Positions 1-64,000 of a stretch of 64,000 bases of DNA are shown piece by piece (position 1 is the first letter of the stretch; each line of letters starts with the position of its first letter). The notes under the pieces are model-generated. The model had not been told where the DNA came from. It worked only from the letters and a program-made list of their open reading frames with translations, and did not search any database. The stretch comes from Lactobacillus isalae. Lineage in GTDB: Bacteria > Bacillota > Bacilli > Lactobacillales > Lactobacillaceae. A program made the position numbers and the translations under genes. The stretch covers positions 682,001 to 746,000 of the forward strand of contig NZ_OX443569.1 of assembly GCF_947539375.1 (NCBI RefSeq), in the 5' to 3' direction.

Positions 1-74
1 AGATTAAGGCAATTGACAAAAAGGCGCTTTTAAACCTAATCAAGGAAAAATTAAATTTGGATGGTGATGAATAG
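1..74 (+). CDS. addB: C-terminal end of AddB/RexB (partial)
   Basis: Only the last 23 codons are present, ending IKEKLNLDGDE and a TAG at 72-74. The addA start codon follows with no gap, the usual addB-addA order, so this is most likely the end of the AddB subunit of the AddAB (RexAB) helicase-nuclease. The fragment is too short to show a domain; the call rests on position. Confidence 0.7.
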   Translation, partial: IKAIDKKALLNLIKEKLNLDGDE

Positions 75-3000
75 GTGACAAATTTTACTAAAGAACAAGA
101 TCAAGCCATTAATGATCATGGAAAAGATATTTTAGTTTCTGCATCTGCTGGATCTGGTAAGACTACAGTTTTGGTTGAACGTGTTTTAAGACGTATTCTT
201 TCAGGCACGCCAGTATCGTCTCTCTTAATCATTACTTTTACTAAGGCTGCTGCACGTGAAATGAAAGAACGAATCAAGCAAAAGATAAGTGATCAGCTTG
301 AAGTTGAACCAGATAACCAATTTCTGCGCAGTCAATTATTAGACATTGATACGGCTAACATTTCAACAATTGACTCTTTTTGTTTGGATGTAATAAGACG
401 CTTTTACTATGTAATTGATCTTGATCCACAATTTAGTGTTTTAACTGATGAAACTCAGGCAGAACTTCTAAAAGAACGCGCCTTGCGTGAGATAGAAGCA
501 GATTATTTAGAAGAAGATAATCTGGATTTTCAAGCTTTTTATGATAATTTTTCAGGAGATCGGGACGCAGACGGAGCACGCAATTTACTGCTGCAGCTGT
601 ATAATACAGCAACAAGTGAACCTGATTATGAAAAGTTTCTCAATAATTTACCAAGCTACTATGAAGTTGGTGACAATTTAGTTGACTCTAATTTGTGGCA
701 GCAGCAAATAAAACCTCTTCTAATTAAAGAAGTATCTGATTTAAAGGCAGAAGTAGAGAATCTACTTGCAGAGCCAGAATTTGATGGTCCTGACTTGGTT
801 AAAGTTAAAGAAAATTATGATATTTTTTCTAATCGTTTAGATTACTTTTTAGAGTCTTTAGATAGCGATCGTCCTTATAATGAGATTCGAGCTAATTTAA
901 TGAATTGCAAATTTGAAAAATCAGTCCGAAAATCTAAGAAATGGTCAGATGAAAGTGTAGAAGTATATCGAGAGAGTCAAGATTTAAAATCAGACTTGAA
1001 CGATCAACTTAAGAAGATCTTTGCTAGCTTTTTTGTGGTTGAAGAAAAAGAGCAAGTGGCAGTCCTTCAAAAAGCAGAAAAATTAGTTAAAAAGATTGTT
1101 GAAGCTGAAAAGAAATTGATTCAAAAATTCGGTCAATTGAAACGTGAGCAAAATTTAATTGACTACAGCGATATGGAGCAATTTGCCTTTAGTATTTTGA
1201 CGACAGATACTTCAAATGCACATATTGCTCAAGAATATTATCAGGAAAAATTTAATGAAATTCTGATTGATGAATATCAAGACGTGAATGCATTGCAGGA
1301 AAATATCATTAGGGCTATCAAAAAGAAGGGACAGAATACGCTTTTTATGGTTGGGGATGTCAAACAGTCAATTTATGGCTTTAGACAAGCTCGACCAGAT
1401 CTCTTTTTGAGTAAGTATCACACTTACGGCAAAGACAATGATAGTGAAAAAATTATTCTGGCTGATAATTTTAGATCAACCAAAAGGGTTACTAAAACAG
1501 TTAATGACCTATTTAATCCGATTTTAACAACTAATTTTGGTGGAATTGATTATAAAAAAGAAGGTCAATTACAATTTGGCGCCAGCTATTATCCGGCAGA
1601 TTTGCCAACAGCCAGCGAATATATTTTTACTGATAAAAAGCAAACCCAATCGGCTTACGAAGAACACTATGGCGATGAAATGGATTTTAGTGAAATTCAG
1701 ATGGTAATTGCCAGAATTAAACAACTAAAAGAAGAGAATTTTCAGGTTTGGGATCGAAGAACGCAACTCAAAAGACCACTTGAGTATTCTGATATTGCAA
1801 TTATTACGAGAACTAGAAGTGATAATTTACAAGTAATGCAGGAGTTCGCAAGGGCTGATTTGCCTTTATTTGTTACTGATGCTCAAAATTATTTTCAAAC
1901 TTTTGAGTTAATTATGATTATGAATTACTTAAGGCTGATTGATAATCCTCAGCAAGATATTCCTTTAGTAGCTGTGATGAGGTCGCCGCTATTTAATTTC
2001 AAGGAACCTGAACTAGCACAAATTCGGGTTAAAACTAGAACCGGAAACTTCTATACTGCTCTTACCAGTTTCGCATCAGTTAATTCGCCCTTGGGCAAGA
2101 AGTGCAAGGAATTTTTACAGCAACTTGAAAGTCTTCGCTCATTTGCGGCTACGCATCGAATTTCTGAATTAATTTGGAGTATTTATGAAAAGACGCACCT
2201 TTTAGAAATTGTTACCGGCTTGCCAAATGGACAGCAGCGTAGAGTTAACCTCGAATCTTTGTATGAAAGAGCAACTTCATATGAAAGTGCTGGTTTTAAA
2301 GGCTTATATCAGTTTATTAGCTTTATTGAGCGGATGAGAAAAAATCAAAAGGATCTTGCGCAACCACTTTTAAGTGATAAAGCAGATAATGCTGTAAAAC
2401 TAATGACTATCCATGCTTCTAAAGGTCTAGAATTTCCAGTTGTATTTGTTATGGGCTTAGGACACCACTATCAAACTAGAGACTTAAGTGGTAACTTCAC
2501 AATCAGTCAAAAAGAATTAGGTTTGACGATAAAAGAAAAGAATTACCGGATTGATTCGCTTGTTAAGTCACTAGCTGATGTTCAAAAAAGACAGCAAATG
2601 CTAGAAGAAGAAGCCAGAATTTTATATGTTGGTTTAACTAGAGCACAGCAGAAATTGATCTTAGTTGCCAGCGTCAATGAGATTGAAAACAAGCAAAAGA
2701 AGTGGCTGACCGAGCTGGATCAAAGAACTAATACAATTCCATTAGTTAAAAAAATCAATGCTCAGTCACCGCTTGACTTTTTAGGGCCTAAATTAGAGCA
2801 AGAGCATGAATTTGACCAAAATATCCAAGATATGACACCGGCTTTAGAAGAGCAAGACAAGCTCTATTACTTGAAATTTGATCTCGATTTAAAGCCAGAA
2901 AAAGTTGAAAAAAATAACGAAAATGGTCAAGAATTAAATTCAAAAGTAAATAAAGTAGTTAAAAAACTATATGATTTTAAATATCCCTTTGAAGATGCTA

Positions 3001-3689
3001 CTAAGACTACAGCCTATCAATCCGTATCTGAAATAAAAAAAGCCTTTAATGATCCGATGGATACGGAGCTTGAAAATTCACGACTTATTTCTTCAAGTAA
3101 TCGTTATTTACAACCGATTGATGAAACACCAACATTTCTAGAAGAGCAAAAATTTACTGGGGCTGAAATTGGAACTGCAATGCACCTAGTTTTGCAATAC
3201 TATGATTATGAAGGCAATAAAGATCAAGAAAATTTAGAGCAAGAAATTGAACATCTGGTCGAGTTAGGTAAGCTGAATCCTTTAATGGTTCCTTATTTGT
3301 CAAAAGAAGCTCTCAATTGGTTTGTAATGAGCGATTTTGCTAAGGAATTTTGGAATCAACCACAAAAACTGCACAGGGAAAGTCAGTTTTCAAGTTTAGT
3401 TAACGCTAGTGAGCTATTTAGTGATTTCTCTGATCCGGCAGCTAAAGTTTTAGTTCACGGAACAGTAGATGGATATTTTGAAACAGAGGAAGGCTTGATT
3501 CTGTTTGATTACAAGACTGACTTTGTTGATAAGACTCATGAAGAACAGGCAATTGAGAAAATTATGCAAAAATATACCGGTCAACTTCGTTTGTATGAAC
3601 AAGCCCTAAATGAAATGCATGAAAATAAAAAGGTTATTGGAAAATATTTAATTTTGCTTGACGCAAGGAAAGTGGTCCCAGTAGACTAG
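75..3689 (+). CDS. addA: ATP-dependent helicase/nuclease subunit A
   Basis: AddA (RexA), 1204 aa, the usual length. With AddB it resects double-strand breaks and recognises Chi sites for RecA-dependent repair. A UvrD-type Walker A (SAGSGKTT) lies near residue 25, the DEYQD Walker B near 396 and helicase motif VI (GLTRAQQK) near 854. The RecB-family nuclease motif FDYKTD, followed by QLRLYEQ, is near 1145. The GTG start directly follows the addB stop, so the two are translationally coupled. dinG follows after 24 bases. Confidence 0.97.
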   Translation: MTNFTKEQDQAINDHGKDILVSASAGSGKTTVLVERVLRRILSGTPVSSLLIITFTKAAAREMKERIKQKISDQLEVEPDNQFLRSQLLDIDTANISTIDSFCLDVIRRFYYVIDLDPQFSVLTDETQAELLKERALREIEADYLEEDNLDFQAFYDNFSGDRDADGARNLLLQLYNTATSEPDYEKFLNNLPSYYEVGDNLVDSNLWQQQIKPLLIKEVSDLKAEVENLLAEPEFDGPDLVKVKENYDIFSNRLDYFLESLDSDRPYNEIRANLMNCKFEKSVRKSKKWSDESVEVYRESQDLKSDLNDQLKKIFASFFVVEEKEQVAVLQKAEKLVKKIVEAEKKLIQKFGQLKREQNLIDYSDMEQFAFSILTTDTSNAHIAQEYYQEKFNEILIDEYQDVNALQENIIRAIKKKGQNTLFMVGDVKQSIYGFRQARPDLFLSKYHTYGKDNDSEKIILADNFRSTKRVTKTVNDLFNPILTTNFGGIDYKKEGQLQFGASYYPADLPTASEYIFTDKKQTQSAYEEHYGDEMDFSEIQMVIARIKQLKEENFQVWDRRTQLKRPLEYSDIAIITRTRSDNLQVMQEFARADLPLFVTDAQNYFQTFELIMIMNYLRLIDNPQQDIPLVAVMRSPLFNFKEPELAQIRVKTRTGNFYTALTSFASVNSPLGKKCKEFLQQLESLRSFAATHRISELIWSIYEKTHLLEIVTGLPNGQQRRVNLESLYERATSYESAGFKGLYQFISFIERMRKNQKDLAQPLLSDKADNAVKLMTIHASKGLEFPVVFVMGLGHHYQTRDLSGNFTISQKELGLTIKEKNYRIDSLVKSLADVQKRQQMLEEEARILYVGLTRAQQKLILVASVNEIENKQKKWLTELDQRTNTIPLVKKINAQSPLDFLGPKLEQEHEFDQNIQDMTPALEEQDKLYYLKFDLDLKPEKVEKNNENGQELNSKVNKVVKKLYDFKYPFEDATKTTAYQSVSEIKKAFNDPMDTELENSRLISSSNRYLQPIDETPTFLEEQKFTGAEIGTAMHLVLQYYDYEGNKDQENLEQEIEHLVELGKLNPLMVPYLSKEALNWFVMSDFAKEFWNQPQKLHRESQFSSLVNASELFSDFSDPAAKVLVHGTVDGYFETEEGLILFDYKTDFVDKTHEEQAIEKIMQKYTGQLRLYEQALNEMHENKKVIGKYLILLDARKVVPVD

Positions 3690-3713
3690 AAACGGAGTAG
3701 AAGGGAGATTATT

Positions 3714-6530
3714 ATGAAAAAAGCCTTTACAGATGATGTTTTTGCGGTCGTTGATCTTGAAACGACGGGCACGCAGCGTAATCAAGGTGATCATATCATT
3801 CAATTTGGTTGTGCAATCATCAAAAAGCGTAAGGTGGTAAAAACATATTCATTCTTAATCAATCCTCATCGCGAAATCCCTCAAGCTGTTGAAAATTTAA
3901 CTCACATTAGTAATGAAGATGTATCTAAAGCACATGATTTTAATTACTATGCTCCTAAGATTCGGAAGATTTTGGAGAATACAATTTTTGTTGCGCATAA
4001 TGTGAACTTTGATCTTCCATTTTTAAATTATGAGTTAGTAAACGCTGGACTAGAACCACTAACTGGAAAAGCAATTGATACGGTTGAATTAGCTCAAATT
4101 GCTTTTCCAACCTTCCCATCATATAAATTGCGTGACTTAACTGCTCGTTTAAGAATTAAGCACTTAAATCCTCACCGTGCTGATTCCGATGCCTTAGTTA
4201 CTGCCAAATTGTTATTAAAAGTAATTAAGAAACTCGAAAATCTGCCTCAGGCAACTCTCAATACCTTAACTTCTTTATCAAAAGGGTTATTACGAGATAC
4301 TGATTATATTTTTTATGAAATAGGCCAAGTTGCTCGTCAGACAAAGAGGCCATTAGCAAAAGACTTAATTCAGGTAAAACATTTAATTCTGAAAAAGCAG
4401 AATTTGTCTGCGCGTCATAATGCGTCAGCAAGCAAAGGAGAGTTCCCTCAAAGCGATGATGAAAAGAAAGAATTGTTTAAAAAGAATCTTCGCTTTAGAA
4501 GAGGACAGGTCAGTTTAATTAATAGACTTCATGAATTTGTCTATAGTGATTCTGATAATTCATTAGTTGTTGAAGCGCCAAATGGTAGTGGAAAGACTTT
4601 TAGCTATTTAATGGCTTATTCTTATGAACTTTATTCTGGCAGAAAATTAGTTGTAGCTACTCCTACTAAAGTTTTGCAGGAGCAAATATTAAAGCAGGAA
4701 ATTCCACAGCTTTTGCGGATAACTCATTTGGATTTAGATGCTCAGATTGTTAAATCAAGCAGTCATTATTTAGATTTAGATGGTTTTTATAATTCACTTT
4801 ATCAAACAGATAATCCGATTCAGCAAACTTTAATTTTGCAAATGGGGATTCTAATCTGGCTAACTGAAACAGAAACTGGGGATTTAGATGAGTTGCAGTT
4901 GACTAACTATCAAGCTCCACTATTTGCTTCTATTGAACATCCTGGAGATGCTAGAATCGGAACAGCGTTTGCTGATTATGACTTCTGGAACTTAGCGAGA
5001 AGTAAACAAGAGCAGGCTGATATTTTAATTACAAATCATGCCTATTTAGCTAACCATTATATGGATTCCATCTGGGGACAGAATCCGTTTTTGGTTATTG
5101 ATGAAGCACATCGCTTTGTTGAAAATGTGGCAAGTTCACGAAATGATTCCCTTCAATTTGAGAGTTTCTGGGGGATGTGTAGTCATTTGCGTAATTTACT
5201 CTTTTATGCAGAAGACAGCGCTAAGGCTAGATTTGGTAATAATTTAGAATTTAAGTTGATTTTAGATAAACTTGAAAAGAATACAACTGACTTAATTCAT
5301 GCTATTAATAAGGTTCAAGAAGCGCTTTATGATAATCGTAAGTTTGCGACAAGTTGGGAAGAGAGAAGACAAAATGCTGTCAGTTTAGGCTTTCAAGGAC
5401 AAGATTTGTTTAGAAATGTAGCTTTGTTTAAACGTTTGTTAAGTCAGATGCAGGATCATATTGAAATTGTGCGTCAGGAAACAAATCAGCTTTTGTTTTT
5501 GCTATATCACCAGCAAAAGAATTTATTGACTAGCGATGATGTTTTAATTAAAGATCTTCAAGAAGAAGTCGACCATCTTGACTATTATTCAGAGCAGAAT
5601 TATCTCTTGCTTGATCAATTAAGCGAACCAAAGAAATTAGACCATAAAGGCTTTGTGCTAGAGATAAGCAATGAAGACGATCCTTTATCAACGAATTTGA
5701 CCTGGTTGATGCTGGATCCTGAAGAAGAAGTCGAGCAGCTGTACCATTACTTTGATAAAAAGCTATTCATTTCAGCTACTCTTGCAGAACAAGACGATTT
5801 TTCTTATACAATTAAGAACTTATATTTAGATCCTGAGAAGACGCTGACTTATCGAGCAAAGCCATCTTTTAAAGTTGAAAAACACTTGAAGGTTTATGCG
5901 CTTTCTGATAATAATGCACCTGCTGATCCAAATAGTCCTGAGTATGAAGAATTTATTGGTAATCTGCTTAAGCAGATTAAGAACTATGATCATGTTTTAG
6001 TTTTGTTTACTAATCTAGAGGTCATTAGGGATGTCTTTAGCAGGTTAAGCGAAAATAATAGTGCCTTGAAAGATTATGAAATTCTAGCTCAAGGATTAAC
6101 TGGATCTAATGAAAAGATTGCTAAGCGCTTTGGAATTGCGGAAAAAGCCATTTTGCTTGGAGCAAATAGTTTCTGGGAGGGAATAGATTTTAAGCATAAT
6201 GGAGTAGACTTAGCGATTGTTACTCGTTTGCCGTTTGAATCACCTGACCAGCCAGAAGTTAAACTCCGGACAGAATGTCTAAAAAAGCAGGTTGGTGCTG
6301 ATAAGATTTTTGAAATTGATACGCTTCCACGTGCAATTCTGCGATTTAGACAGGGATGCGGACGTTTAATTAGAAATGAGCGTGATCATGGAATCTTTGT
6401 GATTTTAGATCAACGAGTTTGGAATAAGGCATATGGTGAGCAATTTTTAGCAGGGCTTCCTGTGAGTGCAAAAAAAGTTAGTCAGCAACAACTATTAAAT
6501 GTTTTAAGGAATAGTAAACAAAATGAATAA
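3714..6530 (+). CDS. dinG: DinG-family helicase with N-terminal exonuclease domain
   Basis: 938 aa. Residues 1-170 are a DEDD-type 3'-5' exonuclease like DNA polymerase III epsilon (VVDLETTG near 12; late HRADSDA motif). The rest is an XPD/DinG superfamily 2 helicase with Walker A APNGSGKT near 287, DEAH near 462 and FWEGIDF near 820. This fusion is the normal Firmicute form, and no four-cysteine iron-sulfur insertion is apparent. A clear AGAAGGGAG ribosome site precedes the ATG. The next gene overlaps its end by 8 bases. The likely role is processing damaged DNA; the exact substrate is unknown. Confidence 0.95.
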   Translation: MKKAFTDDVFAVVDLETTGTQRNQGDHIIQFGCAIIKKRKVVKTYSFLINPHREIPQAVENLTHISNEDVSKAHDFNYYAPKIRKILENTIFVAHNVNFDLPFLNYELVNAGLEPLTGKAIDTVELAQIAFPTFPSYKLRDLTARLRIKHLNPHRADSDALVTAKLLLKVIKKLENLPQATLNTLTSLSKGLLRDTDYIFYEIGQVARQTKRPLAKDLIQVKHLILKKQNLSARHNASASKGEFPQSDDEKKELFKKNLRFRRGQVSLINRLHEFVYSDSDNSLVVEAPNGSGKTFSYLMAYSYELYSGRKLVVATPTKVLQEQILKQEIPQLLRITHLDLDAQIVKSSSHYLDLDGFYNSLYQTDNPIQQTLILQMGILIWLTETETGDLDELQLTNYQAPLFASIEHPGDARIGTAFADYDFWNLARSKQEQADILITNHAYLANHYMDSIWGQNPFLVIDEAHRFVENVASSRNDSLQFESFWGMCSHLRNLLFYAEDSAKARFGNNLEFKLILDKLEKNTTDLIHAINKVQEALYDNRKFATSWEERRQNAVSLGFQGQDLFRNVALFKRLLSQMQDHIEIVRQETNQLLFLLYHQQKNLLTSDDVLIKDLQEEVDHLDYYSEQNYLLLDQLSEPKKLDHKGFVLEISNEDDPLSTNLTWLMLDPEEEVEQLYHYFDKKLFISATLAEQDDFSYTIKNLYLDPEKTLTYRAKPSFKVEKHLKVYALSDNNAPADPNSPEYEEFIGNLLKQIKNYDHVLVLFTNLEVIRDVFSRLSENNSALKDYEILAQGLTGSNEKIAKRFGIAEKAILLGANSFWEGIDFKHNGVDLAIVTRLPFESPDQPEVKLRTECLKKQVGADKIFEIDTLPRAILRFRQGCGRLIRNERDHGIFVILDQRVWNKAYGEQFLAGLPVSAKKVSQQQLLNVLRNSKQNE

Positions 6531-7017
6531 ATATGTAAAAAAAGGGCTTAAGGTTACGGGCATTGTAGTTGGGGTTATTGTGGTAATATATCTAGTACTT
6601 TGTATTGTATTTTACATTGCAACTAAACCAGCAAGCGATGCGGTAAAGCAAACTAATAGCGTTGCCCTTGAGAAGACCCCAATTACTAGGGTAACTAAGA
6701 ATTATCATTTAAGTCGTAGCGTTGAAAGTAATAGTTTAGAAGGAACTAGCAAAAGGGGAGAAAAATATTACTTTATTTATCTTCCACACAGTAAGAAAGC
6801 CTATCTTTATCAAGCAAGTAAAGGTAAGAGTGAAGAACAAATTTTGCAAACTTTCAATGATGCTCATCCCGGACACGATAATCCTAAGTGCCAATTAGGT
6901 TGGTATAAAGGAATACCAGTGTGGGAAGTAACATATAAAAAGAAAAATGGTAATTATGGATATGTTCTTTATAACTTTAAAAACGGAAAAGAACTAGTCT
7001 ATGCGGACAATTTGTAA
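6523..7017 (+). CDS. tseB: TseB/YpmB-like membrane-anchored protein (DUF5590)
   Basis: 164 aa with one membrane segment at about residues 13-36 and an extracellular part. The C-terminal pattern with GIPVWEVTYKKKNG resembles the peptidase-propeptide-like fold of Bacillus YpmB/TseB, which acts with a class A/B penicillin-binding protein in cell elongation. The place between dinG and asnS matches Bacillus, where ypmB lies between dinG and asnS; aspB is absent here. The start overlaps dinG, suggesting coupling. Family call is from pattern and synteny. Confidence 0.8.
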   Translation: MNKYVKKGLKVTGIVVGVIVVIYLVLCIVFYIATKPASDAVKQTNSVALEKTPITRVTKNYHLSRSVESNSLEGTSKRGEKYYFIYLPHSKKAYLYQASKGKSEEQILQTFNDAHPGHDNPKCQLGWYKGIPVWEVTYKKKNGNYGYVLYNFKNGKELVYADNL

Positions 7018-7040
7018 ATTTGTTAAACTAAAGCGTGATT

Positions 7041-7052
7041 TTTTAGTATAAT
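7041..7052 (+). promoter_or_regulatory. Probable -10 region for asnS
   Basis: A TATAAT lies at 7047-7052, 34 bases before the asnS ATG, with a TTAAAC about 18 bases upstream as a weak -35. AAGGTTGG is the ribosome site. No T-box leader fits in the 68-base gap. Confidence 0.55.
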
Positions 7053-7085
7053 GAAATTAAATTAAATTAAAAAGGTTGGTAAGTA

Positions 7086-8384
7086 ATGACAGAATTAATC
7101 TCAATTAAAGATTCTTCTAAACATGTAGACCAAGAAGTTAAGATGCATGTTTGGTTAACTGATAAACGATCAAGCGGTAAGATCATCTTCTTACAATTAC
7201 GTGATGGAACCGCATTTTTCCAAGGCGTTGTTCGTAAGAATGATGTTTCTGAAGAAGTTTTTGAAGCAGCTAAGTCTTTACGTCAAGAAGCTAGTTTCTA
7301 TATTACTGGTACTGTTCATGAAGATAAGCGTTCTCATTTTGGCTATGAAATTCAAATTTCAGACTTAGAAATTGTTTCTAACAATGAAGGCTACCCAATT
7401 GGTAACAAGGAACATGGTGTTGATTTCTTACTTGATAACCGTCACTTATGGTTAAGATCTAAGCGTCCATTTGCTATTATGCAAATTAGAAACACTATGT
7501 TTAAGGCAACTGTTGACTTCTTTGAAAAAGAAGGATTCATTAAGTTTGATGCACCTATCTTTATGCACTCCGCTCCAGAAGGTACTACGCAATTATTCCA
7601 CGTAGAATACTTCAACAACGATGCATACTTGTCACAATCTGGTCAATTATATGGTGAAGCTGGTGCCATGGCTTATGGCAAGATCTTTACTTTTGGACCA
7701 ACATTTAGAGCAGAAGAATCTAAGGGACGTCGTCACATGACAGAATTCTGGATGATGGAACCAGAAATGGCATGGATGCATCAAGATGAATCTTTAGATC
7801 TTCAAGAAAGATACTTAGCGCATATGGTTAAGCAAGTTCTTGAAAACAATGAATATGAATTGAGAATCTTGGGTAGAGATCCTGAAAAATTACGTCCAAC
7901 TACTGAAGGTAACTTTACTCGTCTTTCTTACGATGATGCTATTAAAATGCTTCAAGAAGCTGGTCGCGATATTAAATGGGGTGACGACTTTGGTGCCCCA
8001 GATGAAGGATATATCTCAGAGCAATTCGATCGTCCAGTCTTCATCGTTAACTACCCAACCTCAATTAAGCCATTCTACATGAAGAAGAATCCAGATAACC
8101 CTAAAGAATACTTATGTGCTGATGTAATTGCACCAGAAGGATATGGTGAAATTTTTGGTGGTTCTGAACGTGAAGGAAACTACGAAATTTTGAAAAAGCA
8201 GATTGAAGAAGCAGGGTTAAACTTGGAAGATTACCAATGGTACCTTGACTTACGTAAATTTGGTGGTGTTCCTCACTCTGGATTTGGTATGGGATTTGAA
8301 CGTACAATTGCTTGGATTTGTAAGTTAGATCACATTCGTGAAGCTATTCCATTCCCAAGATTGATTAACAGAATGCAACCATAA
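7086..8384 (+). CDS. asnS: Asparagine--tRNA ligase
   Basis: 432 aa, the normal length for bacterial AsnRS, which charges tRNA-Asn. An N-terminal OB-fold anticodon-binding domain (about 1-110) is followed by a class II catalytic core. Motif 2 is seen as FRAEES...FWMMEPE near 210-230 and motif 3 as GFGMGFER near 415. It lies between tseB and dnaD as in Bacillus and has its own promoter and terminator. Confidence 0.98.
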
Positions 8385-8404
8385 TAAAAATTAATATTAA
8401 TTAT

Positions 8405-8438
8405 AAAAGTTGAACTATTTTAGTTCAGCTTTTTTTGA
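8405..8438 (+). terminator. Terminator after asnS
   Basis: A 12-bp stem (AAAGTTGAACTA with TAGTTCAGCTTT, one G-T pair) with a 4-base loop is followed by a T run. The dnaD ribosome site follows at once, so some read-through is likely. Confidence 0.85.
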
Positions 8439-8450
8439 AAGGAAAATCAT

Positions 8451-9095
8451 ATGGCGTCTTTTGCGACTATTCAAAATGAAGGTTTTACAGTCATTTCTAA
8501 TAGTCTTTTACGTTATTATCCATCTTTAAAACTATCTGAGATTGAAACAATGCTCTTATTGCAATTGGAGTCATTTAAACAAGCTAACAATTTCTTCCCT
8601 AGTGATAATGACATATCTGAACGCATGAATTTATCACCGGTTGAGATTTCGCAATTAATTCAGAATTTAATTGATAAGAAATTAGTTGAGCTTGGTCAAA
8701 ATAGGGATAATGATGGTCGAATTACTAACTTTTATGATTTAGCGCCCTTATATCAAAAATTAGATACAATTATTGATGAGCGGGATGTCAGCTCTCGTAC
8801 TCAAGCTGAAAGTGATTTACGCCCAACGGAGAAACGCGAGTCAAATCCCCTTCAAGAGTTAGTAAGGCAATTTGAAATAGAGTTTGGTCGTCTGTTAAGT
8901 CCTATCGAAAAGCAAGAAATTGCTGCTTGGATTAATATTGATCACTACAGTCCTGAAATAGTGCAGTTGGCTCTACGAGAAGCTATTTTGGCACAAGTAT
9001 ATAATTTTAAGTATGTCGATCGAATTCTACTTAATTGGCAAAGACATGGTTTAACTACGCCAGATCAAGTTAAAAATTTTCTTCAAAGGAATTAG
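8451..9095 (+). CDS. dnaD: DnaD-like replication initiation protein
   Basis: 214 aa. DnaD helps load the replicative helicase in primosome assembly. An N-terminal winged-helix region (about 1-100) is joined by a polar linker to the C-terminal DnaD/DnaB2 domain (about 130-205), with the family signature YVDRILLNW near 188. GAAAGGAAA precedes the ATG. The location between asnS and nth is conserved with Bacillus. Confidence 0.93.
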   Translation: MASFATIQNEGFTVISNSLLRYYPSLKLSEIETMLLLQLESFKQANNFFPSDNDISERMNLSPVEISQLIQNLIDKKLVELGQNRDNDGRITNFYDLAPLYQKLDTIIDERDVSSRTQAESDLRPTEKRESNPLQELVRQFEIEFGRLLSPIEKQEIAAWINIDHYSPEIVQLALREAILAQVYNFKYVDRILLNWQRHGLTTPDQVKNFLQRN

Positions 9096-9107
9096 GTAGG
9101 TGATTAA

Positions 9108-9737
9108 ATGGAAAAGTTGCTATCAGATGAAGAGGCGAGATTAGTTTTAAAACGAATTCTATTGCTTTATCCAGATGCTAAGGGTGAACTTCATTGGGAT
9201 ACGAAGTTTCATTTATTATGTGCTGTTTTAATGAGTGCACAGACCACTGATAAGATGGTTAACAAGACAACTCCGAAATTCTTTAGCGATTATCCTGATA
9301 GTGCCAGCTTGGCTCAAACAGATATTAAGGATATTGAAGAGCATATTCGGACTATTGGTTTGTATCGAACAAAAGCTAAGCATTTAAAAGAAACGGCACA
9401 AATTATTACTGATAAATTTAATGGAGAAATTCCTAAAGATAAAAAGACTTTAATGACCTTACCTGGTGTGGGGGAGAAGACAGCAAATGTTGTTTTAGCT
9501 GAAGGCTTTAAAGTGCCAGCAATTGCAGTTGATACGCATGTATCTCGTATTTCGAAACGTTTTAAGATAGTTAATGAAAAGGCTACCCCTCATGAAGTTG
9601 AAAAGCGTTTAGAGGAGTTACTGCCAAAAGAGGACTGGATCCGTACTCATCATGCAATGATCTTATTTGGAAGATATACGATGCCTGCTAGAACAAAGGA
9701 TCAAGATCCATATTCATTTTTGCCACCATTAAACTAA
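9108..9737 (+). CDS. nth: Endonuclease III without iron-sulfur cysteines
   Basis: 209 aa base-excision DNA glycosylase/AP lyase. The helix-hairpin-helix LPGVGEKTA carries catalytic Lys124, and VDTH carries Asp142. Family members normally end in a four-cysteine 4Fe-4S loop. Here residues 189-209 contain no cysteine and the protein stops soon after FGRYTMPAR; the only Cys is residue 38. The active site therefore looks complete but the cluster is absent. It is coupled to dnaD (12-base gap) and convergent with ponA. Confidence 0.95.
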   Translation: MEKLLSDEEARLVLKRILLLYPDAKGELHWDTKFHLLCAVLMSAQTTDKMVNKTTPKFFSDYPDSASLAQTDIKDIEEHIRTIGLYRTKAKHLKETAQIITDKFNGEIPKDKKTLMTLPGVGEKTANVVLAEGFKVPAIAVDTHVSRISKRFKIVNEKATPHEVEKRLEELLPKEDWIRTHHAMILFGRYTMPARTKDQDPYSFLPPLN

Positions 9738-9762
9738 TTTTTACAAATTAAAATTACAACAT

Positions 9763-9811
9763 AAAAAAAGCTCCAGAAGCCATATTTGGTATGACTTTTG
9801 GAGCTTTTTAG
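9763..9811. terminator. Bidirectional terminator between nth and ponA
   Basis: A 15-bp stem (arms at 9765-9779 and 9795-9809, one G-T pair) is bounded by A and T runs on both sides, serving both convergent genes. Confidence 0.9.
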
Positions 9812-9820
9812 TAACTTCAA

Positions 9821-12205
9821 TTATTGATTATTATTGGAGTTATTACCTTGATTTTGCGGTTGCTGGTTTTGATTATTATTTTGGTTATTTGTATTTTGTT
9901 GTGAATTATTGTTATTATTTTGATTCTCAGCCTTGTTGTCAGTTTGTTGACTATTGTTTTGATTCTGCTTATTTGAATTGGTGTCAGAAGTAGAGGACTG
10001 TTTTTGACTTGAAGATTGTTCAGAACGACTTGATGATGATGAACTGCTTTGAGACCGAGATTGACCTTTAGAAGAAGTATCATCTTCTGTATCAAATCTA
10101 GTGTCGATATCATCATCTTCGTCTTTACGTTTATCAACTGTTACTTCACTATATGGATTACTTGGAGCGTGCCCCTTAACAAACAACTGCCAGCTAGAAT
10201 TGCTTGCATTAGGAGAAACAACCTTATCTTGCGTACCATTAGCAATTCTACGTTTAACGACTGTACTTGGTTTTGACCAATCTTTATTGGCTTTGTCAGC
10301 CATGAGATATGACATCATTTGCTTATATAGGAGTTGAGCAGAAGAAGAGCCGACACCAGATGGTGTACCATCTTTTAGATTGTCATATCCCGTCCAAATT
10401 CCTATTGAATATAGTTTGGTGTAACCAACAAACCAAGAATCTTTTGGTGAATTCTTATATTGAGGATATCTTACCAGCTCTTCATCAGAGTACTTAACTG
10501 TACCAGTTTTACCAGCTTCATATAAGTTCTTGATTCTTGCTTGTGTACCAGACCCCTTAGTTAATACCCCTTTGAGCATATCTGTCATAATGTAAGCTGT
10601 TGATTCCTTCATTACTCTAGTACCGCTACTATCGTAATTTCTAGTTAAACCATCTGGGGTTTCAATCTTAGAAACAAATTGTGGTTTATGGTAAACACCG
10701 TCATTAGCAAATGCAGCAAATGCACCAGCCATTTGAAGAGAAGATGCGTTGGCACCGATAGCTACTGATAAGCCTGAATCAGATGGGACATTAACGCCCA
10801 TTTTTCTTGCAAATAATGAGGCACGAGCTACACCGACTTTACTTAAAGTCTTAACTGCTGGGACGTTTCTTGATTGTTCTAGAGCGTGTCTCATAGTCAT
10901 TTTACCTTCATACTTATTATCCCAGTCATAAAGTTGGATATTAGTACCTGGGTAAACATATTTAGAATCGTCTAGCATATGAGAAGTTGGCCAGTTAAGG
11001 TATTCGATTGCTGGACCATAATCTAATACTGGCTTAACAGTTGAACCAGTGGAGCGTCCTGTTTGAACAGCTCGATTTAAACCAAGTTGAACTGATGGAA
11101 GTTTACGACCACCGATAATAGCAATTACATGACCAGTTTTTGGATCAACAATTGTAGCCCCAACTTGCATTTTATCGTTAGTGAATGGGACTGAACCATC
11201 GTTTACTAAGTCGTAGAGCTTTTGTTGTGCATCTTGATCGATGTTAACAGTAATCTTTAAGTTATCATTGTAAGGATTAAAGCCCTTGCTCTTAACTTCG
11301 CTAATTACTTCTTTAATGTATGGATCGTCAACTTTTCTAAGCTCAGAAGTAGCATTGTTCTTTTTAGGTTGCAAACCTTGAGTAATTGGTTCATTTACTG
11401 CTTGTGTATATTGAGATTTGCTGATTTTATCGTTTTTAAGCATCGCTTTTAAAACGATATCTCGTCTATATTTTGCCTTTTCAGGATATACATATGGGTC
11501 ATAAGTAACCGGTGCATTTGGCATCCCTGCAAGGAGGGCAGTCTGTGCTAAGTCAAGATCTTTTAGATCTTTGCCATAGTAGTAGTCAGCTGCAGTACCC
11601 ATACCGTAATTACCGTAGTTCATGTATACCTTATTAATATAGAACTCCAAAATTTGTTCTTTGCTGAATTCTCGTTCTACTTTCATTGAAAGCCAAGCTT
11701 CTTGAGCCTTTCTTCGAAGAGTTCTTTGTGAAGCAGCAGTGGAGAAGACGGAGAGCTTAACTAATTGTTGAGTAATTGTAGATCCACCAGCCGCAACTCC
11801 CTTGCTTTTGGCGTTAACTAAGACAGAGCCAATAATTCTAATTGGATCAAGTCCGATTCCTTCCTTATAAAAACGTCTATCTTCAACAGAGATAATGGCA
11901 TTTTTTAGTTCTTTAGGAATCTCGTCATTATTAACATAAGTTCTTTTTTCAGAACCTAGAGAAAGAAGAAATTTTCCGTCTCTGGTATATAAGCTACTTG
12001 TTCCACCGCTTTGAAGTTGAGCTTGCGAGATGCTAGGAGCGTCTTTAGCGTAGTATGCAAATAAACCTACTCCTGAAACTACTACTAACATTGCTACAAT
12101 AAAGAACCACTTGATTACTTGTAGCCAAATTCGTTTACGTGGTTTACCTTCAGGATGAAGGTTTGCCATTCTAGAATTAGTTGGCCTTTGATTATTATCT
12201 GCCAT
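9821..12205 (-). CDS. ponA: Class A penicillin-binding protein 1A with Q/N/S-rich tail
   Basis: 794 aa bifunctional peptidoglycan synthase. A cytoplasmic stub and a membrane anchor (about 28-52) come first. The GT51 glycosyltransferase domain (about 80-260) has the catalytic SVEDRRFY motif. The transpeptidase domain (about 340-620) has STVK, SRN and KTGT. From about residue 690 the chain turns to Ser and then almost pure Gln/Asn, a disordered extracellular tail. It lies 12 bases after recU on the same strand, the conserved recU-ponA operon. Confidence 0.97.
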   Translation of the reverse strand: MADNNQRPTNSRMANLHPEGKPRKRIWLQVIKWFFIVAMLVVVSGVGLFAYYAKDAPSISQAQLQSGGTSSLYTRDGKFLLSLGSEKRTYVNNDEIPKELKNAIISVEDRRFYKEGIGLDPIRIIGSVLVNAKSKGVAAGGSTITQQLVKLSVFSTAASQRTLRRKAQEAWLSMKVEREFSKEQILEFYINKVYMNYGNYGMGTAADYYYGKDLKDLDLAQTALLAGMPNAPVTYDPYVYPEKAKYRRDIVLKAMLKNDKISKSQYTQAVNEPITQGLQPKKNNATSELRKVDDPYIKEVISEVKSKGFNPYNDNLKITVNIDQDAQQKLYDLVNDGSVPFTNDKMQVGATIVDPKTGHVIAIIGGRKLPSVQLGLNRAVQTGRSTGSTVKPVLDYGPAIEYLNWPTSHMLDDSKYVYPGTNIQLYDWDNKYEGKMTMRHALEQSRNVPAVKTLSKVGVARASLFARKMGVNVPSDSGLSVAIGANASSLQMAGAFAAFANDGVYHKPQFVSKIETPDGLTRNYDSSGTRVMKESTAYIMTDMLKGVLTKGSGTQARIKNLYEAGKTGTVKYSDEELVRYPQYKNSPKDSWFVGYTKLYSIGIWTGYDNLKDGTPSGVGSSSAQLLYKQMMSYLMADKANKDWSKPSTVVKRRIANGTQDKVVSPNASNSSWQLFVKGHAPSNPYSEVTVDKRKDEDDDIDTRFDTEDDTSSKGQSRSQSSSSSSSRSEQSSSQKQSSTSDTNSNKQNQNNSQQTDNKAENQNNNNNSQQNTNNQNNNQNQQPQNQGNNSNNNQ

Positions 12206-12217
12206 TCTTTTTTGTTC

Positions 12218-12838
12218 CTATCTATTTATAAAATTATCTATTGCATCTAAGTAAGGAAGCGTTGGTCGAAATCCGCTTTTAATTTCAATTGAATTATCGA
12301 TTAATTCTTGAAGTGTCATCGAACTCTTATGGGGCGTCTTCCAGGCTTTTATTACAAAGCTAGCTGGGGTTACGAAGTAACGATTAAGAGTTACGAAGCG
12401 AATTATCGTAAAGCAGATTCCTTTTTGCTTTAAGCATCTTTCAAGATGAATGATTTGGTGTTCATGGAAATTTTTTAAAGGAAAAGATCTTTTATTTCTT
12501 GTTTCCTTAGCTTCAAAATCTAGATAATGTCCTTCATATACGCCATTATAATCAGTCGTAGAAGCTTGCCTGAAATAGGCTTCTTTAATAACTGCACGAG
12601 ATCGTTTAGGATAATCTACTTTAACAATCTGGACTGGAGTTGGCTTTTTATGAACGACAGCAATATCTTCAAGGAGATAGTACTTATTAGATTCGTTAAT
12701 TTGCTGTTCTAGGTTCATTCCACGATCAGAAAATACAACATCTTTACGATGCTTTTGCTTTCTGGGATGCAAAAGGTCAGTTTGATCTTTAGTATAATGT
12801 GTTAAACTGCCTGTTGGATATTTTACCATCAACATCAC
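12218..12838 (-). CDS. recU: Holliday junction resolvase RecU
   Basis: 206 aa, normal length. RecU cuts Holliday junctions in recombination and chromosome segregation. The nuclease core shows Asp then EAKET (GHYLDFEAKET near 107-117), and a basic N-terminal region precedes it. First gene of the recU-ponA operon and divergent from ypsA. The start used here is preceded by AGGAGTG; an alternative Met follows at the second codon. Confidence 0.95.
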   Translation of the reverse strand: MMLMVKYPTGSLTHYTKDQTDLLHPRKQKHRKDVVFSDRGMNLEQQINESNKYYLLEDIAVVHKKPTPVQIVKVDYPKRSRAVIKEAYFRQASTTDYNGVYEGHYLDFEAKETRNKRSFPLKNFHEHQIIHLERCLKQKGICFTIIRFVTLNRYFVTPASFVIKAWKTPHKSSMTLQELIDNSIEIKSGFRPTLPYLDAIDNFINR

Positions 12839-12897
12839 TCCTGCTTAGCATTATAGCAAAGATTTTAAATCATTTTTAGAGAAAGGGGAATCACTAA

Positions 12898-13467
12898 ATG
12901 AAGCGTCTGTGGGTTACAGGATATCGTTCATATGAATTAAGTATTTTTAGTGATAAGGATCCTAAATTAACTGTAATTAAGTATGCATTAAGTAACTATT
13001 TTAAAAGTCTGCTCGAAGAAGGAAAAATTGACTGGGTAATTAGTGGAGCAAATTTAGGAATTGAGCAATGGGCACTTGAGTCCGCAATTAGTTTAGAGAA
13101 TGAATATAATCTTCATACTGCTTTGATGATGCCATATTTAGAGTTTTCAAAAAGGTGGAATGAAAGTAATCAGATGAAATATCAAAATTTAACTGAGCAA
13201 GTTGACTTTACAGCTTCTACTTCTAATTATCCTTATATGAGTCCAGCGCAATTAAAAAATTATCAAAGTTTTATGTTAGAGCATACTGATCGGGCAGTTT
13301 TAATTTATGATCCTGAACATCCCGGTAAACCTAAGTATGATTACGAAGCTATACAAAAGTATCAAGAAGACCAGGATTATCCGGTAGATATAATTGATTT
13401 CTATGATTTGCAAGAAGCAGCAGAAGAATATGAAGAAAATCATCGACCAAATAATAACTTTTATTAA
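12898..13467 (+). CDS. ypsA: YpsA-like DUF1273 (SLOG superfamily) protein
   Basis: 189 aa. It begins MKRLWVTGYRSYELSIF and contains ISGANLGIEQWALE, the nucleotide-binding-like signature of DUF1273/YpsA. Bacillus YpsA influences cell division; the biochemical activity is unknown. A strong AAAGGGGAA ribosome site precedes the ATG. The ypsA-gpsB-rnpB order is shared with Bacillus. Confidence 0.9.
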   Translation: MKRLWVTGYRSYELSIFSDKDPKLTVIKYALSNYFKSLLEEGKIDWVISGANLGIEQWALESAISLENEYNLHTALMMPYLEFSKRWNESNQMKYQNLTEQVDFTASTSNYPYMSPAQLKNYQSFMLEHTDRAVLIYDPEHPGKPKYDYEAIQKYQEDQDYPVDIIDFYDLQEAAEEYEENHRPNNNFY

Positions 13468-13491
13468 TTTCTGTTAGGACTTTCAATCTAA

Positions 13492-13521
13492 TTATTAGCT
13501 TGAGATAATAAGAATTTTTTT
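13492..13521 (+). terminator. Weak hairpin with T run after ypsA
   Basis: A 6-bp TTATTA/TAATAA stem with an 8-base loop is followed closely by a run of eight T. The stem is AT-only, so strength is doubtful. Confidence 0.35.
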
Positions 13522-13576
13522 AGAAACTACTACTATTATTGCTTGAAGAATATTTATAACTTATACTGGTTATGTA

Positions 13577-13651
13577 CGATAAAGTGAGTGCCATTGAGCT
13601 ATAAACTAGTTAACACTTTATCGCCTAAATCAAAAACAGACAATCGTCTGT
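13577..13651 (+). promoter_or_regulatory. Structured leader before gpsB (two inverted repeats)
   Basis: A perfect 10-bp inverted repeat (CGATAAAGTG at 13577-13586, CACTTTATCG at 13614-13623) encloses 27 bases. A 6-bp hairpin ACAGAC/GTCTGT (13636-13651) ends five bases before the AAGGAG ribosome site of gpsB. No T run follows, so neither looks like a terminator. They could be an operator and a translation-control hairpin; the function is inferred only. Confidence 0.45.
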
Positions 13652-13674
13652 AATTAAGGAGTTTGACGAAACAA

Positions 13675-14112
13675 ATGGCAAGTTTAAATGATATTCAACT
13701 AAATCCACAAAGTATCTTAAAGAAACAATTTAGAACTAAAATGAAGGGATACGATTCTGATGAAGTAGATTCATATCTCGATACAATTATTTCCGATTAC
13801 AGTACCTTTGCAACTATTATTGAGGATTTACAAACTCAAATTAGCGAATTAAAGGCTCAACAAAAACAAGCCCCAAGTCAAAGTACTGCACCTAAATTAG
13901 ACTTTAAAAATGAAGAAGTTGAGGATGACGTTAAAACTTATACGCCTCGTAATGTACAAAAGCCCGTTATCAGCAGTAATACTGATGACAAAGAAACACC
14001 TGAATTAACTACTAATGTAGCTATGATTCAACGTATTTCAACTTTAGAGCGTAAAGTTTATAACCTTGAACAAAGAATGAATCAACAAGATAGAACTTAC
14101 CAAGCTAATTAA
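13675..14112 (+). CDS. gpsB: Cell division protein GpsB
   Basis: 145 aa from ATG 13675. GpsB links penicillin-binding proteins to the division and elongation machinery. The N-terminal DivIVA-like coiled coil (FRTKMKGYDSDEVDSYL near 20-36) binds membrane and PBPs. A low-complexity linker and a C-terminal helix (IQRISTLERKVYNLEQRM) for oligomer formation follow. A TTG at 13663 also opens this frame but lies only one base after AAGGAG; the ATG lies 13 bases after it. Neither spacing is ideal, so the start is uncertain. Confidence 0.92.
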   Translation: MASLNDIQLNPQSILKKQFRTKMKGYDSDEVDSYLDTIISDYSTFATIIEDLQTQISELKAQQKQAPSQSTAPKLDFKNEEVEDDVKTYTPRNVQKPVISSNTDDKETPELTTNVAMIQRISTLERKVYNLEQRMNQQDRTYQAN

Positions 14113-14126
14113 AACTATGATATAAT
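14097..14126 (+). promoter_or_regulatory. Promoter of rnpB
   Basis: TTACCA (14097-14102) and TATAAT (14121-14126) with an 18-base spacer lie just before the first paired base of the RNase P RNA. The -35 box overlaps the end of gpsB. Confidence 0.7.
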
Positions 14127-14133
14127 AATTATT

Positions 14134-14512
14134 GCAAATTTCGAGCGATCGCGGTTAGCTTATGCTAGCTGAGGAAAGTCCACGCACGCACAAGCTGAGA
14201 TGCTTGTAGTTTTTGTACTCAGCCCAATAAGCTGGGGGACTTGTTTTTAACAAGTTACGGCGGAAAAAGCACTAAATCATTTTTGACATGTGTGACTATC
14301 CTGAAAAGTGCCACAGTGACGAAGCAGTAAGGGAAACTTTACTGGTGGAACGAGGTAAACCCTGCAAGCGGGCAACCCAAATTTGGTAGGGGCGCTTTCG
14401 TCTAGGTAAATGAACTAAAGACGAAGTCATTTTTAATGAAGATAGATGGTCGCTGAAGATAGGAATTTAACCATGTCCTATTGGAACAGAACGTGGCTTA
14501 TAGAAATTTGTT
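14134..14512 (+). ncRNA. rnpB: RNase P RNA, class B
   Basis: Catalytic RNA that trims the 5' end of tRNA precursors. The P1 helix is formed by CAAATTTC (14135-14142) and GAAATTTG (14503-14510). Conserved core segments are GAGGAAAGTCC near 14171, CACAGTGACGAAGC near 14312, GGTAAACCC and the 3' segment ending CGTGGCTTATAGAAA. The layout matches the Bacillus type. It lies between gpsB and the ypsC methyltransferase, as in Bacillus. Confidence 0.96.
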
Positions 14513-14517
14513 GGTTA

Positions 14518-14545
14518 GGGTTGAGCTTTGGCTCAGCCTTTTTTT
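14518..14545 (+). terminator. Terminator of rnpB
   Basis: An 8-bp stem GGTTGAGC/GCTCAGCC with a TTTG loop is followed by seven T. Confidence 0.88.
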
Positions 14546-14577
14546 ATAGAAAAATTTATAAAGATAGAGAATCTAAA

Positions 14578-15702
14578 ATGAAAGAATATACATTATATGC
14601 AACAATGGGCGCTGGATTTGAGAGTGTCGTTGCAAAAGAATTAAATAATTTGGGCTATAAAACAAGCACTGAAAATGGACGCGTATTCTTCAAAGGAACG
14701 CAAGCAGATATTGTTAAGACAAACTTATGGCTTAGAAGTGCTGACCGAGTAAAAATTTTGTTAAAAGAGTTCAAAGCAACTAGTTTTGATCAACTATATG
14801 ATGAGGTTTATAGCTACGATTGGGCTGAATTGTTGCCAGTAGATGCACAATTTCCTGTAAAAGGGAGAAGTGTTCGCAGCAAGTTGCACTCTGAACCTGA
14901 TGTTCAATCAATTGTCAAAAAGGCCATTGTAGATAAATTAACGGATCAATATCGAAGACGTGGCTTTTTGCCTGAAAGCGGCGCAGAGTATCCTTTAGAC
15001 ATTCATATTTATAAAGATGTTGCACGGTTAAGCCTAGATACAACTGGTCAGAGTTTATTTAAACGTGGATATCGTGTTGAACATGGTGGAGCTCCTTTAA
15101 AGGAAAATTTTGCAGCAGGGTTGATTGAGTTGACACCATTTGATGGCTCTCATCCCTTTATTGACCCGATGACTGGATCAGGAACAATTGCCATTGAAGC
15201 TGCATTAAAAGCCAAAAATGTCGCTCCAGGTATTTGGAGAAAATTTGCTTTTGATAATTTTGATTGGTTTGATAAAAAACTTCATCCTGAATTAGTAGAA
15301 AAAGCAAAAGCCCAAGAAAAGCAAGATCATGCACCAATTTTAGCAAGCGATATTGATCAATCAATTTTAGAAATTGCAAAGGTTAACGCTCATAATGCTG
15401 GAGTATTACAAGATATTAAATTTAAACAAGTTGCTGTAAAGGACTTTTCAACTGACTTAGAAAATGGAGTTATTATTGCTAACCCTCCTTACGGTAAACG
15501 ACTTAAAGATCGTGAAGCAGCTGAAAAAATTTATGAAGAGATGGGACAAACTTTACGACCACTTTCTTCATTTAGCCAATACTATTTAACTTCTGATCCG
15601 CAATTTGAAAAGTATTTTGGTGCTAAGGCCACTAAAAAGAGAAAATTCTATAATGGTAATTTAAGAACGGATTATTATCAATATTGGGCAAATAAGAGAT
15701 AA
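14578..15702 (+). CDS. ypsC: THUMP-domain 23S rRNA guanine N2-methyltransferase (YpsC/RlmL-like)
   Basis: 374 aa from ATG 14578; the frame is open further upstream but that part lies inside rnpB and its terminator. A THUMP RNA-binding domain (about 45-155) precedes a Rossmann methyltransferase with the SAM motif DPMTGSGT near 196 and the catalytic NPPYGKRL near 303. RlmL-type enzymes methylate G in 23S rRNA; the exact base cannot be read from sequence. The phosphoesterase follows after 2 bases. Confidence 0.9.
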   Translation: MKEYTLYATMGAGFESVVAKELNNLGYKTSTENGRVFFKGTQADIVKTNLWLRSADRVKILLKEFKATSFDQLYDEVYSYDWAELLPVDAQFPVKGRSVRSKLHSEPDVQSIVKKAIVDKLTDQYRRRGFLPESGAEYPLDIHIYKDVARLSLDTTGQSLFKRGYRVEHGGAPLKENFAAGLIELTPFDGSHPFIDPMTGSGTIAIEAALKAKNVAPGIWRKFAFDNFDWFDKKLHPELVEKAKAQEKQDHAPILASDIDQSILEIAKVNAHNAGVLQDIKFKQVAVKDFSTDLENGVIIANPPYGKRLKDREAAEKIYEEMGQTLRPLSSFSQYYLTSDPQFEKYFGAKATKKRKFYNGNLRTDYYQYWANKR

Positions 15703-15704
15703 GA

Positions 15705-16937
15705 ATGTTAACGCAAGATAAAAAGACAATCTTTTGGGTCATTAGCGATACGCATTTAATTGCCGATAGTCTACATGACCATGGGCAAGCTTTTTCACAA
15801 ATGCAAAAAACTAGTCAGGGTAAAGATCTTTATTATCAAGAAACAGCACTCAGCGCTTTTGCAAGAATGGCAGAAGAAAAGAAGCCAGCAGCAATTATTG
15901 TTACTGGGGATGTAACCTTTAATGGAGAAAGAGTTTCTGCTGAAAAATTCGCTGAGCTTTTTAAACCACTGACTAAGACAAAATTACTAGTTGTTCCTGG
16001 AAATCACGATATTTATGATGGTTGGGCTAGAGAGTTTCGTGGTAAGAAACAATATTATGCTGGTCAAATAAGTCCTAGAATGTGGCGTAACATTTTTAAG
16101 AAATCATATGAAAATGCACTTAGTATAGATCGCAATTCGTTAGCTTATAGTGTTCAGCTTAATCCTGATTATTTGCTGATCTTGGCCGATTCTAATGATT
16201 ACGGAAAAGAAGAATCATCTACTGCACCAGCTACAGCAGGTTTTTTAGGTAAGGAACAAAGAAAATGGATTAAAGAACAACTTCAATATGCGAGTCAAAA
16301 TAACTTACGCGTGATTTTTTGTATGCATCACAATCTTTATGCTCATAATCCAGCGGTAAACAAGGGATATGTAGTTGATGATTATCGAGAACTACGTAAA
16401 TTATTGGCTCAATATAATGTAAAGCTAGTTTTTTCTGGTCATATTCATGCTCAAAATATTATGCCACCACAAAATTCGTGTCCGGCTACTGAAATTGTCA
16501 CAGCTAGCTTTTGTTCTAATGATCAAGGTTATGGTGTAGTTAAGGTTTCTCCTAAAGAAATTAGCTACACTTGCCATCATTTTAAAATGGATGGCTATTT
16601 AACTGATAAAGAAAAGCAGAACTGGACTTTAACTCATTTTCATGATTATTTAGAAAATATTCAATTGGGAACTATTTCAGCTGAACTCATGCAGAATGAA
16701 TTGTATCGAAATCACGATGATTTAAAGACCGTTCGACAAATGGGACGTCTTTTTGGCGAGATGAATTATCATTTCTTTACCGGGAAGAATCATATTGACT
16801 TAGAGGAACTGCAAAAACTTAAAAAGTCTGCAATTTATCAGCGATTAATTGCAGAAAATCCACAGTATGAACTCTATTTACAGACTCTCTACGATACGTC
16901 TACGCATGATAATTTACATGTGAAAATTAGATATTAA
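15705..16937 (+). CDS. Calcineurin-like metallophosphoesterase
   Basis: 410 aa. Two-metal motifs are in order: ISDTHL (near 14), GDVTFNGE (near 69), PGNHDIYDG (near 99), MHHN (near 207) and SGHIHAQN (near 246). No signal peptide, so it is probably cytoplasmic. The substrate cannot be told; similar proteins hydrolyse phosphodiesters or nucleotides. Probably co-transcribed with ypsC. Confidence 0.88.
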   Translation: MLTQDKKTIFWVISDTHLIADSLHDHGQAFSQMQKTSQGKDLYYQETALSAFARMAEEKKPAAIIVTGDVTFNGERVSAEKFAELFKPLTKTKLLVVPGNHDIYDGWAREFRGKKQYYAGQISPRMWRNIFKKSYENALSIDRNSLAYSVQLNPDYLLILADSNDYGKEESSTAPATAGFLGKEQRKWIKEQLQYASQNNLRVIFCMHHNLYAHNPAVNKGYVVDDYRELRKLLAQYNVKLVFSGHIHAQNIMPPQNSCPATEIVTASFCSNDQGYGVVKVSPKEISYTCHHFKMDGYLTDKEKQNWTLTHFHDYLENIQLGTISAELMQNELYRNHDDLKTVRQMGRLFGEMNYHFFTGKNHIDLEELQKLKKSAIYQRLIAENPQYELYLQTLYDTSTHDNLHVKIRY

Positions 16938-16980
16938 AAAAGGCGAATACTACATGAAATTTGTAGTGTTCGCCTTTTTT
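16936..16980. terminator. Bidirectional terminator
   Basis: A 16-bp stem (arms 16939-16954 and 16962-16977, one wobble) with A and T flanks separates the phosphoesterase from the convergent degV gene. Confidence 0.93.
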
Positions 16981-17920
16981 AATCTTTAACTGCCTGAGAA
17001 TTAACATTTAGAAGTGGTTTACCATTTTCATCAAAATAGGAATCTAAGTCTCGACACCAAATCATTGCCATTGTGTGTTGACCAACATGAACTCCAACTA
17101 CTGGACCGATAATACTTTGATCAACCTTAACTTTAGGAAAACTTGTTTGATAATCGTTAATCCATTCAGCTTCTCTTTCTGCATCATCTGCATGGAAAAT
17201 TGTTAATTGAATTGGATAAGGCATATTCGACGTTAGCTTATCAAAGTCCTTTTTAATATGATTGTAGGCACGCTTGTATTGTCTTTCTTTAGCAATTGCA
17301 GAAATTTTACCTTCGTTTTGTACATCCATTGATAGAATGGGCTTGATTTTTAGAATAGAACCGACAAAGCTAGCCGCATTAGATAAACGACCTGTTCTCT
17401 TCAAATGATTTAAGTTGTCTACCATAAATCTTACGTCTGTAGTGTTTCTTAAGTCTTTTAGGTCATGCATGATTAAGTCAATATCAGCACCAGCTTTTAC
17501 TAGTCGCCCAGCTAAAATAGCAGCATCTGCTTCACCCGCACAGGTGATTTTACAGTCAAAGGGATGAATCTTAATCCGTGTTTCTTCATTTGCTACACTT
17601 AATACATTATTGTAAAAACTAGAGATTCCACTTGAGAGCGTAATAATAATTAAATCTGTGTAACCCTCATCAACATATTTATCAACATACTTTTTAACTG
17701 TTCCGACTGAAGGTTGAGACGTAGTAGGAAGAGTAGTAGATGTATTTATCTTCTCATAGAATTCATGAAAGCCAATGTCGATTAAGTCAAGATATTCTTT
17801 TTTGTCCCAAATAATTGGGATTGGTAAAACATCAATACCAAATTTTTGGCATTGTTCTTTAGTTAAATAAGATGAACTGTCAGTTAAAACGCCGATCTTC
17901 ATAGTATTATTTTCCTCCAT
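16979..17920 (-). CDS. DegV family fatty-acid-binding protein
   Basis: 313 aa. DegV/FakB proteins hold a fatty acid that FakA kinase phosphorylates for phospholipid synthesis. Motifs are TDSSSYLT near 9, TSQPSVGT near 69 and SSGISSFYNN near 93, with an RLSNAASFVG loop. A leader of six codons may be extra: an internal Met (MKIGVLTD) also fits, but GGAGG lies before the upstream Met, as GAGGAAAATAATACTATG before the inner one. No fakA gene is nearby. Confidence 0.9.
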   Translation of the reverse strand: MEENNTMKIGVLTDSSSYLTKEQCQKFGIDVLPIPIIWDKKEYLDLIDIGFHEFYEKINTSTTLPTTSQPSVGTVKKYVDKYVDEGYTDLIIITLSSGISSFYNNVLSVANEETRIKIHPFDCKITCAGEADAAILAGRLVKAGADIDLIMHDLKDLRNTTDVRFMVDNLNHLKRTGRLSNAASFVGSILKIKPILSMDVQNEGKISAIAKERQYKRAYNHIKKDFDKLTSNMPYPIQLTIFHADDAEREAEWINDYQTSFPKVKVDQSIIGPVVGVHVGQHTMAMIWCRDLDSYFDENGKPLLNVNSQAVKD

Positions 17921-18034
17921 ATTCTTGTTTTATATTATAGTCTAGAAGGCCTCTTTAAACAAAAACGTAAATCTGCTTTATTTTTGTTACAATAGAGATA
18001 ATCAATAAACAGGGTGTGACCTAAATTCTAAATT

Positions 18035-18379
18035 ATGAAGAAGCATTTTATATTTTTAGGCGCTACTGGCGTAATTTATTACTCCTGGCTCCTAGCACTA
18101 ATTTTTGTAGCCTTTATTGTTGGGTATGAAAGCAACAAAGCAATTAGCTATCCCGCTATTATTTTGGGAGCTATCTTTGCTATTATTGCTATTTATACTT
18201 GGCTTAATTCTTATTTTAAAAAGGAAGCAAGTGTTTATTGGCTAAAATTACCGTATCGTCAAAAACTTCAGCTTCAAGATTTAAAGATTAAGTGGCAATG
18301 GAAGGCTTTTGTCATATATGAAGCAAAGAGTAAAATTAATACTTATTTGCTTCTTGCACTTAAAAGAAAGAAGAAATGA
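18035..18379 (+). CDS. Small hydrophobic membrane protein, unknown
   Basis: 114 aa. Two membrane segments (about 8-32 and 38-60) are followed by a basic cytoplasmic tail ending LKRKKK. I do not recognise the family. Its stop overlaps the fhs start (ATGA), so it is the first gene of the fhs-lspA-rluD-carAB transcription unit. The ribosome site (CAGGGTG) is weak and far from the ATG. Confidence 0.7.
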
Positions 18380-20055
18380 ATTTGAAGTCAGATATCGAAA
18401 TCGCACAAAGTACTAAGGAATTACCAATTACAGAAATTGCACAAAAGATTAATCTTCAACCAGATGAAATTGAACTCTATGGTAATGACAAGGCTAAGAT
18501 TAGCTGGAGTGGCATTAATCGAATTAAAAAGAATAAAAAGCTTGGAAAATTAATTCTAGTTACTTCGATTAGTCCAACTCCTGCTGGTGAAGGAAAATCA
18601 ACGATTACTATTGGCTTAGGGGATGCTATTAATAATCAACTTCATAAAAACACTTTAATTGCACTAAGAGAGCCCTCAATGGGACCTGTTTTTGGATTAA
18701 AGGGTGGAGCTACTGGTGGTGGATATGCACAAATTATCCCAATGGAAGATATCAACTTGCATTTTACTGGTGATATGCATGCGCTAACCAGTGCTATTGA
18801 TACTTTAGCTGCTCTAGTTGATAACTATATTTATCAGGATAATAGCCTAGAGCTAGATCCTAATCGTATTTTGTTAAAACGTGGAATTGACGTTAATGAT
18901 CGTACTTTAAGAAAAATCACTATCGGACAAGGTTCACGCTTTAATGGAATTGAGCATGAGGCTAGCTTTGCAATTACTGTAGCTAATGAATTAATGGCAA
19001 TTTTGTGTTTAGCAACTGATATTGATGATTTAAAGAAACGCATTGGAAATATTTTAGTTGGCTTTTCTGTTAAGGATGAACCTGTTTATGTTAAAGACTT
19101 AGGGTTTGAAGGAGCAATTGCTGCTTTACTATCAACTGCATTAAAGCCTAACCTAGTGCAAACACTTGAACACACTCCAGCGATTGTACATGGAGGACCA
19201 TTCGCAAATATTGCTCATGGTGCTAATTCAGTAATTGCTACTAATGCAGCTTTGCATTTGAGTGATTATGTTTTAACTGAGGCTGGTTTTGGCGCAGATC
19301 TCGGTGGTCAGAAATTTATGGATTTTGTTTCAAACCATTTAGACAAGCGTCCTGACGCAGTAGTCGTAGTAGCAACTGTGAGAGCTTTGAAGTATCAAGC
19401 AGAAGAAACTACTGATCATTTAGATGAAGAAAACATCCCTGCTCTAGAGAAGGGATTTGCTAATTTAAAACGTCATATGGAAAATATGGCTCATTATGGT
19501 GTACCTGTAATTGTATTGATTAACAAGTTTGCTAGTGATACTGATCAAGAACTAGCTAAACTAAAGGACCTTGTTCAAGACGATGGTTTTGAATGCGAAG
19601 TAGTATCCTACCATGATGAAGGTTCTAAAGGCGGGATTGAGGCAGCTGAAAAGGTGATTGAGTTAACTAATAAAGCTAGTGACTTTACATCTGTTTATGA
19701 GCCTAATGATTCTGTTGAAGAAAAGATCGCCAAAATTGCTCACAGTATTTATCACGCTAAAGATATTGAATATTCAGCTAAGGCTAAGAAGCAATTATCA
19801 GAAATTAAAAAGATGGGTAAGGATGAACTACCAGTAATTATTGCTAAGACGCAATATAGTTTTACTGATAAAAAGAAGATTTTAGGTGCACCAGAAGACT
19901 TTACTCTTCACGTTAAAGATCTGGCCCTTAAGAACGGAGCAGGTTTTATTGTGGTAGCAACTGGATCAATTTTAGATATGCCAGGACTGCCAAAACATCC
20001 AGCTGCTCTGGACATCGATGTAGACAATAGTGGAAAGATTTCAGGATTATTCTAA
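18376..20055 (+). CDS. fhs: Formate--tetrahydrofolate ligase
   Basis: 559 aa, full length. It makes 10-formyltetrahydrofolate from formate, THF and ATP for purine and formyl-Met synthesis. The P-loop TPAGEGKST is near 67, the [14 protein letters not shown] signature near 104 and [11 protein letters not shown] near 271. It overlaps the preceding gene by 4 bases and lspA by 1, so it is translated as part of an operon. Confidence 0.97.
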
Positions 20056-20519
20056 TGAGTAAAGCTAAACAGGCCTTATATTTAATAATTTCTTTACTTG
20101 TAGTTGCAGCCGACCAATGGTTAAAGAACTATATTGTTACTAATTTTAAAATTGGTGATGAGCAAACTGTTATTCCAGGAGTCTTATCGTTTACATATTT
20201 ACAAAATGATGGAGCAGCCTGGAACATTTTTAGCGGACAAATGATTTTATTTTATCTGATCAGTATTGCAGCAATTGCGGTTGTGATCTATTACCTTTTT
20301 AATCCTAAATATAAAAATGGACTCTTCGATACAGGTTTGGCTCTAGTTCTGGGTGGAATTATTGGTAATTTTATTGATCGATTACATTTAAAGTACGTAA
20401 TTGACATGCTGCAATTGGATTTTGTTCAATTTAACATTTTTAATATTGCTGACAGTGCAATTACAGTTGGAATTATCCTGGTGTTCATCTATTTAATTTT
20501 TATAAGTGAAAAAGACTAA
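20055..20519 (+). CDS. lspA: Lipoprotein signal peptidase (signal peptidase II)
   Basis: 154 aa with four membrane segments. It removes signal peptides from prolipoproteins. The catalytic aspartates sit in GNFIDRLH...VIDM and FNIADSAI; the conserved AADQWLKN segment is near residue 18. The ATG overlaps the fhs stop. lspA-rluD is conserved, and in Bacillus the pyr operon follows. Confidence 0.96.
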   Translation: MSKAKQALYLIISLLVVAADQWLKNYIVTNFKIGDEQTVIPGVLSFTYLQNDGAAWNIFSGQMILFYLISIAAIAVVIYYLFNPKYKNGLFDTGLALVLGGIIGNFIDRLHLKYVIDMLQLDFVQFNIFNIADSAITVGIILVFIYLIFISEKD

Positions 20520-20531
20520 AGGATGGGTTAA

Positions 20532-21446
20532 ATGACCAAAAGTTATCAATTAGTGATTGATGAAGAAAAGGGACGTTTGGATAAGGTAATCGCAGAGAAA
20601 ATTACAGATTTAAGCAGAACCAAAATCAAAGAATTAGTTAACGAAAAGAATATTTTAGTTAATGACCATGTAGAGAAAGTATCTTATAAAGTACAAGCTG
20701 GGGATGTAGTAGATATTACCGTTCCTCCGGTAAAACCATTGACTCTAGAAGCTCAAGATCTGCATTTAGATATTGTTTATGAAGATGCAGATGTGATTGT
20801 GGTTAATAAGCCTCAAGGGATGGTAGTTCACCCCTCTGCTGGTCATCCTGACCATACTTTGGTAAATGGATTGCTTTATCATACGCAAGACTTAGCGGAT
20901 AGTCCAGAAGGATTTCGCCCTGGTATTGTACATAGAATTGACAAAGATACTTCAGGCTTATTAATGGTAGCTAAGAACGATCGAGCACGTGAAAGTTTAG
21001 AAAAGCAGCTAGCAGAAAAAATAAATAAACGAGAATATTTAGCAATTGTTCACGGAAATTTTGAAACAAAAAATGGAGTTATTAATGCTCCGATTGGTAG
21101 AAATCCAAACAATCGAAAACAAATGGCAGTTAATCCTAAAGGGAAGGCTGCAGTAACCCATTTTACAGTTCTTGAACAATTTAAAAACTATAGTCTAGTT
21201 AAGTGTGTTCTTGAAACCGGTAGAACTCATCAAATTAGAGTTCATATGAAGTATATTGGACATCCCTTAGCTGGAGATCCTTTATATGGTCCTAAAAAGA
21301 CATTAGCTGGTCATGGACAATTTTTGCATGCCGAAACTTTGGGCTTTTATCAGCCATCTACAAATAAGTGGTTAGAATTTTCTACGCCACTACCAGAGAT
21401 TTTTGAAAAACAATTAGAGAATTTACGACGAGAAACGAAGCATTAA
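20532..21446 (+). CDS. rluD: RluA/RluD-family pseudouridine synthase
   Basis: 304 aa. An S4 RNA-binding domain (about 13-75) is followed by the catalytic domain with HRIDKDTSGLL near 135, which holds the active Asp, and GRTHQIRVH near 233. The usual target is large-subunit rRNA; the precise site is not readable. Homologue of Bacillus ylyB. carA begins 4 bases after its stop. Confidence 0.93.
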   Translation: MTKSYQLVIDEEKGRLDKVIAEKITDLSRTKIKELVNEKNILVNDHVEKVSYKVQAGDVVDITVPPVKPLTLEAQDLHLDIVYEDADVIVVNKPQGMVVHPSAGHPDHTLVNGLLYHTQDLADSPEGFRPGIVHRIDKDTSGLLMVAKNDRARESLEKQLAEKINKREYLAIVHGNFETKNGVINAPIGRNPNNRKQMAVNPKGKAAVTHFTVLEQFKNYSLVKCVLETGRTHQIRVHMKYIGHPLAGDPLYGPKKTLAGHGQFLHAETLGFYQPSTNKWLEFSTPLPEIFEKQLENLRRETKH

Positions 21447-21449
21447 TTT

Positions 21450-22505
21450 ATGAAACGATATTTGATTCTTGAAGACGGAACAGCTTTTTCGGGGCACGGT
21501 TTTGGAGCACCGATTACAGCAACGGGTGAGCTTGCTATTCAAACAAGTAACTTCGGATACCAGGAGGCAATTTCAGATCCTGCTAACTTTGGTAAAATTT
21601 TAGCTTTTACGACTCCGATGATTGGCGGAAGCGGAATTAATGCAATTGATTATGAATCAATTGATCCTAGTGTGCGTGGAATAATCGCTAACGATATTGC
21701 TTTTCATATTTCAGCAAATCCAACTTTTCAAGATTTAAATGATTTTCTAAAAGAGAAAAGAATACCAGCTATTTATGGCGTTGATACTCGAGCACTAGTT
21801 CAAAAATTAAAAAATAAACAAGTAATCAAAGCTTCTATTATGGATACAGACGATGCACATGCTTTTGATCAAATTAAAGCGCTAGTTTTACCTAAAAATA
21901 AGACAGCTCAAATTTCTACAAATCATCCTTATGCTGCTCCAAATGTTGGTAAAACTGTAGCTGTTATTGATTTAGGACTAAAGCATTCATTATTGCGTTC
22001 CTTATCTTTGCGTAAAATTAACAGTGTTGTATTGCCATATAATGCTTCAATTTATGACATTATCAATCTTCGGGCAGATGCAATCGTGATTTCTAATGGT
22101 CCAGGAAGAGTAGAAGAAGTTGCGCCGTTTTTAAAACCAGTATTTGATAAGTTCTATGGTAAATTGCCGATTTTAGGAATTGGATTAGGTTTTTTAGCAA
22201 TTAGCAATTACTTAGACTTAGAACTTTTAGACTTGATCCCAGCTTATAATGGCAGCAATTTTCCCGTTATTGAGCAAACTAATAATCGAATCTGGCAAAC
22301 TGCGATGAATATCGACCAATTGGTTGTTCCAGATAGTTTATCTTTAAACCTTTCACGTAAGTACTTTGACTTAAGATCAGATTTATTAGCTGGATACAGT
22401 ATTAAAGAAGATAAGGTTTTGGCAACAGCCTTTAATCCAGAAGGATCTCCTGGTAATTTTGATGCTGCTAGCATTTATGATCAGTTTATGAATATGATGG
22501 AGTAA
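21450..22505 (+). CDS. carA: CarA-like protein lacking the glutaminase catalytic residues
   Basis: 351 aa, co-linear with carbamoyl-phosphate synthase small subunit along its whole length (N-terminal domain about 1-150, class I amidotransferase domain 165-350). The nucleophile elbow normally GICLGHQ reads GIGLGF: the catalytic Cys is Gly245 (codon GGA at 22182-22184). The catalytic His is Asn329 in AFNPEGSPG, while Glu331 remains. Gln and His after the elbow and the QNHGY segment are also lost. Glutamine hydrolysis is therefore not expected. The frame has no stop or shift, so selection for another role is plausible. Co-transcribed with lspA-rluD and carB. Confidence 0.88.
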   Translation: MKRYLILEDGTAFSGHGFGAPITATGELAIQTSNFGYQEAISDPANFGKILAFTTPMIGGSGINAIDYESIDPSVRGIIANDIAFHISANPTFQDLNDFLKEKRIPAIYGVDTRALVQKLKNKQVIKASIMDTDDAHAFDQIKALVLPKNKTAQISTNHPYAAPNVGKTVAVIDLGLKHSLLRSLSLRKINSVVLPYNASIYDIINLRADAIVISNGPGRVEEVAPFLKPVFDKFYGKLPILGIGLGFLAISNYLDLELLDLIPAYNGSNFPVIEQTNNRIWQTAMNIDQLVVPDSLSLNLSRKYFDLRSDLLAGYSIKEDKVLATAFNPEGSPGNFDAASIYDQFMNMME

Positions 22506-22508
22506 AAT

Positions 22509-25500
22509 ATGCCTTTACATAATGAAATTAATAAGGTTCTGGTTATTGGGGCTGGACCAAGTATTGTTGGAGAGGTTTCAGAACTTGATATTCTTGCTAA
22601 ACAAGCTTTAGCTGCCTTTGAAGAAAGCAATGTTCAAGTTGTCTTAATTAACCCTAATCCTGCAACAATTACAACTGATCCACATCCTGATGTAAATGTA
22701 TATCTTGAACCAATGACGCTACCATTTGTGAAGCGAATTATTAGAATGGAAAAGCCGGATGCTATTATTCCAGCTTTTGGTGGAAAGCCAGCTTTAAGAT
22801 TAACGCAGGAGTTATTAGAGTCTGGTATCTTAACACAAATGAATATTGAGCTTTTAACTATTAATAGCTTAGCCTTAAGTTTATCAGCTCCGCATAATCT
22901 CTATACTTTTCTTAAAGCAAATAAGATTGCAGTTGCCAATCAATGGCTGCTGGAAAAAGAAGACGACTTACGTCGTGTAATTGAACATGCTCATTTTCCT
23001 TTGCTTTTATCTAAGAAACAACATTATCGACCAGATAGTATGATTTCTTTAGATAGTTTGGCTCAATTAGAAAGATATTTTTTAGACGAAGAAAGTGATG
23101 ATCATTTTAATTGGAAAGATTACCGTTTAACTGAAGATCTATCTAATTGGGAAGAATTAATTTTTGACATCGTCCGCGACAATAATGGTAATTTTTGTTT
23201 TGTTGGAAATACAGGTAGCTTAGAACCAGTTGGAATTAATTCCTCTGATTCACTATTAGTGACGCCAATTTTGACTAGAAATAATAATCAAATTCAAAAA
23301 TTAAGGAATTGTTGTCGTAAAATTGCAAATTGTCTCAATTTACATGGTGCATTAAGTATTCATTTTGCCGTTAAACAAAATGGAGAAGATTTTAACTATA
23401 AAGTCTTAAGTGTAAAACCACGTTTAACGCAGACTAGCTTACTTTCTTATAGAAGCGGCGTGTATTCCATTGGCTACATTACTGCCAAGATTGCTCTTGG
23501 ATATAACTTAAATGAAATTACCGATCCACAATCTGGAATCTCTGCTGCAGTTGATCCAGTGCAAGATGCATGTTTTGTAAAATTGCCTTATTGGTCCTTT
23601 ACTGAAGCGGGATACAACCATTATGCTTTGAATAATAAAACGACTTCTGGAGGACAAGCTTTAGGAATTGGTCGTAATTTTGAAAGTGCCTTTTTAAAGG
23701 CACTACAATCAACTACTGGTTTTTCTAATAATGTGAAGACCTTTAAAGAAGAATGTGATAAGAGTGAAGAGGAAATATTGCGGGATTTAAGCCAGCCTAA
23801 TGAAGTTCATTTGATTACGCTTTTAGCTGCTTTGGCTAAGGGTATTAGCTATCATACCTTACATAAGCTTTTACACGTACACCTAGTATTCTTACAGAAG
23901 TTTAATCACATTCTGATCTTATTGAAAAAACTGCAAAATGATGAATTAACTCCTGATTTAATGCTAAAAGTAAAGAAAAATGGCTTTTCTAATCGTTTAA
24001 TTGCTGAAGTTACTAAGCGAGATGAAAAAGCAATAACTGATTTATGTAAAAAGTGGTCCATCAAGCCAAGTTATATTGAAATTGACGGGACTGCTGGTTT
24101 AATTCATCCTAATGTTCAAGCCGTGTATAGTAGTTATGGTATTGAAGATGAAACAAAGCCACTGTCTAATTCAAAAAAATGTCTTCTTTTAGGTTTAAAG
24201 CCATTTCAGGTGTCCTTAACTGGAGAATTTGATTATATGCTCTACCATGCTGCTAAGACACTAAAAGAGCAGGGAATAAGTCCAGTGATTATTAGTAATA
24301 ATCCAGAAAGTGTTAGTGCTGCTTACGACTTATGTGATCGGGTTTATTTTGAACCAATTACATTAGAAAATATTCTTGAGATTGCCTGGAAAGAAGACAT
24401 TAAGGAAGTCGTAACTCAATTTTCTGGTAAACAAATTAATGAATACCGGATGCAGCTACTAGAACATGGGTTAACAATTTTAGGACAACCTAATTTGAAA
24501 GAAATTTTAGGAGAGAACCATGCTGATGTTGTATATCAGGCTGGCGTTAATCCTGTTCCTGCACTTCAATGCGATAGCGAAGAAAATGTCTTAGAATTTG
24601 TAAATACAAATGGGTTTCCTGCTTTAATTGGTGGCACAAGCAATGGTAAGAAACAAAAATCTGCCGTTGTATTTGATTTACCAGCTCTACAGAGATATAT
24701 TGCGGAAAATTCATTAGAGCACATGACTGTCTCTAAATTTATTGAAGGTAAAAAATACGAAGTAACTGCAATTTCAGATGGTAAAAATGTTACTATTCCA
24801 GGAATTATTGAACATTTTGAACAGACCGGTTCTCACGCCAGTGATTCAATCGCTGTTTATCGACCACAAAATTTATCGACTAATGATCAAAGGCGATTAC
24901 GTGATAGTGCCATTAGTATTGCAACTAAGCTCCATTTAAGAGGTCCGGTAAATCTACACTTTTTATTGGCTCATGATCAAATATATTTGTTACAGATGAA
25001 AAGCTATTCAGGGCACAATGTTGCCTTTTTAACTAAGGCTCTTAAAAAAGATATTACTGCCATCACAATGAAAGTTTTATTGGGCAGTGAATTATCGGAC
25101 TTAGAATTGTCTAGTGACATTTGGCCATCAAATAATCTGATCCATGTAAAAATGCCTGTATTCTCGTATTTATCATATCAAAGTGAAAATACCTTTGATT
25201 CTAAAATGAAGACGTCTGGAAGCGTAATGGGGCGTGCTAAGCATTTACCGACTGCTTTATTTAAAGGATATGAAGGTAGCGACTTAATGATCTCAACTTA
25301 TGGGACAGTCTTCATTTCAGTTAAAGACTCTGAAAAAAATGATGCAATTAAAATAGCTGCTAGATTCCATCAATTAGGCTTTAAATTGTTAGCAACTGAA
25401 GGAACAGCAAATGTTCTAGCTGAAGAAGGGATTACAACTGGAATTATTGGAAAAGTTCAAGAGGGCAGCAATAGTCTACTTGAAAAAATTAAGCAGCATC

Positions 25501-25673
25501 GAATCAATCTGGTTATTAATGTGACAAGTTTATCTGATTCAGCTAGCCACGATGCAATCATGATTAAAGATGCAGCTTTAAGCACGCATATTCCTGTTTT
25601 CTCTAGTTTGCAATCAGCTCAAGACGTGTTAACAGTACTTGAAACATTGGCAATGACTACACAGCCTTTATAA
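22509..25673 (+). CDS. carB: CarB-like protein with degenerate ATP-grasp sites and intact MGS domain
   Basis: 1054 aa, full-length architecture of carbamoyl-phosphate synthase large subunit. N half: GAGPSIVGEVSELD kept, but family Gln285 is His285, the metal ligands of EMNPR are Ser301 and Lys303 (SVKPR), and the Arg/Gly-rich loop near 168 is lost. C half: RPSYVLGG is GGTSNG (708 on), the Gln before FAV is His817, and EVNPR reads QMKSY (Gln829, Lys831). The C-terminal MGS-like allosteric domain (about 932-1054, GTVFISVKD, ATEGTANVL) looks ordinary. Both phosphorylation sites appear inactive. ATG lies 4 bases after the carA stop. Confidence 0.88.
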   Translation: MPLHNEINKVLVIGAGPSIVGEVSELDILAKQALAAFEESNVQVVLINPNPATITTDPHPDVNVYLEPMTLPFVKRIIRMEKPDAIIPAFGGKPALRLTQELLESGILTQMNIELLTINSLALSLSAPHNLYTFLKANKIAVANQWLLEKEDDLRRVIEHAHFPLLLSKKQHYRPDSMISLDSLAQLERYFLDEESDDHFNWKDYRLTEDLSNWEELIFDIVRDNNGNFCFVGNTGSLEPVGINSSDSLLVTPILTRNNNQIQKLRNCCRKIANCLNLHGALSIHFAVKQNGEDFNYKVLSVKPRLTQTSLLSYRSGVYSIGYITAKIALGYNLNEITDPQSGISAAVDPVQDACFVKLPYWSFTEAGYNHYALNNKTTSGGQALGIGRNFESAFLKALQSTTGFSNNVKTFKEECDKSEEEILRDLSQPNEVHLITLLAALAKGISYHTLHKLLHVHLVFLQKFNHILILLKKLQNDELTPDLMLKVKKNGFSNRLIAEVTKRDEKAITDLCKKWSIKPSYIEIDGTAGLIHPNVQAVYSSYGIEDETKPLSNSKKCLLLGLKPFQVSLTGEFDYMLYHAAKTLKEQGISPVIISNNPESVSAAYDLCDRVYFEPITLENILEIAWKEDIKEVVTQFSGKQINEYRMQLLEHGLTILGQPNLKEILGENHADVVYQAGVNPVPALQCDSEENVLEFVNTNGFPALIGGTSNGKKQKSAVVFDLPALQRYIAENSLEHMTVSKFIEGKKYEVTAISDGKNVTIPGIIEHFEQTGSHASDSIAVYRPQNLSTNDQRRLRDSAISIATKLHLRGPVNLHFLLAHDQIYLLQMKSYSGHNVAFLTKALKKDITAITMKVLLGSELSDLELSSDIWPSNNLIHVKMPVFSYLSYQSENTFDSKMKTSGSVMGRAKHLPTALFKGYEGSDLMISTYGTVFISVKDSEKNDAIKIAARFHQLGFKLLATEGTANVLAEEGITTGIIGKVQEGSNSLLEKIKQHRINLVINVTSLSDSASHDAIMIKDAALSTHIPVFSSLQSAQDVLTVLETLAMTTQPL

Positions 25674-25711
25674 GCTTAAATATAAATTATTATGTAAAAT
25701 AATAAGCAATC

Positions 25712-25764
25712 AAAAAGCTCAATTTATAGAAAACTTTTGAAATTCTATAAGTTGAGCTTTTTTT
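25712..25764. terminator. Bidirectional terminator between carB and rqcH
   Basis: An 18-bp stem of AAAGCTCAA...TTATAGAA type with an 11-base loop and T run (arms about 25713-25731 and 25743-25761). It can serve both convergent genes. Confidence 0.9.
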
Positions 25765-27454
25765 ATATTTTTTTACTTAAAACTTCTTGCTCATCGGGTG
25801 TTACTTCAATTGAATTTTGACCAGTATAGATTACGAATCCTGGTTTAGCGCCGTTAGGTTTTTTAATTCTTTTAACTTGCACATAATCAACAGGCACGTG
25901 GCTAGAATTTTTACCCTTAGAGAAGTAAGCTGCAATTTCAGCTGCTTCTTTAATGTCATCGTCACTAGGATCGTTGTCTTGTAAGATTACGTGAGAGCCA
26001 GGCATATTTTTAACATGGAACCAGTAGTTACGTTTATCAGCCTTTTTAAGCGTTAACCAATCATTTTGGTAATTATTTTTACCAACTAAGACTTTTTTAC
26101 CATCGCTTAGCTTAAAAGTGTTTAAATTCTTTTCACTAATTTTTTTCTTACGACGGTGATTATTGTTCTGTTCTTTTAGATAGCCTTGATTAATTAATTC
26201 GTCACTTATCGCATCGATATCTTGCGGATCAGCATTATCAATAGCTGTTTGAATAGAGTCAAAGTAATCTAAGTTTTCATTTGCTAGTTTGATTTGCTCA
26301 TTAACATGCTTGATTGAATTACGTAATTTTTGATAGCGAGTAAAATATTTTTGAGCATTTCTAGCTGGAGAAAGAGCAGGATCAAGTTTTATCTTCATAG
26401 GTTCGTTGTTTTCGTAGTAATTTGGGAGCTCAATACTTGTCATTCCAGCTTTTACTTCGTGAAGATAAGCATTGAGTAGTTCACCTTTAATACGATACTC
26501 TTCTGAATTTTCCGCTTGATCAAGTTGTTTACGTAACTTAATAATTTTCTTTTTGAGTTTTTTGAGCTCATTATTAACGATATTTTCAATTCTCTTTGAT
26601 TTTTGTTTTACCCATTCACGGTTCGCTTGATCTCGATAAAATTCGTCAAGAACCTTATTAATGTCATCATCAGAGTATATTAGATTCAATTCTAAATGAT
26701 ATGGAAGATAAGTATATACTCGATCCTTATGTTTGATTGTCTGTAAAACATATCCTTTAGGTCTATTGAATTGATTGAAGAAAGTTTGAAGAGAACTGTA
26801 AGAAAAGTCGTCTTCTAAGTAGCCTGCAAATTCTTTTTTGTCATCCCCGTCTAATCCATTAAATTGTTTAACAAAATCAATTGGTTCAGGATACTTTGTT
26901 TTGAGATCGTTAAATTGATTAGCGGATAATTGAAAACCGTTAATTCCGGGAAGAAGTGGGGGTAATTCATAAGGAGCATGAGGAAGTAAGAGACGAGCGC
27001 GATTTTCATCGGGATTAATTCTTTTAAGCAAATCAATAATTTTATTATCGTCTGCATTATATAAAATGACATTACTATGTCTTCCCATTAATTCTACTGA
27101 TAATACAAGCTGCATTTCATCGCCAAGTTCATTTCGATTAGAAAAATGAAAATTGACAATTCTTTCTACGCCAACTTGTTCTATTTCCTTAAGAATTGAT
27201 CCTTCTAGGTACTTTCTTAAAACCATAACAAATGTAGGAGCAACATCGGGATTTGCAATTGTATCATTTGTAATATAGAAGCGTGGATTTTGAGCATTTG
27301 CAGAAACAAGCAAACGCTGATTTTTGCGATCTTTCCTAAAATTTAAAACTAGGTCTTGTTCAAATGGTTGGTATATTTTGGTAAGTTTTCCTCCAACCAA
27401 AGTAGGGGAGAGATCTTGCAAAAGACTATGAATAAATAAACCATCAAAAGCCAT
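25763..27454 (-). CDS. rqcH: RqcH/Rqc2 homologue (NFACT, FbpA family)
   Basis: 563 aa. RqcH binds stalled 50S subunits and adds C-terminal alanine tails that mark proteins for decay; older annotation calls it fibronectin-binding protein. It starts MAFDGLFIHSLLQDL, with an NFACT-N domain (1-230), a charged coiled coil (about 260-420) and NFACT-R near 440-560 (WFHVKNMPGSHVIL, SHVPVDYVQVKRIKKP). An AGGAGG site precedes the ATG. Its promoter region is shared with the divergent MarR gene. Confidence 0.94.
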   Translation of the reverse strand: MAFDGLFIHSLLQDLSPTLVGGKLTKIYQPFEQDLVLNFRKDRKNQRLLVSANAQNPRFYITNDTIANPDVAPTFVMVLRKYLEGSILKEIEQVGVERIVNFHFSNRNELGDEMQLVLSVELMGRHSNVILYNADDNKIIDLLKRINPDENRARLLLPHAPYELPPLLPGINGFQLSANQFNDLKTKYPEPIDFVKQFNGLDGDDKKEFAGYLEDDFSYSSLQTFFNQFNRPKGYVLQTIKHKDRVYTYLPYHLELNLIYSDDDINKVLDEFYRDQANREWVKQKSKRIENIVNNELKKLKKKIIKLRKQLDQAENSEEYRIKGELLNAYLHEVKAGMTSIELPNYYENNEPMKIKLDPALSPARNAQKYFTRYQKLRNSIKHVNEQIKLANENLDYFDSIQTAIDNADPQDIDAISDELINQGYLKEQNNNHRRKKKISEKNLNTFKLSDGKKVLVGKNNYQNDWLTLKKADKRNYWFHVKNMPGSHVILQDNDPSDDDIKEAAEIAAYFSKGKNSSHVPVDYVQVKRIKKPNGAKPGFVIYTGQNSIEVTPDEQEVLSKKI

Positions 27455-27497
27455 AAATATCCTCCTTAAAACAGTATATTTATTATACTCTTTAATA

Positions 27498-27537
27498 GTG
27501 AAAATTGCTTTATCTAGCTAGAATGTGATTTTTTCAC
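27498..27537. promoter_or_regulatory. Outer pair of GTGAAAA half-sites
   Basis: GTGAAAA (27498-27504) and TTTTTCAC (27530-27537) form a second, widely spaced inverted pair with the same half-site as the palindrome just downstream. Probably a second binding site for the same regulator, by inference. Confidence 0.5.
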
Positions 27538-27545
27538 TAATATTG

Positions 27546-27576
27546 TTAAATTTTCACAAATCTTGTGAAAATTTAA
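27546..27576. promoter_or_regulatory. Perfect 14-bp palindromic operator between rqcH and marR
   Basis: TTAAATTTTCACAA and TTGTGAAAATTTAA are separated by three bases (ATC). It lies 64 bases before the MarR-family start at 27641 and in the shared rqcH/marR intergenic region. MarR proteins bind such palindromes, so autoregulation is likely; the link is inferred. Confidence 0.65.
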
Positions 27577-27640
27577 ATTATGTCTTAGAATTATTGTTGA
27601 TTAGAAAAAATGGGAAATATAAGTATAGGTGGTAAATAAA

Positions 27641-28051
27641 ATGAATGTCTTAGTATTTAATAGCGTCAGTGAGAATATTAAGCGAGTTATTAATAAAAAG
27701 TGTGGATTAAATCTTTCTCAAACTCGTTTATTACTGTTCTTTGACCATCATCAAAATGAAACTTTGACGATGGGAGAATTAGCACAGGCATTAAGTATAT
27801 CGCTTTCGACCCTCAGTAGACAAATTAAGCAGAAAAAAACAGCGTCTTTAATTAAGGTTGAACGTTCAAAGAAAGACTCTAGTAAGTCATTGAATTTAAA
27901 CGCTGAAGGTTTAGCTAAGGTAGAAGAATTAAAGAATGTTTTAGATCAAATTGAAACGCAAATTTTTTCTACTTGGAGCGAGGAAAAAGTTCAAGATTTT
28001 AATAGTAAATTACAGATTATTGTTAATAACCTTGCAACTGATGAAGCATAA
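27641..28051 (+). CDS. MarR-family transcriptional regulator
   Basis: 136 aa from ATG 27641, with AGGTGG 8 bases upstream; the frame also opens at GTG 27629, which overlaps that ribosome site. Winged helix-turn-helix is seen at about 45-100 (MGELAQALSISLSTLSRQIKQ) followed by the beta wing with basic residues, and a C-terminal dimer helix. The ligand is unknown. Divergent from rqcH with a palindromic operator between. Confidence 0.85.
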   Translation: MNVLVFNSVSENIKRVINKKCGLNLSQTRLLLFFDHHQNETLTMGELAQALSISLSTLSRQIKQKKTASLIKVERSKKDSSKSLNLNAEGLAKVEELKNVLDQIETQIFSTWSEEKVQDFNSKLQIIVNNLATDEA

Positions 28052-28080
28052 ATCATCGATTATATTTAAAAAACATCTAG

Positions 28081-28096
28081 TTTTATGATATAATTT
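28081..28096 (+). promoter_or_regulatory. Probable -10 region before the second degV
   Basis: TATGATATAATTTC gives an extended TATAAT (28087-28092) about 75 bases before the GTG start. A clear -35 was not found. Confidence 0.45.
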
Positions 28097-28166
28097 CATT
28101 TTGATAAGTAATATTGCAGCATGCAACTTAATGCTGATATTTTAATTTTAAGGTAGGTTTTCACAC

Positions 28167-28994
28167 GTGAAGATAGCACTCATTACAGATAGTACTAGTG
28201 ATATAAGCCCAGAAGAAGCCAAGGCCAACGATATTACTGCAGAAAAGCTTTTTGAGCTAGAACGCGATGGAGCACCTTTTCCCAAGACTTCTCAACCTAG
28301 TCCAGGTACCATGCTCGAATTATGCCAAAAATTAAAAGATGAAGGCTATGAAGCAATTATTGCTATTCCGTTAACTTCAGGGATTTCAGGCTTTTATAAT
28401 AGTTTAGTTAACTTGGCACATAATCATCCTGAATTCAATCTTTATCCTTATGACCCTGCAATGACAGTTCGTTCAATGGGAAATTTAGTCCTTGCAGCAG
28501 CTAAAATGATTAAAAATGGCTGGGAGCCTAAGGAAATTTTGGCTAAGTTAGACGAAATTAGAGATACGATTGATGTCTTATTTGTTGTGGATGATTTGAA
28601 TAATCTAGTTCGTGGTGGTCGTTTAAGTAATGCAAGTGCAATTATTGGTACGATGCTTCAAATAAAACCTTTATTAACATTTAAAAAAGATGATTATCAA
28701 ATTGTAAGTTTTGACAAAGTTCGTTCTATGAAACGTGCTGTTAAGAAGGCTGAAAATATCACTATTGAACGAATTAATAAGTCGCCTATTACTGATAAAT
28801 TAGCATTGACAGTATATAATTCAAACGATTTAGAGCAAGCTACTAAGGTTAAAGATGATTTCCAAGCCGCTTTCCCTAATATGACCATTAAGATGTTCAA
28901 CTTTAGTTCTGTAATTGCTACTTACTTAGGAGAAAAGTCTCTTGGTATTACTTGGATGGCTGATATAGATAAGATGGACTTTAGTAAAAAATAA
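28167..28994 (+). CDS. Short DegV-family protein
   Basis: 275 aa starting GTG, with AAGGTAGG 10 bases upstream. DegV motifs are clear: TDSTSDIS near 8, TSQPSPGT near 41, TSGISGFYNS near 69 and GRLSNASAIIG near 151. Compared with the first DegV here, about 25 residues are missing between the first motif and TSQPS, the part that normally carries the VVPL...GKEY strand. Fold and lipid binding may still hold, but the entrance of the pocket would differ. Likely role is fatty-acid binding for FakA. Confidence 0.88.
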   Translation: MKIALITDSTSDISPEEAKANDITAEKLFELERDGAPFPKTSQPSPGTMLELCQKLKDEGYEAIIAIPLTSGISGFYNSLVNLAHNHPEFNLYPYDPAMTVRSMGNLVLAAAKMIKNGWEPKEILAKLDEIRDTIDVLFVVDDLNNLVRGGRLSNASAIIGTMLQIKPLLTFKKDDYQIVSFDKVRSMKRAVKKAENITIERINKSPITDKLALTVYNSNDLEQATKVKDDFQAAFPNMTIKMFNFSSVIATYLGEKSLGITWMADIDKMDFSKK

Positions 28995-28999
28995 TCATA

Positions 29000-29038
29000 G
29001 AAAAATAGGAAGGCTAAAGTTGCTTTCCTATTTTTTTA
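29000..29038 (+). terminator. Terminator after degV
   Basis: A stem AAAATAGGAAG with CTTTCCTATTTT and a T run. Confidence 0.8.
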
Positions 29039-29084
29039 ATATAAATAATACTGTGAAATGTAAAATGAGAGTGGAATAAATTAA

Positions 29085-30191
29085 ATGAAAAATAAATTTT
29101 TAAAGATTTTGGGTATAGTTGCTGGTGTGGGACTAGCCTTAGTAATCGTTTTTCAAGTGATTTTAACGATGAATACAAATGCTATTAAAAACTCAAGTCC
29201 TACTGCTGCTAACTCGGCGACAAGCAATAGTAGTGATAAAGAAATAATTGCTGAAGCACTCAATACAGACTTCAAAAGTTATAAATTTAAGGTGAAAAAT
29301 TCACCCGGTATTCAGGCTACTAGAACTTGGACCGGTGAATATCAAAATGATCCTCTGAAAGCTCAAGCTAAGGTTGATAAGACTTCTATGTGGCTAAATG
29401 AGGATAAAGTTTATCAAAAGATGTGGGATAATACTGGCAGTCCAAAATGGAAAGCTTCATCTACAATGACGCCTAATAAAGTTGTGAGTCAATTTGATCC
29501 TGCTATTATTTTGAGTGGTAGTAAGGCAATTAAAAGTGACATGAAGCTCAAAAAATCAGGCTCAGTTTACCGCGTAAGCTACAGTGGTAATAGCTTAAAG
29601 TTCTGGAATAAAACCCACAACAAGCTAATTAAAAAACTTAAAGGAAATGCTTCTGGCTTAGATAATGAAGGTGCACTTAAACGATTAAAAGTTGAATATA
29701 CTTTAAAAGAAAAGAGTGGCCATTTAGTTTTAACTAGTTTTTCATTCTACTTGCGTTTTGCGTATGCTGGATATGATATTTCTCAAGAAGGTATTTATAC
29801 CGAAATTAATGCAATTAAAGTAAGCACCCCTAATGCATTAAAATCTAAGACTTCTAAAAAGAGACATAGAGTATATCATCCAAAGGCTGATGATAGTTTT
29901 GATATTGATATTGACTCAAATAATTCAAACACTCAATCTAGTCAATCAAGTGAAAGCTCATCAAGTAGTCAGCAGTCTAGTTCATCTCAAAGTAGCAAGT
30001 CTGAAGAACATAAAGAAGAAAAACAAGAGTCTCAAAGTCAAAGTAGTACGCCAATTCAATCATCAGACAATAAAGAGGCAAATCAACAATCTCAGGCTAA
30101 TAACAGTAATAACAACAACGCGTCAGCAAATAGCAATCAAACTCAGGCACAGAATAATCAGCAATCAGCTGCAAATCAACAAAGTCATTAA
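29085..30191 (+). CDS. Membrane-anchored or secreted protein with Q/N/S-rich tail, unknown
   Basis: 368 aa. An N-terminal membrane segment or signal (about 6-28) has no lipobox Cys. A folded extracellular part (about 55-255) with repeated WLN, WNK and YTL beta-type stretches follows. From about 278 the chain is Ser/Gln/Asn-rich, similar in composition to the tail of PBP1A in this window. The middle domain loosely recalls lipoprotein families that sit on the outer membrane face, but I cannot assign one. Single gene with its own terminator. Confidence 0.75.
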   Translation: MKNKFLKILGIVAGVGLALVIVFQVILTMNTNAIKNSSPTAANSATSNSSDKEIIAEALNTDFKSYKFKVKNSPGIQATRTWTGEYQNDPLKAQAKVDKTSMWLNEDKVYQKMWDNTGSPKWKASSTMTPNKVVSQFDPAIILSGSKAIKSDMKLKKSGSVYRVSYSGNSLKFWNKTHNKLIKKLKGNASGLDNEGALKRLKVEYTLKEKSGHLVLTSFSFYLRFAYAGYDISQEGIYTEINAIKVSTPNALKSKTSKKRHRVYHPKADDSFDIDIDSNNSNTQSSQSSESSSSSQQSSSSQSSKSEEHKEEKQESQSQSSTPIQSSDNKEANQQSQANNSNNNNASANSNQTQAQNNQQSAANQQSH

Positions 30192-30193
30192 CA

Positions 30194-30244
30194 TAAAAAA
30201 AGATTTGAAACTCCAATATTTGGATAATTTCAAATCGTTTTTTG
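30194..30244. terminator. Bidirectional terminator
   Basis: A 9-bp stem GATTTGAAA/TTTCAAATC (30202-30210, 30228-30236) contains a second inner stem TCCAA/TTGGA. A and T runs lie on both sides. It overlaps the last codons of the convergent LysR gene. Confidence 0.9.
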
Positions 30245-31141
30245 TTTATCACGAAATTGATTTTTGTTTCTTACAGAATCACGCATCATTTTAAGAAATA
30301 AACTTGCAACATTAGAGAGCTGAACTCTTGAGCTCCAAATCAAACGATTGTGATCAATGATTTTAGGTTGAATAGGTAAAAAGCAAAGATTATCTTTAGG
30401 CGAAATTGGTAGTAAATCTTTGTAAATTAACAGGCAATACTGACCTTTTTTTACTAAGTACTGTAGATTATCTGGCAGGTTAAATGTAGCTACGATATTC
30501 AATTTTTGTGGGTCAGTACACCAGTCTCTAAAATTATCTGAATCGGCAGTATGTTTGGAAATAATGATTGGAAAGTTTTGTAAGTCTTCAGGAGTAATAT
30601 ATGATTGATTGGCAAGTGGATGGTCTTTATTAACAATTACGCCATATTCATTACTTTCAGGCAAGGTCAGACTGTTAAAGTTTTGCGTAGTATCATATTG
30701 TCCCATCGTAATACCAAAGTCTAATAGACCACGTTCAATTTTACCTTCAATCATAGCAGAATTACCATTAAAGACATGAATTTTTACTTGCGGATAATTT
30801 TGTAAAATTTCATTTATGATAGTCATTACACGTTTTATTGCCACACTTTCGCCAGCACCAATGTATAATTCACCTGATACTATTTTTGAATGGCGTAAAT
30901 TTTGCTGTGTTTTATTTGTTAAAGAAATGATCTCCTCGGCATGTTCTTGAAGATAATAACCTTCTTGGGTAAGGGTAATTTCTTGGTGTCCACGATAAAA
31001 CAACGTTACACCAAGTTCATCTTCGAGGTTTTTTAATTGTCTTGATAATGATGGCTGACTGATATGTAGTACATCAGCTGCTTTTGATATATTTTTTGCC
31101 TCACAAACTGCAAGAAAGTACCTTAAAACTCTTAATTCCAT
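30230..31141 (-). CDS. LysR-family transcriptional regulator
   Basis: 303 aa. N-terminal winged HTH (about 1-60, SKAADVLHISQPSLSRQLK) and a type-2 periplasmic-binding effector domain (90-290). It is a clear paralogue of the LysR protein at 61441, sharing the start MELRVLRYFLAVC. The target is unknown; nothing divergent is adjacent except its own promoter inverted repeat. It lies 68 bases after xerS. Confidence 0.92.
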   Translation of the reverse strand: MELRVLRYFLAVCEAKNISKAADVLHISQPSLSRQLKNLEDELGVTLFYRGHQEITLTQEGYYLQEHAEEIISLTNKTQQNLRHSKIVSGELYIGAGESVAIKRVMTIINEILQNYPQVKIHVFNGNSAMIEGKIERGLLDFGITMGQYDTTQNFNSLTLPESNEYGVIVNKDHPLANQSYITPEDLQNFPIIISKHTADSDNFRDWCTDPQKLNIVATFNLPDNLQYLVKKGQYCLLIYKDLLPISPKDNLCFLPIQPKIIDHNRLIWSSRVQLSNVASLFLKMMRDSVRNKNQFRDKQKTI

Positions 31142-31161
31142 GAGTAATCCTCTCGTTTTTT

Positions 31162-31194
31162 AATTAAACTATGCATTCTTATTATAGTTTAATT
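31162..31194. promoter_or_regulatory. Inverted repeat before the LysR gene
   Basis: AATTAAACTAT (31162-31172) and ATAGTTTAATT (31184-31194) form a perfect 11-bp inverted repeat with an 11-base spacer, 20-50 bases before the LysR start. ATAGTTGAATTA just beyond may be a third half-site. Typical place for LysR self-control. Confidence 0.6.
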
Positions 31195-31209
31195 GCTACT
31201 ATAGTTGAA

Positions 31210-32280
31210 TTAATTTGAAGCCTTATGTTTATCAATTTTGTTTAATGCTGCTTTCTGCTTCTTTTGATCTACGTGGGTATATAAATCAGTCGCCGTAGTG
31301 CCTTTTTGACCTAGTTGTTGTGCAACTAAAACTTGGTCTTTAGTAACTTCATATAATTCACTAGCAAGAGTATGACGTAATTTATGTGGAGTTAAAGGCT
31401 TCCCAAATGCAGCAGAATACTTATTAACCATCTTTTCTACTGCATTAGTTGTCATTCTTCTAGTTTTTCCGTGCCATCTCGTTAAAAAGAAAGCTGTATT
31501 CTCTTTGTCAGCATGATAACGATCAGTACGTATATCCTTATATTTTTTTAAATAAGGAATAGTCCAGTTAGCAATGGGGACACTATCTTTTTGGCCACCT
31601 TTGCGTGTTACGTCAAGCATTGCATCCTTGAGGTTGATATTACGAATATTGACGCCAACACATTCAGATACTCTAATTCCTGTACCTAGAATCAATGCAA
31701 TAATAGCCATATCTCGTTCATGATTTTTCTTAAAAGCTGGTAGAGACTGCTTGTTACATTTATGTTCATATTCATTTTCAATAAAATCTAAAAATTGATA
31801 TTTTAGATCACCCATATACATATGCGATTCTAATACGTGAGCTCGATAGTTCAGCGTTTTTGTGTCATTTAGAGAATTTATTTTTAACATTACATTGCGA
31901 TCAAAATAAGGCTCGCCATGATTATTATCAGACGTGATCGTCAAAAACTTGTATAAAGAGCGTAAAGCGTTGATAGAACGATTGATTGTAGTAGGTGAGT
32001 TTAGACGTCCTTGTTGATTCTTTGTATGCTTGAGATGGTGAATATAAAGCATTACATCGTTTCGCTGCAAGCTTTCTAATGTTGTTGGTGTAATTTCTTT
32101 ATTAGAGGAAGCGTTAGATAGTTTGTTTTCTCTCAGCCAATTAAAAAAGCGACGAATTTCTGTTAAATATTGGTATGTTGTGGTCAGTGAATGAGAGGTT
32201 CCAAGATTGTATTCTTTTACAAAATCAGGCATGTTTGCTAACTCTTGTCTAATAAGAGCTAAATATTTATTAGTTTCCAA
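31210..32280 (-). CDS. xerS: Tyrosine recombinase, XerS type
   Basis: 356 aa, the length of streptococcal XerS, which resolves chromosome dimers at dif as a single recombinase. The core shows Arg203 (GTGIRVSE), Lys227 (TRKGGQKDS), His299 and Arg302 (HKLRH) and the nucleophile Tyr334 (TDLYTH). The conserved LGH motif reads LGQKG: the fourth active-site His is Gln325. Start is TTG with GGAGAG six bases upstream. It sits where gene direction switches, consistent with the terminus. Confidence 0.85.
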   Translation of the reverse strand: METNKYLALIRQELANMPDFVKEYNLGTSHSLTTTYQYLTEIRRFFNWLRENKLSNASSNKEITPTTLESLQRNDVMLYIHHLKHTKNQQGRLNSPTTINRSINALRSLYKFLTITSDNNHGEPYFDRNVMLKINSLNDTKTLNYRAHVLESHMYMGDLKYQFLDFIENEYEHKCNKQSLPAFKKNHERDMAIIALILGTGIRVSECVGVNIRNINLKDAMLDVTRKGGQKDSVPIANWTIPYLKKYKDIRTDRYHADKENTAFFLTRWHGKTRRMTTNAVEKMVNKYSAAFGKPLTPHKLRHTLASELYEVTKDQVLVAQQLGQKGTTATDLYTHVDQKKQKAALNKIDKHKASN

Positions 32281-32317
32281 TTATTTCTCTCCTCGAACGT
32301 AGGTTTGTATATATTAT

Positions 32318-32346
32318 ATCTTATTTGATAGTTTTACAAAAGTTGA
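32318..32346 (-). other. Candidate dif-like site upstream of xerS
   Basis: On the - strand the stretch reads CTTTTGTAAAACTATCAAAT, sharing the AAAACTAT core with what I recall of the streptococcal XerS target and lying, like it, just upstream of the recombinase gene. The arms match poorly. It overlaps the presumed xerS promoter (TATAAT at 32313-32318 on the - strand). Confidence 0.35.
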
Positions 32347-32441
32347 GTATATCCCCTAATCTTTTGGTAGTAGGAGAGAGGGGAGAATAGATAAATAATG
32401 TTTTAAGTGGAACCATGATTTAAGAAATATTGGCATAGTAT

Positions 32442-32485
32442 CCTAAAATAGCCCGTATCTAGCATAAAATAAAGACTATTTTAGG
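32442..32485. repeat. 10-bp inverted repeat
   Basis: CCTAAAATAG (32442-32451) and CTATTTTAGG (32476-32485), perfect, 24-base loop, no T run. Confidence 0.7.
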
Positions 32486-32560
32486 GTAATTCTACTTGTT
32501 TGTTTAATAGTTAGAGAAGTCTTAATAGATCATGATTATATTAGTACGTCGTCACGGTAG

Positions 32561-32656
32561 CTATGCTATGTCTGGATTAGACAAGCAAGAGCTAACGGAG
32601 AACACGGTTTCTTAGTTTGTTGTCAAGGTAACGATCCATGGGGAAATTTTGAATAG
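32561..32656 (+). pseudogene. Short coding-like remnant, unrecognised
   Basis: A 31-codon open stretch after a TAG at 32558, with a protein-like end (RANGEHGFLVCC then GNDPWGNFE and TAG), has no start codon. It is followed by a good terminator. It could be the 3' end of a lost gene; I cannot name the family. Confidence 0.3.
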
Positions 32657-32671
32657 AAAATAATAGGTAAT

Positions 32672-32717
32672 AAAAAAGCCACTCTGGAGAATTGATTTTC
32701 TCTAGGGTGGCTTTTTT
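32672..32717. terminator. Orphan bidirectional terminator
   Basis: A 20-bp stem with three wobble pairs (AAAAAAGCCACTCTGG side at 32672, GGGTGGCTTTTTT side ending 32717). No intact gene leads into it from either side within several hundred bases. Confidence 0.85.
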
Positions 32718-32729
32718 GCATATCATAAT

Positions 32730-32840
32730 TTATATGATTTGTAAATAAATTCTACAAATACCCATTAAATTCACGGGAACTTTTTGGGAACTTTTTTGCT
32801 CGAAACTTGCAACTTTTTGATTAACTTTTACATTTTTTTG
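32730..32840 (-). pseudogene. Possible 3' remnant of a phage-type integrase
   Basis: The - strand frame ending at 32730 reads VASFEQKSSQKVPV before the stop, a polar Ser/Lys/Gln ending seen in some phage integrases. The DNA carries an 11-bp tandem repeat (GGGAACTTTTT at 32775-32785 and 32786-32796). The orphan terminator follows. Weak evidence. Confidence 0.25.
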
Positions 32841-32897
32841 CATTTATGAATGGCTTAATGTAGCGCAGGATTGGCTTTGTTTTCGGAAGAGTCTCTT

Positions 32898-32935
32898 ATA
32901 CCTTTCATTAAAACAATAATTTTAATGAAAGGTAT
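32898..32935. repeat. Perfect 16-bp inverted repeat, 6-base loop
   Basis: ATACCTTTCATTAAAA (32898-32913) and its exact complement (32920-32935) enclose CAATAA. There is no T run, so it is not a normal terminator. Confidence 0.85.
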
Positions 32936-32939
32936 TAAC

Positions 32940-32996
32940 AAACTATAGACTGTATATCATCCTTTGATTTTTTTAACTAACCATATACTATAGTTT
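32940..32996. repeat. 9-bp inverted repeat with nested arms
   Basis: AAACTATAG (32940-32948) and CTATAGTTT (32988-32996), with GTATAT and ATATAC nested inside. It follows the 16-bp hairpin by four bases. Confidence 0.6.
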
Positions 32997-33573
32997 AGCT
33001 AGCAGCAGTCCTACATTTTCAATCTATTAGTACCATGTATTTATATCTGTTTTTCTACACTAGAAATAATTGATCTTGGTTTTCTAGATGATTAAGACTA
33101 AATACTTACGATTTAAATTTAGAGTAAATAAACTGATTAAGAAAGAGATACGTAGATACTTTTTAGATATACTTTTAATCATTAACTATTAACTAATAAT
33201 AATTTTAAAGACCGTAGAATCGTCATCTCAGCACTAGGTAAAGTATAAGACAAATGAATTGAAAAGGAATTAAATTAAATTTAATTCGATAATTGGTTAG
33301 GAACATAAAAATTAACTAGCACAAGATTGAAATTTTTAATTAAAAATCAAATGGTAATTAATCTATAATGGCTGCTAATTAAAAAAGTAAGTACTAATAA
33401 GCATTAGTTTCAATATAAATTAACTTTGCTGATACAATAATCAATTACATTGAGTTATTGGGTCAGTTTCGGGTGCCTATATATTTTTGCATTTAACTTT
33501 ACATAATATATATTACACGAAGTATATACTCGATTATTACTGTGTCCTATTTCATAAGCTTTTTTATACAAAT

Positions 33574-33610
33574 AAAAACTTTGAGACTTAACTTTAATCT
33601 CAAAGTTTTT
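33574..33610 (-). terminator. Terminator of the DUF1275 gene
   Basis: A perfect 13-bp stem AAAAACTTTGAGA/TCTCAAAGTTTTT with an 11-base loop. Confidence 0.92.
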
Positions 33611-33618
33611 TGATTAAT

Positions 33619-34314
33619 TTACTTGCTAGAAAAATCTAGTTTTTTCCTTTTACTTAAAGAAATCGTATAAATAATATTAATTGTTCCTAAAAGTAAAACT
33701 GCAAACCAAATAGTTTTTAAAACAAAAACTTTTTGAAGCAATGCTGACACAATTGCTCCAAGTGCAAATGCAATAACTAAAAACATATAGTTAACAGCAG
33801 CGTTGTGCTGTGATTTATCCTCACCGAAGAAATATGCGCTCCAAGCAACTACAGACTTTTTTAAATTACCAGTTGTAAATGCATTATTATAGCCCATACC
33901 TTCAATTTTACTAAATGAAGCATTTTGGACTGCTAATCCAAATGCAATTACTGGAACTACGTAATAATTTGGCACACTTTTTGGAACAAATCCTACTCCT
34001 AGACAAATAAGTAAGATTGGAAATAGACAAAATACGCGCCAATAATTACTTTTTACATATTTATGAAAAAGCCCTACAAATAATAATCCCAAAGTAAATG
34101 CAATAAATGTAGTTGCTCTATTTAGCATTCCGGCAACATTATGGTCAGCAAATGCTGACGCAAAAAAGATAACGTTCCCTGTTTGCCCAGCAGATAAAGT
34201 ATGTCCTCTTTGAATATAAGTGTAAGCATCAATGAATCCTGCTGAAAAAGTTAATGCAGTAGCTAAGATACGTGATTCAGATGGACGATATTTTTCGTTA
34301 GAAAGTAATCCCAT
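33619..34314 (-). CDS. YoaK/DUF1275 family membrane protein
   Basis: 231 aa with about six membrane helices. The N-terminal signature AGFIDAYTYI...AGQTGNVIFF is that of DUF1275. The biochemical function of the family is not known; a transport role is often assumed. Good AGGTTAATT-type site (GGAGG on the - strand) before the ATG. Single gene. Confidence 0.88.
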   Translation of the reverse strand: MGLLSNEKYRPSESRILATALTFSAGFIDAYTYIQRGHTLSAGQTGNVIFFASAFADHNVAGMLNRATTFIAFTLGLLFVGLFHKYVKSNYWRVFCLFPILLICLGVGFVPKSVPNYYVVPVIAFGLAVQNASFSKIEGMGYNNAFTTGNLKKSVVAWSAYFFGEDKSQHNAAVNYMFLVIAFALGAIVSALLQKVFVLKTIWFAVLLLGTINIIYTISLSKRKKLDFSSK

Positions 34315-34344
34315 AATTAACCTCCAAGTTAATTAATACAAATT

Positions 34345-34374
34345 AAAAACATGATCAGTTTAGACCATGTTTTA
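34345..34374 (-). terminator. Terminator of ppiB
   Basis: An 8-bp stem AAAACATG/CATGTTTT with a 12-base loop and T run on the - strand. Confidence 0.8.
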
Positions 34375-34380
34375 AGTGTA

Positions 34381-34968
34381 TTAATCTTCAATATGAATAT
34401 CTTTAATGATTACATCTTCTTTTGGCTTATCATTTGCCTTGTCACGTGGGACTTTTGCAATTTCATCAACAACATCCATACCTTTAATTACTTGACCAAA
34501 AACAGTATGACGACCATCAAGCCATGGAGTTCCGCCTTGTTTATATGCCTTAACTAATTCTTTTGGATAACCTGCAGCATCCATTTCTTTAATCATACGC
34601 TTGGGTACATTCTTATTTTGAACAATAAAAAATTGACTTCCATTAGTATTAGGACCTGAATTGGCCATTGAAAGTGCACCACGGACATTAAATAATTTAT
34701 TTGAAAACTCATCTTCAAAAGGATGTCCCCAAATACTTTCTCCGCCAGTACCGTCGCCTTTAGGATCTCCTCCTTGAATCATGAAATCGCTAATTACGCG
34801 GTGAAAAGTAGTATCGTTGTAATAACCTTTTTTAGCTAAACGAACAAAGTTTTCAACTGTCATTGGAGCTTCTTTTTCAAACAATTGAACTTCAATATCT
34901 CCATGATTAGTTTGAATTAGTGCTTTTGGACCCTTTACTTTTTCTAAATTTAATTGTGGATATTCCAT
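34381..34968 (-). CDS. ppiB: Cyclophilin-type peptidyl-prolyl isomerase
   Basis: 195 aa, no signal peptide, so cytoplasmic. It catalyses cis-trans isomerisation of prolyl bonds. Seen are [15 protein letters not shown] near 57-71, [19 protein letters not shown] near 97-115 and the catalytic Arg in FHR. The insertion of [13 protein letters not shown] is typical for lactobacilli. Single gene with AGGAGG before its ATG. Confidence 0.95.
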
Positions 34969-35025
34969 TTTTGTCCTCCTGATATATATTCTAGTATATT
35001 TTACTCTTTATTAGGCTACACTTCA

Positions 35026-36819
35026 TTAATCTGTATGTTCTTTCGCATATTTTCTAATTGTATTTAACATAATTTGACCATATGCTTTCAGTTTGGCTTG
35101 GCCTACTCCTGAAATATTCAAAAAGTCTGATTTTGTTTTTGGCTTTTGCAGCGACATTTCTCTTAAAGACTTATCAGAAAAGATATAAAAAGCTGGTATT
35201 CCCTGCTTTTTAGCTAAATCCAATCGAACTTCTTTTAATTTAGTAAATAAACCATTTTCTTCTTGAGAAATTTGAGTAGAAAATTGGCCTGAATCGTTTG
35301 ATTTTTCAGCGACTTTTTGAGTTACTCGTCTTTTGCCATCTAAAACGTCCCATCCTAAGTTAGTTACATGAACTAGTGGGTACTGACTATCAGTTAACTG
35401 AAGATAATTGTGGCTAATTAGATAATTTATTAATTCTAACGCTGCTCTCTTCCCCATTTTCAGACTGTTATAATGTTTTAATTTAGCTGCGTCAATTTCT
35501 TTCATGCGTTGATTATTAGCCCCTGTGACAACGTCTGCAACTACGCTTTTACCAAAACGACCATCTAATTCATAAATAGCTGAAATGATAGCTTTACTGT
35601 TTTCTGTAACATCTTCTTCAATAAATGTACCTAAACAGTTTGAGCATTTACCACAGGACTTACAAGTTTGACCAAAGTAATTAACGATAAATTCTTGAAG
35701 ACATTCAGTTGTATTAACATACTTGGTAATCTTGGCTAATTTTTGATACTGGATTTTTTTATATTCGTCATCTAAGTCAGATTGTTCAATGAACCAACGA
35801 TAAAGACGAATATCTTTGGGATGATAGATCAAAATTCCTTCGCAAGCTTCTCCGTCTCTACCTGCGCGTCCAGCCTCTTGATAATATGACTCTAAGTTTG
35901 GTGTACTATTAGCATGGATAACAAAGCGAACATTTCTTTTATCAATTCCCATACCAAAAGCATTAGTTGCAACGATTATTTGGACTTTATCAAATTGGAA
36001 CGCATCTTGTACATCGGCTCTTTCTTTATTAGATAAGCCAGCATGATAGCTTGCAGTTAAAATGCCATTTTGGGCTAAATAATTAGTTAATTCTTCAACA
36101 TTTTTTCTAGTGTTAGCGTAAATAATTCCTGATTGATTGGGATGTTGTTTTATATAATCTAAAAGATACAAATCAGTGTTTTTGGGATTATTGACTACTT
36201 TAAAACTTAAATTTGGTCGCGCAAATGAAGTAATAACAAAGTTTGCTGAAGGTATTTGTAATTGCTCTGCAATATCTTTTTGAACTGATGGCGTAGCGGT
36301 TGCAGTCAAAGCAAGGATATTTGGTTTACCTTTAATTGAATTAACGCCTTCCATTATTTGTCGATATGCTGGTCTAAAATCATGCCCCCATTGTGAAATA
36401 CAGTGAGCTTCATCAACTGCAACTAAAGAAATATCTAAGAAATTTAACTGATAACGAAAATAGTCCATCGCTAATCGTTCAGGAGTTACATATAAGAGTT
36501 TTATTTTTCCCTCGTATGCCTGTCTTAAAATAGGATTAACTTTCTCTTGAGGGGTTGCTGAATTTAGCGCTGCAGCGTTTATACCATTTTGCTTTAATGA
36601 ATCAATTTGGTCCTTCATTAATGAAATCAAAGGAGAGATTACTAACGTTAAACCAGGACTAACTAAAGCCGGTATCTGATAGCACATTGATTTTCCAGCA
36701 CCTGTTGGCATTACTGCAAGCACGTTTTCTCTTTTTAGAACTAAATCTATGACTCTTTCTTGTCCTGGTCGAAAATTGTCATAGCCAAATACATCTTTTA
36801 ATACTTTTACAGGTTTCAT
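35026..36819 (-). CDS. recQ: ATP-dependent DNA helicase RecQ
   Basis: 597 aa. It unwinds DNA 3'-5' in repair and fork restart. Walker A is GAGKSMCYQ near 42, DEAH box [15 protein letters not shown] near 137, then the helicase C domain with motif [14 protein letters not shown]. The zinc-binding RQC part (CX16-type cysteines, [10 protein letters not shown] near 386) is followed by a C-terminal HRDC domain (about 515-597). Two ribosome-site candidates precede the ATG; the chosen one is the first Met. Confidence 0.95.
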
Positions 36820-36830
36820 TTTTTCCTACT

Positions 36831-36866
36831 AAATAAAAAAACAAGTATGAAAGATCATACCTGTCT
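36831..36866 (-). terminator. Terminator of ppaC
   Basis: On the - strand a 10-bp stem ACAGGTATGA/TCATACTTGT, one wobble, precedes seven T. Confidence 0.85.
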
Positions 36867-36890
36867 TTTCTAAAATCGAATTAAAAATAA

Positions 36891-37826
36891 TTAAGCTTCA
36901 AAAGCATTAGTTAGTGGAGGAACAACTTGCTTCTTTCTTGAAACAACACCAGGTAACTTAACTTCTGAGTCTGATAACTTAGTATCAAATGCTTTTTCAA
37001 ACTTAGCTTTAGCTTCATCACTACCTACTACTAAAGCTTCTGAGTCAGAGTCAAGAATATTAGTGATCAAGAGCATAAACATATCGTAGCCTTCGCTCTT
37101 TGAAGCTTCATCCATAGCCTTTAAGAAAGCGTCTTTACGTTCTAAAGCTTCTGGTAAGTCAACAACATTAATTTGGGCTACACGAACGTTGCTACCGTTT
37201 AATTCAAAGCTCTTAGCGTCTAAATCGATTAGGTCTTCTTCTGACTTATCAGCAATGTTAGTACCAGCCTTGAGCATCTTAAGACCATATTCCTTGTAGT
37301 TAACACCAGCGATGTTAGCTAAAGCTTCAACAGCTTCTTTATCTTGATCAGTGGTAGTTGGTGACTTTAAGAGTAAAGTATCTGAAATAATAGCTGATAG
37401 CATAATTCCGGCAATATCTTGTGGAATTTCAATTTCTTTTTCGTTGTACATTTGCCACATAATTGTACTTGTACAACCTACTGGAGCGGCACGGTAGTAT
37501 AAAGGATCAGCAGTATTGAAGTTCATAATACGGTGGTGATCAACTACGTGAGTTACTTTAACTTTGTCAATGTCAGAAACACTTTGTTGAGGCTCGTTGT
37601 GGTCCACAAGCATAACAGCATCAACTTCGTTTGAAGCTGTTTTAATTACACGAGGTGCAGTAAAACCAAATTTATTTAAAGCATATTTGGTTTCATCGTT
37701 AGCTTCGCCTAAAGCAACTGCTTCGGTATCGTAGCCTAATTTATTTTGTAAGTATGAATATGCAATTGCAGTTCCAATTGCATCTGTATCAGGATTTTGG
37801 TGACCAAAAATCAATTCTTTTGCCAT
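36891..37826 (-). CDS. ppaC: Manganese-dependent inorganic pyrophosphatase
   Basis: 311 aa DHH-family enzyme that hydrolyses pyrophosphate. Metal motifs are HQNPDTDA near 9-16, DHNEP near 75 and VDHHRI near 96. The C-terminal DHHA2 domain carries the substrate-binding SRKKQVVPP near 295. GGAGC precedes the ATG. Single gene with promoter and terminator. Confidence 0.97.
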
Positions 37827-37904
37827 TATTATAGAGCTCCTTTAAAAATTATATCTATTTAATATTTTAGATTAAAGTTGAAACTTAAGCAAATCAATCC
37901 CGAT

Positions 37905-37939
37905 AGAAAAAGCATTGCTTTTGATAACAATGCTTTTCT
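37905..37939 (-). terminator. Hairpin after the LysR gene
   Basis: A 12-13-bp stem AGAAAAAGCATTG/CAATGCTTTTCT with a 10-base loop, A/T-rich base on both sides. Confidence 0.75.
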
Positions 37940-37944
37940 GATAA

Positions 37945-38898
37945 CTAGATACTTACTTTAATGTCTTCTAAGCGGCTATCATAGTCTTTTTCGTCAATAA
38001 ATTTATCCCACTCTTTTAAGAAGTTAACTAGGCGAGGTATTTCACTCTTATTCTTCCGATATATGAAACAACTTTCAAAGTTAGTTTCATTCTTGACATT
38101 TATTGGCGATAGAGTAATTTCAGCTTTGTGGGCCTTATAAAAACTCTTTGAGACATATGTATTATAGTTTGTTTGTTCAGCAAATTTTATTAGCTGATAA
38201 GGAGCGGTAAAAGTTACTGGAGTGTTCAATTCGTTATTTGGAAACTCACTAGCATAAAAGCGACGAACAATTTGGGGTAGATAATAATCTTTAGGGTAGG
38301 CAACCCACTTGTGCACTGCCATCTTGTTAAATTTTTCTTCTGGATTATGCGTTAAAAATATAACAGATTCAGGGTAGATTTGCTTAGCCATATATTGTTT
38401 CATATTTTTAACCGTTGCGTTGTGATCAGGCATATAAAGAACAGCTAGATCAAGTTGATTATTATCTAATCTATCCCAAAGCTCAGTTCTATTATAAAAG
38501 CCAATATGTAGAGTTATTTCTGGATATTTATGATTGAATTCAATTAAAAATTGATCAATAACTCTTGCTTCAATAGTAGATAATATGCCTAAAGAAATAG
38601 TTCCAGTATCTGATTTTGTATATTGTTGGATACTATCAACAGCATTATTTACAGTTGAAAATAGCGCCTTAGCTGTTTCTTCCATCTTTAAACCAGCATC
38701 AGTTAAGTAAAGCTTCTTCCCCATTTGTCCAAATAATGGAGAGCCTACTGCACGTTCTAATTTTTTAATTTGCTGAGTTAAAGCAGGTTGGGTAATTCCT
38801 AAGATTTGAGCTGCCTGAGTATAACTCATGTTGTCGATTAATTGAAGAAAGTAACGTAAAGATTTCGCGGATAAAACTGCATCAGTATTTGTTTTCAT
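37945..38898 (-). CDS. LysR-family transcriptional regulator
   Basis: 317 aa. HTH at about 10-70 (YTQAAQILGITQPALTQQIKKLE), effector domain 100-300. Not a close paralogue of the other two LysR proteins here. Lies between parC and ppaC on the same strand, with its own promoter in the 240-base gap before it. Effector and targets unknown. Confidence 0.9.
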   Translation of the reverse strand: MKTNTDAVLSAKSLRYFLQLIDNMSYTQAAQILGITQPALTQQIKKLERAVGSPLFGQMGKKLYLTDAGLKMEETAKALFSTVNNAVDSIQQYTKSDTGTISLGILSTIEARVIDQFLIEFNHKYPEITLHIGFYNRTELWDRLDNNQLDLAVLYMPDHNATVKNMKQYMAKQIYPESVIFLTHNPEEKFNKMAVHKWVAYPKDYYLPQIVRRFYASEFPNNELNTPVTFTAPYQLIKFAEQTNYNTYVSKSFYKAHKAEITLSPINVKNETNFESCFIYRKNKSEIPRLVNFLKEWDKFIDEKDYDSRLEDIKVSI

Positions 38899-39094
38899 GA
38901 TTGAATACCTCTTATATAAATCTGGAATAATATCTAATAAATAGAATCTTTAAATATATATAATTATTTTCTGATAGCCTTTTATTATAGCTTAATATAT
39001 ATCCCACACTTTTTATAATAACATCTGTACCTAGATATTTAAAACATTTACATAAAATATAGGCTATTTTTCTATAATTAATTATATTAACAAA

Positions 39095-39137
39095 AAAAGC
39101 TAAGAATAGCTTTTTTAAAAGGTTATTCTTAGCTTTT
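39095..39137 (-). terminator. Terminator of parC
   Basis: A perfect 14-bp stem AAAAGCTAAGAATA/TATTCTTAGCTTTT, loop of 15, followed by T run on the - strand. Confidence 0.93.
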
Positions 39138-39139
39138 AT

Positions 39140-41620
39140 TTAAAATAGATCTTCAGTTTTATCTCTTCCATCAGCTAGTGGTTGACCAAGGGTTAATGAA
39201 GTTGGTGTTCCATCAGTCATTGGATCTAGTACAAACGAACCGTTTGAGTAACGATCTCCTAGTGGATATTCTGAGGTATTGAGTTCAATGTGACGATCAC
39301 TAGAAGTAGTTAAATGTAAAATATGATTCTCGCCATAACTACTGATTGCCATAATTCGATGAGGCTTGGTTTTAAGTTCACGTAATACTAATACTCCACG
39401 CTTAGCACGTGTTACTTTATTTATTAGGTTTAACTTAAGTTGCTTAAATGCTCCGCGCTGTGTAATAATTCCGATCTTAATTAAATCAACATATTTAGGA
39501 TCTGCAAGAACATAATTTACGATATAGTCATCATCTTTAAGGTTAACAGACTTAACCCCTACTGCCTTAGATCCTGATGTAGGAATTTCGCTAATATCAA
39601 ATCTTACAGCATATGCCTGATTAGTAATCAAGGTAATTTCCTGTTTACTATCTGGCTTAACTTGATCAATTCTTACAACTGTACTGTCTTTAGCTTTAAG
39701 CTTAATTGCAGTAATTGCACGAGACTTATATGTTCTAGTAGGCTGTAAGTCAGATAGAGCAACTTGTTTAATATAGCCATCATTTGTAGCAATTAAGAAG
39801 TTTTGACTTGCCTTTAAGTCGTTGACTTCAAAGACGCGAATAATCTCTTCGTCAGTATCAAGACCAATTTCTTGAGAAAGGTGCTGTCCAGTTTCCTTCC
39901 ATTTTGTTTCTATTAATTCATGAACTGATCGGTAAATCAGATTTCCCTTATTAGTAAAGATATAGAGATTATCTAATGTTGACATTGTCTTTTCAAAAAT
40001 AACCTTGTCCCCATCTGGTAATCCATTATCATTAGCATCAGTTGATTGGAAAGAGCGAATTGAGGAACGCTTAAGGTATCCATCCTTACTTACTAAGACA
40101 CGTACGTCTTCATCAGCAACTAGGGCCTTTTCGTTAATTTCAATTTTGGCAGCTTTAGCTGTAATTTCAGTTCTTCTTGGTGATCCAAATTCTTTTTTAA
40201 CTGCGTTTAATTCTTTAACTACGACTTTTTCTAAAACGTTATTATCACTTAAAATTTCATTGAACTTGTCGATTTTCTTATTTAATTCAGTTTGTTCTTT
40301 CTTGAGTTGGTTAACGTCAGTATTTGTTAAGCGGTATAACTGCAAAGAAACAATAGCTTCAGCTTGGTTTGGCGTGAAGTCATATTTAGCAATTAAATTC
40401 TTCTTAGCATCTTTTTTATCTTTAGAAGATCTAATTGTTTTAATAACTTGATCCAAAATATCTAAAGCGTGAATAAGACCTTCAACAATCTCTAGTCGTT
40501 GCTTAGCTTTCTTTAAGTCAAATTCAGTTCGCTTAGTTACAACATCTTTTTTATGAGTTAAGTATGAAGATAAAATATGTTTCAACCCAACTTGCACTGG
40601 AGTCATTCGATCAATTGCAACCATGTTGAAGTTATATGAAACTTGCAAGTCAGTATTCTTAAAGAGATAGTTTAAGATATTCTCACTATCTGCACCCTTT
40701 TTTAGTTCAATTACGATCGAAAGCCCATGACGGTCGGTTTCGTCCCTTACTTCGGAAATGCCATCAATTTCCTTATTCAAACGGATTTCGTCAATCTTTT
40801 TAACCATCATTGCTTTATTGACGCCGAAAGGAACTTCAGTTACTACAATTTGTTGGCGATGTCCCTTGATATCTTGAATGGTTGTTTTAGAACGAACTTG
40901 AATTCTACCACGACCGGTTTCATAAGCTTCTTTAATGCCTTTTGTACCAAGTACGATACCACCGGTTGGAAAATCCGGTCCCTTAACAAACTCCATCAAA
41001 TTGTCTGTTGTAGCATCGGGATGCTTTAATAGATAAACAGCTGCTTCAATGACCTCAGCAAGATTATGAGGTGGAATTTCAGTCGCATATCCCGCTGAAA
41101 TTCCAGTTGAACCATTAACTAATAAATTAGGAAAATGAGCTGGTAAAACAGTTGGCTCGTATTCCGTATCATCGAAGTTCAAAATCATTTGAACTGTTTC
41201 TTTATCTATATCTTGCAAAAGTAAATTAGAAATTTTACTTAAGCGAGATTCTGTATAACGCATTGCTGCCGGGCCATCCCCGTCCATAGATCCGTTATTT
41301 CCGTGCATTTCAATTAAAGGCTCACGCATTTTCCAATCTTGAGATAGGTGAACTAAGGCACCATAGATTGAACTATCTCCATGAGGGTGAAAGTTTCCCA
41401 TTACATTTCCGACAGCTTTAGCGGCCTTCTTATAGGGCTTATCGTATGTATTATTATCTTTATACATCGCATAAAGAATACGACGTTGAACAGGTTTTAA
41501 TCCATCTCGAATATCAGGAAGAGCACGTTCTTGGATAATATATTTTGAGTATCGTCCAAATCTCTCACCCATTACTTCTTCAAGAGGTAATTCCCTAATT
41601 CTTTCAGTAGTTTTTGCCAT
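39140..41620 (-). CDS. parC: DNA topoisomerase IV subunit A
   Basis: 826 aa. With ParE it decatenates daughter chromosomes. The winged-helix/tower core (1-490) has catalytic Tyr122 in AMRYTE; C-terminal beta-pinwheel follows. In the quinolone-resistance region GDSSIYGAL, the Ser matching S80 of S. aureus is kept (Ser83), but the position normally Glu/Asp84 is Gly87 (codon 41360-41362). The gene lies 16 bases after parE in the conserved parE-parC operon. Confidence 0.97.
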   Translation of the reverse strand: MAKTTERIRELPLEEVMGERFGRYSKYIIQERALPDIRDGLKPVQRRILYAMYKDNNTYDKPYKKAAKAVGNVMGNFHPHGDSSIYGALVHLSQDWKMREPLIEMHGNNGSMDGDGPAAMRYTESRLSKISNLLLQDIDKETVQMILNFDDTEYEPTVLPAHFPNLLVNGSTGISAGYATEIPPHNLAEVIEAAVYLLKHPDATTDNLMEFVKGPDFPTGGIVLGTKGIKEAYETGRGRIQVRSKTTIQDIKGHRQQIVVTEVPFGVNKAMMVKKIDEIRLNKEIDGISEVRDETDRHGLSIVIELKKGADSENILNYLFKNTDLQVSYNFNMVAIDRMTPVQVGLKHILSSYLTHKKDVVTKRTEFDLKKAKQRLEIVEGLIHALDILDQVIKTIRSSKDKKDAKKNLIAKYDFTPNQAEAIVSLQLYRLTNTDVNQLKKEQTELNKKIDKFNEILSDNNVLEKVVVKELNAVKKEFGSPRRTEITAKAAKIEINEKALVADEDVRVLVSKDGYLKRSSIRSFQSTDANDNGLPDGDKVIFEKTMSTLDNLYIFTNKGNLIYRSVHELIETKWKETGQHLSQEIGLDTDEEIIRVFEVNDLKASQNFLIATNDGYIKQVALSDLQPTRTYKSRAITAIKLKAKDSTVVRIDQVKPDSKQEITLITNQAYAVRFDISEIPTSGSKAVGVKSVNLKDDDYIVNYVLADPKYVDLIKIGIITQRGAFKQLKLNLINKVTRAKRGVLVLRELKTKPHRIMAISSYGENHILHLTTSSDRHIELNTSEYPLGDRYSNGSFVLDPMTDGTPTSLTLGQPLADGRDKTEDLF

Positions 41621-41636
41621 TTAAAAATATAACCTC

Positions 41637-43595
41637 TTAATCTCTACTTGTTTCTAGGATTGATCCATCTTCACCCATGCGGAATTTAACATTTTCGTCA
41701 ATCCATTTTCTTCTTGGAGCAACCTTGTCACCCATCAGGGTAGTTACACGCTTTTCAGCAAGTTGTGCGTCGTCAATCTTAACTCTAATTAGAGTACGTG
41801 TTTCAGGATTCATAGTAGTTTCCCACAATTGATCAGCGTTCATTTCACCTAAACCTTTGAAGCGTTGCAAAGCAAATCCTTTACCCATGTCCTTAGAATC
41901 TTCACTTAGTTCCTCATCAGTCCAAGCATATTTAATTTTAGCCTTTGCACCATTTCCCTTTTGGAGCTTGTAAAGTGGTGGAAGAGCAATATAAACTCGA
42001 CCTGCTTCAACCATTGGACGCATATACCTGTAAAAGAAAGTTAATAACAAAATTTGAATGTGAGCACCATCGGTATCTGCGTCTGTCATGATAATGATTT
42101 TGTCATAATTTGCATCTTTAATTTGAAAATCAGAACCAACACCAGCACCGATTGTATGAATCATAGTATTTATTTCTTCATTTTTGAAAATATCTTGCAA
42201 TTTAGCTTTTTGCGTATTTAAAACTTTACCACGTAATGGCAAGATTGCTTGGAATTTTCGATCTCGACCTTGTTTTGCAGATCCTCCGGCTGAGTCCCCT
42301 TCGACTAAGAATAATTCATTTTTCTTAGGATTACGCGATTGAGCAGGAGTCAATTTCCCTGAAAGAATTTCTTTCTTTCGTCTCTTTTTACCGCTTCGGC
42401 TTTCATCTCTTGCTTTTTTAGCGGCTTCACGTGCATCCCTAGCTTTTTGTGCTTTTTGAACTAAACTTTGAGCAAATTCTCCATTTTCCATCAAATAGTA
42501 AGAAAGTTGCTCATAAACAATACTGTCAACAACGCTTCTAGCTTGCGGAGTACCTAATTTTCCTTTAGTTTGGCCTTCAAACTCTAATAACTCTTCTGGG
42601 ATTTTAACAGATAAAACTGCGCTTAAACCTTCACGATAGTCACTACCCTCGAGGCCTTTATCTTTGTTCTTTAATAGTCCTTGCTTTTTAGCATAATCGT
42701 TAAAAGCTTTAGTAAATCCGCTTCTTGCTCCAGCTTCATGACTACCACCATCAGCAGTACGGACATTATTTACAAAGGAAACAAAATTTTCCGAATAACC
42801 ATCATTATATTGACCAGAAAATTCTACCTCAATACCATTTTGCTTACCTGAAAAGTAAAATACATCTCCCATCGTATCCTTATCTTCATTCAAATAAGAT
42901 ACAAATGATTTGATTCCATCTTCATAGAGAAATTCATCATGATGTTCAGGTTCACGCTCATCAGTTAAAGTAAACTTAACACCCTTTAGGAGAAATGCTG
43001 ATTCACGAATTCGTTCTTGAATTGTTTCATACTTATAAGTCGTGGTTGAAAAGATAGTGGCATCAGGTTTAAAAGTAATCGTAGTTCCATTTTTATCTTT
43101 GGTCTTGCCCAAATGTTTAAGAGTACCAATTGGATGACCACCATTTTCAAATTCTTCTTCATAAGCCTGTCCATCTCTAACAACTCTTACCTTTAAATAA
43201 GAAGATAAGGCGTTTACGACAGACGATCCAACTCCATGTAAACCACCAGAAGTTTGATAGTTCTTCTCAGTAAACTTACCACCTGCGTGCAAGACTGTCA
43301 GAATAACTTCAATTGTTGGAATTCCAGATGCATGCATCCCAGTTGGCATCCCTCGTCCAAAGTCCTGTACTGTGATTGAATTGTCCTTATGGATAGTTAC
43401 ATTGATTTCTTTACCATAACCAGCCATTGCTTCATCAACTGAATTATCAACAATTTCATAAACTAGTTGATTCAAACCATGTCGATCAGTTGAGCCAATA
43501 TACATCCCTGGACGTTTTCTTACTGCCTCTAGTCCATGAAGAATCTGAATCGAAGAATCATCATATGAACTGGTAGTTTTATTTGTTTTAGCCAA
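41637..43595 (-). CDS. parE: DNA topoisomerase IV subunit B
   Basis: 652 aa from TTG 43595, chosen because GGAGG lies seven bases upstream; an earlier TTG at 43622 has no ribosome site. GHKL ATPase (1-220: EIVDNSVDEAMAGYG, GRGMPTG, GLHGVGSSVVNALS), transducer domain, and Toprim (EGDSAGGSAKQGRDR near 425, DADTDGAHI near 500). The C-terminal QRFKGLGEMNADQLW distinguishes type II topoisomerase B subunits. Divergent from plsY, as in Bacillus. Confidence 0.97.
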   Translation of the reverse strand: MAKTNKTTSSYDDSSIQILHGLEAVRKRPGMYIGSTDRHGLNQLVYEIVDNSVDEAMAGYGKEINVTIHKDNSITVQDFGRGMPTGMHASGIPTIEVILTVLHAGGKFTEKNYQTSGGLHGVGSSVVNALSSYLKVRVVRDGQAYEEEFENGGHPIGTLKHLGKTKDKNGTTITFKPDATIFSTTTYKYETIQERIRESAFLLKGVKFTLTDEREPEHHDEFLYEDGIKSFVSYLNEDKDTMGDVFYFSGKQNGIEVEFSGQYNDGYSENFVSFVNNVRTADGGSHEAGARSGFTKAFNDYAKKQGLLKNKDKGLEGSDYREGLSAVLSVKIPEELLEFEGQTKGKLGTPQARSVVDSIVYEQLSYYLMENGEFAQSLVQKAQKARDAREAAKKARDESRSGKKRRKKEILSGKLTPAQSRNPKKNELFLVEGDSAGGSAKQGRDRKFQAILPLRGKVLNTQKAKLQDIFKNEEINTMIHTIGAGVGSDFQIKDANYDKIIIMTDADTDGAHIQILLLTFFYRYMRPMVEAGRVYIALPPLYKLQKGNGAKAKIKYAWTDEELSEDSKDMGKGFALQRFKGLGEMNADQLWETTMNPETRTLIRVKIDDAQLAEKRVTTLMGDKVAPRRKWIDENVKFRMGEDGSILETSRD

Positions 43596-43694
43596 ATAAA
43601 TGCCTCCATTTTTAACAGACAATCAAAATCAGTCCCACAGCCATTATAATCTCTGTTAAAATAGCTTTAGATTTTAAATGGGGTTGAAAATTGA

Positions 43695-44354
43695 ATGTCT
43701 ACGTTGAATTATTTACTAGTTTTTATTTTAGCATACTTAATCGGGTCCTTTCCTACAGGTGTGTTAGTCGGAAAAATATTTTTTCATGAAGATATAAGAA
43801 ATTTTGGATCAGGAAATATTGGAACAACTAATTCGTTCAGAGTGATGGGTCCAGTAGCTGGAAGCGCAGTTTTAATCATTGATGTGTTAAAAGGAACACT
43901 TGCTACAGACTTACCATTACTTTTTCATTTAAAAGGACCAAAGTATTTATTATTAATTGCAGGTGCCTGTGCTATCTTAGGTCATACATTCTCAATCTTC
44001 CTGAAATTCAAGGGAGGAAAAGCGGTAGCAACTAGTGCAGGTGTCTTCCTAGGCTATAACCTAAAATTCTTTGGACTATGTGCGGTAATATTTTTACCAA
44101 TGCTCTTTATTACTTCTTATGTAAGTTTATCAAGCCTAGTTTCTATCGTAATAATCTTTATTTGTTCCTTTTGGTTTCATGATATATTTCTTACAATCAT
44201 TACTGGAATTATGATGATCTTACTGTTTGTGAGACATCGTTCTAATATCAAACGGTTAGTTAATCACCAAGAAAATATCGTTCCTTTTGGACTGTGGTAT
44301 TGGTATAAAAAGTCCCATGGATTGCTCGATAAGAAATCTAAAATAAATAAATAG
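43695..44354 (+). CDS. plsY: Acyl-phosphate glycerol-3-phosphate acyltransferase
   Basis: 219 aa, five membrane segments. It moves the acyl group from acyl phosphate to glycerol-3-phosphate, first step of phospholipid synthesis. The three cytoplasmic motifs are seen: GSGNIGTTN near 35, GHTFSIFLKFKGGKAVATS near 98 and the region before KRLVNHQENIVPFG. Ribosome site is weak (GGGG 12 bases upstream). Divergent from parE with a 72-base promoter gap. Confidence 0.95.
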   Translation: MSTLNYLLVFILAYLIGSFPTGVLVGKIFFHEDIRNFGSGNIGTTNSFRVMGPVAGSAVLIIDVLKGTLATDLPLLFHLKGPKYLLLIAGACAILGHTFSIFLKFKGGKAVATSAGVFLGYNLKFFGLCAVIFLPMLFITSYVSLSSLVSIVIIFICSFWFHDIFLTIITGIMMILLFVRHRSNIKRLVNHQENIVPFGLWYWYKKSHGLLDKKSKINK

Positions 44355-44361
44355 TAAGAAC

Positions 44362-44399
44362 AAAAGACTGCTAAAGTTAATGCTTTAACAGTCTTTTTT
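44362..44399 (+). terminator. Terminator of plsY
   Basis: An 11-12-bp stem AAGACTGCTAAAG/CTTTAACAGTCTT with one mismatch, followed by a T run. Confidence 0.85.
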
Positions 44400-44456
44400 C
44401 ATAGATATTATACTTTATTCAAACAGATGTTCGCAAGAGAAATTTATATCCAATTT

Positions 44457-45071
44457 TTAGTAAGGATAGTTATCTAGGTGATCTTTTTCGGTAATTTTTC
44501 TTACTACACGACCTGGAACACCTAAGACAAGTGAATTATCTGGAATATCTTTGGTAACGACACTACCAGCTCCAATAACACAATTTTTGCCAATAGTTAC
44601 TCCCGGACAGACAGTTACATTAGTTGCTAACCAGCAGTTATCTCCAATTGTAATTGGAGCCCCATATTCGATGTCAGCAATCTTGCCATCTTTTTGAAGG
44701 CGTGCATTACGCTGCTCAGGCAATAAAGGATGAAGCGGAGTTACTAATGAAGTGTTTGGTCCGCACATTACATTATCGCCTATCGTTACAGGACAGGTAT
44801 CGAGAATGGTTAGGTTGAAGTTAGCATAGAAGTTTTTACCCAGCTTAGTAAATTTGCCATAGTCAACTTCAACTGGACCTTGTAAATACACTCCCTCTTC
44901 ATGATCTGGGAAGAGTTCATCAATAATTGCTTTTCTAACTGCTTTATCTTCATCAGCAGTCTGATTATAATCTCTACTTAAGCGATGCGCTTTAGTTGAA
45001 ATTTCTTTTAATTCTTTAGTATCTGGTCGATATGGTAAACCGGCAAGCATCTTTTTAGTATTTTCTTCCAT
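44457..45071 (-). CDS. Maltose/galactoside O-acetyltransferase-like enzyme
   Basis: 204 aa, Maa/LacA/NodL family. An N-terminal Mac domain (about 8-60) is followed by left-handed beta-helix hexapeptide repeats (ITIGDNCWLATNVTVCPGVTIG near 145-165, CVIGAGSVVT). It would transfer acetyl from acetyl-CoA to a sugar hydroxyl; the sugar is unknown. Alone at the edge of the decaying carbohydrate-type zone. Confidence 0.88.
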   Translation of the reverse strand: MEENTKKMLAGLPYRPDTKELKEISTKAHRLSRDYNQTADEDKAVRKAIIDELFPDHEEGVYLQGPVEVDYGKFTKLGKNFYANFNLTILDTCPVTIGDNVMCGPNTSLVTPLHPLLPEQRNARLQKDGKIADIEYGAPITIGDNCWLATNVTVCPGVTIGKNCVIGAGSVVTKDIPDNSLVLGVPGRVVRKITEKDHLDNYPY

Positions 45072-45176
45072 TTATCTAAACCTAATTTCTTTAGTTATTT
45101 ACTCTTTTATTTTATCTACTAATACATAAAATAGCATATTTTTGTTTATTTGATTCCTTAAGATTATGATAATAAA

Positions 45177-45500
45177 TTGAAATGGAGGAAGCGGTCTGAC
45201 CTACTTAGTATTAAAGGGATTGGTCCTGAAACGGCTGATGTAATTCTAATGTACGGAATTCAAAAAGGAGAATTTGTTGTTGATACTTATGCTAGACGCT
45301 TATTTGCATGCTTAGATTATCAACTACCTCCCTCTTATCAAAAGGCCAAAGACTTAGTTGAAGCTAATGTAGACCATTTTACACTGCGCAACTATCAAAA
45401 CTTTCATGCCATGATTGTCATGTTCAATCAAAAATACAGGTTGCCAAAAGATTTTGAGAATACTTTCTTGCATGGCTACCAATTAAGGATTGAAAAATAA
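45177..45500 (+). pseudogene. HhH-GPD DNA glycosylase, N-terminally truncated
   Basis: 107 codons from a TTG. LLSIKGIGPETADVILMYG is the helix-hairpin-helix with VVDTYARR, which carries the catalytic Asp, so it is the C-terminal half of an endonuclease III/MagIII-like glycosylase (usual length about 210-220). The N-terminal half is absent; the 105 bases upstream have no matching frame. GGAGGAAG lies inside the frame, not before it. Probably a remnant, with its terminator kept. Confidence 0.75.
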
Positions 45501-45531
45501 AAGAGACTAGCACTAAACTAGTCTCTTTTTT
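45499..45531 (+). terminator. Terminator after the glycosylase fragment
   Basis: An 11-bp stem AAAGAGACTAG/CTAGTCTCTTT with a 7-base loop and T run. Confidence 0.9.
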
Positions 45532-45545
45532 GATAAAAATATCTC

Positions 45546-46421
45546 TTATTCTGAATCACGAAGTTGTTTTAGACTCTCGCCAAAAATATTATCAATTACA
45601 GCTGGATCGCGGTGATCAAAGAATTGGCTTTCGCCCTTATCTAATTCTTTAATCTTGTCCATTTCATCTTGTGTTAAATTAAAGTCAAAAATATCGATAT
45701 TCTCTTTTTGACGTTTCTCATGAACTGATTTTGGAATAACAATGATATCTTGTTGAGTAAGCCAGCGTAAGATGACTTGAGCGACCGTCTTGTGATGAGC
45801 TTCCGCAATACCTTTTAATACCTTATTATTGAAAATATCATGCTTACCCTCTGCAAATTGAGCCCAAGCCTCTACAGCGACGTCTCTTCCTTGGAAGAAT
45901 TTAACATCGTTAGTTTGTTGGAACCATGGATTAATTTCAATTTGATTAATGGCTGGTTTATCTTCATGTGCAAGCTCTAAATTCATATATTGATCAGGAT
46001 AAAAGTTTGATAAACCAATTGAGCGAACCTTACCAGCACGCTTAGCAGCAGCTAAAGCATTCCAAGCACCAAATGTGTCACCATATGGTTGATGAAGTAA
46101 TACTAAGTCTAAATAATCAGTCCCTAGTTCCTTTAAATCATGATCAATTGCTTTAGTTGCTTTTTCAAATGACATATTAGAAACCCAAATTTTTGTAGTT
46201 AAGAAAATATCATCTCTATTAACTGCGCTTTCTGCTATTGCTTGACCAACGGCAATTTGGTTCTCATATACTTCTGCTGTATCAATCATTCTATAGCCAT
46301 TTGCAAGGGCCATTTCAACTGTTTGTCTTGCTTTTTCGTGATCTGGTATTTGAAAGACCCCCAAACCAAGTAAAGGCATCTTATTGCCATCATTTAATGT
46401 AATTGTTGGAACTTTTGTCAT
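45546..46421 (-). CDS. Aldo/keto reductase
   Basis: 291 aa NADPH-dependent reductase of the 2,5-diketogluconate reductase type. Catalytic tetrad is Asp/Tyr in DTAEVYEN (near 47-54), Lys in TTKIWVS (near 76) and His in LLHQPYG (near 109). The coenzyme phosphate site IPKSVHEKR is near 232. Substrate unknown. A second, broken reductase of the same superfamily follows on the same strand. Confidence 0.92.
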   Translation of the reverse strand: MTKVPTITLNDGNKMPLLGLGVFQIPDHEKARQTVEMALANGYRMIDTAEVYENQIAVGQAIAESAVNRDDIFLTTKIWVSNMSFEKATKAIDHDLKELGTDYLDLVLLHQPYGDTFGAWNALAAAKRAGKVRSIGLSNFYPDQYMNLELAHEDKPAINQIEINPWFQQTNDVKFFQGRDVAVEAWAQFAEGKHDIFNNKVLKGIAEAHHKTVAQVILRWLTQQDIIVIPKSVHEKRQKENIDIFDFNLTQDEMDKIKELDKGESQFFDHRDPAVIDNIFGESLKQLRDSE

Positions 46422-46489
46422 AGTATAGTCCTCCTTTTTCTAACAACTTCATTTTAGTGCTAGAAAAGTAATAAATAAAATAAATAGGA

Positions 46490-46818
46490 CTATTTTCTGG
46501 CATCGTTAATTAAATACTGAGTCCAATTATGTTCACGATCCCGATTATGTTCACGATCCCGATTATCAGCCATTACACCTTCTAGGTCATGAGCCTTATA
46601 TGGTGCCTGGAGAGTATGATTTTCTTCTTTATTTAAGTTAATATTGATAGCTTCTTCTAAGGCATCTAAGTGATGAGCTTTTGTTGCTCCGACAATTGGG
46701 GCAGTTACTCTTGTTTTAAGCCAGGCAAGAGCAATTGCAGCCATTGAAGTGTTGTGATTTTGAGCTATTTTTTCTACTTCATCGATAATTGGGTGGTCAA
46801 TATCGATAGTTTTACCAT
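46490..46818 (-). pseudogene. Aldo/keto reductase, C-terminal remnant
   Basis: The open frame (about 109 codons) begins after a stop and carries DEVEKIAQ...MAAIALAWL and PIVGATKAHHLDAL, the C-terminal third of a YajO/Tas-type aldo/keto reductase. A Met inside gives an 84-codon product, but the barrel and active site are gone. Near the end an 18-bp tandem duplication adds HNRDRE. Confidence 0.85.
46526..46561. repeat. 18-bp tandem duplication in the reductase remnant
   Basis: ATTATGTTCACGATCCCG occurs twice head to tail (46526-46543, 46544-46561), followed by a partial third start ATTAT. It keeps the reading frame. Confidence 0.95.
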
Positions 46819-47083
46819 ATCTTTATTACTTCAGCTAATCCTTTCTTTACTTAAATAGTATAAAAATTTTGAGGGATGAAATTGATGTTAGACTTGTTAA
46901 TCAAGTGGCCAAGTTAATTTCAAATTCAAAATATATTTTTATGTTTGGCATAAAAGAATTAAAAATCATTGCGAAAAAAAGTTTCAATAATTAATCCAAA
47001 CAAAGCTGTTTTTTATAGAAAGATGAACTTTTTGTTCAATGTAACAGATCTATCATAGTTACTTTTTCATAATTCTTCTAAAT
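46819..47083. other. Intergenic, nothing recognised
   Basis: About 265 AT-rich bases between the reductase remnant and a terminator. Short frames only, none protein-like. Confidence 0.5.
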
Positions 47084-47114
47084 AAAAAACACAGTGGTAA
47101 ATATACTACTGTGC
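47084..47114 (-). terminator. Terminator of the 78-aa gene
   Basis: A 10-bp stem CACAGTGGTA/TACTACTGTG, one wobble, followed by T run on the - strand. Confidence 0.85.
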
Positions 47115-47126
47115 TCTCTTACATAA

Positions 47127-47363
47127 TTACAACATCTTATGCTTCTTCATTCTCTCTTCAAAAATACCATTTACTAGGTTTGTCATTTGTTGCTTTTCTT
47201 CTTCGGTTGGTTCAACATCTTTTTCAAAAGCACTATATAAATCAGAATGTTCTCTAGCAATTAATTTACAAGTCCCCTCAGTGGCATGTTTACGAAAAAT
47301 AGCTGGTATTTTCTTTAAATATTCTGGCTTAACTAAGGCAATAATCTTTTCGTTTGCTGTCAT
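47127..47363 (-). CDS. Small soluble protein, unknown
   Basis: 78 aa from the ATG with AAGGAAG about 10 bases upstream; the frame opens eight codons earlier. Charged, helical, no membrane segment. Sequence includes IIALVKPEYLKKIPAIFRKH and EEERM-like C-terminal helix. Not recognised. A kept ribosome site and terminator suggest a real gene. Confidence 0.6.
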   Translation of the reverse strand: MTANEKIIALVKPEYLKKIPAIFRKHATEGTCKLIAREHSDLYSAFEKDVEPTEEEKQQMTNLVNGIFEERMKKHKML

Positions 47364-47420
47364 TTTTATATACTTCCTTTCTTTCAATTAGTGATATTTT
47401 AACGACAAATCGTTTAATTT

Positions 47421-47531
47421 TCAAAAATAACTACAAAAATAGACCCCACGAAATCCATTTCCAAGGTCTTTATCTTCCTTAGTCCAATCAAAGTGATCAG
47501 CTAAACTACAGCCATCCGTTTCACAAACCAT
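47421..47531 (-). pseudogene. Short open stretch, unrecognised
   Basis: A 36-codon frame (starts MVCETDGCSL, ends RGVYFCSYF) follows the ROK remnant on the same strand. Composition is protein-like but no ribosome site or family is seen. Could be a tail of another broken gene. Confidence 0.25.
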
Positions 47532-47569
47532 GCTACTGTCTTTTCCAATCAAGTCAATAGTAGAAAATT

Positions 47570-47773
47570 TTAGGCCTTATTAATTCCTTGAACTACTAAT
47601 TTGTTCTCACTACTTCCTCCTATAGCTACTTTTCTAATATCAACCACGCTTTGAATATTTAAAATTAAAATAACAATTTTTAAACAATATTCTTTAAATA
47701 TCTTGCTTGCTACGGGATCTTGATTTTCAATTAATTTAAAAGCATGGTAACCATCGTTTTTCTCCTCTTTCAA
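47570..47773 (-). pseudogene. ROK-family sugar kinase/regulator, C-terminal remnant
   Basis: 67 codons. EYCLKIVILILNIQSVVDIRKVAIGGS matches the C-terminal YC..LA..I.NL...D...I.IGGG pattern of ROK proteins. ATPase motifs and the zinc-binding region are missing, and the gene is cut on both sides. Confidence 0.65.
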
Positions 47774-47792
47774 GTACTGAAGATAAAGGTAG

Positions 47793-48062
47793 CTAATAGT
47801 CCAATTTAATGAAATTGCTAATTATTTAAATATTAGCCTTCCATATTTACAGCATCGTTTTAAAAAAGAAACCGGCCAATCACTTATTCAATTTATTAAT
47901 CAACAAAAAATAGCCCATGCAAAACATGAGCTATTATTTACCAATAAATCTATTAATGAAATTGCACAAAACCTAGGTTGTAGCAATCAAAGTAGTTTTT
48001 CTAGTCTTTTCAAAAAAATAGAAAAGATCTCTCCGATGCAATATAGAAAGCAGTATAAATGA
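47793..48062 (+). pseudogene. AraC-family regulator, DNA-binding domain remnant
   Basis: 90 codons after a TAG at 47790 cover the two HTH motifs of an AraC domain: EIANYLNISLPYLQHRFKK and INEIAQNLGCSNQSSFSSLF, then the usual SPMQYRKQ ending. The effector half is absent and no start codon or ribosome site is present. Confidence 0.85.
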
Positions 48063-48069
48063 AAGTAAA

Positions 48070-48783
48070 CTAATTATTATCATTAGAACCAAAAATATCT
48101 AAGAATTGCAGGAATAAGTTAACAAAATCCAAATATAATTGAAGTGCTCCTAAGACTGCTAGACCGTTTGTTGAAATTTCTCCGCCAAATTGCAAGTAAA
48201 TATTCTTCATTCTTTGTGCATCCCAAGCAGTTAAAATAGTAAAAATAATAACTGCAATAAATGAGAAAATATAATCAATTGCCGGATTTTTCAAAAAGAA
48301 ATTAATTAGCATCGCTACTATTAGCCCAATTAGTGCTGCTGACGCATAGGATCCAATTCTACTTAAGTTTCGCTTTGTCACTGTTCCTAAAATAGCCATC
48401 ACAATAAATACGGTAGCTGAAGCTACAAAGGCTGAAGCAATATCTTCACCAGTATAAGCTCCCGCAATGAAGGCGAAAGTTACTCCATAGATAATTGCCG
48501 TCAGCATTAGTAAAACAAAACTCATCCCTGGACTTCTAGTAGCATTGAAATTAATAATTAAAGTCAATGCTATTGGTAAAAGTAGTAAAAACCACATTGC
48601 CCAAGGATGACGATTCATTAAATTAAGCATCTGTCTAGCAAAAACAGTCATTGTTAGGTACGAACTTAAAGCAGAGATTAAAACTGCTAAAGCCATTAAA
48701 CCGTAGAGTTTGCTTAAAAATGTATTTAGTCCGGATTCATCGACTAAGTGCCGACGTTCTGGTTCTTGATCAAAGTTATACAT
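48070..48783 (-). CDS. Bax inhibitor-1 family membrane protein
   Basis: 237 aa from the ATG preceded by GGGAGG; the frame is open nine codons further. Seven membrane segments, with the conserved C-terminal WDAQRMKNIY and ALQLYLDFVNLFLQFL of the BI-1/YbhL/YetJ family. YetJ is a pH-sensitive calcium leak channel; that role is inferred here. Confidence 0.9.
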   Translation of the reverse strand: MYNFDQEPERRHLVDESGLNTFLSKLYGLMALAVLISALSSYLTMTVFARQMLNLMNRHPWAMWFLLLLPIALTLIINFNATRSPGMSFVLLMLTAIIYGVTFAFIAGAYTGEDIASAFVASATVFIVMAILGTVTKRNLSRIGSYASAALIGLIVAMLINFFLKNPAIDYIFSFIAVIIFTILTAWDAQRMKNIYLQFGGEISTNGLAVLGALQLYLDFVNLFLQFLDIFGSNDNN

Positions 48784-48871
48784 AATAGTCCTCCCATCTT
48801 TTCTCTTCATCCTTAATGTAGCACTTGAGAAGAGTAAAGAAAAAAGAAAGGTATTAGTAAAAAATTGTAAT

Positions 48872-48906
48872 AAAAAGACTGGGCAGTCTCTTACTACTCA
48901 GTCTCA
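48872..48906 (-). terminator. Terminator of the amidohydrolase gene
   Basis: An 11-bp imperfect stem AGACTGGGCAG/CTACTCAGTCT with T run on the - strand. Confidence 0.65.
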
Positions 48907-48921
48907 AATAACCATAAAAAA

Positions 48922-49827
48922 CTATTTAATCATATGCTGATAATTCGTTTCAAAAATCTTTTTATCATATAAGTCTGAAATATCAAGATTTTCAATTGCA
49001 TCAGTGACTATCTTATCAGCACCTGCTGGCATAACTGCAAATGGTGCATCAGTTCCAAACAAAACATGATTAATGCCAAAATAATCAAGTGCTAATTGTA
49101 AAGCAGGAGTATTACCTAAGATAGCTGTATCTACATAGAAATTCTTAAACATTTCTGCATGCTCTTGATCTAAAATGTGTTCAATTCTACCACTAAAGTA
49201 AGGAACCATTGCACCAGCATGGTGAACCAGAATTTTTAAGTTGGGTACTTTCTTAAAGATATCACTCTGAACTAGTTGCAACATAACTTGCGATAATTCA
49301 TATTCCCAAGAAAATACTAAATTATTGTCAGGCTTTCGCTTATCAAATACTGGATGTAACCACAATGGAAGATTTAATTCAGCTGCTTTTACTAAAATAG
49401 GCTCAAATTCAGGATCAGCAATGCTTTTACCCAAATGTCTGGTAAAAATTTGGGCACCAACTAAATATGGATTCTCTTTAATAGCGTCTAAAATCTTAAG
49501 CGAAGCAGGAATATTGTTCATTGCTAACATCCCTACTCCAGCCTCAAATTTGTCTGGATAATTTGCTACAATACCAGCTAACTCTTGGTTAGCATTTACT
49601 GCAATTTCTTTAGCTCTTTCACCATTTACAAAATCTTCAGGATTAATATTTGCAAATGAAACAACTTGCTTAGTATTTTTATCTGGCCATTGCTCTAACC
49701 TTTCATCTAAACTAACCAAAGTTTCAATTTTGAAAAATGGATATTTTTGCTGAATAGTTGCATCAATATCAAGCATTGTTTGATAAAAATTTGGAGTTAG
49801 AATATGTGCAAATGCGTCAATTTTCAT
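48922..49827 (-). CDS. Amidohydrolase-family protein (ACMSD-like)
   Basis: 301 aa TIM-barrel like aminocarboxymuconate semialdehyde decarboxylase. LWLHPVFD near 174 and LFGTDAPF near 262 supply the later His and Asp metal ligands. The N-terminal HxH motif reads DAFAHI: the first His is Phe6, the second His8. Metal binding may thus differ from the usual decarboxylase or hydrolase. Substrate unknown. Single gene after rarA on the same strand. Confidence 0.8.
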   Translation of the reverse strand: MKIDAFAHILTPNFYQTMLDIDATIQQKYPFFKIETLVSLDERLEQWPDKNTKQVVSFANINPEDFVNGERAKEIAVNANQELAGIVANYPDKFEAGVGMLAMNNIPASLKILDAIKENPYLVGAQIFTRHLGKSIADPEFEPILVKAAELNLPLWLHPVFDKRKPDNNLVFSWEYELSQVMLQLVQSDIFKKVPNLKILVHHAGAMVPYFSGRIEHILDQEHAEMFKNFYVDTAILGNTPALQLALDYFGINHVLFGTDAPFAVMPAGADKIVTDAIENLDISDLYDKKIFETNYQHMIK

Positions 49828-49884
49828 AATTTTTGCCTTCTCTATAAAATAATTCTTTCAAATTCATTCTATAACATTGCAAGC

Positions 49885-51156
49885 TTATTTTTTATAATCT
49901 TGACCATAAATATACTTGTGTAACTTTAAGTACTGCTGCTCAAGCTTCTTTTCATTCAAATTGTCTTTGGCAAAATAATATCTTTTACCTTCAAATCCTT
50001 TTGGCATATAGTTCTGCTTAGCGATCTGGAATGGTTGCTCAAATGGATTTTCAATTAATCCTCCGCCGGTTATTTCTTCAGAATGCTTATAGTGCATATC
50101 CCGTAGTCCTCTAGGCATGGGATGCTGACTAGGATATTGAGTATCTTGATCTAATTGTTCCCATACCTGGTCAAAAGAACCAGACTTAGGTGATAAACAC
50201 ATAAGCATGGTAGCAAACATTAATGGATACTTAGCTTTTGGCATACCTATCTTTTCTGCTTGATTTGCGGCAACCACAATTTGCGTTACTTGTTCAGGGT
50301 TAGCTAAACCAATATAAGTATATGGAATCTCACGCAGACGCCTAACTACCGAAGGTAAGTCGCCATTTTTTAGTAAAATAGTTAAGTAATATAGTGCAGC
50401 GTCAGTATCTGAGCCTGCCATAGAATCTGAATATGCCGCTAAGTAGTCATAATGCTTAGTAGCTTTTTTATCATATGCAAAATGTTGGTCTTTTACAAAG
50501 TCTTTGACAGCGTCTATTGATAATTTATCTCCGTTAATTGCGTGAACAGTTTCTAAAATATTGAGAGCCACGCGTAGGTCACCATCAGCCGATGTAGCAA
50601 TCATTTTAAGTGCTCCCGAATCAATCTTGTCTTTTTCTATTTTTAAGACATCTGTCGTCGCCTTTTTTAAAACCGTTAAGATATTTTGATCGCTTAAAGC
50701 CTTAAATTCAAAAATCTGGCAACGTGACCTAACCGCAGGAACAATTGACATGATTGGATTTTCAGTGGTGGCTCCAATTAACATTACTTGTCCACTTTCA
50801 AGGTATGGTAAGAGATAATCTTGAATATTTTTTGTCATTCGATGAATCTCATCTATTAATAAGACAAAAGATTGATGAGGATAAGTATTAATGATTTGTG
50901 TTAATTTTAATTTATTATCAACTGATGCATTGAAATTTGCTAAAGGATAGTTATATTCTCGAGCAATGATATGGGCTAAACTAGTCTTTCCTGTTCCAGG
51001 AGGTCCCCATAGAAGGAGTGAAACTGGTACATGCTTGTGAATTATTTGATATAACGGTGCCCCTTCGTTAACTAGCCCTTCTTGACCTACCAGATCTTTC
51101 AATTGCTTTGGTCGCATTAAATCTGCTAATGGTTGTTTAATTGGCAATATTTTCAC
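49885..51156 (-). CDS. rarA: Replication-associated recombination protein RarA (MgsA)
   Basis: 423 aa AAA+ ATPase acting at stalled forks. Walker A GPPGTGKTS near 52, Walker B LLIDEIHR near 100, sensor GATTENP near 131, then the MgsA C-terminal domain (DMHYKHSEEITGG near 355). The first codons (MKILPIKQPLADLMRPK) are normal. A broken second copy lies 4.3 kb away in the same direction. Confidence 0.95.
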   Translation of the reverse strand: MKILPIKQPLADLMRPKQLKDLVGQEGLVNEGAPLYQIIHKHVPVSLLLWGPPGTGKTSLAHIIAREYNYPLANFNASVDNKLKLTQIINTYPHQSFVLLIDEIHRMTKNIQDYLLPYLESGQVMLIGATTENPIMSIVPAVRSRCQIFEFKALSDQNILTVLKKATTDVLKIEKDKIDSGALKMIATSADGDLRVALNILETVHAINGDKLSIDAVKDFVKDQHFAYDKKATKHYDYLAAYSDSMAGSDTDAALYYLTILLKNGDLPSVVRRLREIPYTYIGLANPEQVTQIVVAANQAEKIGMPKAKYPLMFATMLMCLSPKSGSFDQVWEQLDQDTQYPSQHPMPRGLRDMHYKHSEEITGGGLIENPFEQPFQIAKQNYMPKGFEGKRYYFAKDNLNEKKLEQQYLKLHKYIYGQDYKK

Positions 51157-51291
51157 CTTCTATTTTTATAAACGGTTTCTATATCTTCTATAATATAAGA
51201 AAAAATTTTTATGCTAAAGTAAAAATCCTCTTTAAGCACGAATACATGTTCGATATAATTTAAAAAGCAAATATTTTTTGAGGTAGAAATT
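51157..51291. promoter_or_regulatory. Divergent promoter region of rarA and the unknown large gene
   Basis: 135 bases containing TATAAT-like boxes in both directions (CTATAATATAAG near 51188-51199; GATATAATTTAA near 51252-51263). GAGGTAG lies six bases before an ATG at 51292. Confidence 0.5.
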
Positions 51292-53079
51292 ATGCTTAAT
51301 TTTTAAAAAAATTTCTTTTTAAATCTAAAACAAAAACAAAATCAGGATAGTTTAGCTTTTCCAAGTGATAACTTACCGCTGTTCCCATATGTTGATGAAA
51401 ATACTTTAGCTGAGCATCCTCTGATCGATGAATATAACTTAGCAAGAGTTTATAGTCTCAACAACTATTTGAATCACAAAATATATCATTCAAACAGGCA
51501 TAAGTCTTTAGAAAAATATTATCAAAATATGGAGTCTTTGCACTGGATAGCTTTAGTTTCTGATATAGGTTGGCCTTTTGGAAATAAAAATAAACCAGCA
51601 TTGCTGTTAGATAAAGTGTTTGCAGTTGATAGTGATAATAATTGTAAACTATTAGAGCGTCACGTTTGGCTTAATACCAAGTATATCAAGCATACTATTA
51701 CTGATCCCCAGTCGATTGCCGTTGGTGATGCGATTAAAGGCGTTAGCAATATTGGAATCTATTTTGGACCTAAAAAAGAGGTCAAATATGAATTAAGAGA
51801 AACTGTAATTCTAGGTGCAGGCATTTTTGTCGGACCAGATGAAAGAAATGATCAAAAAACTGATATATCACACAAATTTATAACTGATTATGATAGACAT
51901 AATGATTGGATTTTAAAAATCAATAATAAGAAAAATGATACCTTTGTTTCTAAAAGCCCTACCACACATGAACTTGCTACTCTTTTAGCCTTGTCTGGTA
52001 CTGCATTTACTAATTATCAACGTTCAAAACATCAATCTTATATCGAAAGAAGCTTAGCTCATAAAGCTATCAAAAAAAGAAAGCAAAAGGCGGAAGCTCC
52101 TAATTTTACTAGAGAAGTAAAAAACATCAAGGAATCTGTCCATCAGACTATTAATCATACACATTTACCTCAGCGATATCATGCGCAATTTAGTCGCTAT
52201 TTTTACTATAATGATCAAAATGGAAATTTTGTTCCGTGTGCTAAATTTATTGATGTATTTAATGAACTAAATGAGAGTGTCTCACAAAATGCTTTTTTTA
52301 AGATTAATCCACCTTTAATTAAACTCGGTCGCCTAAAGCCTGGGATGAAAATTAGTTTTTCGACCAAAGCTAAACTACCAAACCAAAGTGAAGATAAAGA
52401 TCAAATTATTGAAATTTCTACAAGCTCTACAGCAACGCTTTCTCCAATACCTGATACAAATGATGCGCTAGTTGGGATGATTATGAGAGATAGAAATGAT
52501 CAAACTCCAGATCACTTAATCTTTTTAGAAAAATACAAAGAATGGTGTCAAACTAACAATCAGCCTTTAACACAAAATAAATCTATTAATCCTGCAAAAG
52601 TAAAATCTTTTAGCAAAGAAGAAATTTCTCAACAATTAAATCTTACCGGATTGCAATTAGATAAGATAATTCAAAAATTGCAGATTAAGCCAGTTCATAC
52701 AAATGCAAATGAAGAATACTTTAATGAAAGTAGTATAAAACAAATCGAAAAAGAACTTCATCTACGTCAAATGCTTCGTAACATTCGTCGTAATAAAGTC
52801 ATGACAAAAGAATCTTTCGTTGATAAAAGTCAGATAACTAAAGCAAGCAAAATTAATCACACTATTCTAATGACTTCTTATGGCCAGTATTATACCGAAG
52901 AACTAGATATTTATACCGCTCGAGATATTAAAAATATGATCAAAGAGGCTAAAATTATCCCACTAAATTTCTATTTAAAAGTTCGGGATGGTGATAATAA
53001 TAGGCTAAATTATATAAAAGCTAAAAATATTAAAGAATTCCGTCTGTTTAATTCATCCGAAACCTATCATATAAAATAA
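51292..53079 (+). pseudogene. Large unknown protein with a stop at codon 5
   Basis: ATG 51292 has a good ribosome site (GAGGTAG) but codon 5 is TAA (51304-51306). The same frame then runs open to 53079, about 590 codons. Product translated from the first possible restart (TTG 51469) is 536 aa, without a ribosome site. No family is recognised. Visible parts are SDIGWPFGNKNKPALLLDK, a stretch VILGAGIFVGPDE, and a MerR-like HTH candidate near residues 382-435 of the short form (FSKEEISQQLNL). Basic C-terminal half. Either a recent knock-out, translation by reinitiation, or a sequence error. Confidence 0.6.
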
Positions 53080-53083
53080 AATA

Positions 53084-53575
53084 CTAAATATCTTTCACCA
53101 TGTTATAGCTACTAATTCCATCAGGATCAGGGATATCATCAGAGGTTTTGCCTTCATTCTTAAATCCTCTCTTCTCATAGAAAGAAAATAACTTAGGTAG
53201 ACAGGTTAATGTAATAGCCTTTCTTCCCTGCCCTTTTGCAACAGAACTAAGTTGTTCAAGTAAGGCGGTAGCAATCCCATGTTTACGATATTCTGGAGAA
53301 ACTGCCAAACTTAAAATTGTTTGATACTGATCTTTTGCCTGATTAGGATGATTTTTAAAATATAATTCGTCAGTAATATATCTCTGGTTAAAACTTGGAC
53401 CTAAAACATGCCCAATAACTTTTCCATCTTCTTCAGCTACCAAGAAAGTATCTGGATAATTTTTAATTCTTCCAATCATATCTTTTTTAGTTTGCTCTTT
53501 AGTCATTTGAAAGGCTACTGATTCTAAGTTTACTATCGCTTCTAAATCATTCATTGTCACAGTGCGAATAATCAA
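53084..53575 (-). CDS. GNAT-family N-acetyltransferase
   Basis: 163 aa. Acetyl-CoA motif SPEYRKHGIATALLEQL near 92-108, and the C-terminal FYEKRGFKNEG typical of GNAT. Substrate unknown. Convergent with the unknown large gene (4-base gap). Confidence 0.9.
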   Translation of the reverse strand: MIIRTVTMNDLEAIVNLESVAFQMTKEQTKKDMIGRIKNYPDTFLVAEEDGKVIGHVLGPSFNQRYITDELYFKNHPNQAKDQYQTILSLAVSPEYRKHGIATALLEQLSSVAKGQGRKAITLTCLPKLFSFYEKRGFKNEGKTSDDIPDPDGISSYNMVKDI

Positions 53576-53689
53576 AGTAATTCACTCCTTCTTATTTTTA
53601 TTAAAAGTACCACTTTAAAGTTTAATGTTCAATAATAAAAATTTTAATAAGTAGCAGTGTTTAGCTTTTCTCAAAAACATATTTTAAAA

Positions 53690-53718
53690 TTGATTAACGT
53701 TATAGTGTACAGTATAAT
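53690..53718 (+). promoter_or_regulatory. Promoter of the toxin-antitoxin pair
   Basis: TTGATT and TATAAT with a 17-base spacer, the best consensus promoter in the window. The spacer end holds TGTACA with partly symmetric flanks (ATAG, GTAT), a possible antitoxin operator. Confidence 0.75.
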
Positions 53719-53758
53719 GTAGCATATAATAACTACTTAGCGTAGGAGGCGGTCATTT

Positions 53759-54049
53759 ATGTCATTAGCAGCAACACAAACTGATTTTAGACAAAACTTC
53801 AAGGCTTATATGGATAAAGTTACTGAAGATCAAGAAACAATTTATATTCCTCGTCCAAAACAAAAGGGAGTAGCATTAATCTCACAAGATCGACTTGATT
53901 GGTTAGAAAAATATGCTAAAACTGAGCCCGGTACTCTTAAGCATTCTATAGCAGCCGAACATTTAATGGAATTGGGAATTATTCCAGAACAAGGTGAAAG
54001 AATCTCTACTGATAAAGAATATGAGAAATTTTGGGAACAGTTCAAATAA
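53759..54049 (+). CDS. Phd/YefM-type antitoxin
   Basis: 96 aa. It begins AATQTDFRQNFKAYMDKVTEDQ and carries ALISQDRLDWLEK, the Phd/YefM fold that binds DNA and neutralises a RelE/YafQ-type toxin through its C-terminal tail (residues 60-96). AGGAGG nine bases upstream. The toxin begins 4 bases after its stop, the usual antitoxin-first order. Confidence 0.9.
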   Translation: MSLAATQTDFRQNFKAYMDKVTEDQETIYIPRPKQKGVALISQDRLDWLEKYAKTEPGTLKHSIAAEHLMELGIIPEQGERISTDKEYEKFWEQFK

Positions 54050-54052
54050 GCT

Positions 54053-54412
54053 ATGAAACGTAAGAAAAAATTAGATTTTGTCCCTCGACCTGAATTTGTA
54101 CATGATCTAAACTACTTGAGTAAATTAGATCCTACAATAGTATCTGAAGTTAAAGAAGCTATTTCAATTTTAAGAGATAATTTAGAGTTACCATCAGAAT
54201 TTAATGATCATGATTTACATGGATACTATGAAGGAACTTCCGAATTTCACCTAAGAGATACACCCAAAGGATTCAAACCATCGGATAAAAATGATGTAGT
54301 AGTTATTTATAAGAAAAGAACTAAATCATTAGTTGTTATTGGTATTAGGATCGGTTCACACGACCATCTTTTTCATGATGAATACAAATTACATCATCGA
54401 AAGCCTAAATAA
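54053..54412 (+). CDS. YafQ/RelE-like mRNA-interferase toxin
   Basis: 119 aa. The C-terminal half matches YafQ: HDLHGYYEGTSEFHL, VVVIYKKR and IGIRIGSHDHLF, including the His and Asp residues expected near the end. It has a basic N-terminus. Such toxins cut mRNA on the ribosome. Same operon as the antitoxin. Confidence 0.85.
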   Translation: MKRKKKLDFVPRPEFVHDLNYLSKLDPTIVSEVKEAISILRDNLELPSEFNDHDLHGYYEGTSEFHLRDTPKGFKPSDKNDVVVIYKKRTKSLVVIGIRIGSHDHLFHDEYKLHHRKPK

Positions 54413-54419
54413 TTTTAAT

Positions 54420-54461
54420 AAAAATGGAGTTTCACAACATAAAAGTGAAACTCCATTTTTT
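54420..54461 (+). terminator. Terminator of the toxin-antitoxin operon
   Basis: A perfect 15-bp stem AAAATGGAGTTTCAC/GTGAAACTCCATTTT with a 9-base loop and T run. Confidence 0.95.
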
Positions 54462-54490
54462 AATATTTAATAGAAATATATCCTGGATTG

Positions 54491-54982
54491 CTACTTTCCA
54501 ATATCGATCATAATCATATCATGATTTTTATAGTTCTCGTTAAAACCAACTTCCCATGAATCATATTTCACTAATTTTGTCTTTTGTAGCTTATTGTCTT
54601 CATCTAACTCATTTAATTTCACTTCGTCAAAGAGAACGTAAATATTCGTAGAAGTTCCATTTTGATAATGTAAGTTAATAGAAGTTATGTCATTCCAACG
54701 TAATAAACGCTTAGCAAAATTATTTTCTTTAATATCTTCATCAAACAATTCCATGACGTTAGTTTTAACTTTTTTCGCTAATTCATAATCAATTTGAAAG
54801 TGTGCATGCTGGCAACTAATTGTTGTTTCAATTTCATCAACTGGCTCATTTTTAAAGAGCCAGCGATGTGAGATACTTTTAGTTAAATCATCAAAATAAA
54901 ATGATGGAACTGCATTGATAGGTAATGTCCCTACTTCACAATTTTCAAAAATAAAATCAATACTTATTACTTTCTTAGACAT
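54491..54982 (-). CDS. Unknown acidic cytoplasmic protein
   Basis: 163 aa from the ATG with GGAG upstream (the frame opens ten codons earlier). No membrane segment. Alternating beta-type pattern with WRWLFKNEP-like and LLRWNDITSINLHY stretches. Not recognised. It lies between the toxin-antitoxin operon and the rarA pseudogene, in an accessory setting. Confidence 0.65.
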   Translation of the reverse strand: MSKKVISIDFIFENCEVGTLPINAVPSFYFDDLTKSISHRWLFKNEPVDEIETTISCQHAHFQIDYELAKKVKTNVMELFDEDIKENNFAKRLLRWNDITSINLHYQNGTSTNIYVLFDEVKLNELDEDNKLQKTKLVKYDSWEVGFNENYKNHDMIMIDIGK

Positions 54983-55012
54983 GGTTATCTCCATTTCTAC
55001 TAAGATCGTCAC

Positions 55013-55200
55013 ATTGATTTAAGACACGTAACCTAAGTATACTACAACCTAAGATCATCAGTCTTCAATTCAAAATCAAAAATGTAAATGTTTGATTTAC
55101 ATTGCTTATTAATTCTAAATTCTTAACTTGATCAGGATAAAAGTTTGACACTCTGATTGATTATATTTACTAATTGATTAAACCTATTTAAAAAAGTAAT
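55013..55200. other. Intergenic with a short aldo/keto reductase scrap
   Basis: At 55111-55149 the - strand reads SNFYPDQVKNLEL, and TGATCAGGATAAAAGTTTGA is identical to part of the intact aldo/keto reductase near 46000. It is a scrap of a related gene. Nothing else recognised. Confidence 0.6.
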
Positions 55201-55275
55201 CTACAGGAAATAAGAATTCTTATCTTTTCCAAAATACTTCTTTACGTCACCAACTGTTGAATTAAAATTTTTCAT
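55201..55275 (-). CDS. Possible small protein (24 aa)
   Basis: Reads MKNFNSTVGDVKKYFGKDKN and four more residues, with AGGATG seven bases before its ATG. It directly follows the 32-aa frame on the same strand. May be a real small protein or the start of a truncated gene. Confidence 0.3.
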   Translation of the reverse strand: MKNFNSTVGDVKKYFGKDKNSYFL

Positions 55276-55285
55276 TTAAATCATC

Positions 55286-55384
55286 CTATCTTCCACGCCG
55301 ATCAATTCTCTGAGGTTGAGTTCTTTGACTAGAGCTGACTGATAAAAATAATAAACCTAATAAAATTCCGATTATTTGTGACAT
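55286..55384 (-). CDS. Possible small membrane peptide (32 aa)
   Basis: Starts MSQIIGILLGLLFLSVSSSQ (a membrane segment) and ends with basic QRIDRRGR. AAGGAA lies nine bases upstream of the ATG. Hydrophobic-then-basic layout is found in type I toxins and small membrane regulators, but no family is recognised. Confidence 0.4.
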   Translation of the reverse strand: MSQIIGILLGLLFLSVSSSQRTQPQRIDRRGR

Positions 55385-55488
55385 AATTTTTATTTCCTTG
55401 CTATTTTATTTAACTTAACTTGATGTTTATTAGTAGTAGGAAGAAAAACGATTTAAAAAAATTACTATTTTTTATACTAGTATTCGAA

Positions 55489-56724
55489 TTATTTATGAAT
55501 CTTCAAATATTGCTGCTCAAACTTTTTCTCGCTCACGTTATCTTTAGCGAAATAATATCTTTTTCCTTCAAGACCTTTTGGCATGTAGTTTTGTTTAGCA
55601 ATCTGAAATGGCTATTCAAATGGATTGTCAATTAAACCACCACCAGTTATTTCTTCTGAATGTTTATAGTGCATGTCGCGTAATCCTCTCGGCATAGGAT
55701 GCTGACTAGGATATTGCGTATCCTGATCTACTCGTTTCCATATCTGGTCAAAAGAACCAGATTTAGGTGATAAACACATAAGCATCGTCGCAAACATTAA
55801 TGGATATTTAGTTTTTGGCATCCCAATTTTTTCTGCTTGATTAGCTGCAATGACAATCTGCGTAACTTATTCTGGATTAGCCAAACCAATATAAGTGTAG
55901 GGAATTTCACGCAGACGTCTCACTACTGACGATAAATCACCATTTTTTAATAAAACCGCAAGATAATATAGGGCTGCGTCTGTGTCTGAACATGCCATCG
56001 AATCAGAATAAGCAGCTAAGTAGTCATAATGCTTTGTTGCTTTCCGATCATATGCAAAATGTTGCTCTTTTACAAATTCTTTGACAGTTTCTATTGAAAT
56101 CTCGTCACCATTAATTGCATGAATAGTTTCTAATAGATTTAATGCTACACGTAAATCTCCATCCGCTGAACGTGCAATAATTTTAAGTGCTTCTTTATCT
56201 ATTTGTTTTTCTTCTAAATGAAATATTTCTTTTAAGGCTCGAATTAAAACCTGACTAATATCGTTATCGTTTAAATCCTCAAATTCAAGAATCTGACAAC
56301 GTGAGCGTACAGCTGGAACAATTGACATAATGGGATTTTCAGTAGTTGCTCCAATTAAAAGAATTTGACTACTTTCTAAATAAGGTAAAAGAAAATCTTG
56401 CAAAGTAGTTGTCATGCGGTGAATCTCATCAATTAATAAAATAAAAGATTGATATAGGTAAGTATTAATAATTTGCATTAATTTAGCTTTATTATCAATT
56501 GAAGCATTAAAAGTAGCTAGCGGATAATCATATTCGCGAGCAATGATTTGAGCAAGACTAGTCTTTCCCGTTCCTGTTGGACCCCATAATACAAGTGAAA
56601 TTGGCACATGCTTTTTAGTGATTTGATAAAGTGGCTTACCTTTATCAATTAACTCTTTTTAGCCTACAAACTGTGATAAATCGTTAGGCCTAATTAAATC
56701 TGCTAATGGCTTACTTATCGGCAT
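55489..56724 (-). pseudogene. Second rarA copy, inactivated by stops
   Basis: A 411-codon rarA homologue, very similar to the intact copy (for example GPTGTGKTS, LLIDEIHRM, SADGDLRVALN). It is broken by in-frame stops at 56659-56661, 55867-55869 and 55612-55614, each where the intact gene has CAA (Gln). It ends early (KIHK, stop at 55489) where rarA continues YIYGQDYKK. There is no frameshift over the whole length, so decay is recent or the sequence is under unusual mutation. Confidence 0.92.
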
Positions 56725-56842
56725 AAAATTCACTCACTCGTTTACTTATAGTAAATAAAATCTTCCCCTAATTATTATCACACTTGCGGTTTCATGACAA
56801 ATTTATGTGTAATTATAATTCTTGAAACTAACTGTTAATAGA

Positions 56843-56899
56843 CAAAAAAAGACTTGATGTATTACTATGTTAAAATAGCTGATACACCAGGCCTTTTTA
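56843..56899 (-). terminator. Imperfect terminator of the alpha-galactosidase remnant
   Basis: A long imperfect stem (AGACTTGATGTA side near 56848, TACACCAGGCCT side near 56884) with T run on the - strand. Confidence 0.55.
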
Positions 56900-57030
56900 T
56901 TTGCCTACACATTTAAAATATTTATTCCAAGTAATAAAATCCTGTTTTGGAATAGGATTGTATAATCCTAATTCCATCAATTCATCTCCGCCATAAATTT
57001 GACCATTTTCTTGATCTTGATAATCATAAA
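56897..57030 (-). pseudogene. GH36 alpha-galactosidase, C-terminal remnant
   Basis: The last ~45 codons read GQIYGGDELMELGL then KQDFITWNKYF before TAA, the usual ending of GH36 alpha-galactosidases of lactobacilli. The frame is open to 57055 but the outer part overlaps the AraC remnant on the other strand, so the breakpoint lies near 57030. Call from memory of the family ending. Confidence 0.55.
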
Positions 57031-57589
57031 ATGGAAATATTCTTGGGTTAGATTTTTAGGAATTCAAGCTGGTCAATATGTTCAGCAATTAATTAACAAT
57101 AACTTTGTCTTGGACATTAAAGATGCTACTCAATACGAAAACAAAATTAGACAAATTATTGGGTTAGATCACAAAAGCTTAGCTGATTCATTAAAAACAA
57201 ACGGTATTACTTATGAAATTTTTGGTGATTTATTAGCTGAAATAAACGTTAAAAAAATAGAGCAGCATCATTCAATTGCTACCCTAGCTAAAAGATATAT
57301 GGATTTAAATTATTTCGATGCAATTCAAATTCAAGACATTGCTAAGTCATTAAATGTGAATGCAAATTATTTAAGTGATTTATTTAAGCAAGAATATGGT
57401 ATTTCTCCCAAGCAGTATTTAACTGAACTAAAAATAAAAAAAGCTAAGAAATTACTGTTAACAACTAAAAATACGATTACGATTGTCGCTAATTCAGTTG
57501 GTTTCAGTGATTCATTAGCTTTTTCAAAAATATTCAAAAAATATACAACTATGTCGCCAAAGCAATATCGAACAAAAAGGCTTAAATAG
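57028..57589 (+). pseudogene. AraC-family regulator, N-terminally truncated
   Basis: Open frame of about 187 codons, homologous from KWKYSWVRFLGIQAGQYV on. It has part of the sugar-binding/dimer domain and a full AraC domain (IQDIAKSLNVNANYLSDLFKQ; ITIVANSVGFSDSLAFSKIFKK; MSPKQYR). About 80-100 N-terminal residues are missing. The frame extends to 56999, but those codons lie antisense to the alpha-galactosidase tail. It was probably the regulator of that sugar gene. Confidence 0.8.
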
Positions 57590-57765
57590 GTTAATATTTA
57601 ATTTCTTAAATTTTTCATACAAGAATATCCATTCTGCCTAAAATAAATTCTTCTACTTCATTCTAATTTTTAAAAGCAAACTTTTGTAACAAGAAAATTT
57701 CTTCATCGTATTTACACTAGTAATACCATTATTTAAAACTAAGCGTTTCTCATTAATTATGAAAT
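57590..57765. other. Intergenic, nothing recognised
   Basis: AT-rich gap between the AraC remnant and the end of the ABC exporter gene. No clear terminator found. Confidence 0.5.
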
Positions 57766-59505
57766 CTATTTTTTGAATTGATTATGAACATATTGGGCAT
57801 AAAGTGGCGTAGACTTGATCAATTCTTCATGCGTACCAGAGCCAGAAACTGTTCCATGGTCGATAAAGTAGATCTTGTTTGCATCTACTATCGTACTTAA
57901 TCTATGAGCAATTACTAAAGTCATTCGCTCCTTCATTAGTGAATTAAGCGCCTTTTGCACCATTGCTTCTGATTCAGAATCGAGACTAGCTGTTGCTTCG
58001 TCAAGTAACAAAATTTTAGGATCACGTAAGAATGCTCGTGCAATTGCAATTCTTTGACGTTGTCCACCAGACAACTTGATTCCTCGTTCACCAATTTGGG
58101 TATCGAGTCCGTCTTCCATCTCTTTAACAAAGCCATCTGCATAAGCCATCTTTAACACATGCCAGAGTTCTTCTTCATTTACTACTCTTTTAAGCCCGTA
58201 AACTAGATTTTCTCTAATTGTTCCCGGCATGACAGCTGAATCCTGACCGACTAACCCAATCTGACTTCGCCAATTAGCTAGGTCAATATCTTCAATATTT
58301 TTATTACCAATCAAAATCTTACCGGAAGTAGGTTGATAAAAGCGTTCAATTAAAGAAAAAACAGTCGACTTTCCTCCTCCAGACGGACCAGCAAATGCAA
58401 CAACCGTGTTTGGCTCTGCTTCTACATTAATATCGTAAAGAATTTGTTTTCCTTCTTCATAAGAGAAATCTACATGCTCTAATCGAAGAGCCTTATTTGC
58501 AATATCAAATTGATGATTTTTACTGCTGTGTTCTTCATCTTTTTGGAGAATTTCTTGAAGTCGTTCAGTTGAGCCACTGGTTTTAGATAATTGATTGAAA
58601 AATTGACTAATGATAATCACAGGGCTCATAATTTGGAAAACATACATTAAAAATGAAATTAATGCGCCCATTGTCATAGATCCACTCATAACTCTGATTG
58701 CCCCGTAACCTAAAATTCCCAGAAACATAAGAGTCATTAACATATTGGTAATTGGTGAAGTTAAAGCATTAATCAGTGATTCTTTAACTCCGACACCATA
58801 AAGATTATCAATTCGGCCATTACCATTGTTAAGTTCTTTCTCTTCCCCATTAGACGATTTAACTAGCCTTATTTCTTCTAATACACTTGTTGCATCACTT
58901 GAAAAAACAGCTAATTCGTCTTGCCGTTTACGTCCAATTTTTCTTGATTGCTGCATTAAAGGAAGCATTGCTAAAACAATTAGTGGAATAGCAATAAACA
59001 TAATCAAAGTCATTTGCCAATCCATTGAAAGCATAATGATTAAAGCACCAACAAATTGCAAAATAGCAGTCATAGAATTAGGCAATGTATTTGCAAGCAA
59101 TTCTTTAACCTGCGAAGTATCATTTACAAGTCGAGAACTAATCTCTCCAGTTTTTGTATTATCAAAGTATGAAACTGGCATTTTTAGAAGTTTTTGCCAG
59201 ACTTCTTTACGCAATTTAGCGACTACGTCTTCACCGAAAATTCCTAGAATCAAACCAGAGATCGAGCTAATTAACAAGCCGATAATAAATACGGCAATTG
59301 TCAGAATAATCAAAGATGGTTTTAGATCCTTGAAATTATTTATTAGTCGTTGAGCTAATTGAGGGACAAAAAGATTCGCCATTGTTCCAATAAAACCAAG
59401 TAAAACCCCAATAATTAGACGTGAATAGCGTGGTTCTATCTGATTTATTAATTTAAAAAAGTCCTTAAATTTAAACTTAGTCCGTGTATTTCTTTCTGAA
59501 TACAT
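57766..59505 (-). CDS. ABC multidrug/lipid exporter, fused permease-ATPase
   Basis: 579 aa half-transporter that works as a dimer. Six membrane segments (about 35-310) precede the ATPase: Walker A GPSGGGKST near 370, signature LSGGQRQR near 477, Walker B ILLLDEATASLD and the switch His in VIAHRLST. Similar to LmrA/BmrA. It follows a MarR gene on the same strand with a palindrome in the 86-base gap, so drug-responsive control is likely. Confidence 0.94.
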   Translation of the reverse strand: MYSERNTRTKFKFKDFFKLINQIEPRYSRLIIGVLLGFIGTMANLFVPQLAQRLINNFKDLKPSLIILTIAVFIIGLLISSISGLILGIFGEDVVAKLRKEVWQKLLKMPVSYFDNTKTGEISSRLVNDTSQVKELLANTLPNSMTAILQFVGALIIMLSMDWQMTLIMFIAIPLIVLAMLPLMQQSRKIGRKRQDELAVFSSDATSVLEEIRLVKSSNGEEKELNNGNGRIDNLYGVGVKESLINALTSPITNMLMTLMFLGILGYGAIRVMSGSMTMGALISFLMYVFQIMSPVIIISQFFNQLSKTSGSTERLQEILQKDEEHSSKNHQFDIANKALRLEHVDFSYEEGKQILYDINVEAEPNTVVAFAGPSGGGKSTVFSLIERFYQPTSGKILIGNKNIEDIDLANWRSQIGLVGQDSAVMPGTIRENLVYGLKRVVNEEELWHVLKMAYADGFVKEMEDGLDTQIGERGIKLSGGQRQRIAIARAFLRDPKILLLDEATASLDSESEAMVQKALNSLMKERMTLVIAHRLSTIVDANKIYFIDHGTVSGSGTHEELIKSTPLYAQYVHNQFKK

Positions 59506-59521
59506 AAGATACCTCTTTCTT

Positions 59522-59543
59522 AATAGTTAAGTATCTAACTATT
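59522..59543. promoter_or_regulatory. Palindrome before the ABC exporter gene
   Basis: AATAGTTA and TAACTATT separated by AGTATC. A second half-site (AGATATCTAACT) follows at about 59565-59577, and AATAGTTGAGTAT occurs again upstream of the MarR gene (60066-60078, - strand). Likely MarR operator by position and repetition. Confidence 0.6.
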
Positions 59544-59591
59544 TGGTTAAACATATTAAAACTCTTAGATATCTAACTGTCAATCAAAAAA

Positions 59592-60032
59592 TCATTTTAA
59601 CTCTTTTAAACTAGCGTTTAATTCTTTTAAGTCATTCTCTAATCGTTCCAGTAAATCATCATTAATGTATTCAGCGATCTTCTCATTAGACTTATTTAGC
59701 TGTTCTTTAATCTCTTCAACTTTTTCTTTTCCAGCAGGAGTTAAGTATATTCTTTTAATCCGAGCAGACTTCTCATCTATCTTTCTTATAATATAGCCAT
59801 AGCGTTCTAAATTTTTGACCATATTAGTGATACTAGCATCCCTTAAGTGGAAATATTTTCCTAGCTCACGCTGCATTGCACCAGGATTGTTACTTAGATA
59901 TATCAAAGTATGCCCTTGTTGAGGAGTTAAATCTGAGTTTGAAGCTTCTTTACCAAAATAATGCGTTAACTTCATCATGTAAGCACGCATAAGTCGATTT
60001 ATTTCACGATATTTTTCTACTTTTTTTAACAT
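59592..60032 (-). CDS. MarR-family transcriptional regulator
   Basis: 146 aa winged-helix regulator. HTH at about 52-75 (MQRELGKYFHLRDASITNMVKNLE) and wing with KIDEKSARIKRIYLT. Autoregulation and control of the downstream ABC exporter are inferred from shared sequence elements. Effector unknown. Confidence 0.9.
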   Translation of the reverse strand: MLKKVEKYREINRLMRAYMMKLTHYFGKEASNSDLTPQQGHTLIYLSNNPGAMQRELGKYFHLRDASITNMVKNLERYGYIIRKIDEKSARIKRIYLTPAGKEKVEEIKEQLNKSNEKIAEYINDDLLERLENDLKELNASLKELK

Positions 60033-60065
60033 CTGTTTATTCCATTCATCTATTTTATTTCTATT

Positions 60066-60078
60066 ATACTCAACTATT
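60066..60078 (-). promoter_or_regulatory. MarR half-site overlapping the marR promoter
   Basis: AATAGTTGAGTAT on the - strand runs into TATAAT (GAGTATAATAG), so a bound repressor would cover the -10 box. Matches the palindrome at 59522 in 12 of 13 bases. Confidence 0.5.
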
Positions 60079-60118
60079 TACTTTAAAATATTATGCAATT
60101 TTCTCTAATTATTGCAAA

Positions 60119-60148
60119 AGAAAAAAGCCTGGCCAATACCAGACTTAT
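60119..60148 (-). terminator. Terminator of the alpha/beta hydrolase gene
   Basis: An 8-bp stem AAGCCTGG/CCAGACTT (one wobble) followed by T run on the - strand. The remaining gap to 60298 shows nothing recognised. Confidence 0.75.
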
Positions 60149-60298
60149 TTTAACGTGTTTCTGCTGTTCCTTATTTATAATTAAAATATGTAAATTAATT
60201 ACAAAGGCTAGTGCTTATATTAGATTAACGATTACATCATTATATGTATAAAAATAAGTAAACTTATCTATGCCCTATCTCTATAAAAAGTTCTTTAA

Positions 60299-61306
60299 TT
60301 ATTTTAATTTTTCCTTGAAAAATTCCTCGAACTTATCAAATGGTATTTTGTCCATTTGGTCATACAAATCAGTATGAGTAGCATTAGGTACTTCGACTAA
60401 TTCTTTTGGATCAGTTAATCTTTCATAAGCTTCTTCTGCCATATAACGTGAATGAGCCCTTTCACCAGTTACAATTAATTTAGGCTGCGTAATTTTTTTA
60501 ATTCGTTGTTGTAATGGAAAATTGTAATAGCCCCAAGGACTAGTTGCATCCCAAATATGAGCCGAATTAATTGAACGTGGGTGATATGCACGTTTTACAT
60601 AATAGTTAAAGAATTCAGTCGTTACAGGATCAGCACCTTCTGGCAATTCTTCAGGAAGTAGCTTATTAGATCTAACTGGATTGTCGTTTTCATCAAATGG
60701 TAATTCATGATAACCACCAACTTGTGCACCCTTGTCTACTTCTTCCCAACGTATTTGAGCTAAATATTCTTTTTCTTTATCACGTTGTGCTTCAGTCTTT
60801 GAGTGATTTAAGCCATCCCACATTGACTCAGCCATGTCATACATAACACTAGTTGCAACTGCTTTAATACGAACATCAATTGAAGCTGCTGTTAAAACAT
60901 GAGAACCAAGACCGCAGATTCCAAGTGCACCAATTTTTTCACGATCAACAAACTTTTGTGAACCTAAAAAGTCAACTGCTGCACTGAAGTCTTCTACAAA
61001 AATATCTGGTGAAGCTACGTTACGTCGATCGCCTGAACTTTCACCAGTCATTGATTGATCAAAAGCCAAAGTAACAAAGCCACGTTCAGCTAAAGTTTGA
61101 GCATAAAGACCGCTTGATTGTTCCTTAACTGCACCAAAAGGTCCAGAAATTGCAATAGCCGCATATTTCTTTCCATTTTTAAACTTTTCAGGTAAGTATA
61201 AATGTCCTGCTAAGATAAAGCCATAGCGATTTTCAAATCTCACATTTTGAACATCAATCTTAGGATTAATCTTAAAGACTCTAGTATCATTTGCTAACTT
61301 TGACAT
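60299..61306 (-). CDS. Alpha/beta hydrolase (YcjY/dienelactone hydrolase-like)
   Basis: 335 aa. The nucleophile elbow reads LGICGLGSH near 150, so the nucleophile is Cys as in dienelactone-hydrolase relatives rather than Ser. Late Asp and His are in VTGERAHS and NATHTDLYD near 317. No signal peptide. Substrate unknown. Divergent from a LysR gene with a palindrome between, so probably LysR-controlled. Confidence 0.85.
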   Translation of the reverse strand: MSKLANDTRVFKINPKIDVQNVRFENRYGFILAGHLYLPEKFKNGKKYAAIAISGPFGAVKEQSSGLYAQTLAERGFVTLAFDQSMTGESSGDRRNVASPDIFVEDFSAAVDFLGSQKFVDREKIGALGICGLGSHVLTAASIDVRIKAVATSVMYDMAESMWDGLNHSKTEAQRDKEKEYLAQIRWEEVDKGAQVGGYHELPFDENDNPVRSNKLLPEELPEGADPVTTEFFNYYVKRAYHPRSINSAHIWDATSPWGYYNFPLQQRIKKITQPKLIVTGERAHSRYMAEEAYERLTDPKELVEVPNATHTDLYDQMDKIPFDKFEEFFKEKLK

Positions 61307-61388
61307 ATAATTTCCTTCCTAAGTAATCTCTATTTTTATTTAAACCTAATTTCAATATTACTATACCGACAAAGATTAACTATGTAAA

Positions 61389-61413
61389 ATATTTTATAAA
61401 TATACTAAAATAT
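61389..61413. promoter_or_regulatory. LysR-type inverted repeat between hydrolase and LysR genes
   Basis: ATATTTTA and TAAAATAT with a 9-base spacer in the divergent promoter region, 28 bases before the LysR start. ATTAACTATG repeats on both sides (near 61375 and 61418). Confidence 0.55.
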
Positions 61414-61440
61414 AGCTATTAACTATGGAGGATTACTTTA

Positions 61441-62319
61441 ATGGAACTAAGAGTATTACGCTACTTTCTAGCTGTTTGCCAAGAAAAAAATATTACTAAA
61501 GCTGCTGAAAGTTTACATATTGCTCAACCTTCTTTATCTAAACAAATGAAAGACTTAGAAAATGAATTAGGTGTTACTTTATTTGTCCGCGGTCATCGCC
61601 AAATTTCTTTAACTGAAGAAGGTTATTTTCTACGTGATCGTGCTCAAGAAATGATTGATATGGAGCAGCAAACCGCACAAGCTTTAACCAATTCTAAACT
61701 TATCACTGGTACTTTGAACATCGGGACTGGACAATCATTCAAAATTAGGTCAATTACTAAAATTATTGATCAAATTATCCAAACCACACCAAAAGTCCAT
61801 TTTAATTTTTATGATGGGGATGCCGATGATATAGAAGCTGGAATTAATGATGGCTCGCTTGATTTTGGTATTATTATGGGCGATCGACCTTTAGACGCTT
61901 TTGAAAGTTTGATTTTACCAGAAAGAAATCAATTTTTTGCGATTTTTAATAAAAATCTTGCTTTAGCAAAAAAGAATAAAATTACTCCAGAAGATATAAT
62001 TGATTATCCGATTATTTCTTCTGGACAAAGCTTAGTTAATGACAAATTCAGAAACTGGTGGGGTAATCTATACGATAAAGTTAATAATGTAGCAAATTCC
62101 AATTTAGCTTATACCGCTTCACTTTTAGCCAGTGAAGGACACAGCGTTCAAATCACCTACAATAATTTATATGACAAAAACTTAGAGAGGTTAACTGCTC
62201 GTCCCCTGTCACCTAAAATTACTGATCCTAATATTGTGATTTGGAAAAAGAATCGTCGATTTTCTAACTTGGGTAATTTATTCTTAGAGAAACTTAGAAA
62301 TTCCTTGAATGACTTTTAG
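61441..62319 (+). CDS. LysR-family transcriptional regulator
   Basis: 292 aa. HTH 1-60 (TKAAESLHIAQPSLSKQMKDLE), effector domain 90-285. Close paralogue of the LysR protein at 30230 (same MELRVLRYFLAVC start). Divergently transcribed from the alpha/beta hydrolase, its likely target. GGAGG precedes the ATG. Confidence 0.92.
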   Translation: MELRVLRYFLAVCQEKNITKAAESLHIAQPSLSKQMKDLENELGVTLFVRGHRQISLTEEGYFLRDRAQEMIDMEQQTAQALTNSKLITGTLNIGTGQSFKIRSITKIIDQIIQTTPKVHFNFYDGDADDIEAGINDGSLDFGIIMGDRPLDAFESLILPERNQFFAIFNKNLALAKKNKITPEDIIDYPIISSGQSLVNDKFRNWWGNLYDKVNNVANSNLAYTASLLASEGHSVQITYNNLYDKNLERLTARPLSPKITDPNIVIWKKNRRFSNLGNLFLEKLRNSLNDF

Positions 62320-62437
62320 ACATCTTAATATAACAATGTTGCACTTATCTCTGCTGATAAATCAGTATTTAGAAAATTAAATAGAATTTTAACATTGCTG
62401 TTTTGACTGTTATTCAAAGTGACTCTTTTAATATATA

Positions 62438-62470
62438 AAAAAAGCATGAACTAAACGCTCATGCTTTTTT
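62438..62470. terminator. Terminator between the LysR and bile salt hydrolase genes
   Basis: A perfect 12-bp stem AAAAAAGCATGA/TCATGCTTTTTT with a 9-base loop, usable in both directions. Confidence 0.9.
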
Positions 62471-62510
62471 GAACCCCGAAATTCGAATAAAAACTTCAAG
62501 ATTTTTATTA

Positions 62511-62581
62511 ATTATTCAGATTTTTCCTTCTTACAGCAAACTTCATGCTGGAATGAAAAGTTCTCTAATTGTTCGTCTGAT
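62511..62581 (-). pseudogene. Short coding-like tail, unrecognised
   Basis: 22 codons between stops read SDEQLENFSFQHEVCCKKEK and an ending. Probably the 3' end of a lost gene that once lay beside the bile salt hydrolase. Too short to name. Confidence 0.3.
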
Positions 62582-62599
62582 TAAATACAATAGTTTTGA

Positions 62600-63577
62600 T
62601 TAATTTATAAAACTAATATCTTGATTCTTAAACAGATCATATACAATTAAATCTGATGAATCCAAATCTTCCTTGTTCATATCAACAGCACTAATTCTGC
62701 TGTTATCATAACAATTAAAGTATAAAATACCCTTTTCAAGATTCATACAACTAGTATACATAGTATATTCAAAACTATTAGGACCAACTTGATCCATTCC
62801 TTTTGCTTGTTCAACAGACTGCAAAATATGGAAGAAATTAGTAACGTTTTTTACTTCATCATTATCTTTTGGTGCATGATTCAATGCAAAGCATACTTTT
62901 ACAAAACGTGATTCTGAATCCATTCCACCTGGTAAATGATGAGTACCTAAACTACGACTATATAATTTGAGGTCAACACCTGGAAGAAAATTATTCTCTG
63001 GTTCACCTGGGATAACTCCTGCATAATTTGCTAAATTAGTTAATTGTTCTGGGAATAATGGAGCATTAGTCATTGCATTGACTGGATTATCATAAATATG
63101 TAACCCTTCTTCATTTGTTTCAACTACAATACTCTTACCAGTTTTATCTCCAACAATCCAGTGTAATTCAGCAGCGGGCATCTCTTTTGAAAAACTTACA
63201 TTAGAAATATTTGCGTTAGCTAAACCTTCCTTGACTTGATCAACTGTTTCATAAGTTGCAAGTAAATAAGCAATAAATTCAAATGAAGCAATATTCTTCT
63301 TATCTTTTGCCACTGGGAAATATTTTCCTGAACCAGCAAAACTTAAACCTGCGACTCCTAAACCTTTTTCATTAATAGCATCGCAATATAATGGAGTATT
63401 ATCTGCAACAGCTGATACCCCAATCATTGCATAATGTGATTTTTGAGCAGGTAATTCTGTAAACTTAAATTCATAATTTCTTGGCGTAATAACTACTTTT
63501 TGACCATAAGCAATTTCATAATCTAAATTTCTGCCAAAATAGTGATCTTTTGGACTATACAAAATTGATGTACACAT
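62600..63577 (-). CDS. bsh: Bile salt hydrolase (choloylglycine hydrolase)
   Basis: 325 aa Ntn-hydrolase, cytoplasmic, that splits glycine or taurine from bile salts. After Met removal Cys2 is the nucleophile; Arg16 and Asp19 (GRNLDYE), Asn171 (NAMTNAP) and Arg224 (SESRFV) complete the site. The residue usually Asn in GLNF is Ser79 (GLSFAG). Length and the PGGMDSESRF stretch resemble johnsonii/gasseri enzymes. Stand-alone gene with GGAGA upstream; signals gut adaptation. Confidence 0.96.
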   Translation of the reverse strand: MCTSILYSPKDHYFGRNLDYEIAYGQKVVITPRNYEFKFTELPAQKSHYAMIGVSAVADNTPLYCDAINEKGLGVAGLSFAGSGKYFPVAKDKKNIASFEFIAYLLATYETVDQVKEGLANANISNVSFSKEMPAAELHWIVGDKTGKSIVVETNEEGLHIYDNPVNAMTNAPLFPEQLTNLANYAGVIPGEPENNFLPGVDLKLYSRSLGTHHLPGGMDSESRFVKVCFALNHAPKDNDEVKNVTNFFHILQSVEQAKGMDQVGPNSFEYTMYTSCMNLEKGILYFNCYDNSRISAVDMNKEDLDSSDLIVYDLFKNQDISFIN

Positions 63578-63788
63578 ATTTTAAATATCTCCTTTAATTT
63601 AACATCTTTCACCTTGTATCTTACTCCTTATTTAAAAGATATTAAATTATTTTAATTTTAAATAGATTACGTTATTGCATAATAAGAAAAAACTATGAAT
63701 TACAACTTAATTGGTAAGTTTAATTTTGTATTAATCAACTTAATCTTTCGAAAACAAATAAAAAAGTTTAACGTAAAATCAAATCTCT
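63578..63788. other. Intergenic, nothing recognised
   Basis: AT-rich 211-base gap between the bsh promoter side and the end of the cupin gene. No hairpin with a T run was seen. Confidence 0.5.
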
Positions 63789-64000
63789 TTATTTCAATTT
63801 GTCATATTCTTCATCAGAAACTGGTTCAAGCCAGATATTTTTACTGTCGCCAACCATTACGGCAATATGAGCAAACCACGAATCCTTTGTAGCTCCATGC
63901 CAATGTTTAGTATTCGGATTTACAATAACAACATCACCTGGAAGCATTTTTTGTGCAGGCTTGCCTTCTTCTTGATACCATCCTTCACCTGCTACAGCGA
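63789..64000 (-). CDS. Cupin-domain protein (partial)
   Basis: The last 70 codons are present; the 5' part lies beyond the window. MLPGDVVIVNPNTKHWHGA is the second cupin motif with its metal-binding His residues, and WFAHIAVM follows. Many such proteins are small single-cupin or carboxymuconolactone-decarboxylase-associated proteins. Function unknown. Confidence 0.85.
   Translation of the reverse strand, partial: AVAGEGWYQEEGKPAQKMLPGDVVIVNPNTKHWHGATKDSWFAHIAVMVGDSKNIWLEPVSDEEYDKLK

Follow-up and report, generated by a model that had tools for sequence, protein, structure and literature searches.

Carbamoyl-phosphate synthase (CPS) takes bicarbonate as its first substrate, and Gln, Glu, and Asn residues in the ATP-grasp halves of its large subunit, CarB, act as metal-ATP ligands. 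The glutamine-dependent form is represented by the E. coli enzyme (1BXR/1JDB) and by the pyr-operon CPS of lactobacilli. According to one review (PMC6245113), a Cys and a His of the small subunit, CarA, are essential for glutamine hydrolysis, and both the binding of UMP and inhibition by it depend crucially on Thr977 and Lys993 of CPS. L. plantarum and its relatives carry a second, pyrR-linked carAB in which CarB is dead. From the notation pyrR1BCAa1Ab1DFE, reportedly used in an abstract, it follows that L. plantarum was known to have a second pair, Aa2Ab2. Bacterial pseudoenzymes keep an enzyme fold and remain under purifying selection after losing the residues that define catalysis. We know of none derived from CPS, and a literature search within open-licence papers found none.

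We analysed a carA-carB pair, here called carA' and carB', in a window of 64,000 nucleotides (the whole stretch of Lactobacillus isalae DNA under analysis). It resembles glutamine-dependent CarAB in its domain architecture, its coupled genes, and its equivalents of Thr977 and Lys993 in the MGS domain, but the Cys269, Gln273, and His353 positions and the metal-ligand positions of both ATP-grasp halves carry other residues, and the pair lies outside the pyr operon. Its kept fold, lost catalytic residues, and purifying selection match bacterial pseudoenzymes as generally understood. With the pyrR-linked pairs it shares the locus (lspA-rluD-...), a dead CarB, and the replacement of Cys by Gly, which is found at all 80 named loci. 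Those pairs differ in having Phe for His and Glu for Gln, a CarB' of 817–901 aa in 78 of the 80, and an adjacent pyrR, which precedes the dead pair at 61 of the 80 and is absent at the window; three that were checked also lack the MGS domain and part of ATP-grasp 2.

Gene layout and family assignment

Both genes lie on the forward strand. The open reading frame of carA' (21450..22505) encodes a pseudo small subunit of 351 aa with PF00988 and PF00117, and that of carB' (22509..25673) a pseudo large subunit of 1054 aa with PF25596, PF02786, PF02787, and PF02142. The initial annotation had described adjacent genes in an undamaged frame, and the two frames have exactly these limits, with no internal stop in either and a spacing of 3 bases. 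The Pfam architecture of CPS is complete in both proteins, and PDB alignments span most of both chains. CarA' passes the curated model NF009475 (419 vs a cut-off of 221) and falls below TIGR01368 (248.8 vs 307.35), while CarB' passes NF003671 (668 vs 599) and falls below TIGR01369 (645.3 vs 1027). NF009475 and NF003671 thus still label the dead pair as CPS, and because CarA' and CarB' pass them, metabolic reconstructions may wrongly credit species that lack the pathway with carbamoyl-phosphate synthesis. The predicted structure of CarB' has a mean pLDDT of 72.4 and a pTM of 0.74, but pLDDT falls under 50 in part of ATP-grasp 2 and over most of the MGS domain, too low for pockets to be judged. 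These are the regions in which the 21 other rows of the alignment give little or no counterpart.

Upstream on the same strand lie an open reading frame that we take to be lspA (20055..20519; no NCBIfam match at 1e-30) and an rluD-like gene (20532..21446) that ends 3 bases before carA'. The latter scores above the cut-off of the RluA family model TIGR00005 and below that of the RluD model, and its position ahead of carA' is common to the window's genus. Downstream, RNA folding places a 20-bp hairpin (25712..25762; −26.5 kcal/mol, z −5.5) between carB' and a convergent fbpA/rqcH-like gene. It is possibly a terminator for both genes and is absent from a simple terminator scan that allows loops of at most 8. 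At the window locus we found neither a neighbouring pyrR nor a PyrR box. A search of the genome for a second, canonical carAB, which the initial annotation had suggested, located one in the pyr operon elsewhere.

Substituted residues and selection in the genus

CarA' was aligned with the canonical copy of its own genome and with eight others of the genus. The alignment bears out the reported replacement of the catalytic Cys (E. coli Cys269) by Gly245 (codon GGA, 22182..22184, forward strand) and of the catalytic His (His353) by Asn329 (22434..22436, forward strand), and both substitutions occur in 73 of 73 genomes. Next to the catalytic Cys, a Gln that we take to be E. coli Gln273 is Leu249 in all 73, and another Gln is Ala327, again in 73 of 73. 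The Ser47 position is Thr or Ala and the Gly313 position is mostly changed, so most of the glutamine-site residues are gone. A role as a glutamine sensor, by analogy with the E. coli H353N mutant that reportedly still binds glutamine, is weakened by the changes at the Gln273, Ser47, and, in most cases, Gly313 positions.

The reported CarB' substitutions hold equally well. At positions where canonical copies have Gln, Glu, or Asn in both ATP-grasp halves, the first half (23361..23417, forward strand) carries His285 (72 of 73 genomes), Ser301 (Ser or Thr in 61), and Lys303 (Lys or Arg in 69), and the second half (24957..25001, forward strand) carries His817 (70 of 72), Gln829, and Lys831 (72 of 72 each), one further row being a gap. 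Many of the replacing residues do not vary, or hardly vary, across the 73 genomes, so the substitutions are not due to chance. The claim that all catalytic sites are degraded stands for the named substitutions but goes too far when single residues are considered: CarA' retains Glu331 (at the E. coli Glu355 position), Lys178, and Gly219, and CarB' retains Glu216 (E215; 71/73), Arg305 (R303; 72/73), and His776 (H788; 73/73). The MGS-like allosteric domain (residues 932–1054; 25302..25670, forward strand; PF02142) has Thr966 and Lys982 at the Thr977 and Lys993 positions in 71 of 71 rows each, with two more rows gapped.

CarA' was found in 73 of 75 genomes of the genus, and the two without it are incomplete. 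Its frame is intact in all 73, one being cut N-terminally by a contig end; that of CarB' is intact in 71, with one cut by a contig end and one (G016) broken. The Gly245 codon varies among GGC (25), GGA (21), GGT (19), and GGG (8). Median dN/dS is 0.029 for CarA' (41 pairs) and 0.056 for CarB' (30 pairs), showing at the sequence level that both proteins are under purifying selection. Random stops together with dN/dS near 1 had been named beforehand as a sign against retention, and this combination was not found within the genus. Seven of 60 high-quality genus genomes lack canonical CarA, PyrB, and PyrR and keep CarA' with an unbroken CarB'. The proposal of a retained pseudoenzyme is strongly supported by the low dN/dS, the fixed new residues, the intact frames, and this persistence where the tested de novo genes are lost. 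Judged by sequence and selection, CarA'-CarB' is catalytically dead, having lost residues that are essential in E. coli.

Conservation is uneven within the genus. Near-invariant columns make up 47% of the CarA' N-terminal domain, which is more conserved than any other part of the pair, and 26% of the GATase-like domain. In CarB' they account for 36% of the MGS domain, 32% of pre-ATP-grasp 1, 31% of ATP-grasp 2, 25% of pre-ATP-grasp 2, 20% of ATP-grasp 1, and 6% of the oligomerisation domain.

Dead copies in other genera and their origins

A dead CarA occurs in 34 of 40 genera of Lactobacillaceae and also in a second family. Many lactic acid bacteria thus preserve, in dead form, both subunits of an enzyme that belongs to central metabolism. 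Besides the window's genus, 33 genera have a dead copy, and in 29 of them the dead carA has pyrR and/or a uracil permease gene upstream, either adjacent or separated by a single gene. A scan of 25 dead loci outside the window found PyrR boxes at 5. The frame of CarB' is broken at one of the 80 named loci (L229). In many other genera the dead CarB has no MGS domain, nor has the 579-aa version of the second family, and UMP sensing through this domain is therefore not a function common to all dead pairs. The Lys993 position is substituted in G107, G131, G095, and G088. Three shorter versions that were checked lack canonical residues 652–702, about 709–737, and the C-terminal domain. They retain ATP-grasp 1 and the oligomerisation domain, the fastest-drifting parts of CarB in the window's genus, which speaks against one shared mechanism.

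Family alignments and trees included 9 of the 73 dead and 4 of the 9 canonical genus rows and left out the second CarA match of G139; the first family tree omits two rows under 300 aa (G137 and the second copy of G094). The tree for AU tests has one more genus row, 23 of a set of 60 loci, and 6 of 80 named loci, and omits G137, G083, G061_can, and the second copy of G194. With p-values that are rough for the reason given below, the AU test of a single clade gave p 0.0393 when all 45 dead rows were held together and 0.00891 when the 43 from Lactobacillaceae were, rising to 0.127 without G107, 0.133 without G096, and 0.452 without both (41 rows). The starred branches of the tree require at least three changes. 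We keep the claim at two or more decays of CPS, as the trees indicate, because the groups were named after the tree had been seen. In the quick tree, before canonical rows of the second family were added, its dead rows stood beside other dead rows. Once they were added, with nine more near-duplicate rows dropped, a constraint that grouped the family's dead rows with its canonical ones raised the log-likelihood by 56 over that of the free search (p-AU 0.968), which favours a separate decay in that family. A constrained tree better than the free search means that the quick searches were not optimal, and hence that the AU p-values are rough. Decay in more than one lineage, several times at PyrR-linked loci, has left complete and shortened versions side by side in nature, a series that is useful for finding which part of CPS regulation needs.

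Candidate roles of the pair

We tentatively favour a role for CarA'-CarB' as a nucleotide-responsive regulatory or scaffolding complex. The dead pair would still assemble as a CarA-CarB particle; in the window's genus its retained MGS domain would take up UMP or a related nucleotide; the second ATP-grasp pocket, where the metal ligands are gone and invariant Lys, His, and Gln have appeared, would keep a ligand bound but not turn it over; and CarA' would pass the bound state on to a presumed target. The signal is probably pyrimidine status, since the pair adjoins pyrR in most other genera and a uracil permease gene in several. In the window's genus the pair would be able to act without PyrR. 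A broader account is possible and somewhat more doubtful: on two or more occasions, and probably once again in the second family, CPS may have given rise to a non-catalytic sensor complex linked with PyrR and uracil-permease operons, reading pyrimidine nucleotides or inorganic carbon and outliving PyrR and its own pathway in some members of the genus.

An unlikely alternative makes the pair an accessory subunit of PyrR or PyrR2 that senses bicarbonate/CO2 or nucleotides and controls how PyrR attenuates the pyr operon. The gene order of L. plantarum (L209), lspA-rluD-pyrR-carA'-carB', and the frequency of pyrR ahead of the named dead pairs fit this idea, and one paper names lp_1782 of L. plantarum pyrR2 (PMC7911632). 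PyrR2 is reported to steer the pyr operon by inorganic carbon in L. plantarum. The pyrR ahead of the dead pair there is probably this regulator. The pair is a concrete candidate for the sensor on which PyrR2 and the CO2-dependent growth of lactobacilli would rely. However, we only infer that the L209 pyrR is lp_1782, the window locus has no pyrR, and the seven genus genomes that keep the pair without PyrR reject a PyrR co-factor as its sole role in the genus.

It is rather less likely again that the pair is a new enzyme, whose rebuilt second ATP-grasp site runs a different metal-poor or metal-free reaction. In that domain 83 of 264 columns are near-invariant, 43 of them with a residue unseen in seven pyr-type canonical copies, and Lys749 (73/73), Lys831, and His836 (72/72 each) are fixed; against this, its three metal-ligand positions are replaced, and the three shorter versions do without the segments listed above.

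Mixed complexes, in which dead subunits would join canonical CarAB and tune it, are very improbable. Dead and canonical copies coexist in 46 of 60 high-quality genus genomes, but the dead subunits share 35% and 29% identity with their canonical counterparts, and the other 14 keep dead CarA without canonical CarA, which discounts regulation of the canonical enzyme as the sole role. A functionless relic, to which the lost catalytic residues and a CarB' amino-acid change 1.5–2.5 times that of canonical CarB (pairs of pyr-type genomes other than G000) might point, is scarcely credible with dN/dS of 0.03 and 0.06, invariant new residues, and intact frames across the genus; recurrence in 73 genomes, dN/dS, and the scrambled codons of the invariant Gly speak against decay and assembly artefact alike, and pyrB, a gene that is decaying, has stops in G008 and G028.

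The carA'-carB' pair and its replaced residues

In the window, carA' (21450–22505, forward strand) and carB' (22509–25673, forward strand) are open reading frames that match the small and large subunits of carbamoyl-phosphate synthase (CPS), respectively. The two genes are separated by 3 bases, and an rluD-like gene ends 3 bases before carA'. We fetched 72 further CarA'-bearing genomes of the genus with their flanks. The order lspA-rluD-carA'-carB' is present in 71 of these 72 loci, the exception being a contig (G031) that begins inside carA'. Two of the loci carry an additional open reading frame between rluD and carA', and an fbpA-like gene lies downstream of carB' in 66. The neighbour labels lspA, fbpA, marR and degV are our own presumption; the neighbour labelled lspA has no NCBIfam family match, and that labelled fbpA matches EfbA and RqcH, both below cut-off.

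Alignment with nine canonical copies from the genus shows Gly in place of the catalytic Cys of CarA', Leu in place of the adjacent Gln, and Asn in place of the catalytic His. CarB' has exchanged the Gln/Glu/Asn of its metal-ligand positions for His/Ser/Lys in the first ATP-grasp half and for His/Gln/Lys in the second. Beyond the catalytic Cys and His, the roles of the replaced positions, including the metal ligands, are ones that we assume. The Gln-to-His and Asn-to-Lys changes are present in both halves and so put a positive side chain at the former place of the metal ligands, which might permit metal-free ligand binding in CarB'. A review describes the equivalents of the CarA' positions in Escherichia coli, Cys269 and His353, as essential for glutamine hydrolysis (PMC6245113). 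We are highly confident that the pair is conserved and without the residues of catalysis. Both dead subunits (21450–25673) pass as CPS under the NCBIfam equivalog models NF009475 and NF003671, a likely source of wrong annotation.

A second, canonical set is present in the same genome at C1:594–602 kb, in the order pyrD-pyrR-pyrB-pyrC-carA-carB-pyrR (names by NCBIfam). Its CarA and CarB share 35% and 29% identity, respectively, with CarA' and CarB' of the window. The two pyrR genes of this operon (locus L003), at L003:984–1550 before pyrB and L003:8224–8760 after carB, are 67% identical, and the second is broken in a relative (G033). The canonical CarA and CarB (L003:3927–8196) are 89–94% identical to their counterparts in genomes G003, G010 and G072, though against the same three genomes CarA' is 67–69%, CarB' 49–51% and the neighbours of the dead pair 34–77% identical. 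From this comparison of sequences, the pyr operon of the window's genome was probably acquired by lateral transfer.

Conservation and selection within the genus

Of the 75 genus genomes searched, 73 have a CarA' with at least 58% identity, and the two genomes without a match are 59% and 76% complete. The CarA' frame is open in all 73, with one copy trimmed at its N-terminus by a contig end. Of the 73 CarB' copies, 71 are full length; that of G039 leaves its contig, and that of G016 (locus L060) is broken near the C-terminus, where a split into frames of 966 and 99 amino acids is either real or a sequencing error. Gly245, Leu249, Ala327 and Asn329 of CarA' are identical in all 73 genomes. Gly245 is invariant yet encoded by all four codons (GGC 25, GGA 21, GGT 19, GGG 8), which argues that selection acts on the new residue as an amino acid. 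Median dN/dS (Nei-Gojobori, pairs with dS 0.05–1) is 0.029 for CarA' (41 pairs) and 0.056 for CarB' (30 pairs). With the window's genome (G000) and two divergent canonical copies left out, CarA' and canonical CarA diverge at similarly slow rates, and CarB' diverges 1.5–2.5 times as fast as canonical CarB. The dead-to-canonical ratios are much larger once G000 is included, which we attribute to the lateral transfer of its pyr operon.

The pair is also retained without the pyrimidine pathway. Among 60 high-quality genus genomes, canonical CarA is absent from 14, PyrB from 13 and PyrR from 7, these seven being also without canonical CarA and PyrB; CarA' is kept in all 60 and an unbroken CarB' in 59. 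G038 and G043 are sister genomes without canonical CarA, PyrB and PyrR; between them, dN/dS is 0.05 for CarA' and 0.07 for CarB', at a dS near saturation. A search for relatives of the uracil permease, at the cut-off applied, found none in either genome. In two other genomes that keep CarA', G008 (C1:387499–388116) and G028 (C31:20084–21032), pyrB contains stop codons, as in a decaying pathway gene.

Distribution and number of origins

A family search covered 397 genomes sampled from a larger group; CarA was read from one to three genomes in each of 39 other genera. Dead CarA is present in 34 of 40 genera, the window's included; canonical CarA only was found in the few genomes read from g12, g13, g26, g30, g31 and g32, a second match in G139 being left out. 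The Cys is replaced by Gly in 33 of the 34 genera, while G107 (genus g34) keeps the Cys but has Leu for His and Asn for Glu. A pyrR gene, a uracil permease gene or both lie upstream, at most one gene away, in 29 of the 33 dead-CarA genera beyond the window's (exceptions g3, g6, g18 and g34). The locus permease scores above the NCS2 family cut-off and below that for uracil permeases. PyrR binding sites (RF00515) occur at 3 of 12 dead loci, at 2 of 13 more and at the canonical operon; the same search found none at the window locus.

A dead-CarA alignment was used to scan named genomes and gave 234 relatives. The best 80 of these, picked by likeness to dead copies and thus indicating breadth rather than frequency, come from Lactiplantibacillus, Secundi-, Pauci-, Levi- and Limosilactobacillus, Pediococcus and a few unclassified records. 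All 80 have Gly/Glu/Phe at the Cys/Gln/His positions, 61 have pyrR upstream of dead carA, and in 78 CarB' is a single frame of 817–901 amino acids. The remaining two are cut by a contig end (L274) or in four pieces, real or through sequencing error (L229). In three of these CarB' proteins that were checked, canonical residues 652–702, about 709–737 and everything from 917–939 onward are absent.

In a second family (f4), 108 of 118 genomes of genus g43 have a CarA match. The best-scoring 30 of these 108 loci comprise 23 canonical copies and 7 with Gly for Cys, the latter arranged pyrR-pyrB-carA'-carB' with a single CarA match per genome. G457 is an eighth dead case in this family; its CarB' and that of G449 have 579 amino acids, and each of the two loci carries a PyrR box. 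The gene order at loci L281 and L286 of this family is pyrR-pyrB-carA'-carB' or pyrR-dehydrogenase-like-carA'-carB'; a PyrR box is present, and CarB is only half length, at 579 amino acids. In CarA trees, dead CarA from G096 and from G107 falls among canonical copies. A single clade of all 43 Lactobacillaceae dead rows is rejected (p 0.00891), whereas the other 41 are compatible with one clade (p-AU 0.452), and the second-family dead rows fit better with canonical rows of their own family. The trees support at least two origins of dead CarA and make a third likely, within the limits set by long branches, quick tree searches and the post hoc choice of groups.

Possible function

Searches of open-licence papers turned up no bacterial CPS described as dead. 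Within the genus, conservation is highest in the CarA' N-domain, followed by the C-terminal allosteric (MGS) domain, pre-ATP-grasp 1 and ATP-grasp 2, while ATP-grasp 1 and the oligomerisation domain of CarB' drift. The MGS equivalents of Thr977 and Lys993 are kept in 71 of 71 genus rows; in E. coli these residues are linked with inhibition by UMP and with its binding, according to the same review (PMC6245113). This pattern favours a nucleotide-responsive regulatory or scaffolding complex, a reading that we advance tentatively and, taken whole, at slightly less than even odds. The MGS domain is absent in many other genera, so the dead versions may not share one common mechanism.

A link to PyrR2 of Lactiplantibacillus plantarum is attractive. 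The gene lp_1782 is named pyrR2 (PMC7911632). Control of the pyr operon by inorganic carbon has been reported to run through PyrR2. At the L. plantarum locus L209 the dead pair is preceded by a pyrR, which would be lp_1782. As the whole role of the pair in the window's genus, this link is ruled out by the genomes without PyrR.
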